DNA of 25,321 bases, taken from the IMG/VR virus record IMGVR_UViG_3300042505_000070, positions 1 through 25,321 of that record. One strand, given 5' to 3'. The position numbers and the translations under genes were made by a program. Source of the DNA: a virus. Shown in pieces: positions 1-25,321 of this stretch; within the stretch, counting starts at the first letter, position 1, and every line of letters starts with the position of its first letter. The notes beneath the pieces are model-generated. The model searched no databases and was not told where the DNA came from. It was given only the letters and a program-made list of their open reading frames with translations.

Positions 1-323
1 GATTCTTTAGAGTCCTTAACCACTCTTCGAGCGTAGGTTTCGAGCGTTTCATCTGCCTCCTTCGGAAGTGTGAGCGAGGACATAATGGCCTGCTCTATCT
101 TCCACGCCGTTAGTTGCGGCTTATCCATAATGCCAAGCACGCTGGTTACGGATGGGTACAATCCCATCTGGCGCGCATCGGCTACGGTTGTGTTTCTTTC
201 TTTTCCGTTCTTGCCAATCACAACGTGGGCGGATTCACCCTCGGCTGTGTACCAATGTCCCGCCTGGTCAGTTGCGACCAGACGGGAATTAGTAGGCTCT
301 TTCGCTGTGATTGTAAGAGCCAT
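1..323 (-). CDS. Cas4/RecB-like phage exonuclease, N-terminal part (runs off window)
   Basis: An open frame starts at ATG 323 and reads without a stop to base 1, giving 107 residues of a longer protein. It begins MALTITAKEP and contains YPSVTSVLGIMDKPQLTAW at about residues 56-74. That is the characteristic N-terminal motif (P-S-V-T-x-[VI]-L ... L-x-x-W) of phage PD-(D/E)XK exonucleases related to Cas4/RecB (PDDEXK_1 type). The catalytic D, ExK and C-terminal parts would lie beyond the window. Such enzymes resect DNA ends for phage recombination. The start lies 5 nt after the stop of the SSB-like gene and has no good Shine-Dalgarno of its own, so translation may be coupled. Pairing with the SSB-like gene fits a recombination or replication module. 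Family assignment is from the motif; the biochemical activity is inferred. Confidence 0.72.
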   Translation of the reverse strand, partial: MALTITAKEPTNSRLVATDQAGHWYTAEGESAHVVIGKNGKERNTTVADARQMGLYPSVTSVLGIMDKPQLTAWKIEQAIMSSLTLPKEADETLETYARRVVKDSKE

Positions 324-328
324 TTGAT

Positions 329-970
329 TTAGAATGGCACTTGGTTGCCGTCTGCATCAAGTTCTGACTTGATTGCAGTAGACTTCCCAGCACTTGTAGC
401 AAACTCCTTGGAAGCACGAATCTTCTCCTGCAACCAATCGGGCATATCGTTGAACTGCCCAGCCTCACCCTGCTCGATCTCGTAATACAACTGATCGTTA
501 GTGGTGGTAGCTGGTGCTTTCATGCCCTTGGGTAGCTTGGATGCACCTGCGATGGCGCAATACTGCCGACCCTGCTGGCTGGTCTTGTGGATCAGCGTTA
601 GCATAGCTGGTTTTCCCAACAGGTTCTTCAAGCTGAATGCTTGGAGTTCCTTGGAAGTAAAGGTCTGACCGCGCCATTGTTCGAGAAGCTTGCGAAGGCT
701 TGCTTTCTCGCCAAGGCTGCGGGTCTGTTCGATGGAAACGACCATAGGCTTTTGGACTGTGGTGCGTTTGCCATTCTCCTCGACCTCAAACTCATCGGTC
801 TGATCGGGCAACTCAAAGGTCAAGCGAACTTTAGGTGTCCACTTCTCTTGGTTGTCCCAATTGGTTTTCTGGTGGCCTAGATCGACTAGGCTGTAAAGAA
901 CGCCAACAGTTGCGCCAGCTTCGGGCAACTTGCGTTCTTGTTTTGCTGATTCACTTAATGTCAATGCCAT
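329..970 (-). CDS. SSB-like phage ssDNA-binding protein
   Basis: The product has 213 residues. The sequence has the pattern of a common phage protein family: an N-terminal LPEAGATVGVLYSLVDLG stretch followed by QKTNW, a central SLGEKASLRKLLEQWRG block (about residues 85-101), LKNLLGKPAMLTLIH (about 113-127), then a PKGM segment. The C-terminus is flexible and ends DADGNQVPF, resembling the acidic tail with terminal Pro-Phe by which bacterial and phage SSBs recruit partners. The start has a strong Shine-Dalgarno (AAAGGAGAT, 8 nt before ATG 970). It sits directly upstream of the exonuclease and downstream of two nucleases, as expected for a protein that coats single strands during replication or recombination. 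The OB-fold itself is not demonstrable by eye; a replication-associated protein of another fold is possible. Confidence 0.55.
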   Translation of the reverse strand: MALTLSESAKQERKLPEAGATVGVLYSLVDLGHQKTNWDNQEKWTPKVRLTFELPDQTDEFEVEENGKRTTVQKPMVVSIEQTRSLGEKASLRKLLEQWRGQTFTSKELQAFSLKNLLGKPAMLTLIHKTSQQGRQYCAIAGASKLPKGMKAPATTTNDQLYYEIEQGEAGQFNDMPDWLQEKIRASKEFATSAGKSTAIKSELDADGNQVPF

Positions 971-987
971 TGTAGTATCTCCTTTAT

Positions 988-1434
988 TTATTTGTTTGGG
1001 TTTATTGTTGTTGGGGTAAGGTCTTCAAAAGCTGGTGACTTAACGTAAAAGCCCTGCGCGATGGTTGCGGTCTTTGCATATTCGATAGTGACATTGGCAG
1101 GCGCGATCTGTCGAGCTAATTCACAAACGCTGTCGGCGGTCATTATGACTAGCCATTCTTTGCGTCCGTTACGGCGGAAGAATACTGATGGGATCTTGCC
1201 CTTCGGACAATCACGCTTGGATTGCTCCATCCACTCTTCTGGCTTTAGGGCTTGGCAACGCTTGCCTTCTATGTGGAAAGGGAAGTTCTCGCAAACCACA
1301 TCCCCGCTACCGCCTTCGGGATTGCCTGCAAATTGTTGACTACGGCGAGCCTTCTGCCAGCCCTGCTCCCGCAGGTAGTTTGCTAATTCTCTCTCACCCG
1401 CTGCGCCTTTAGCCCGACTATTGATTTTGCCCAT
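988..1434 (-). CDS. Hjc/Holliday-junction-resolvase-like PD-(D/E)XK endonuclease
   Basis: The product has 148 residues. The N-terminus (KGAAGERELANYLREQGW, residues 9-26) followed by GGSGDVV (41-47) and FHIEGKR (53-59) is the Hjc-type nuclease core. The likely metal site is E14 or E16, D45, E56 and K58. Hjc-type enzymes cut four-way junctions; phages use them to resolve recombination or replication intermediates before packaging. The C-terminal 50 residues have no recognisable motif. It lies 18 nt upstream of the SSB-like gene. ATG 1434 has no clear Shine-Dalgarno; instead a 30-nt inverted repeat (1435-1464) abuts the start codon. A related phage endonuclease of another specificity cannot be excluded. 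Confidence 0.68.
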   Translation of the reverse strand: MGKINSRAKGAAGERELANYLREQGWQKARRSQQFAGNPEGGSGDVVCENFPFHIEGKRCQALKPEEWMEQSKRDCPKGKIPSVFFRRNGRKEWLVIMTADSVCELARQIAPANVTIEYAKTATIAQGFYVKSPAFEDLTPTTINPNK

Positions 1435-1464
1435 CCATCGGGTTTAGCTGTCAACCCACGATGG
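1435..1464. promoter_or_regulatory. Inverted repeat abutting the resolvase start codon
   Basis: CCATCG at 1435-1440 pairs with CGATGG at 1459-1464. The inner GGTT (1441-1444) pairs with AACC (1453-1456) after a 2-nt bulge, leaving an 8-nt loop. In the minus-strand transcript the hairpin would end directly at ATG 1434, where a Shine-Dalgarno would normally be. It could be a protein-binding operator or an RNA structure that limits initiation. The structure is seen in the sequence; the function is inferred. Confidence 0.3.
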
Positions 1465-1488
1465 TGTCGATATATATTTTAATCTATT

Positions 1489-1668
1489 TCAGTTCCGCCA
1501 GGTCTTATTAGCGCGGCTAATATCCTCATTAAATCGTCTAATCATTGCCATCATGGTCAGTTTCTCGACTATCTTCTTGTTCTTCTTGACCCAAGCCACA
1601 GCCTCATCAAAGGACTCCATATCCTTTAGACCTTCCTCGAACTTAGCCCAAGCTTCTTTCTCGTTCAC
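1489..1668 (-). CDS. Small helical protein of unknown function
   Basis: I do not recognise this 59-residue charged protein. It looks alpha-helical (for example EAWAKFEEGLKDM, then VAWVKKNKKIVEKL) and has no membrane segment or cysteines. The frame is open back to a TTG at 1710, but I chose GTG 1668 because it forms a GTGA overlap with the stop (1665-1667) of the upstream nuclease gene, the junction style used elsewhere in this window. Neither start has a good Shine-Dalgarno. The TTG start would give 73 residues and a 46-nt overlap. It lies between two nuclease genes, so a partner or regulator of one is possible, but nothing in the sequence shows this. Confidence 0.5.
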   Translation of the reverse strand: MNEKEAWAKFEEGLKDMESFDEAVAWVKKNKKIVEKLTMMAMIRRFNEDISRANKTWRN

Positions 1669-2048
1669 AAACTTTGGAATACACGCCAGTTCTGGCCTGT
1701 CGATGGACAAAGTTTAGTTGTTATGCTTTTGCACTTGGCGATGGGCAACAGCCAGAACAGATCATCGTTCATACCCCAGCAGGCCACATAATCCACGCCA
1801 CTGATTGCGCGTTTGGGGATATTGAAACCATTGCCACTGCTGGTAGTGAAGCGGTACTTGGTTCGACCAGGCTCTATGGCTTGGGCGGTCTTAACTTGGA
1901 TGCGGTAAAACTTATTATTCTTCTCGGCTACCACATCGTACCCCGCGAAATCCTCGTAAGGCGTAAGTACGTTGTACCCGCACCGTAGCAACGCGCCAGT
2001 AACGCGAGCTACCCCAACTGCACCTACTTGGCGTGATGTTAATTTCAT
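1665..2048 (-). CDS. PD-(D/E)XK endonuclease-like protein (PDDEXK_5 type)
   Basis: The product has 127 residues. It begins with a helix (RQVGAVGVARVTGALLRCGYNV), then PYEDFAGYDVVAEKNNKFYRIQVKTA. The motif D38 followed by Q51-V-K53 is the degenerate PD-(D/E)XK core found in the small 'group I intron endonuclease' PDDEXK_5 family, where Q replaces the second acidic residue. The C-terminal half (YVACWGMNDDLFWLLPI) matches the strand region that usually follows. It is the first minus-strand gene after the divergent plus-strand gene, so its promoter must lie in or beyond the 38-nt gap 2049-2086. A short AAGG sits right before ATG 2048. Biological role (homing, resolution or anti-host nuclease) is not determined. 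Confidence 0.65.
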   Translation of the reverse strand: MKLTSRQVGAVGVARVTGALLRCGYNVLTPYEDFAGYDVVAEKNNKFYRIQVKTAQAIEPGRTKYRFTTSSGNGFNIPKRAISGVDYVACWGMNDDLFWLLPIAKCKSITTKLCPSTGQNWRVFQSL

Positions 2049-2086
2049 CCTTGACGGCTTTCTGTTTGTCCTAGAGACTTTTTCCT

Positions 2087-2452
2087 ATGAAAGCAATAAC
2101 AATGATAACACTGACGGCGATGCTGATGGCATCGGTGATGGCGGAAGATGATGATGCTGACGCTGCTGATTTTGTGGGAGCAGTGCTAAAGCGCAACGGA
2201 TTCTCGTGTGGTCGTGGATGCGTAATATCAGAGAATGGTGGAATGGCTTATTCATCGTCATCTGGTAGGTCAATAATTTCTACTGAAGGTTTCTATTTTA
2301 AGTCTGGAAGTAGTGTTGTTGGGAAAGATGCAACATTCATATCGAAGTCTAGGAATTTCTTTTATGGAACTTCCGCAACGATTAAGGCTGGTTCTGCCTA
2401 TATGAATGGAGATGCTGTTTGGGTTGGATCTCAAGAAGAGGATAATGATTAA
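2087..2452 (+). CDS. Small secreted protein, only plus-strand gene
   Basis: The product has 121 residues. The first 19 form a typical Sec signal peptide (MKAITMITLTAMLMASVMA) with an AxA-like end before an acidic EDDDADAAD stretch. The mature part has one close cysteine pair (C-G-R-G-C, near residues 41-45), is rich in Ser/Gly and ends QEEDND. I recognise no family. It is divergent from the nuclease gene and convergent with the lysozyme gene, whose stop codon overlaps its own by two bases. Upstream I see no strong Shine-Dalgarno and only a weak promoter-like TTGACG at 2051-2056. Orientation, export signal and position between modules resemble a 'moron' expressed independently of the phage operon. 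A spurious frame is possible, but the signal peptide and normal composition argue against it. Confidence 0.6.
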   Translation: MKAITMITLTAMLMASVMAEDDDADAADFVGAVLKRNGFSCGRGCVISENGGMAYSSSSGRSIISTEGFYFKSGSSVVGKDATFISKSRNFFYGTSATIKAGSAYMNGDAVWVGSQEEDND

Positions 2453-3225
2453 GCTCCAAATATTGCGAGCCTATTCCGTATTCTGCTTTCTAGTCCACTA
2501 ATAAACTTCTTTCTGGCTGGGTTGCGTTGAGCCATTCGGTATTCGTCCTCAAGCTGGGCTTGGCTGGCTGCACGCATTAACGCCTTCGGCTCAACTTGGT
2601 TGATCGCAGCCAATGTCTTTGGACCTAGCCCTCCGTCAACAGCCACCTTCTGCCCCAGCGTGTTCAACCCTTGCTGGATGTACTTCGTTGCACCGCCCAT
2701 CCCGCGATTAAACGCGAGATCCTGTGCGAATGGTTGGACTTCTTGGGGCAGTTTAGAGACGAATGGGCTGGTGTACTCCTTGACGTACCGCGCCGCAGCC
2801 TGCGCTCTTTCTTGCGCTGGGAGCGATGAGATTCTTTTGAAGGCATCTGGATGATACTTATCGTTAATACCAGCAACCTCGAAATTACCACCCATATCTC
2901 CTGCTGGCAATTTATAGACCTGCACATTTCCTTGCTTGTCCTTCCTCGCCTCAAAATCAATCGTCTTTAACGCTGCTGTTTGTAGTACATCTTGTTCTGG
3001 TTTTGTTTGCATGGGTTGTTGTTCCTCTATAAAGTCAAGTTCTGGCGGTTCTAGCACAGCTTGCTCTACTTGCGGTGCTTGCTTGGCGTATTCTCTGGCC
3101 TTCTCAATTGGAGCGATCCTTCTCACCTCTTCTGGCACTGCCTCATATCCAGTACCAGTAAGCTCCCTTGCCACCATGTCGTTTCTCAGGGAAACATCCT
3201 TGGATGGGTTTATTGAAAACTTCAT
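2449..3225 (-). CDS. GH108-like lysozyme with peptidoglycan-binding C-terminus
   Basis: The product has 258 residues. Residues 1-85 are an acidic, probably disordered leader. From about residue 88 the pattern DFEAR ... AGDMGGNFEVAGIND (E92, D110, G112-G113, G119-I120) resembles the E ... DxGGxTxxGI signature of GH108 N-acetylmuramidases. The end (FNRGMGG, then AVDGGLGPKTLAAI and ISGLESRI) matches the PG_binding_3 domain that follows GH108. It should cleave the glycan backbone of peptidoglycan. The start overlaps the stop of the 1233-aa ejection-type protein gene by ATGA. It has no signal peptide, so it is either a virion-carried lysozyme that opens the wall at DNA entry or the endolysin, released by a holin. 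The catalytic Glu assignment is by pattern only. Confidence 0.68.
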   Translation of the reverse strand: MKFSINPSKDVSLRNDMVARELTGTGYEAVPEEVRRIAPIEKAREYAKQAPQVEQAVLEPPELDFIEEQQPMQTKPEQDVLQTAALKTIDFEARKDKQGNVQVYKLPAGDMGGNFEVAGINDKYHPDAFKRISSLPAQERAQAAARYVKEYTSPFVSKLPQEVQPFAQDLAFNRGMGGATKYIQQGLNTLGQKVAVDGGLGPKTLAAINQVEPKALMRAASQAQLEDEYRMAQRNPARKKFISGLESRIRNRLAIFGA

Positions 3226-6200
3226 TGTTTCTCGCCTCGCTTGATTCTTGACTCATTGCGAATCAAAAACTCTTTTCTTGCGTCACTGCCAACTTGAGAA
3301 TACGCGCTCTTTAATGCCCTAACCTTATCCTCGCTACCAAGCCTCTTGAAGCCACTATCACCAAGCAATGCTTCAGCAGCAGCGCGGTTGGCTCGGCCTC
3401 TTATCTTTGAGTATTTTTCATACAACTCTGGAGATAGCCTGTACTTTTCGTTGCCAATCATAAATTGCTCTAAAGGCTTCGGTGGTATCACGTCTCCATT
3501 TTCAGTTTCCTTGAATAGCTTGTAAATTGCCAAGGTGGTTTTATCGTATGTTGCTTCTCTTGACTTGGTGAAATCAAAGAAGTTGTACATCACTGGATCA
3601 GCACCTTCTGGTGTCTGCGGTATTTCTCTTCCCCATATATCAATCTTTCTTGGTAAATCCTCTGCATAGCCAGGAATCTTTCTTTTGAGGACTTCGCCAA
3701 ATAAATTAAGCGTTCTTTCTGTCGTATCTTCACCCTCAATATCCTTAATCTTTATTTTCTCTGGCAATGAATCGCTCATAGACCTTGACACAGCACTAAG
3801 CGTATTGGGGAAAACTATTGAAGATACCGTTCCAAAGTAATTGGCAATCCATTTGTCCATTCTATCCCTCTTCCCGTCCAGCATGGCCGAAAGAAGGCTG
3901 TTTGTTCCCTTCAGAAAACTTTGGTTCATCGCGAATGATAGGGTTTCTGGAACAAGTGCAGTTAAAAACTCTGGACTTATAAAGTCACCCTTATCTGTTG
4001 CCTTGCTTGCTTCGTTCCAAGTTGCAAGCATCCCGCCAACAATACCCATTTTTTCAAGATTCATAACACGATCACCAGGCTGGAGGTCTGTGGAATCACC
4101 TTCTGCAAATCTCTCAAGCGCGCTTAGGTTTATTGTTCGGGGAGGAAGTGTTTTGTATTGTATGTCCCTAGTCTTCTCGGAATCCTCTGCCGACCCGCCA
4201 ATCACCCCAGCGTCCGACAATGTTTTTGCAACTGCCCCTATGGTTAGGCTTGTTAATGTTTTTCCTATTGCCATGTGTACGCCTCTAGCGTCCTTGGATT
4301 GCATTGCTGGTATTCCCTTTGTAACTAGCGCATAACCAGGAAGCGAATAATCAAGCATTTCATCGATCACATTTGCTGGTGTCTTTGCGTATGGGATAAT
4401 TGTCTTCCCAAGAGTCCTCGCCAATCCAACCCTATTACCAAGGCCAAACATATTTGACACGCTCAAGGCTGCTCTTGATAGTGGCGTGTCCTGCTGGAAC
4501 ACGGCTTCTGCTGCCTCTTGTTCTATTTTCTCTAAGGCTTCCGCTGATGGAAGTCTTGTTGCTACTGAAATTTCTTTTCCAATTTCTCTTTTGCCAATCG
4601 ACTCAATTTGATTCCTAATGTCTTGTATTTTTGCTGAGTCAGTTGCTGTTGTTTTGGGTTTTGATAACAATTTTGAAAGCTCATTATTAAGAGACGAAAT
4701 CTTGGATACTCTTTGAAGTTGTGCGGATTCAGCCAAAAGCCTTGCTTGAGCCATTCTTCTGAATGGAGTATCTCCAAGCTGAAGTAGTCGCAACATTGTT
4801 TCTGGCGGAACGCCAAGCACTGTTTCGGCGGCCAGTCTAGCCCTATCAAGGCCAGCCTGCCCCAATCCTTTCCATCCGTTAAGAACTGGTTGAGCCAATC
4901 CAGATCCTGTCCAGAATTGTCTAAACGCTTGGGCTGGCTGAAATCCCCTTATTTTCTCTCCAGACAATAATCCTTCAGCACTGATGCCTCTTTTTAACCC
5001 AGCCAATCCTTCTCCGCCTCCCCGAACAAATGCCTTAACCGTTTCTCCAACTCTTCTTGCTCCAGCCAAAGATATTGGTGAGGACACAGTTCTTTCTGCA
5101 ACTGGAAGCCCAACTGATTTTTTGAATGCCCTTGCCACTTCTTGGCTTATAAACGCGCCCTGCCTTCCCATCGCTCTAGGCAATGAGCTTACCGCATTGC
5201 TCCAAAGATTTGTGACCAATGACAAAGGAGCAAGAAGATTTCCTTGTATTACAGTTGGCAAGGTTTCAGCAAAAAACTTCTTGGGAACAAGCCTTGATTC
5301 AAAGTTCTGGAATCTAAATGCACTTTCAACAAATCTTTTCTCTGCTTGAATTGCTTTCTGTATGTCAACATCATCCAGCGTGTTTCTTGCTGTTTCAGCA
5401 AGATTTTCATAGGTTGACCTAGTTCTGGCTTGAAGTGCAAAAAGTTTTTTAGAGTCTTGAAGAAGTTTTGGGGTAAGGCTTCTGCCGTTCTTGTCCAGAA
5501 AAACGCTAAGTGTTGCTAGGTAACCATCTTGAGTTGCTGATGGCAGGGTTCTCATTGCAGCCATATTTTGGGCTGACTCTGTAATTGATTTTGCCCTAGT
5601 CTTTGCAAATTCAAGCAAAGACTTAACATCTCCTTGTTTTGATGCTCGTTTAATTAGTTCCGCATTTGCAACAATTTTTTGCGTTGCCGTTCCAGAATCA
5701 TAAACTCCTCTTACAACATCATCAGATTCTGATGCCAATGACTCTTGCAGTGCCTTCTGACCAAACTTTGCGTACTTTATGTCCTCACTCTTTGCAAGCT
5801 GTTCACGCACTCCTCTATCAAGGAATGGATCTTTTACCATCTTTACGCCTGCCTGCCTATATCCAACGCCCTTAGGGAGTGCTGGCAATTCAATTGGCAA
5901 TTCAACTGGAGGAACGCCAGCCTTGCTGGCGGCTTGCTCTGCTCTTGGGGAAACAGCTTCAACTGCTCTTGGTGCCTGCCTTAACTCTTGTAGCACTCTT
6001 CCCGCTGCAGTCGTACTTTCAATTGATGGCATAACAGCAGGAGCAACAGCCCTTGCTGCTGGTGCGACCTTGCCAGTAAATCCTTCAGCAACCCCTCTTG
6101 CCAATCCAGCCAATCCTCCGCCAGTAGGTGTAAGAATGGATGCCGCCGTTGTGGTTATTGGATACTTCTCAACATCGCGCTGTAATACTTCGCTGATGCG

Positions 6201-6923
6201 AGCCATGCGCTCTGGACCTAGCAATGCTTTGCCAGCAGCCTCTTGCCCCTTCTGGCCTGCAATAAATCCACCGATACCAGCAATCGCGCCAGTAGCAAGC
6301 TTTGGCAGTATGCCTCCAGGTGTAAGCGCGGCAACGGTTTCAGCAGCCACAGCACCAGTTGTTGCGGGGATTACTTGGCTCGCAACAGTGCGTGCAATCG
6401 CGCCTAGCCTGCTGGGTTCTTCTGGCTCAAGCTCAAAGGAGTCAACATTGCCATCCTTGTCAGCCTCAAAGCGTACCACCTTGCCGTCCTTGTTTCTGCC
6501 AATGGCAAAGCCAACTCCAGTGGCCTTATCCGTTCCAGACGATACGGTTTCAATGCCCAGCCTCTGCGCTTCCTTTACGGCTGGTATTGCTGGTGTCTCG
6601 ATAATGCCTTCAGCCAACGCCTGCGCTGTTGGCTTGTATCCTTCGGCTATCGTGCCATCTGGCCTGCGGATCGTACCCATAGCATCCACAGCCTTGCCAG
6701 CTTCAATGGATGCTTGCTGTGGCGTTGCACCAGCTTGTAGTTGACGCTGTGTTTCTTGCTGTAATACAGCCTCACGCTCTGGAGAGATTACATCCTCTGG
6801 CGCGCCACCAGATGCTAAATAATCAGCCTTGGTTAAATTGCCAGCTTCTTCTTGTGAAAGAGGAGCAAACTCTAAATCTTGTTCCTGCTCTGGAACGAAC
6901 TCAAGCTCTGGCTCTATAGCCAT
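3222..6923 (-). CDS. Very large internal virion (DNA-ejection) protein
   Basis: The product has 1233 residues, the longest in the window. The N-terminus is acidic (PELEFVPEQEQDLEFAP). Residues about 173-225 are Ala/Gly-rich and hydrophobic with a glycine-zipper look (ATGAIAGIGGFIAG), plausible for membrane insertion. A middle segment (GNLLAPLSLVTNLWSNAVSS) and one near residues 825-870 (LGKTIIPYAKTPANVIDEML) resemble the LPD38-like region of large phage internal proteins and polyvalent proteins. Much of the rest is helical, with Q/K/E-rich stretches. I see no transglycosylase or protease motif; the wall-cutting activity is in the next gene, coupled by ATGA. By position after the tail genes and by size it corresponds to T7 gp15/gp16-type proteins that leave the capsid to form a conduit. 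GAGG precedes ATG 6923. Confidence 0.65.
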   Translation of the reverse strand: MAIEPELEFVPEQEQDLEFAPLSQEEAGNLTKADYLASGGAPEDVISPEREAVLQQETQRQLQAGATPQQASIEAGKAVDAMGTIRRPDGTIAEGYKPTAQALAEGIIETPAIPAVKEAQRLGIETVSSGTDKATGVGFAIGRNKDGKVVRFEADKDGNVDSFELEPEEPSRLGAIARTVASQVIPATTGAVAAETVAALTPGGILPKLATGAIAGIGGFIAGQKGQEAAGKALLGPERMARISEVLQRDVEKYPITTTAASILTPTGGGLAGLARGVAEGFTGKVAPAARAVAPAVMPSIESTTAAGRVLQELRQAPRAVEAVSPRAEQAASKAGVPPVELPIELPALPKGVGYRQAGVKMVKDPFLDRGVREQLAKSEDIKYAKFGQKALQESLASESDDVVRGVYDSGTATQKIVANAELIKRASKQGDVKSLLEFAKTRAKSITESAQNMAAMRTLPSATQDGYLATLSVFLDKNGRSLTPKLLQDSKKLFALQARTRSTYENLAETARNTLDDVDIQKAIQAEKRFVESAFRFQNFESRLVPKKFFAETLPTVIQGNLLAPLSLVTNLWSNAVSSLPRAMGRQGAFISQEVARAFKKSVGLPVAERTVSSPISLAGARRVGETVKAFVRGGGEGLAGLKRGISAEGLLSGEKIRGFQPAQAFRQFWTGSGLAQPVLNGWKGLGQAGLDRARLAAETVLGVPPETMLRLLQLGDTPFRRMAQARLLAESAQLQRVSKISSLNNELSKLLSKPKTTATDSAKIQDIRNQIESIGKREIGKEISVATRLPSAEALEKIEQEAAEAVFQQDTPLSRAALSVSNMFGLGNRVGLARTLGKTIIPYAKTPANVIDEMLDYSLPGYALVTKGIPAMQSKDARGVHMAIGKTLTSLTIGAVAKTLSDAGVIGGSAEDSEKTRDIQYKTLPPRTINLSALERFAEGDSTDLQPGDRVMNLEKMGIVGGMLATWNEASKATDKGDFISPEFLTALVPETLSFAMNQSFLKGTNSLLSAMLDGKRDRMDKWIANYFGTVSSIVFPNTLSAVSRSMSDSLPEKIKIKDIEGEDTTERTLNLFGEVLKRKIPGYAEDLPRKIDIWGREIPQTPEGADPVMYNFFDFTKSREATYDKTTLAIYKLFKETENGDVIPPKPLEQFMIGNEKYRLSPELYEKYSKIRGRANRAAAEALLGDSGFKRLGSEDKVRALKSAYSQVGSDARKEFLIRNESRIKRGEKQ

Positions 6924-6926
6924 AGC

Positions 6927-7670
6927 TTACTGCCTCGCTTGCAGTCGCCCTGGCTTTCCGTTGATGTAAATAAGTTGCCCAGGCTTTACGCCTGCTGCTC
7001 TTGCTTCTTGAAGACTCTTAAAGTTCCTTGGTGCTTCTTGTTGTGCTGGTGCTTGCGCTGGAGTCTCTGGAGCAACTTGCGGTGCTGCTTGTGGTGCTGC
7101 TTGCTGCGTGGCTTGTAACGGCATTGCTTCAGATTGATAATCTGGAACATTCGTTTCCATCTGACCCGCTTGTCTGTTAAAGCCAAGTTCGGCCATTTTG
7201 CCTTGAAGAACCTTACGCTCGGCCTCAACTTCCTTCATTACATCCGATCTTTTCTTCAGTCCTACAAGACCAAGACCAAGCTCCATTGCGCCAGTGCGTG
7301 TATCTCCTTTTGCAATCTCAAGCTCTTGCTTCAATTTTTCTTGCGAAAGTTTTGTCAATCTTGTATTGATTGCCTCTCTCTGAGCATTGATGTCTTCGTT
7401 TTCCAAAGATTGTTCATTCGTGATTGTGCCACCAATCCCAGCAAGGTAAGGAGCAAACGCTGGGTCTTGGCTTAACGCAGGGAGGTCTTTAAGCTTTCCC
7501 TTAACCTTCAATCCACCCTTCTCGAAGCTAAAGTCAACATCTGGCTGTTCCTTCAAAGCCATTGCACGCTCCTCTAAAGCCTGCTTCCTTTGCGCTTCGG
7601 CAGCAGCTTGCTTGTCAATATCGCCTTGGCGAAACATATTCATCAATTCTGGTACATCAATTACTGCCAT
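6927..7670 (-). CDS. Putative internal virion protein, coiled-coil with Ala/Gln/Pro linker
   Basis: The product has 247 residues. The N-terminal third is helical and charged (AAAEAQRKQALEERAMALKE), the middle is another predicted coiled coil, then comes an Ala/Gln/Pro-rich linker (about residues 185-215). The short C-terminal unit SLQEARAAGVKPGQLIYING looks like a small folded peptide. No enzyme motif is seen. It lies 3 nt before the giant ejection-type gene, and SD AAGGAGA precedes ATG 7670. Its position among the internal proteins suggests it is a minor virion component or assembly partner. Residues 41-50 (EQPDVDFSFE) echo short acidic Phe motifs in the two neighbouring proteins. Confidence 0.5.
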   Translation of the reverse strand: MAVIDVPELMNMFRQGDIDKQAAAEAQRKQALEERAMALKEQPDVDFSFEKGGLKVKGKLKDLPALSQDPAFAPYLAGIGGTITNEQSLENEDINAQREAINTRLTKLSQEKLKQELEIAKGDTRTGAMELGLGLVGLKKRSDVMKEVEAERKVLQGKMAELGFNRQAGQMETNVPDYQSEAMPLQATQQAAPQAAPQVAPETPAQAPAQQEAPRNFKSLQEARAAGVKPGQLIYINGKPGRLQARQ

Positions 7671-7678
7671 AAGTCTCC

Positions 7679-9187
7679 TTATATCTTGATTAAGTTGCCA
7701 AGGCCAGTAGCAATCTGACCAAATTGTTCAGCCCCACTCGGCTGTCTAGAAATTGCACCAACCTGCGCACCGTATGTACTTGCTCCGTAATCAGCCTGCG
7801 AGCGATAAAGCTGGTTAAACGCATTGGTAAGAGCAACAGGAATCTCTGGGCTTGTTGTCTGATAGAAGTTAGCAGCCGTAGAGGGCTGTTGGTTAAACCC
7901 ACCAGGCAAAGCTTGATTGGCTTGGATGTAATTCTGGAACGCACCCTGTTGTTGGGCTGTGCGCGCTGATGCAAGATTTCCAATCGAAGGTCCACCACCA
8001 ATGAAGTTAGCGGCTGCTCCAAGCCTGTTCTGACGCAATGCGTCACGGAACGCTATATCAGCTTTGAGCGCATCACCAGTTGACTGACCAGATCCAAGGA
8101 AGCTCTGTGCTGCTCCATAGCGTGCAAGCTTGCGGGCTTCGCCAGCAGCACCGATCTGCGAGGCTTCTTGTACTGCTGGTCCAAGGCCAAAGATGTTGCC
8201 ACGGGCAGTTTGCGCTCCACGGATGGCTTGCTCGTATCCACGCCGTTCTTCCGCGCCAATGGTCGATCCAAGGCGAAGCTGATTGAGAGCCTCGTCCTCG
8301 ATGGTCTGACGAATCTGCTCAGTCTCTGGAGTGGTCGTAGCTCCAATTGGCTCAGTAGCCATCTGGCGATACTGCTGACCTAAGCCAACCGCAGTGCGGT
8401 AAGAATCTGGATCAATTTGGTAAAGCTGTTGTGAGGCGCGCTCTTCGGGTAGCTGAACAAATGATCGGAAGGATGTGATCTCTTTTAGTCCTTCTGGGCT
8501 ATTAATTGAAATTGGCCTGAAATTATTTTGGCTCTCTTGTGCGCTTGTCACTGCGCTGGTTACACTCTTTAGGTCATCGTTGAGCTGCTTAATGAATACT
8601 TCGGAAGATGTGCGCCTAGCATCACCAGCAGGAAGATCGGCAAGAAGTTTGTTGGCCGTAGCAAGCCGTTCATTGATGCCAGCAATCTGAGTATTGCCAC
8701 GCTCGATGACGCTGTTTAGGCGGGATAGTTTTGAACTATTGTAGTCGTCAACAATCTGCTTATCGGAGACTTGAAAATTAAGTTTTGATCCAAGATCAGA
8801 AGAACCATAGTTGCGGTCAGCGGAAAGTTGGGCCAAGGCTTGGTTAAACTCTGGACCAGCGTTTTGATTTTGCATTCCACCTCCACCAGCAGTCAATGCT
8901 TGAATTTGTGACGCAAGAGAGTTGCGAGTGTTTTCTTGGCTAGTAACATCAGAAAGACGCTTCTCAAGAGCCTTTGTTTTTATTTCGTTGCTTTTAAGAA
9001 TTGCATCGCTATAGCTTTTTGCCGATTGATCTGCTAATCCCCTTTCTTGAGAATCCAATTGTGCTGTCATGGAAACCCTTCGATCATTTGAGTTAGAGAC
9101 AAGCTGTTGACTTACTGTTCTTGGAACAATCTCGCCCTTTTCGTCCACATCGTAGGCCGTCCATTTTACTGTGCGCTTTAATCCCAT
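7679..9187 (-). CDS. Putative internal virion protein, long helical
   Basis: The product has 502 residues, starting MGLKRTVKWTAYDVDEKGEI. After a short beta-like N-terminus it is dominated by Gln/Ala/Ser-rich helices with coiled-coil character (for example residues about 40-90 and 155-215). The C-terminal half is rich in small residues and Gln (AARTAQQQGAFQNYIQANQ). It has no membrane span, signal peptide or catalytic motif. Phages of this layout usually carry such a Q-rich protein among the proteins ejected with DNA (compare T7 gp14/gp15 by position, not by detectable sequence identity). It is separated by 1 nt from the upstream Pro-rich gene and by 8 nt from the downstream gene. An AAAGG lies before ATG 9187. 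Confidence 0.5.
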   Translation of the reverse strand: MGLKRTVKWTAYDVDEKGEIVPRTVSQQLVSNSNDRRVSMTAQLDSQERGLADQSAKSYSDAILKSNEIKTKALEKRLSDVTSQENTRNSLASQIQALTAGGGGMQNQNAGPEFNQALAQLSADRNYGSSDLGSKLNFQVSDKQIVDDYNSSKLSRLNSVIERGNTQIAGINERLATANKLLADLPAGDARRTSSEVFIKQLNDDLKSVTSAVTSAQESQNNFRPISINSPEGLKEITSFRSFVQLPEERASQQLYQIDPDSYRTAVGLGQQYRQMATEPIGATTTPETEQIRQTIEDEALNQLRLGSTIGAEERRGYEQAIRGAQTARGNIFGLGPAVQEASQIGAAGEARKLARYGAAQSFLGSGQSTGDALKADIAFRDALRQNRLGAAANFIGGGPSIGNLASARTAQQQGAFQNYIQANQALPGGFNQQPSTAANFYQTTSPEIPVALTNAFNQLYRSQADYGASTYGAQVGAISRQPSGAEQFGQIATGLGNLIKI

Positions 9188-9188
9188 A

Positions 9189-9665
9189 TTAAGCCTTTAA
9201 CTCTGGATTGCTGATGCCTGTCCCAAGCGTGCCGTAGAAATCAACTGGTCCTAGCTGGCGGTTGAACGCTACATTCTGCTCAACCGATCCATAGGGCGAT
9301 GTTCCATAAAGACGCTCGAACTGCCTAGTCATCTGATCGCCCAAACCACGGTTTATGGCGTAGGCTTGCGGGCTAGTCTCATACTGCCTGCGGAGAGATT
9401 CTAGGGTGCGCTGTGGTCCATATTGGCGTTCTAGCTGCATCCCAGCCTGCACGCCTGCCTGCTGGTCTAGGGCTGATAATTGACGCTCCAATGCTCGCTG
9501 TTGGGGCATATACTGAACGCGAAGCTTGTTTTCCATCGCGGCTAGTTCTGGAGACTTCTCAAGATATGTCTCAATATTCTTCTTATACGCCTCTGCATTG
9601 GCCTGCGCTACCGCCGCTGGATCGGGCGGAGGAGGCGGTGACGGAATAGATGGCGAGCCACCCAT
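9189..9665 (-). CDS. Pro-rich N-terminus phage virion protein (T7 gp14-like position)
   Basis: The product has 158 residues, beginning MGGSPSIPSPPPPPDPAAV, a Gly/Ser/Pro-rich start seen in many small phage internal virion proteins. It continues with helices rich in Gln/Arg/Leu (QQRALERQLSALDQQAG, then RTLESLRRQYETSP) and ends with a Gly/aromatic segment (VDFYGTLGTGISNPELKA). No transmembrane segment is evident, unlike T7 gp14 itself. It begins 1 nt after the stop of the 122-aa gene and is followed 1 nt later by the long helical gene, so the three appear co-translated. Assignment to the virion is by context and composition. Confidence 0.5.
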   Translation of the reverse strand: MGGSPSIPSPPPPPDPAAVAQANAEAYKKNIETYLEKSPELAAMENKLRVQYMPQQRALERQLSALDQQAGVQAGMQLERQYGPQRTLESLRRQYETSPQAYAINRGLGDQMTRQFERLYGTSPYGSVEQNVAFNRQLGPVDFYGTLGTGISNPELKA

Positions 9666-9666
9666 A

Positions 9667-10035
9667 TTAGACCCTAGCCTTTCGCATAAATGTCATATAA
9701 CAATAACTCCTTGGTTTGCCAGAACGATTGAAGGTGATCCGCTTGCGAGGACCAAAACGCTCCCAAAGGAGCAACAGCAAGCATCGTAAGGATTTAGCAC
9801 CTTTTGAGGAGATAGTCAAATCAACAAACACATTCTGACCATCTTCGCTATGAACATAATGGTCAGGCTTTTGCCCATCCTTTATGCACCTAGCCAAAGC
9901 CACCCCAGCAATGCCATCCTTATCCTCCACAATGCCAACCATGCCCTGCTTCTCAAACCAGCCGTACCAAGCCTTTAGGTTAGGCCACATAGCCTCTGGA
10001 ACACCGCTTTGCTCAATATACTCAACAGCCGTCAT
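9667..10035 (-). CDS. Small protein of unknown function, possibly GNAT-like
   Basis: The product has 122 residues. It has alternating beta segments (GIVEDKDGIAGVALARCIKDG, then NVFVDLTISSKGAKSLRCLL), a helix (LLLLLWERFG) and a C-terminal hairpin with Tyr/Arg (PRSYCYMTFMRKARV). The order is reminiscent of a minimal GNAT fold, and T7 has a small protein (gp13) with such a fold at the equivalent place between tail and internal virion genes. I cannot see a clear acetyl-CoA binding loop, so this is a weak analogy. The start overlaps the stop of the tail nozzle gene by ATGA (10032-10035). Annotate as hypothetical, probably required for assembly of internal proteins. Confidence 0.45.
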   Translation of the reverse strand: MTAVEYIEQSGVPEAMWPNLKAWYGWFEKQGMVGIVEDKDGIAGVALARCIKDGQKPDHYVHSEDGQNVFVDLTISSKGAKSLRCLLLLLWERFGPRKRITFNRSGKPRSYCYMTFMRKARV

Positions 10036-11957
10036 AGCGTTTTCTGGATCTCGATGGTATCTGGATTGGCCGCTGCCGTGATCTGGCGAATAGCCATCTT
10101 GTTTGCCGCGCTTTGAATCTTGACGTTAAGCAATCTCCATTTCTCGTATTTGCGAAGGTCGCTTGCAATCCGTTTCTTTACAGATGTTGGGAGTTGCGCT
10201 GGTAATGTAAATTCAAGCGTAAGTGCAGAGCTTGATATATTTAAGTTCGGCTGAACATCAATATCCCCAACATCTATGTCGCGCTGGATTGTTATGGTGG
10301 TATCCGTTGAAAACGAGTCATCAAATATAACCTCAAAATGACTGCCATATTTTGCGGCAAATGGATCTCCAAAGTTAAAATCCTTTGTTCGCACATAGGA
10401 TTCGTAATTAAATACGCCAGTTGATGTGGTTGTGGTTGTTCCCGCTGTTGTCGTGTAAACACCGAAGTCTTGATAATCTGCAATTGTAGATTGGGCTGGC
10501 GTTTTGTATCCGCTATATCTTATGATCTGTCCTGTTGTCAATTTCATCATTAACCGCAAGCCTTGGTCTTGAAAGTTGGTCAACGCAAACTGCATTACAT
10601 TGGGAGTCCAGGTTCCCTCGAATGCTCCAAGGGTTGTATTGTACACAATGATTGTATCGTTGAAATCGTTTGCTCCAGTAGGTATCGCAAGGAAGTATCT
10701 GTTATCGTAAAAGTGTGCGGTAGATATTCCAATTTTAGCAACATTGATTTCTTGAATAACGTCCTTTATTACCTCGGACAATGGAAGACCAATAGATGTA
10801 AAATCGTCTGCTGTTGACCTAACAAGCGATCTAATGCCATCGTCTGAAAGAAAGAATATATCACTGTTGACTTGGACAGCAGATCCTTCTGCCACGCATC
10901 CAGTGTTGTTTGAGATTAACTCCACGACCCAATCAGCCGCAGTGGTTGCATCTGGAGGTATTGTAACTTGAAATATGCGCCTCTTCTTGAAGACAATAAT
11001 TCGATTCTGGTAGTATTGAACAATTGCCGTAATTTCGTCTCCGTCATCTGCGTTTACAACAATGCTGTTTGTGGAATCCCAAACAGAGGCATCAAGTATG
11101 TCTGATGCGTAAAGCGTGTTTCGATTTGCTGAAGATCCAACACCAAATAGTCTGTTGCCAGTATTTATTAAAAGCCTTAAATTTAGCGGAGGAGGACTAG
11201 CTGTAGCTGTTGCGGTAGCTCCAGATCCATCGCCAGTAATTGTAACCGTAGGCGAAGATGAATATCCAGATCCACCATCGACAACCGTAACGCCAGTAAC
11301 TACGCCACCAGCAACGGTTGTGATTAACGTGGGGAGCGTGCCGCCCCAATCTGGTCCTGTTACAGACGCAGTTGCGCTTGTATATCCAATTCCTGCCGTT
11401 GTGACCGTGATTGCTCTAAGCTTGCCACCTTGTCTTGTCGCAATACCAGTGCCACCAGTTGAAGCTCCATCAAAAAAGTAAAGAGGACCATCTGATTCGG
11501 CCATGTACATCTTGTCGTTGAACTGAGCCATGCTGATTTTAGCGTCGAAATCTGCGGAGAATCCGTCAGCCCATTGCTGGTTTTCATTATCCCAAATCCG
11601 AGTAGCACCAGTAAAGCTATCCCATATTTGATCTGATGGTCGTAGAGTTGCAGAACCATTTGAATCAATTGTATAAAGCCTGCCTTGCGTGACGGCTATA
11701 AGTCTTTCGGATTCCGAAGTATCGTAATACCGCATCCCGCCAATTGAGCCTTCTTGACTTGTCGCTGTCGTGCTAAAGCTTGCAACGCCTTTGCGTGTTT
11801 CAAGGCTACCCTTTGGGGATAGGGTCATATTTACCAATTGCTGAACTTGGTTCTCAGCCAATAAGTCGGATTGCAAACCGCTGGCTTGGCCTCCAGCAAA
11901 ACTGCGGACTCCATCAAACGCCAAGAGATCGTCTAGGTTATCCGAATAGTAAGGCAT
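10032..11957 (-). CDS. Tail nozzle / tail tubular protein B-like, with inserted beta-repeat domain
   Basis: The product has 641 residues. It has the features of T7 gp12/P22 gp10-type nozzle proteins: an N-terminal GGQASGLQSDLLAENQVQQLVNM segment, then repeated beta strands with propeller-like blades (RLIAVTQGRLYTID, MYMAESDGPLYFFDG, ADDGDEITAIVQYYQNRIIVFKKRRIFQV, DIFFLSDDGIRSL). The C-terminus has the usual beta domain. Residues about 178-256 (bases 11190-11426) look inserted between blades: two units of the type GxGYTSxxxVTG ... GGVVTxVTVVDGGSGY, a repeat widespread in surface proteins. The protein would form the distal tail tube and carry fibres. A strong SD (AAAGGAGG) precedes ATG 11957. 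It follows the adaptor gene, the standard podovirus order. Confidence 0.72.
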   Translation of the reverse strand: MPYYSDNLDDLLAFDGVRSFAGGQASGLQSDLLAENQVQQLVNMTLSPKGSLETRKGVASFSTTATSQEGSIGGMRYYDTSESERLIAVTQGRLYTIDSNGSATLRPSDQIWDSFTGATRIWDNENQQWADGFSADFDAKISMAQFNDKMYMAESDGPLYFFDGASTGGTGIATRQGGKLRAITVTTAGIGYTSATASVTGPDWGGTLPTLITTVAGGVVTGVTVVDGGSGYSSSPTVTITGDGSGATATATASPPPLNLRLLINTGNRLFGVGSSANRNTLYASDILDASVWDSTNSIVVNADDGDEITAIVQYYQNRIIVFKKRRIFQVTIPPDATTAADWVVELISNNTGCVAEGSAVQVNSDIFFLSDDGIRSLVRSTADDFTSIGLPLSEVIKDVIQEINVAKIGISTAHFYDNRYFLAIPTGANDFNDTIIVYNTTLGAFEGTWTPNVMQFALTNFQDQGLRLMMKLTTGQIIRYSGYKTPAQSTIADYQDFGVYTTTAGTTTTTSTGVFNYESYVRTKDFNFGDPFAAKYGSHFEVIFDDSFSTDTTITIQRDIDVGDIDVQPNLNISSSALTLEFTLPAQLPTSVKKRIASDLRKYEKWRLLNVKIQSAANKMAIRQITAAANPDTIEIQKTL

Positions 11958-11967
11958 GATGCCTCCT

Positions 11968-12666
11968 TTAAGCCGAGAACATCTCTTCTATGGTTAGCTC
12001 GCCAAGGCTCTGCGGTGTGATCTGCTTCACGCCACCAACCTGGCTCAATTCATAGTTAGCCATAGCAGCAAGATCGGAGTTCGCGCCCTGCGTAATGGCT
12101 TGTGCTTTGGCATACTGCCGTTCGCGCTCAAGTGCGTCTGCGTGAGTCAACGCAAGAACCAAGTGATGAACGTGAGGCAAGCGAAGCTCGTCATCCAGTG
12201 CGGTTTGGGATGGTGGGAAGTCAACAATGATGTTTGTGCGGGTAAGGCATTTTAGCTTTTCGACAACACGCAATGGGATTGTTCCAGATGTTGCAAGCCT
12301 TGGGTAAAGGTTTAACTCTGCGACTCCACTGCTGTTACGACCTGTAAAATGGTAGGTATCTGGATCGCCAGTACGATCATCTGAAAGCAATCCTGGGTCT
12401 TGGCTGATGATTGTAGCTAGATCAATCGGGTCAACCTCGGCATCATTATAGGCCACGGAAAGAGGTGTTTCTACGTTTGTGCCTAGCGTGATCTGCCTGT
12501 TTGTGCCAACTGAGTAGGTAGAGTTAGTTACAGTCTCGCGCCAAGGCGCAAAGTCCCATACGCGCCGATAGGCCAAGCTTGCCGACTTTTGCAAGAATGT
12601 AAGTGTATCAGCGTCGGTCTTTCCAACTTTCTCGCCTGCGAACTGGGCTATTTCAGTTAGGGTCAT
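11968..12666 (-). CDS. Tail adaptor, tail tubular protein A-like
   Basis: The product has 232 residues. It begins with a helical region (MTLTEIAQFAGEKVG, then ADTLTFLQKSASLAYRRVWD) followed by beta segments (YSVGTNRQITLGTN; ELNLYPRLATSGTIPLRVVEK). It closes with long helices (LRLPHVHHLVLALTHADALERERQYAKAQA). The helix-beta-helix order and LYPxPx-like strand match T7 gp11/P22 gp4-type head-to-tail adaptors, including the terminal helix bundle that docks under the portal. Length is close to the gp11 family. Its place directly before the nozzle gene (10-nt gap) supports the call. It completes the neck on which the nozzle and ejection channel assemble. Confidence 0.68.
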   Translation of the reverse strand: MTLTEIAQFAGEKVGKTDADTLTFLQKSASLAYRRVWDFAPWRETVTNSTYSVGTNRQITLGTNVETPLSVAYNDAEVDPIDLATIISQDPGLLSDDRTGDPDTYHFTGRNSSGVAELNLYPRLATSGTIPLRVVEKLKCLTRTNIIVDFPPSQTALDDELRLPHVHHLVLALTHADALERERQYAKAQAITQGANSDLAAMANYELSQVGGVKQITPQSLGELTIEEMFSA

Positions 12667-12678
12667 TTATGCCCTTAC

Positions 12679-12918
12679 TTAATTCAAAACGCTCGGCCAA
12701 ACTGCTTTAATCTCTTCTGGCGTGTTTCCGACAATCTCAGTCTGAGTCACATCACGCAAGGCTTGTTTCTTGGAAGCAATCTCCACTTGCTTGGCCGTAT
12801 CAGCCGACTCAACAGCCTTCATAAACTCAATATCCAAAGAGGCAAGTAGGGGCTTGCGAGCCTCGCGCCACTTGTCTTTCCAAATTGCTTTGGCTTTATC
12901 TGGATTAATAATAATCAT
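12679..12918 (-). CDS. Tail-fibre assembly chaperone-like protein
   Basis: The product has 79 residues (MIIINPDKAKAIWKDKWREAR ...). The pattern W..KxR..R.PLLASLDIEFMKAVE ... KKQALRDVT ... AVWPSVLN resembles the small phage tail-assembly-chaperone families, with a helical R-x-x-R-x-x-L-L-x-x-xD core and a short conserved LRDV turn before a C-terminal P. I chose ATG 12918 because it makes an ATGA overlap with the upstream stop and has GGGAG 8 nt ahead; the frame also has an ATG at 12933 without a ribosome site. It follows the fibre genes, where such chaperones are normally encoded, so it probably helps fold or attach the fibre. No catalytic motif. Confidence 0.55.
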   Translation of the reverse strand: MIIINPDKAKAIWKDKWREARKPLLASLDIEFMKAVESADTAKQVEIASKKQALRDVTQTEIVGNTPEEIKAVWPSVLN

Positions 12919-13109
12919 TCTTGGTACTCCCATGCGTTGCGGAATGTGCGGTCGGAAGGTATTTCTGATTCGTCAACTATCTGGAATGGCTTGCCCTCGG
13001 GAACGTCTTTAGCCGCACACTCTTCAATGGTGTGAGTTAGCAAATAGTCTGGAGTTGGTGTAATTACGGCAACTCCGTTTTCTGTTGGATAGATTATTTT
13101 CTTGTTCAT
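12915..13109 (-). CDS. Small tail-associated phage protein (FRNAWE family)
   Basis: The product has 64 residues. It has MNKKIIYPTENGVAVITPTP at the start and PFQIVDESEIPSDRTFRNAW near the end. This pair of motifs is familiar from small phage proteins encoded between fibre and chaperone genes; they have no defined function that I know of. It is predicted to be a compact alpha/beta protein without membrane or signal segments. The stop overlaps the chaperone-like gene by ATGA, and it starts 11 nt after the fibre gene. Possible roles are fibre adaptor or chaperone partner, by position only. Confidence 0.55.
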   Translation of the reverse strand: MNKKIIYPTENGVAVITPTPDYLLTHTIEECAAKDVPEGKPFQIVDESEIPSDRTFRNAWEYQE

Positions 13110-13120
13110 AATTGTATTTT

Positions 13121-14743
13121 TTATCTGAATACAACAACACTAGCTCTGTCTGTGTCAATCTGTGTTCCAGTAGCATTAATGCTGTTTACTCTAACTGCTG
13201 AAGTTGTTTGAGCATTATCGCTATCAATGTTATTGAAAATTCTGGCTTCAGCCCCAGGATCGAAGCCTCCACTAAAAAGTACCGCATAATTAGCATCAGA
13301 CATAGCCACTGTAAAGTTTACGCCATACTTTCCAGTTGCATGATCCGTAATGCTTGAAACATTGAAGCTGGCTCGTGTTGCAACTGTGCCTGTCCCATTC
13401 CAATTCACCCAAGCTCTTGCGACTCTGCTGGCCACGTTATCTGCTTGAGTTGTGCTGGTCGATAGCGTTGGAAAGGTAACAGAATTAGTCCCAATAGTAA
13501 CATTACTCCAGCTTGGGGCAGCGGCAGATCCGCCACTTGTTAATACTTGACCGCTTGTTCCGTAGGTTGCTCCACCTATTCCGATTTGACCAGAAGGACC
13601 AATTCTAAGTCTTTCCGTTGCTGTAACACCACCAGCAGCGGAAGTGAGAAAGGTCAAATTAGAGCTAATGTCTGAGTCGGACACATAAGCTTCAACATTT
13701 GAAATAATTCTGCATACCCCCCGATTGTTTGTTCCACCAAATGCTTGAAAATTTATGTTTCCAATTTGATCGCCTGTGGCGACTGCCGTAGGTGACTCTA
13801 CTGATCCTCTTGATTTTCTAAGAATCAATATGGGTGCTGCGGTATCTGATGATCCTTTATAGACAACTGCTTGAACCGTGGAATTACCAAGAACATTTAA
13901 TATGGAAGAAGTTGCATCATAAACATCTAATTTTCCTGCGGGACTCGTAGTTCCAATCCCAACATTTGTCGCACTGTTATCAATCTTAAACCAAGTAGTT
14001 CCACTAGACTGTGCTTCTATTGAATTTATTTGTTGTGCGCTTCTTATTAGCGAAAAACTGTTTCCACCTCCAGCACCAGCATCATTGATTGCTTGCCAAA
14101 CCATGTTGCCGCTTCCATCAATAGTGTTTTGTATTGTTTTATTATTTGCAGCGTTATTTGTCTTTGAAAAAACAATTCCAGCTTGGTTTGATTGCGATGC
14201 TATTAGACCACTAACATCAAGTTTGTAGACAGGATTCGTAGTCCCAATTCCAACATCACCAGCGGAGTCAATCCGCATCGCCTCAGTTCCACCCTCAGCA
14301 AACGCAACCGTGTCAGCGTCTGGGAAGAAGATACCAGTATTGGTGTCGCCTGTTGGCGAGATGGCTGGTGCGGCAGCCGTTCCTGTTCCGCTTGTAATCT
14401 TGGTTATGGATGTAAGGGTTGGGATTGTTCCAGTCGTGCTATTTAGAGTGGCAATTGTTCCTGTAGTAATCGTAGCATTAGTAGCTTTTATGTTTGTATA
14501 TGTGCTTAAAGTAAGCGCATCTTCAAACAATTCGTTTACAGTTACAGACCTCGGCGCATCGCCTGCGGTAAGGTCGGAGTCGGCAATCAGTAGTTTATCA
14601 AGGCTACCAACCGAAGTCATAGCCGTCTGATCGGTAATTAACGCTTGGTAGATGTCTGTTCCGTCAATTAGGTTATGCAACGCTGCGGCTGTAACTGTTC
14701 CGTTGGTTGCAAAGGTCTGCGAGCGATTGAATTTAATTGCCAT
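13121..14743 (-). CDS. Tail fibre protein
   Basis: The product has 540 residues, mostly Thr/Ser/Gly/Ala/Asn beta sequence. It starts with a helical/linker N-terminus (residues 1-85) that may attach to the tail. Then come TATITTGTIATLNSTTGTIP-type beta repeats (about 88-115), TGIFFPDADTVAFAEGGTEA (136-155) and two VGIGTTxPxxKLDV units (about 164-177 and 261-274). This unit is very common in marine and freshwater phage fibres. The C-terminal region (GKYGVNFTVAMSDANYAVLF ...) looks like a folded tip. No S74 peptidase or endosialidase signature is visible. The protein should form the trimeric fibre that recognises the host. It starts 1 nt after the stop of the upstream fibre-like gene, and both share TIxT repeat style. 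Confidence 0.68.
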   Translation of the reverse strand: MAIKFNRSQTFATNGTVTAAALHNLIDGTDIYQALITDQTAMTSVGSLDKLLIADSDLTAGDAPRSVTVNELFEDALTLSTYTNIKATNATITTGTIATLNSTTGTIPTLTSITKITSGTGTAAAPAISPTGDTNTGIFFPDADTVAFAEGGTEAMRIDSAGDVGIGTTNPVYKLDVSGLIASQSNQAGIVFSKTNNAANNKTIQNTIDGSGNMVWQAINDAGAGGGNSFSLIRSAQQINSIEAQSSGTTWFKIDNSATNVGIGTTSPAGKLDVYDATSSILNVLGNSTVQAVVYKGSSDTAAPILILRKSRGSVESPTAVATGDQIGNINFQAFGGTNNRGVCRIISNVEAYVSDSDISSNLTFLTSAAGGVTATERLRIGPSGQIGIGGATYGTSGQVLTSGGSAAAPSWSNVTIGTNSVTFPTLSTSTTQADNVASRVARAWVNWNGTGTVATRASFNVSSITDHATGKYGVNFTVAMSDANYAVLFSGGFDPGAEARIFNNIDSDNAQTTSAVRVNSINATGTQIDTDRASVVVFR

Positions 14744-14744
14744 A

Positions 14745-15668
14745 TTAAGCTGTAAACCTCAGTGCGGTTGCGAAGAAGATGCCAGCGGGGATTGTTCCAG
14801 CAGTCGCACCTTGGTTCTGGATTGAATACTTAACAACATTTGTTGCCGTTGGATAAATAGATAGACCGATATTAACTGTGCCAGTAGCAGATCCTAGCGA
14901 GTTTAATGAACCAATAACAATGTCTCCAAGTGCCACACCAGTTAAAGCAAAGGTTCCAGTTGTAGCATCCGCTACGTTATGCGCGCCAACTGTAGCAGAG
15001 GTAAACGCTGCTGTTCCAAAGGAAAGATTGGTTATACTTGGACCACTAGCCCCAATCTCAAGTGTGCCAACTGTTGCTAGTCCTGTATTGCTAATCGTGG
15101 TTGAAGCAATCGTACCTAGCGTGTTTGTGCCAGTAGAAGAGGTAAAACCAGTAGCAAATGTTGTTACTCCGTTTATTCTTGGAATGGTCGCACTGCTGAT
15201 TGTAGCTGTGCTGATTGTAGCTGTTCCGATTGTAGCCGTACCAGTTGACGATGTGATGTTTGATCCGAAAGTAATTGCACCAAGCTGAAGCGGGATGGTT
15301 GCAGTGCTGATTGTGGCAGTACTGATTGTTGCAGTGCTGATTGTGGCAGTGCTGATTGTGGCTGTTCCAATTGTAACTGTACCAGTTGTGGCCGATACGC
15401 TTGAGCTAAAGGTTGCTGCTGCTGTTACGCCGAGACTTGAAGACAGTGTGACCGCGCCAGTAACAGCTAGGCTGGATGATAAAGTAGTCGCACCTGCTGC
15501 ATTCAGAGTTCCAGTTGATCTAACTCCTGCCGTAGATAATTGCAACGCGCTAGAAGTATTGTCTCCATCCGTAATGGTCTGCAACGTGCCGTCTATCCCG
15601 CCCAAGCCATCAGTCTTTAGGAGCTGTGGATAGCTAGTCGCAATGTTCTGTGTTCCAAGTGTGGGCAT
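14745..15668 (-). CDS. Fibre-like protein with tandem TISTA repeats
   Basis: The product has 307 residues. The N-terminus (MPTLGTQNIATSYPQLLKTD) may be an attachment segment. Residues about 57-95 are approximate 12-residue repeats (TLSSSLAVTGAV; TLSSSLGVTAAA). Residues 95-190 contain three related modules of the form STGTxTIGTATIST(ATIST)n ATIP ... GxTTFxxxxT, with different numbers of the 5-residue unit. The C-terminal part (NVVKYSIQNQGATAGTIPAG) looks globular. This composition suits an extended beta-helical fibre or collar protein. SD AGGAG lies before ATG 15668. The gene directly precedes the larger fibre gene, so it may be its proximal partner. Function is inferred from composition and position. 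Confidence 0.6.
   Translation of the reverse strand: MPTLGTQNIATSYPQLLKTDGLGGIDGTLQTITDGDNTSSALQLSTAGVRSTGTLNAAGATTLSSSLAVTGAVTLSSSLGVTAAATFSSSVSATTGTVTIGTATISTATISTATISTATISTATIPLQLGAITFGSNITSSTGTATIGTATISTATISSATIPRINGVTTFATGFTSSTGTNTLGTIASTTISNTGLATVGTLEIGASGPSITNLSFGTAAFTSATVGAHNVADATTGTFALTGVALGDIVIGSLNSLGSATGTVNIGLSIYPTATNVVKYSIQNQGATAGTIPAGIFFATALRFTA
15190..15249. repeat. 15-bp tandem repeat array B in fibre gene
   Basis: Four degenerate 15-bp units begin at 15190, 15205, 15220 and 15235. The first two share the core CTGATTGTAGC. In the minus frame each unit encodes five residues of the TISTA type. The last two units (GCTGTTCCGATTGTA, GCCGTACCAGTTGAC) correspond one by one to the closing units of array A. 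Confidence 0.7.
15301..15390. repeat. 15-bp tandem repeat array A in fibre gene
   Basis: Six 15-bp units begin at 15301, 15316, 15331, 15346, 15361 and 15376. The first four are nearly identical (GCAGTGCTGATTGTG with single changes); the last two are diverged. The length is a multiple of three, so copy-number change would keep the frame and lengthen the fibre by five residues per unit. Confidence 0.8.
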
Positions 15669-15676
15669 TTAGTCTC

Positions 15677-15925
15677 CTAGTTAGAAAGGCGGTTTTTGAG
15701 GACATCCCAGGCCATTGAGCAAGCAAGCCCTATTAGCCCAGCTACAGCCAGAACCTTCGTCCGCAGGTGTTCTAGCGCACCTAATCTATTAGCAACATCT
15801 CCGTGAAAAGCAAGTGACCTTTCAATCATTGAGATAAGCGTCATCTGGCGTTCCTCCATTCTGGCAAGTCGCTCTGACACGCTGGCAACTCTGTCTTTAA
15901 GATCCGAAACCTCATCAAGACTCAC
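15677..15925 (-). CDS. XhlA/holin-accessory-like small membrane protein
   Basis: The product has 82 residues. An amphipathic coiled-coil (VSDLKDRVASVSERLARMEE, then MIERSLAFHGDVANRLGALE) is followed by one hydrophobic segment (about residues 57-76, TKVLAVAGLIGLACSMAWDV) and a short basic tail. This coiled-coil plus C-terminal membrane helix is the layout of XhlA-type (haemolysin XhlA) holin-associated proteins. The start is GTG 15925, with GGAGG 9 nt before it, inside the end of the upstream gene (11-nt overlap). It could help a holin or form holes itself. A virion or anchoring role is an alternative, since the next genes are fibres. Confidence 0.55.
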   Translation of the reverse strand: MSLDEVSDLKDRVASVSERLARMEERQMTLISMIERSLAFHGDVANRLGALEHLRTKVLAVAGLIGLACSMAWDVLKNRLSN

Positions 15926-16193
15926 GACCTTTACCCTCCAGGTATCTTAGTGAAACTGCAAGATGGACAACGGCATCCACAACCTCGTCCCGATCTCGAC
16001 CTTCCTCGACAATCCGCTTGATGCTTCTGTTGACAGATAGGAGATGCTTTACCTTGCCAATGTACTTGGTCTCCTTGACCATGTTGTTGTTCTCCACGGC
16101 AAACTTTAACGCCTCCTTGAAACAGGCGTATTCCTGCCCCGTCATTAAGAAACGCAAACTCAAATTGGTCAGCCACATGGCGATGCGTTTCAT
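15915..16193 (-). CDS. Small helical protein of unknown function
   Basis: I recognise no family in these 92 residues. The sequence is helical throughout, with a mildly hydrophobic N-terminus (MKRIAMWLTNLSLRFLMTG) that is too polar for a clear membrane segment, then charged helices (YIGKVKHLLSVNRSIKRIVE; EVVDAVVHLAVSLRYLEGKG). It overlaps the XhlA-like gene by 11 nt and starts by an ATGA junction with the tiny lipoprotein gene upstream, so all three are probably translated together. That links it to the lysis-like group rather than to the fibres. An overlapping 105-codon frame (15931-16248) is out of phase and has a Cys/His/Gln-rich composition typical of a shadow. Confidence 0.55.
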   Translation of the reverse strand: MKRIAMWLTNLSLRFLMTGQEYACFKEALKFAVENNNMVKETKYIGKVKHLLSVNRSIKRIVEEGRDRDEVVDAVVHLAVSLRYLEGKGRES

Positions 16194-16309
16194 TTGACAT
16201 TACCAGCGTCCGTGGCTGCTCCCATATCGGAATAGCGAGGCAGTACATTATTATCCGCTGGCTTTGGCGAGCAAGAGCAGAGCAAGAGGGTGAGGAGGAG
16301 GAGGGGCAT
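16190..16309 (-). CDS. Tiny lipoprotein (o-spanin-like)
   Basis: This is a 39-residue frame not reported by usual length cut-offs. It begins MPLLLLTLLLCSCSPKPADN, a very short signal peptide ending in a lipobox-like LLLC, with lipidation expected at C11 (or C13). The remaining 25 or so residues are polar (NVLPRYSDMGAATDAG). It starts at ATG 16309 in a TAATG overlap with the stop of the upstream gene and ends at a TGA sharing ATGA with the next gene. Perfect stitching to both neighbours argues that it is real. Size and lipobox resemble Rz1-type outer-membrane lipoproteins, although Rz1 usually has a Pro-rich tail and lies inside or after an Rz gene; no Rz is next to it. An immunity or superinfection lipoprotein is an alternative. 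Confidence 0.6.
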   Translation of the reverse strand: MPLLLLTLLLCSCSPKPADNNVLPRYSDMGAATDAGNVK

Positions 16310-16788
16310 TAGGCTATTTTTGCAAATCTAATATAAGAACCAGTTGAAAGGATTGTTGGATTTGAAGCATCAGTTGCATTCCTTTGGGCAATTTCAAACC
16401 CAAATGTTTGAGCAGAGGTTAAAATAAGTGTTCCATTTAGCCATGTGGCTAGTGCTTGTGCCGCTGCTCCTGTATTTGCTGATACTAAAAATTGTGGATT
16501 AGTATCTGCTCTGCGTGATGCTCCTTGATCAATCGTTAAGCTAAAATATCCAGTTCCGCGCAATACACGATTAACAAAACAACCAGAACCAGAAAGAGTT
16601 GATGTAAGCTGTATTTGTATTCCAGCAGTTACAGATGCCGTGCTACCACCAGCCCAACCGTCATATTGATAAGTTCCTGGTGGGAGAGTTATTAGAGTTG
16701 CCGATGCAACAAATGATGTAGATGCAGACTGCGTTAAGGTCGTATCGTAAAGAGTAAAGATTTGCGGAGTTGGGCGAAAGATGGGCAT
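16309..16788 (-). CDS. Probable structural protein, beta-rich
   Basis: The product has 159 residues. It is dominated by beta-prone Thr/Ser/Gly/Ala sequence (LPPGTYQYDGWAGGSTAS; ATWLNGTLILTSAQTFGFE), resembling small phage head-fibre or decoration proteins. It has no membrane or signal segment and no enzyme motif. SD AGGAG, which overlaps the upstream stop, precedes ATG 16788. It is the last of a run of small probably structural genes after the capsid gene. I do not recognise a family. Confidence 0.45.
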   Translation of the reverse strand: MPIFRPTPQIFTLYDTTLTQSASTSFVASATLITLPPGTYQYDGWAGGSTASVTAGIQIQLTSTLSGSGCFVNRVLRGTGYFSLTIDQGASRRADTNPQFLVSANTGAAAQALATWLNGTLILTSAQTFGFEIAQRNATDASNPTILSTGSYIRFAKIA

Positions 16789-16797
16789 CGCCTACTC

Positions 16798-17214
16798 CTA
16801 ACTGAGTGTCGTCACTTCAGCAGTTCCAGCAGTGGCGAAGATTCCGCCAATCAAGCCAGTGTAATTAAAAGGAACTTCGTAGTAGTCTCCAGCACTTAGT
16901 CTGGCTGTGAAATTGGAAGTGCTGGCTGTTGCTGTGCCAAGAATGACGTGGAGTGTGCCTGGGCCAGAATTGAAGATTGTGCATCCCAGCCTGCCAGTGC
17001 TTGCCGTTGCAATTGTTCCGTAGCTGGTCGAGGTGAAGTCGGTAGGACCAGTTCCGCCAGTTGTGGCGTTGGGGATGCGCACGCCATCAGCAACGTCCGC
17101 CTGAAGCGTTGTAACCAACGCCTCTAACTCGGTTAGGTTGGCGTTAATCGATAAGCCAGTTCCGCCAGAAAGCGGTCCTAGACTCTCAATAATCGTGTTC
17201 CATTGGCGGCCCAT
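16798..17214 (-). CDS. Probable structural protein
   Basis: The product has 138 residues. A helical N-terminus (NANLTELEALVTTLQADVAD) is followed by beta-rich Thr/Gly/Ser sequence (TSTSYGTIATASTGRLGC; FNYTGLIGGIFATAGTAEV). A short helix followed by a beta barrel-like part is common in trimeric phage appendage proteins. SD AAAAGGA lies upstream of ATG 17214. No homologous family is recognised; the virion role is inferred from the neighbourhood. Confidence 0.45.
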   Translation of the reverse strand: MGRQWNTIIESLGPLSGGTGLSINANLTELEALVTTLQADVADGVRIPNATTGGTGPTDFTSTSYGTIATASTGRLGCTIFNSGPGTLHVILGTATASTSNFTARLSAGDYYEVPFNYTGLIGGIFATAGTAEVTTLS

Positions 17215-17254
17215 ATATTTGTCCTTTTTAGTTTAACACGCTAGGGGTGGTTCA

Positions 17255-17740
17255 TCAAGCGGCGGTGATGGTGATGGATGGTGACCAGCCAGTTGTGGGT
17301 ATGATTGTTGCGTCTTCAGAAGCATTCTGGGATGCTGCATTCACTGCAAAAACATTTTCGTCCTCTCCAAAAAATCCATAAACTTTTCCAGCGTACCAGT
17401 ATGCTTCAGATTGAAGCGGATTAAAAAATGTTGCTGTAAATGTTGTATTTGGTGCAATTAAAATATATCCGTAAGGAGAGGTTGGAAAACTTTCATCTCC
17501 ATATCCAGCTTCCTTCAAATAAACCAATCCAGTATCAATAAACATTTTATCGCTAATAGCAGAACCAGCAACTCTAGTCGCACTTGAAGTAACTTTTGTA
17601 TATGTGCCGTCTGGAACAACGCCATTATTTCCAGATATATTAACTGCGTTTGTGGTGGCTACAGCAAGACCGCTGGGTGCAGCACCGCCACCAACCTTGC
17701 GGATGGTCTGCGCTCCTAGTCCTAAAGATAGTCTTGGCAT
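17255..17740 (-). CDS. Probable structural protein (MPRLSLGLG N-terminus)
   Basis: The product has 161 residues, beginning MPRLSLGLGAQTIRKVGGGA, an N-terminus I associate with several unnamed phage structural proteins. Aromatic and Thr-rich beta sequence follows (YILIAPNTTFTATFFNPLQS; WYAGKVYGFFGEDENVF). ATG 17740 is chosen over an upstream TTG (17755) because of this conserved start. No Shine-Dalgarno is visible, and the gene begins right after a double hairpin, so its expression may be governed by that structure. Stop TGA is directly followed by another TGA. Probably a head or collar appendage. Confidence 0.45.
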   Translation of the reverse strand: MPRLSLGLGAQTIRKVGGGAAPSGLAVATTNAVNISGNNGVVPDGTYTKVTSSATRVAGSAISDKMFIDTGLVYLKEAGYGDESFPTSPYGYILIAPNTTFTATFFNPLQSEAYWYAGKVYGFFGEDENVFAVNAASQNASEDATIIPTTGWSPSITITAA

Positions 17741-17758
17741 AAAATCAAAATGCAATCA

Positions 17759-17802
17759 ATCGCCAAGGACTTGAACCTTTGGCGATGTGATTACTTGAAT
17801 CA
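17759..17802 (-). terminator. Double hairpin after the 79-aa gene
   Basis: Two inverted repeats follow the stop of the 79-aa gene on the minus strand. The first (17788-17802) has stem TGATT/AATCA with a 5-nt loop. The second (17759-17786) pairs ATCGCCAAGG with ATCGCCAAAGG (10 bp with a 1-nt bulge and 7-nt loop), then a T-rich stretch. Both loops share TTCAAGT. It could be a leaky terminator or RNA-processing site that lowers expression of later genes. The T-run is interrupted, so termination efficiency is uncertain. Confidence 0.35.
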
Positions 17803-18042
17803 TTAACCAGCTATGTAGCCGATCACCCTGCCAGTTCCAGCCGTGTAGCTGTCGAACTCGCCATAGATGATGTTGCCAGAGCCAATCGTAACGCCTGTCA
17901 GAGTACCATCATATTTACCGCTAATCGCGCTAAACGTGGTATCCGAAAGCATCTGGATTGCCCAGTAGCCAGCAGGGGCTGTTCCAGTTGTCCCTACGGA
18001 AAATCCGTATTGAGCCTGGAATTTATCTAATGCGCGAGACAT
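17803..18042 (-). CDS. Small probable structural protein
   Basis: The product has 79 residues. A short N-terminal helix (ALDKFQAQYGF) precedes beta-rich Gly/Thr/Ser sequence (DGTLTGVTIGSGNIIYGEFD). No enzyme or membrane features are seen. It is joined to the upstream 64-aa gene by a TAATG overlap and followed at once by the double hairpin. Size and position suggest a small capsid or connector component. Family not recognised. Confidence 0.45.
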   Translation of the reverse strand: MSRALDKFQAQYGFSVGTTGTAPAGYWAIQMLSDTTFSAISGKYDGTLTGVTIGSGNIIYGEFDSYTAGTGRVIGYIAG

Positions 18043-18236
18043 TAGCTATGTAGCGCGATGCGGTAGCTCGTGCCGTTAAGAGTCACGTTCAAGGACGCAG
18101 GGGCTGTTGCAACTGTATTAACAGTGCCACCGCTGGAGCTTGCCGTAAACTCAATGACGTTGGCGAAGTTAGCACCATCAATACGAACGGCTTTATTCTT
18201 CGCTTTTACTGGACTTCTTTGAAACTCACTAGCCAT
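18042..18236 (-). CDS. Small phage protein, unknown function
   Basis: The product has 64 residues. The N-terminus is basic (FQRSPVKAKNKAVRID), followed by a Ser/Thr/Gly-rich beta part (TASSSGGTVNTVATAPASLN) and TSYRIALHS at the end. Strong SD AAGGAGA lies before ATG 18236. It overlaps the next gene by TAATG. The basic, beta-rich make-up could suit a capsid-interior or decoration protein, but nothing identifies it. Confidence 0.42.
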   Translation of the reverse strand: MASEFQRSPVKAKNKAVRIDGANFANVIEFTASSSGGTVNTVATAPASLNVTLNGTSYRIALHS

Positions 18237-18237
18237 A

Positions 18238-18516
18238 TTATTTTCTCCTTATAGCCGCACGTTTGATGCTATCTGGCGTGTACTGGCTTCTGAATCTACT
18301 GCCAAGCTTTTGTTCTTGGCGATAGTACCCCTTCAATAGATTTGTTTGATTGACTCCCAGCGGGTTGTCGAGGGGTTCGCCAACCCCCACTAGGCTCAAT
18401 CTTTGAGGGACGGTGAATCGTTTAAGGTAACGAGGGACAGAATCCCTTTCGGCCACAGCCTTTTCCAGTTCGACAACTTTCCCATTTCTGGTGTCCTCGT
18501 ACTGGTAAACAGGCAT
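18238..18516 (-). CDS. FmdB-like N-terminus phage protein, unknown function
   Basis: The product has 92 residues. The start MPVYQYEDTRNGKVVELEKAV is shaped like the first beta-hairpin of FmdB-type zinc-ribbon proteins. The cysteines of a zinc ribbon are absent, so no metal site remains. The later part is basic (RRK at the end) and helical (KGYYRQEQKLGSRFRSQY). It overlaps the upstream gene by TAATG. Such short proteins follow the capsid gene in related phages; I infer a head-completion or DNA-contact role at low confidence. Confidence 0.45.
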   Translation of the reverse strand: MPVYQYEDTRNGKVVELEKAVAERDSVPRYLKRFTVPQRLSLVGVGEPLDNPLGVNQTNLLKGYYRQEQKLGSRFRSQYTPDSIKRAAIRRK

Positions 18517-18860
18517 TAGCTATAGTTTTCCTTATCCGACTCCTCGGCCATCTTCATCATACGGTCTTCTTCGGACTCTTCGGGTACAGCGGATTCTTCT
18601 TCAGATGCTTCAGCCATAGCGTTGTTTACACGCACCATAGCCACACCACCTTCGATTTTCTCCACTACACCTTCCAATTCCACCATGTCTCCAGCCTCTG
18701 GTGTGGCGTTTTCTTCGCCTTCACCTAGCTCGAACATAGAGATCGGCAATTTAACCAATCCTTCTTTCATAGCTGGTTTCTCCTTGGTGGAAGAGGCTGG
18801 GGAGGTTTTACCCTCCCCAGCTTTCCGAGGACCCATACCAATGACTAGCATGGTTCCCAT
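18516..18860 (-). CDS. Acidic head-region protein, unknown function
   Basis: The product has 114 residues. A short basic/Ser region (KAGEGKTSPASSTKEKP) is followed by a small beta part (GDMVELEGVVEKIEGGVAMV) and a very acidic C-terminus (EASEEESAVPEESEEDRM). The acidic tail is unlike the surrounding structural genes and suggests a chaperone-like or scaffold-associated function, or a binder of basic head proteins. The frame has several nearby ATGs (18860, 18851, 18836). I kept the first, 7 nt after the capsid gene, though none has a clear Shine-Dalgarno. Confidence 0.45.
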   Translation of the reverse strand: MGTMLVIGMGPRKAGEGKTSPASSTKEKPAMKEGLVKLPISMFELGEGEENATPEAGDMVELEGVVEKIEGGVAMVRVNNAMAEASEEESAVPEESEEDRMMKMAEESDKENYS

Positions 18861-18867
18861 TTAATTA

Positions 18868-19896
18868 TTAGCTGTAGTTGGACTTCGCAACGATGACTCG
18901 GAAGAACCGAGGATCGAGTTGCTTGGCTGCGTAGAACGTCTTGAAGGACGCAACAACGCGCTGTCCATAAGGATCGCTCTTATCAGCAGCATCAAGGATC
19001 GTGACCTTCGGAGCGAAGGGCGAGCCAGAGGCGGCCAATGAGGACAAGCTAGGAACACCAAACGCGCCACCACCGAGGAGGACGTTGGCGTAACCAGTGT
19101 TAACACCAGTTGTTCCTACGCTGTTTTCAGCGATACCAGAGGCGGAGGTATTGAAGGTCTGCACGTTGGTCGAAGAGATGACCGACACGCCAAACAATTT
19201 ACCAGTCTCACCTTTGAAGATTTGGTCGGGAGCCGAGTAGCTCGACACCTTCAACCAATCATCGTCCTGCTGCAAGTCACGGATAACGGCAGGATGCGCG
19301 ACAAGCGCGTAGCCGTCCTTGATCTTAGGAGCGCGGGCGATGAACAACGAAGTCGCACCATCGAGCAAGTCGGTGGCGGTCATTGCGCTGTTAGCAACGG
19401 ATGAGGTAGCCCAGGTCGTTCCGTTCGTTGTGTTTTGAGCATAACGAGCGTAGGACTTGACTGCTACACCAGTACCAGTGCTGGTCGAGGAATCCTGCAC
19501 CAACGCACGGTGACAGAGAGTGTCAGCGTGGAGGGCGGCATCTTCGCCGAGTTGTTTGGTGGCCTGTGCCAAGTGCGAGAACAATTCGGTTGCGAGAACA
19601 ACATCCGTTAGGATGATCTTGCTTCCGTATTGGACAAGCGTGGCTTCCACTGAGGACAACGTGAGATCACGCTCGTCACCAGAGGATGGGGTTGTTCCTT
19701 CCGACAAAGCGGAGATAGCAGTGATGCTTGGATCTCCGAAACGGAAGAAGCGTATCGTTTTATTCCCGCCCGTTTTGGTCGGGTAGGGAGCTTTCATTGC
19801 GAATTGCTCCATTTGGAGCAATGGGATTGCACGTTCCAATAACGCCTTCGAGAAGTACGTCTGGAACTGTGCGCTGACTGAGCCTGTAGTTACCAT
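18868..19896 (-). CDS. Major capsid protein, N4-gp56 family
   Basis: The product has 342 residues. The N-terminal pattern (SVSAQFQTYFSKALLERAIP, residues 6-25), then GGNKTIRFFRFG (43-54), LSEGTTPSSG (64-73) and VQYGSKIILTDV (88-99) is the signature of the N4-gp56 major capsid family, an HK97-fold group. Length fits the family. It follows the scaffold gene by 31 nt and has a Shine-Dalgarno-like AAGGA 11 nt upstream of ATG 19896. It builds the icosahedral shell; no delta-domain protease is present in the window. It is one of the firmest calls here. Confidence 0.82.
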   Translation of the reverse strand: MVTTGSVSAQFQTYFSKALLERAIPLLQMEQFAMKAPYPTKTGGNKTIRFFRFGDPSITAISALSEGTTPSSGDERDLTLSSVEATLVQYGSKIILTDVVLATELFSHLAQATKQLGEDAALHADTLCHRALVQDSSTSTGTGVAVKSYARYAQNTTNGTTWATSSVANSAMTATDLLDGATSLFIARAPKIKDGYALVAHPAVIRDLQQDDDWLKVSSYSAPDQIFKGETGKLFGVSVISSTNVQTFNTSASGIAENSVGTTGVNTGYANVLLGGGAFGVPSLSSLAASGSPFAPKVTILDAADKSDPYGQRVVASFKTFYAAKQLDPRFFRVIVAKSNYS

Positions 19897-19927
19897 ATAA
19901 TTAAGTATCCTTGTTTGTTATGACTAC

Positions 19928-20899
19928 TCAACCTCTGTCAACTTCGCTTGCCATTTTCATCAATTCACGTTCTTGCTCATCGAGAGTCAGTTCGTGAAAA
20001 GCTTTAGTCTTGGCAGGACCTTTTGGTTGTCCAGACGCTGGAGTAGTCGCTTTTCTGAGTTGAGAAAGTTCTTTCTCATACTCTGCAACCTTTTTCGACA
20101 AATCGGAGGCGGACTCCGCTTGGAGCTTTACCTTGGCAATTCCAACCGCATCCTTGATCCCCGCTGGGTAATTACGCAGGATTGCGTGGTTTTGCAACAT
20201 TTCTGATACGGCTTTATACAATGTGCTGGTTGAATCTTTAAGTTCTGGATTTGCTTCCACTTCATCAAGCAAATTTTTATCCCAAGCAGACTTTAGTTCC
20301 GCTTGGGTCTTTTGCTCGACTTCTTTCCTGTCCTCGACTTCGATGTCACCAGCTTTTTGTTCGGCAAGTTTTGCAAGATCGTCACGGCCTTCATCACGGT
20401 AGCTCTTTGCTGCTTCCCTGTAATCTTCCGCGCTAAACTTGCGACTTCCCGACTTTGTCTCGCCTTGAGGAGTTTCTGAAGTCTTCCTTGCCCTTTCAGC
20501 CTCGATCTGCTCACGCTCTGCTTTGATTCTGGCTTTCTCTGCTCGGACATCTTCCCACTCCTTCTCAAGTCGTGACTTAGCCTTCTCGTAACGGGTAGGC
20601 TTCTTTTCGGAAGCCGACTCCGACTTGTCTTCTGAAGATTGCGTTGTTAAAGAACTTTTGGCTTCCTCGGATTTCTCCTTGGTCGCTGAAACCTCATCCG
20701 AGGTTTCTAGTTTTGTTTTTTCGGCTTTTTCAGCAGGCGCGGGTGTCTGCTCGTTATCTCCGCTGGCCTTTTCTGTAGCTTCTGTTTCTACTTTGGCTTT
20801 TTCGTCTTCCTTGGGAGTAGGATTAAAATCCCGTCCTTCGTCAGCCGCTTGCGCCATCGCCAATACATCCGCTTCAGTTAGGTTGTTTGAATCCGCCAT
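19928..20899 (-). CDS. Capsid scaffold protein
   Basis: The product has 323 residues, with extremely high Glu/Lys/Ala/Ser content. Residues about 30-95 are acidic/Lys disordered sequence; residues about 100-150 form a long charged helix (RYEKAKSRLEKEWEDVRAEK). Helical regions follow and the C-terminal end (AFHELTLDEQERELMKMASE) may bind the capsid subunit. This composition and its location between portal and major capsid genes are characteristic of scaffolds, which are lost after procapsid assembly. SD AAAGGG precedes ATG 20899. The 48-nt leader contains a 5-bp inverted repeat (GGTAG/CTACC, 20923-20941) of doubtful meaning. Confidence 0.72.
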   Translation of the reverse strand: MADSNNLTEADVLAMAQAADEGRDFNPTPKEDEKAKVETEATEKASGDNEQTPAPAEKAEKTKLETSDEVSATKEKSEEAKSSLTTQSSEDKSESASEKKPTRYEKAKSRLEKEWEDVRAEKARIKAEREQIEAERARKTSETPQGETKSGSRKFSAEDYREAAKSYRDEGRDDLAKLAEQKAGDIEVEDRKEVEQKTQAELKSAWDKNLLDEVEANPELKDSTSTLYKAVSEMLQNHAILRNYPAGIKDAVGIAKVKLQAESASDLSKKVAEYEKELSQLRKATTPASGQPKGPAKTKAFHELTLDEQERELMKMASEVDRG

Positions 20900-20947
20900 T
20901 TTGACCCTTTCTTACACTTTTCGGTAGGGAGTCATTCTACCTAAAGG

Positions 20948-21271
20948 TTAGTCGGCTACTGGTTCATCCGATCCATCCCCATAGCCTGGAATGGCGGAGT
21001 TAAGTTTTTGGGATGCGAGCGATTCTAAGGTCGCTACACATCCTCTAAACCCTTTAGCACGTCCACAAGCGTCTGCAAGTTCCTCTGGTTTCTTCATTAC
21101 CGCAGAGGCGTTTTGACGCAGGGTTAGGTTAAGCAAAATAAGACTTAGCTTCTGTCCTGTGGGGGTTGACAAGAATCCTGTCCACGCCTTCTCGTCCTCA
21201 TCCTCCCACTTAGGCTCGTTGACCCATTCTTGATCTCTGATGAACGCCAATGCTGCTTTTAGTTTTCTCAT
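20948..21271 (-). CDS. Small phage protein between portal and scaffold
   Basis: The product has 107 residues. The segment WEDEDEKAWTGFLSTPTGQK, then LLNLTLRQNASAV and CGRAKGFRGC, is a pattern I associate with small conserved phage head-region proteins of unknown function. No signal, membrane or enzyme motif is seen. Its start overlaps the methyltransferase stop by ATGA, and it ends 48 nt before the scaffold start. It may assist procapsid assembly, but the role is unproven. Confidence 0.5.
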   Translation of the reverse strand: MRKLKAALAFIRDQEWVNEPKWEDEDEKAWTGFLSTPTGQKLSLILLNLTLRQNASAVMKKPEELADACGRAKGFRGCVATLESLASQKLNSAIPGYGDGSDEPVAD

Positions 21272-21783
21272 AGTTTTATTGCCCAGGAATCGCCTTGGAA
21301 TAGCGTATAGTCCTTTTGTCCTATTTCCTCAAGTAAGGCCATCTTGACTGATTTCCAACTCCAGTCGTGACCAGCCATAATCCCGCCTTCTCTAAGCTTC
21401 TTGCGCCAGCCCTTTAGGTCTGCAAGCACGCCTTCGTATCTATGATCTCCGTCAATATAAACCAAGTCCAGCTCTCCATCCTTAAAGAATTCGAGCGCAT
21501 CTAGGCTTTTACCCCTGCTATATAAAACATTCTTAAATGGAGATACGCGCTCTTGGAATGCGTCAAAGACAAACTTCATCGGGCATTGCTGACTTGCCCT
21601 ATCGTTGATGTCGTACCCATTTAGCCAAGGATCTACGGCAAGAACATCCTTAAAATACTTTGCAAGAACTACTGTTCCCTCGCCACTATAAGAACCAATC
21701 TCAACTGCCCTATTATTTGCACCCTGTTCATTCGCCCACTCACACAGCTTTGCTAGTCCTTCCGCTTGGAAGGCATCACGCAT
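21268..21783 (-). CDS. Class I SAM-dependent methyltransferase (Methyltransf_24-like)
   Basis: From ATG 21783 the product has 171 residues. Motif I VEIGSYSGEGT is at residues 27-37 and an acidic residue after the second strand (VDPW) at 51. LVYIDGDHRYEG (107-118) and GGIMAGHDW (133-141) are the hallmarks of Methyltransf_24-type enzymes, in which D/H residues coordinate a metal. The substrate is not evident. The family includes enzymes acting on sugars and small molecules; DNA-specific motifs (DPPY/NPPY) are absent. A TTG at 21798 would add five residues and overlap the portal stop (TTGA). It lies inside the head gene block, an unusual place. It may modify a virion glycan, host surface or metabolite; the target is inferred only. 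Confidence 0.72.
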   Translation of the reverse strand: MRDAFQAEGLAKLCEWANEQGANNRAVEIGSYSGEGTVVLAKYFKDVLAVDPWLNGYDINDRASQQCPMKFVFDAFQERVSPFKNVLYSRGKSLDALEFFKDGELDLVYIDGDHRYEGVLADLKGWRKKLREGGIMAGHDWSWKSVKMALLEEIGQKDYTLFQGDSWAIKL

Positions 21784-21794
21784 TACTGGTACTT

Positions 21795-23675
21795 TCAACC
21801 CGCCATCGGTGCTGGTGCTTGGCCTTGCATTGCTTCTGGAGGCAATTGTTGCCCCTGCTGTTGCATCTGAGCCTTACCTGCATCACGAAGCTGTTTCTGG
21901 ATAGCGCGGGATGTATTTGGGTCAACCTGTTCCAAGGCTGCCAAGTGCTGTTGTAAGTGTGCCATTAGAACTTGCATTGCGCTCTGATCGACCTGCTGTT
22001 GTCGCTGTTGAGCCGCTTGGTTAAACGCGAAGAGAACGGATATATGCGCTTTGTGATCGTCGCTAGGCTTGATTGCGACTGGGAATCCAGTTGCAAGCAT
22101 AGTCGCGATTTCAGTCGCTTGATCTTCAGCTTGATCGCCAGAGGCTGCGTTTGGATCTTGGAAGAGCCTGCGGACCAGCGAGGGATCGTCTTGTTCAAGC
22201 ACTGACTTTACCAGTTCGCCTTGGTTGATGAAAGGATTATTTTGGAACATGCTCATACGGCTGACTGCTTTCTGCAACGCAAACTGACGGTTGATAAAAT
22301 CCAATCCACCCTTTGGCTCAATCGAATACTCATCGTGGATACCTTCGGGTGGCATCGATCCAGTCTCTTCCGCATAGCGGAACATCAAATCCTTCTTGTT
22401 GTACTGCGTGTAAAGCGACCAGCACTGTTTGAAGAGATGGGCTAGACCCATTCGGAACATACGATTGCGTAAATCGCCAGAAGCTGCTGCCTGTGACTGC
22501 AACGCCTGAATCTCGGTAGCAGTCTTGCGATCCGACACTTGGAACTGCGAGCCAGCACCAAAGTCTGGATTGCCCATCCGCTGTTCCGAAAGCAGACGCT
22601 CTTCAAGCATCAGTTTCTGGAAGTCGAATGGAGGTTGGCTAAACTGAACTGGTTTCAAGCCCTGTGGCAGAATCTGCCCAGGCTGCATCTTCAAGTTCGA
22701 TGTGTTTAGCGAGATTGGATTCTGTGCTTCGAAAACTGGGCGGTTGGCAAGCTCCACATAGTCAGAGAGACTATTTTTTAATTTATTGAGGAGGTTCTCA
22801 TTCGGGAGGAGGATCTCGGCCACACCTCGTGGACTGTACCAACCGCCACCAGTAACTTCATAAGGGAAATCTACGAAAGGTGGTTCACCGTGACGATAGG
22901 GTAATGTGAAAGGTTTGCGTACATCTTCGGTCAAAACAAGCGGACTATAAGTTTCAACCTTCCATCCGTCTTCGGACGGGGTGTACATCTCCCAAAGGAC
23001 AATACGGTCATTCTCAGCTTCTTGAGTAATTCCCTCACGCCTGTAAATCTCGTCTTGAATCTCACTTCGTAAGCCCACTGATTTGGAGGCTTTACCTGAA
23101 ATTGTTTTGATAAAGTTCTCATCCTGCTTGTACAAGGGATTTGCCTTATAGGAATCGACACTCGTTGAGATGATGTGAACGATGAAATCTGCATCTTTGA
23201 ACTCCTTGGTATAGGAAGGAACAATAATATGGAAGGGATCAATAGCCTCAAAGTCAATGCGCTTCTTGTCCTCGTTCCAAACAATCTTGGCAACGCCTCG
23301 TCCGTAAAGAAGAATATGGTCGATTACGGAAACAATCTCTTTCTGGAAGTTTGTGCGCTCACGCATATTGTAATCAAACCAACGCTCGGCTGAGACGGTC
23401 AGCGGAGTCAACTGCTGGCGCATCGGGACGAAGCTGGAAAGAATGTCGTTGCCAATCGCGCTGTTTACGAAAGAAGGCTTTAGCTTCTCGATTGCGCTGT
23501 CGATTAGCTGAACGTGAAGATCGGCTGCTGTAGGCCAAGGCTTGACCTTGCGGCGTACACCAAAGTAGCGGGCTTGATAGAACAACCGCTGGCGGTTCTC
23601 CCAAGTCTCGCGCTGGTTAAGAGCTTCGATGATTCTGGTGTAATAATCTGATCGGCGTGTATCTTTGGCGTTCAT
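21795..23675 (-). CDS. Portal protein
   Basis: The product has 626 residues. The N-terminus has charged helices (NQRETWENRQRLFYQARYFG), then ILLYGRGVAKIVWNED, DPFHIIVPSYTKEFKDADFI and YRHGEPPFVDFPYEVTGGGWY. This order of a stem/wing domain and PYxVTGGGW(Y)SPRGVAE ... LKNSLSDYVE is typical of podovirus-type portals. A helical part follows (RKTATEIQALQSQAAASGDL), then a Gln-rich barrel-like tail (QQRQQQVDQSAMQVLMAH). It forms the dodecameric DNA gate that docks terminase and tail. The start is ATG 23675 in an ATGA overlap with the o-spanin-like gene. The C-terminal Q-rich extension could reach into the capsid, as in P22. Confidence 0.78.
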   Translation of the reverse strand: MNAKDTRRSDYYTRIIEALNQRETWENRQRLFYQARYFGVRRKVKPWPTAADLHVQLIDSAIEKLKPSFVNSAIGNDILSSFVPMRQQLTPLTVSAERWFDYNMRERTNFQKEIVSVIDHILLYGRGVAKIVWNEDKKRIDFEAIDPFHIIVPSYTKEFKDADFIVHIISTSVDSYKANPLYKQDENFIKTISGKASKSVGLRSEIQDEIYRREGITQEAENDRIVLWEMYTPSEDGWKVETYSPLVLTEDVRKPFTLPYRHGEPPFVDFPYEVTGGGWYSPRGVAEILLPNENLLNKLKNSLSDYVELANRPVFEAQNPISLNTSNLKMQPGQILPQGLKPVQFSQPPFDFQKLMLEERLLSEQRMGNPDFGAGSQFQVSDRKTATEIQALQSQAAASGDLRNRMFRMGLAHLFKQCWSLYTQYNKKDLMFRYAEETGSMPPEGIHDEYSIEPKGGLDFINRQFALQKAVSRMSMFQNNPFINQGELVKSVLEQDDPSLVRRLFQDPNAASGDQAEDQATEIATMLATGFPVAIKPSDDHKAHISVLFAFNQAAQQRQQQVDQSAMQVLMAHLQQHLAALEQVDPNTSRAIQKQLRDAGKAQMQQQGQQLPPEAMQGQAPAPMAG

Positions 23676-23911
23676 TTTTGTCTTTCTCTGCTTAATTCAA
23701 ATGACAGATCGTTGACGTAATGTAAAGCGCGTTTTGCCCAAGCGCGTACTTTTGGATCAGCAGTACGGACAGAAGAATAGTTTTCATCTCGTATTAAGGA
23801 CTCAACTGCTCCCGTTGTGTTTGTTACTGGTGTCGTTGTTGCGCAACCACCAAGACTCACCACGCAGATCACGCTCAATAGCTTCGCGATTCTTGCTCCA
23901 ATCGTTTTCAA
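23672..23911 (-). CDS. o-spanin-like outer-membrane lipoprotein
   Basis: From TTG 23911 the product has 79 residues. It has a textbook lipoprotein signal: basic start (MKTIGARIAK), hydrophobic core (LLSVICVVS) and lipobox SLGGC (Cys at residue 23). The mature region is Thr-rich (ATTTPVTNTTG) and then helical (KVRAWAKRALHYVNDLSF). The open frame extends to 23992, but there it lacks a signal sequence, so the internal TTG is chosen. Its first 110 nt overlap the i-spanin-like gene in another frame, the arrangement known for Rz/Rz1. Its stop shares ATGA with the portal. By family logic it would join the i-spanin across the periplasm to fuse membranes at lysis. Confidence 0.6.
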   Translation of the reverse strand: MKTIGARIAKLLSVICVVSLGGCATTTPVTNTTGAVESLIRDENYSSVRTADPKVRAWAKRALHYVNDLSFELSRERQK

Positions 23912-23990
23912 GGTTTTGTGTTCGCTTGTCTTTCCAGCCTGGAATGATGCGAAACACTGCTGCGATGATCTCAAGGATTGCACGCAGCAC
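23802..23990 (-). CDS. i-spanin-like (Rz-type) small membrane protein
   Basis: From GTG 23990 the product has 62 residues: MLRAILEIIAAVFRIIPGWK with one hydrophobic N-terminal segment, then a charged helix (KDKRTQNLENDWSKNREAIE) and a polar tail with WWLRNND. N-terminal membrane anchor plus periplasmic coiled-coil is the Rz plan, but at 62 residues it is shorter than typical i-spanins. The start comes 7 nt after the holin-like stop without a Shine-Dalgarno, so coupling is likely. The overlapping lipoprotein gene supports the Rz/Rz1 reading. A different small membrane protein is the alternative. Confidence 0.5.
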   Translation of the reverse strand: MLRAILEIIAAVFRIIPGWKDKRTQNLENDWSKNREAIERDLRGESWWLRNNDTSNKHNGSS

Positions 23991-23997
23991 AAATAAA

Positions 23998-24168
23998 TTA
24001 TTTAATATTCAGCCCGACTGTCTTGAGGAAGTTTACGATCTTTTCCAAGAACGTATCGTCCGCTGGGGTCGGTGTGAGTTTAACAATGATGCGAGCAGCA
24101 AGAACGATGCCACCAACAGCGGCTACGATCTCTTGCCAATTTGAAGTAATCCAATTCCAGATATTCAT
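23998..24168 (-). CDS. Holin-like small membrane protein
   Basis: This 56-residue gene falls below usual ORF cut-offs. It reads MNIWNWITSNWQEIVAAVGG, one hydrophobic helix (about residues 11-30, ending RIIVK), then LTPTPADDTFLEKIV and a C-terminal amphipathic stretch. A single membrane helix followed by KLTPTP-DD is familiar from small phage holin-like proteins. A strong SD (AGGAGG, 9 nt before ATG 24168) overlaps the terminase stop. It precedes the spanin-like pair, making a lysis cassette without an adjacent endolysin. A pinholin-type role is plausible; pore formation itself cannot be shown here. Confidence 0.55.
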   Translation of the reverse strand: MNIWNWITSNWQEIVAAVGGIVLAARIIVKLTPTPADDTFLEKIVNFLKTVGLNIK

Positions 24169-24173
24169 AGTGT

Positions 24174-25321
24174 TTATCCTCCTGCGTCAAATCCAGACAT
24201 GACGGGATCGTGGGATACCATCATTTCTTGAAGTGACTTCCAAGTTGGACGTTCTATTTGGAAAGTCAAGTCAAGACCGACATTTGAGCTACTGAGGCAC
24301 AAGGCCAGCGCGTCAGCCCTATCGGGTGAGGCTATGCCTCTGGCACGCATTGAGTCCTTTGACTCTACGCCCAGCTTGCCCTTGCTGTTGGTGATTGTAC
24401 GCCTGCAAGTCAACTGTGCCGTCAAGTCCTCGTCCTCTGGCAATATGATCTCAGCATCCTCAATCTTCTTTGCCATGTTGTACCACATCTCGGCAGACCG
24501 ATTGGTATAGGCGTTGTTGTCGTATGCCGTAGCCCCAAAGTTCACGCGATTGACTACCCAGCCAGACTCAGCCAAGGCATCGCACATAACCATCCCCATG
24601 CCACTCGCGTCAGCGTAGATGTTGTTTGCTTCCAGCCCAGCCTTCTTGAACTCGACTATAAACCTGCCTACCGCTGCCATCGTGTCTTTCTCACGCCATG
24701 CAATCATAGGCAGGATCTTGTTGCCATCGCTTATGCAGATCACGTTCTGATCGCCACCCGCTGCAAAGTCCACGCCTGCTATGCGTACACCTGGTCTGAA
24801 TCGGGGTGGTGTGTTGTGGCAGTTCTGTAGCTGGGTGAGGTTGATAACTAGGCTTTCCAGCCCTATGTCAACAAACTCGCCGTAGATCATAGATCGGGTC
24901 AGCGGGTGCTTCTCGCCGTATCGCTGGACTACCTCATCAATCTGGGTCTGCGTTATGTGCGGGCAGTCAAACGCTGTGACTGCGTGCTTCTGCCACATAT
25001 TGGCTTCCTTGGTAAACGCCCGATAGAACGCACCGCTAGTCCCGCCTGGGCTGGATGCGATTAGCAGCCTAGTTGGTTGACATCGGCTGATGGCCTCAAA
25101 CAGTGGGTCGGCGACAGTCTTGGCTTCGTCCACCACCATCAGCAATGGATGGTATTCGTGGTCCTCTGCATGCCAGCCTTCAGCACGCCCTGGGTCAGTC
25201 GCTGAGTAGCCTATAATGCGTGATGTGTTGCCGTTGGGGTGGAGGTAGCGGATCTCGCCAGATGTGACCTCCCAAGCACCACCAAGCTTGGCAATGTGAT
25301 TGCGCAGGCTAGGCCAGAGTT
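24174..25321 (-). CDS. Terminase large subunit, C-terminal part (runs off window)
   Basis: The open frame has no stop up to base 25321, so the N-terminus (Walker A) lies outside; 381 residues are present. The upstream portion includes ITSGEIRYLHPN-like strand sequence (TSGEIRYLHPNGN) and a Walker B LLMVVDEA (DEA codons near 25122-25130), then the coupling strand RLLIASSPGG. The nuclease domain has GVDFAAGGDQ (Asp near 24770), IYADASGMG (Asp near 24611) and SPDRADAL (near 24312-24323), the metal-binding residues of the RNase H-like fold. It cuts and pumps DNA into the capsid through the portal. An internal TTG at 25145 is not the true start because motifs continue upstream of it. Confidence 0.85.
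   Translation of the reverse strand, partial: LWPSLRNHIAKLGGAWEVTSGEIRYLHPNGNTSRIIGYSATDPGRAEGWHAEDHEYHPLLMVVDEAKTVADPLFEAISRCQPTRLLIASSPGGTSGAFYRAFTKEANMWQKHAVTAFDCPHITQTQIDEVVQRYGEKHPLTRSMIYGEFVDIGLESLVINLTQLQNCHNTPPRFRPGVRIAGVDFAAGGDQNVICISDGNKILPMIAWREKDTMAAVGRFIVEFKKAGLEANNIYADASGMGMVMCDALAESGWVVNRVNFGATAYDNNAYTNRSAEMWYNMAKKIEDAEIILPEDEDLTAQLTCRRTITNSKGKLGVESKDSMRARGIASPDRADALALCLSSSNVGLDLTFQIERPTWKSLQEMMVSHDPVMSGFDAGG

Follow-up and report, generated by a model that had tools for sequence, protein, structure and literature searches.

A candidate lysis-type cassette with an overlapped out-of-frame lipoprotein gene between terminase and portal in uncultured phages

Gene content and layout of the locus

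The virus record IMGVR_UViG_3300042505_000070 was analyzed from position 1 to 25,321 (25,321 bases); this whole stretch is referred to as the window. Genes on its minus strand run in the order terminase large subunit, HOL, IM, LP, and portal. The features used below are as follows.

24174–25319, minus strand: terminase large subunit, 3′ part; the window ends inside the gene (tblastn against annotated terminases, best 37.6%)
23998–24168, minus strand: HOL, 56 aa, with one hydrophobic segment, an LTPTPADD motif, and AGGAGG upstream; phrog_9685 (unknown function)
23802–23990, minus strand: IM, 62-aa inner-component candidate, GTG start
23958–23989, minus strand: predicted RNA hairpin, located right at the start codon of IM
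23981–23983, minus strand: alternative LP start, a GTG in frame with LP and 46 codons ahead of the lipobox Cys; found in 115/115 relatives
23672–23911, minus strand: LP, +1 out-of-frame lipoprotein, 79 aa from TTG, mature form ~57 aa
23843–23854, minus strand: lipobox codons L-G-G-C of LP, present in 115/115 relatives; Cys codon 23845–23843
21795–23675, minus strand: portal protein (SU10_portal, 5.5e-15)
2449–3225, minus strand: endolysin candidate (PG_binding_3; phrog_315 endolysin), located apart from the cassette

The initial annotation proposed a spanin-like pair made up of IM and LP. Both open reading frames exist (23802–23990, minus strand, GTG, 62 aa; 23672–23911, minus strand, TTG, 79 aa), and the proposed sharing of 110 nt (23802–23911) in different frames and the LGGC lipobox in LP are both borne out. 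The stop codon of LP overlaps the portal start (ATGA). No Shine-Dalgarno-like sequence was found upstream of the IM start, whereas HOL has one. Because IM lacks this signal and starts 7 nt after the HOL stop, its translation is probably coupled to that of HOL, and LP would be translated from inside IM.

Two other genes of the window were recorded. A 121-aa ORF with a signal-peptide-like start (2087–2452, plus strand) is encoded opposite the other genes and converges on the endolysin candidate; relatives G004 and G001 have an ORF in a comparable position, and a search for PHROG matches found none. The second, an 82-aa protein (15677–15925, minus strand), combines an N-terminal part that looks like a coiled coil with a hydrophobic segment at the C-terminus, is conserved in relatives, and presumably resembles XhlA-type holin partners.

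Conservation and dual coding among relatives

Scans of IMG/VR confirmed 354 relatives for HOL, 148 for IM, and 291 for the terminase, and the best 80 of each were used. The resulting 201 sequences (200 loci plus the window) include many overlapping extracts of the same contigs. A full HOL-to-portal stretch is present in 190 of the 201; 115 are distinct and form 16 clusters at 90% nucleotide identity. The 11 left out comprise five that end just after or inside HOL, one that begins after HOL, one Akkermansia phage, and four removed by position filters. In all 115 distinct relatives the LP frame is +1 relative to IM and, once sequences are anchored on the Cys, IM starts with GTG. Relative L123 has an earlier IM stop, giving 57 codons compared to 62 in the query.

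Homologs with one frame broken by stops had been named as evidence against the pair. Such breaks were looked for, and the LP frame over IM codons 27–61 is interrupted in 0 of 115 sequences, where 49.3 are expected to be broken under synonymous recoding with the phages' own codon usage (minimum 35, 200 runs). The 16 cluster representatives gave 0 versus 7.0 expected (minimum 2, 1,000 runs), and an earlier recoding run with a slightly different set gave P(0) = 1/2,000. The third frame has stops in 115/115.

Normalized third-position diversity was compared with background windows; this statistic treats related sequences as independent, and the 16-cluster test is safer for stops. Values are 0.019 for IM codons 46–56 (0/986 background windows as low), 0.128 for codons 1–15 (0/978), and an ordinary 0.586 for codons 16–32. 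For LP, diversity is 0.167 at positions −3 to +6 around the Cys (4/983) and ordinary (0.592) in the LP-only part after the overlap. Third positions of LP are fixed where they form the first positions of IM W47, W48, and N52 (CTT, GGT, and ACA, each 115/115), unlike the third position of the neighboring Gly codon, which varies. The synonymous-site constraint for which the initial annotation had suggested looking is therefore present, with sites frozen in both directions. The overlap is real: both genes exist, are conserved, and are co-encoded, and the constraint is reciprocal.

Values of pN/pS are 0.08 for HOL, 0.31 for IM codons 1–26, and 0.33 for the LP-only part. In IM codons 46–62 the IM-frame value is 1.57, which indicates that LP dominates there, and IM residues 57–62 are free to vary; both would fit a locus in which only LP (or only IM) is expressed and the other frame is a passenger. 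That arrangement is very improbable given the value of 0.31 in IM codons 1–26, the invariant GTG start, and LP third positions frozen exactly where they encode W47, W48, and N52.

Two features vary among relatives in other ways. Nine of the 115 (L017, L024, L036, L041, L076, L126, L189, L190, and L197) carry an extra gene of 113–151 aa between LP and portal, apparently three different genes. The C-terminus of LP occurs in two sharply different types (..HYVNDLSFELSRER.. and ..NAVNDLSYELKVER..) that are mixed over similar IM sequences, which suggests recombination.

Start of LP and the hairpin at the IM start

The TTG to which the initial annotation assigned the LP start is present in the window (23911, −22 from the Cys) and is doubtful as the true start, as relatives have TTG at this position in 72/115, CTG in 5/115, and TCG in 38/115. 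No ATG, GTG, or TTG occurs between −26 and −12 from the Cys in 11/115. In the window, the LP frame extends without a stop over 106 codons, as far back as a TTG at 23992. Over IM codons 2–26 it is open in 115/115, with 69.7 expected to be broken, and the 16 representatives have 0 broken frames versus 10.0 expected. In T7 gp18.7, the annotated protein has 48 residues upstream of the Cys, comparable to an LP start at the conserved GTG at −46; the LP-frame pN/pS of 0.86 over this stretch counts against such a start.

The frozen IM codons 1–15 are explained about as well by the hairpin at the start codon as by an LP start at GTG −46. This hairpin is predicted for each of the 14 distinct segments covering the first 12 codons, at −10.2 to −13.7 kcal/mol, compared with means of about −6 to −7 kcal/mol after recoding; 2–69 of 500 recodings are as stable. 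The L032-type variant rebuilds it from other bases. Support from dinucleotide shuffles is weak (z −0.4 to −2.5), and an Rfam search returned no match.

LP is a candidate outer-membrane lipoprotein

The lipobox and signal peptidase II signal that characterize the outer component of spanin pairs are found in LP as LGGC in 115/115. A PROSITE-type lipobox pattern fits 113/115; requiring in addition a standard start and a K or R among the first 7 residues lowers this to 77/115. Lipoproteins sorted to the outer membrane generally have no Asp after the lipobox Cys; LP has Ala at this position in 96% of the 115. The initial annotation took the pair to imply an outer-membrane host, a step for which a lipobox alone is insufficient and which follows only if LP is truly an o-spanin.

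Family matches of LP itself are weak. The Rz-like spanin family phrog_456 is matched by 7/9 LP members (best 0.0054, mainly over the signal peptide), and in a six-frame search of the whole window LP is its sole match (3.7e-4, weak and mostly signal peptide). Profile searches of the PDB gave no meaningful match, and the AlphaFold model of LP, which contains helices only (mean pLDDT 61), is too weak for fold searches.

A unimolecular spanin was also considered. T1 gp11, a protein of this type, is an outer-membrane lipoprotein for lysis, as LP would be; this candidate was rejected because LP is without a C-terminal transmembrane segment, its mature end (...RALHYVNDLSFELSRERQK) having no hydrophobic span.

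Related cassettes in other phages

Direct tblastn searches of 50,697 phage records found nothing for LP or IM, and nothing for HOL at 0.01. At E values up to 10, HOL had only four weak matches, one of them in the marine phage S45C18 (AP013544). Like the window, this Ayaqvirus (marine Autographiviridae) has HOL, an amphipathic-helix ORF (104 aa, amphipathic at the N-terminus), and a +1 lipoprotein (73 aa, unannotated). Unlike in the window, the lipoprotein is fully nested (embedded) in the preceding ORF, and the cassette lies between the scaffold and major capsid genes. Marine relatives in IMG/VR (37 distinct of 46 loci) keep the +1 lipoprotein frame in 37/37; the script's lipobox pattern fits 34/37, and 3/37 have Thr at −3. 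Aligned with hhalign, LP and the marine lipoprotein match at 89.7% (E = 1.9e-6) over 52 columns that include the mature C-terminus, with shallow profiles (Neff ~1.6), and share a C-terminal motif (HYVNDL in LP, HYINDL in the marine lipoprotein). The same comparison of IM with its marine counterpart found no sequence similarity (0.2%).

Salicola phage CGphi29 and Pseudomonas phage LUZ100 have the same gene order as the window: a phrog_9685 HOL, a short helix ORF, and a +1 overlapping lipoprotein (SLPG_00043–00045 in CGphi29; gp37–gp38 plus a 78-aa ORF in LUZ100). Their lipoproteins differ from LP in matching Rz-like spanin PHROGs directly (4e-11 and 1.6e-12, respectively), their helix-protein sequences differ from IM, and the LUZ100 cassette follows the scaffold gene rather than lying between terminase and portal. 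All three genes are kept in 9/9 LUZ100-type loci in IMG/VR, and gene order is kept in L426, the sole relative of CGphi29. Four of the seven annotated phages with HOL homologs (Azospirillum Cd, RHEph21, RHEph01, and TRX32-1) have no lipobox ORF in the downstream stretch scanned.

In CGphi29 (L379:2779–2997) SLPG_00045 is annotated with a start that falls within its signal peptide; read from the upstream ATG, the product is a lipobox protein matching the Rz-like spanin phrog_8971. In LUZ100 (OP329100; L378:2698–3040) the 78-aa ORF, which is unannotated, immediately follows the phrog_9685 gene and overlaps gp38 in the +1 frame; gp38 matches the Rz-like spanin phrog_1275. In the part of their report cited here, the LUZ100 authors describe a holin and lysozyme, and no spanin, after screening ORFs for membrane localization signals (PMC10134795). 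An amphipathic partner would escape a screen of this type.

The stronger argument for the role of LP is comparative and comes from the marine and LUZ100/CGphi29 loci. Small phage lipoproteins with superinfection-exclusion or receptor-masking roles exist, and a weak match to phrog_1119 (Cor superinfection exclusion) was seen for 2/9 LP members (best 0.071). LP would then act in one of these roles, with IM unrelated and overlapping by chance. We consider this unlikely, since marine, LUZ100-type, and CGphi29-type phages all repeat the three-gene order with its +1 lipoprotein, spanin-PHROG lipoproteins being found in two of these groups, and the co-inheritance would need explaining. On these comparisons LP is best read as a putative o-spanin.

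IM lacks the transmembrane segment of known inner components

The initial annotation described IM as having a single membrane helix. Its N-terminus is instead a predicted amphipathic helix that carries three charged residues (R3, E7, and R14) and has a hydrophobic moment of 0.61, versus 0.16 for lambda Rz. The longest uncharged run in IM is 6 residues, compared with 23 in lambda Rz, 19 in T7 18.5, 19 in P2 LysB, and 23 in phiKMV ORF46; across the 115 relatives it is 6 in 101, 7 in 5, and 13 in 9, and in the counterparts it is 7 (S45C18), 12 (CGphi29), and 16 (LUZ100). An N-terminal transmembrane domain of type II topology, characteristic of i-components, was thus not found in IM, and this half of the earlier Rz/Rz1-like reading did not hold. 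No match at useful E-values was found in PHROG or Pfam families, and PDB profile searches gave no meaningful match. An AlphaFold model has a helix at ~2–15 and a long helix at 19–52 (mean pLDDT 64), a low-to-medium confidence too weak for fold searches.

As predicted from its sequence, IM is not a classical i-spanin. A classical overlapped spanin, with IM as a true type II i-spanin inserting its marginal helix across the membrane, would be helped by the hydropathy of this helix (KD 1.53, and 1.70 in the L032 variant), since the annotated Rz-like spanin T7 gp18.5 is also low (KD 1.35); the L032-type variant is also less charged, and the LUZ100 counterpart has the 16-residue uncharged run. With three charges within the helix, the high moment, and an uncharged run of 6 versus 19 in T7 gp18.5, we find insertion of this kind improbable.

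Comparison with known spanins and other surroundings

Spanin gene pairs can be embedded, overlapped, or separated but adjacent, and the IM/LP pair is overlapped, in the +1 register, in 115/115. The Rz/Rz1-like layout claimed earlier is upheld by this register, which is that of lambda, T7, and P2, by the conserved lipoprotein, and by other phages that share this gene order and have a lipoprotein matching spanin PHROGs. Like IM/LP, P2 LysB/LysC, T7 18.5/18.7, and lambda Rz/Rz1 are small out-of-frame pairs in which the o-component is a lipoprotein, and in all seven pairs computed the o-component is in the +1 frame. IM/LP differs from Rz/Rz1-type pairs in its 62-aa i-component candidate, with an amphipathic helix and no charge-free span, and in that LP is not proline-rich (2 prolines in the mature protein versus 10 in lambda Rz1). 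Its location had been called unusual, which was overstated: T7 and phiKMV have lysis genes near the terminase, T7 18.5/18.7 lying between the two terminase genes and the phiKMV holin coming immediately behind the large terminase, with lysozyme and Rz1 also after that gene.

In a sister lineage, whose terminase is 47% identical, terminase and portal are immediate neighbors (stop at 1485 and start at 1498 in L273). LP is absent in 5/5 records of this lineage and present in 5/5 of the window's lineage, and the endolysin divides likewise. A 74-aa lipoprotein candidate, different from LP, is found among the tail genes of the two sister genomes examined. A host was sought by a terminase scan of genome contigs, which returned only an Akkermansia contig and L273, a 3.4-kb viral contig in a freshwater MAG (Candidatus Aquidulcis frankliniae) that holds only the sister-lineage terminase and portal in the part read. 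L273 may have been placed there through a binning error, or its placement may hint at the host.

Proposed function of the cassette

HOL-IM-LP is probably a compact lysis-type cassette, a variant of two-component spanins with a differently anchored inner component, an assignment we hold with moderate confidence. LP would be exported, lipidated at the LGGC cysteine, and serve as the outer-membrane half. IM would be the partner on the inner-membrane side. A short amphipathic helix at its N-terminus would hold it on the membrane in place of a transmembrane segment, and its rod-like helix would reach LP after the peptidoglycan has been cleared by endolysin. We infer the export of LP, the contact between IM and LP, their action in lysis, and how IM reaches LP. 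IM may work like an i-spanin from the membrane surface, or with HOL as its anchor; having no transmembrane segment, it may also stay cytoplasmic and never meet LP. If the IM helix is the anchor, the combined length of IM and LP would be ~43 + 57 = 100, a value that is void if IM is cytoplasmic; the range for combined periplasmic length of spanin pairs is 62–300 in the part of the 2018 survey cited here (PMC6139136). Counting against a spanin is that no endolysin adjoins the cassette, the candidate in the window being 20 kb away. A more specific form, which we offer only tentatively, is a recurrent three-gene spanin-like module in which IM is a peripheral amphipathic-helix protein and HOL (phrog_9685) supplies the transmembrane anchor.

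Implications

For uncultured phages, the cassette provides a clear example of reciprocal constraint from dual coding. Literature searches on spanins with amphipathic helices, spanins in Autographiviridae, and phrog_9685 found no paper evidently describing it, which is no proof of absence. In the sections of the 2018 spanin survey cited here, 91 of 677 phages are without a spanin, and in 31 genomes a lipoprotein is present while a linked membrane partner of type II is missing, other anchors not being considered (PMC6139136). HOL-IM-LP is a concrete candidate for such missing partners, present in the cultivable phage LUZ100. The three-gene module, if true, would account for some phages, such as LUZ100, that have an o-spanin-type lipoprotein without a recognizable i-spanin.
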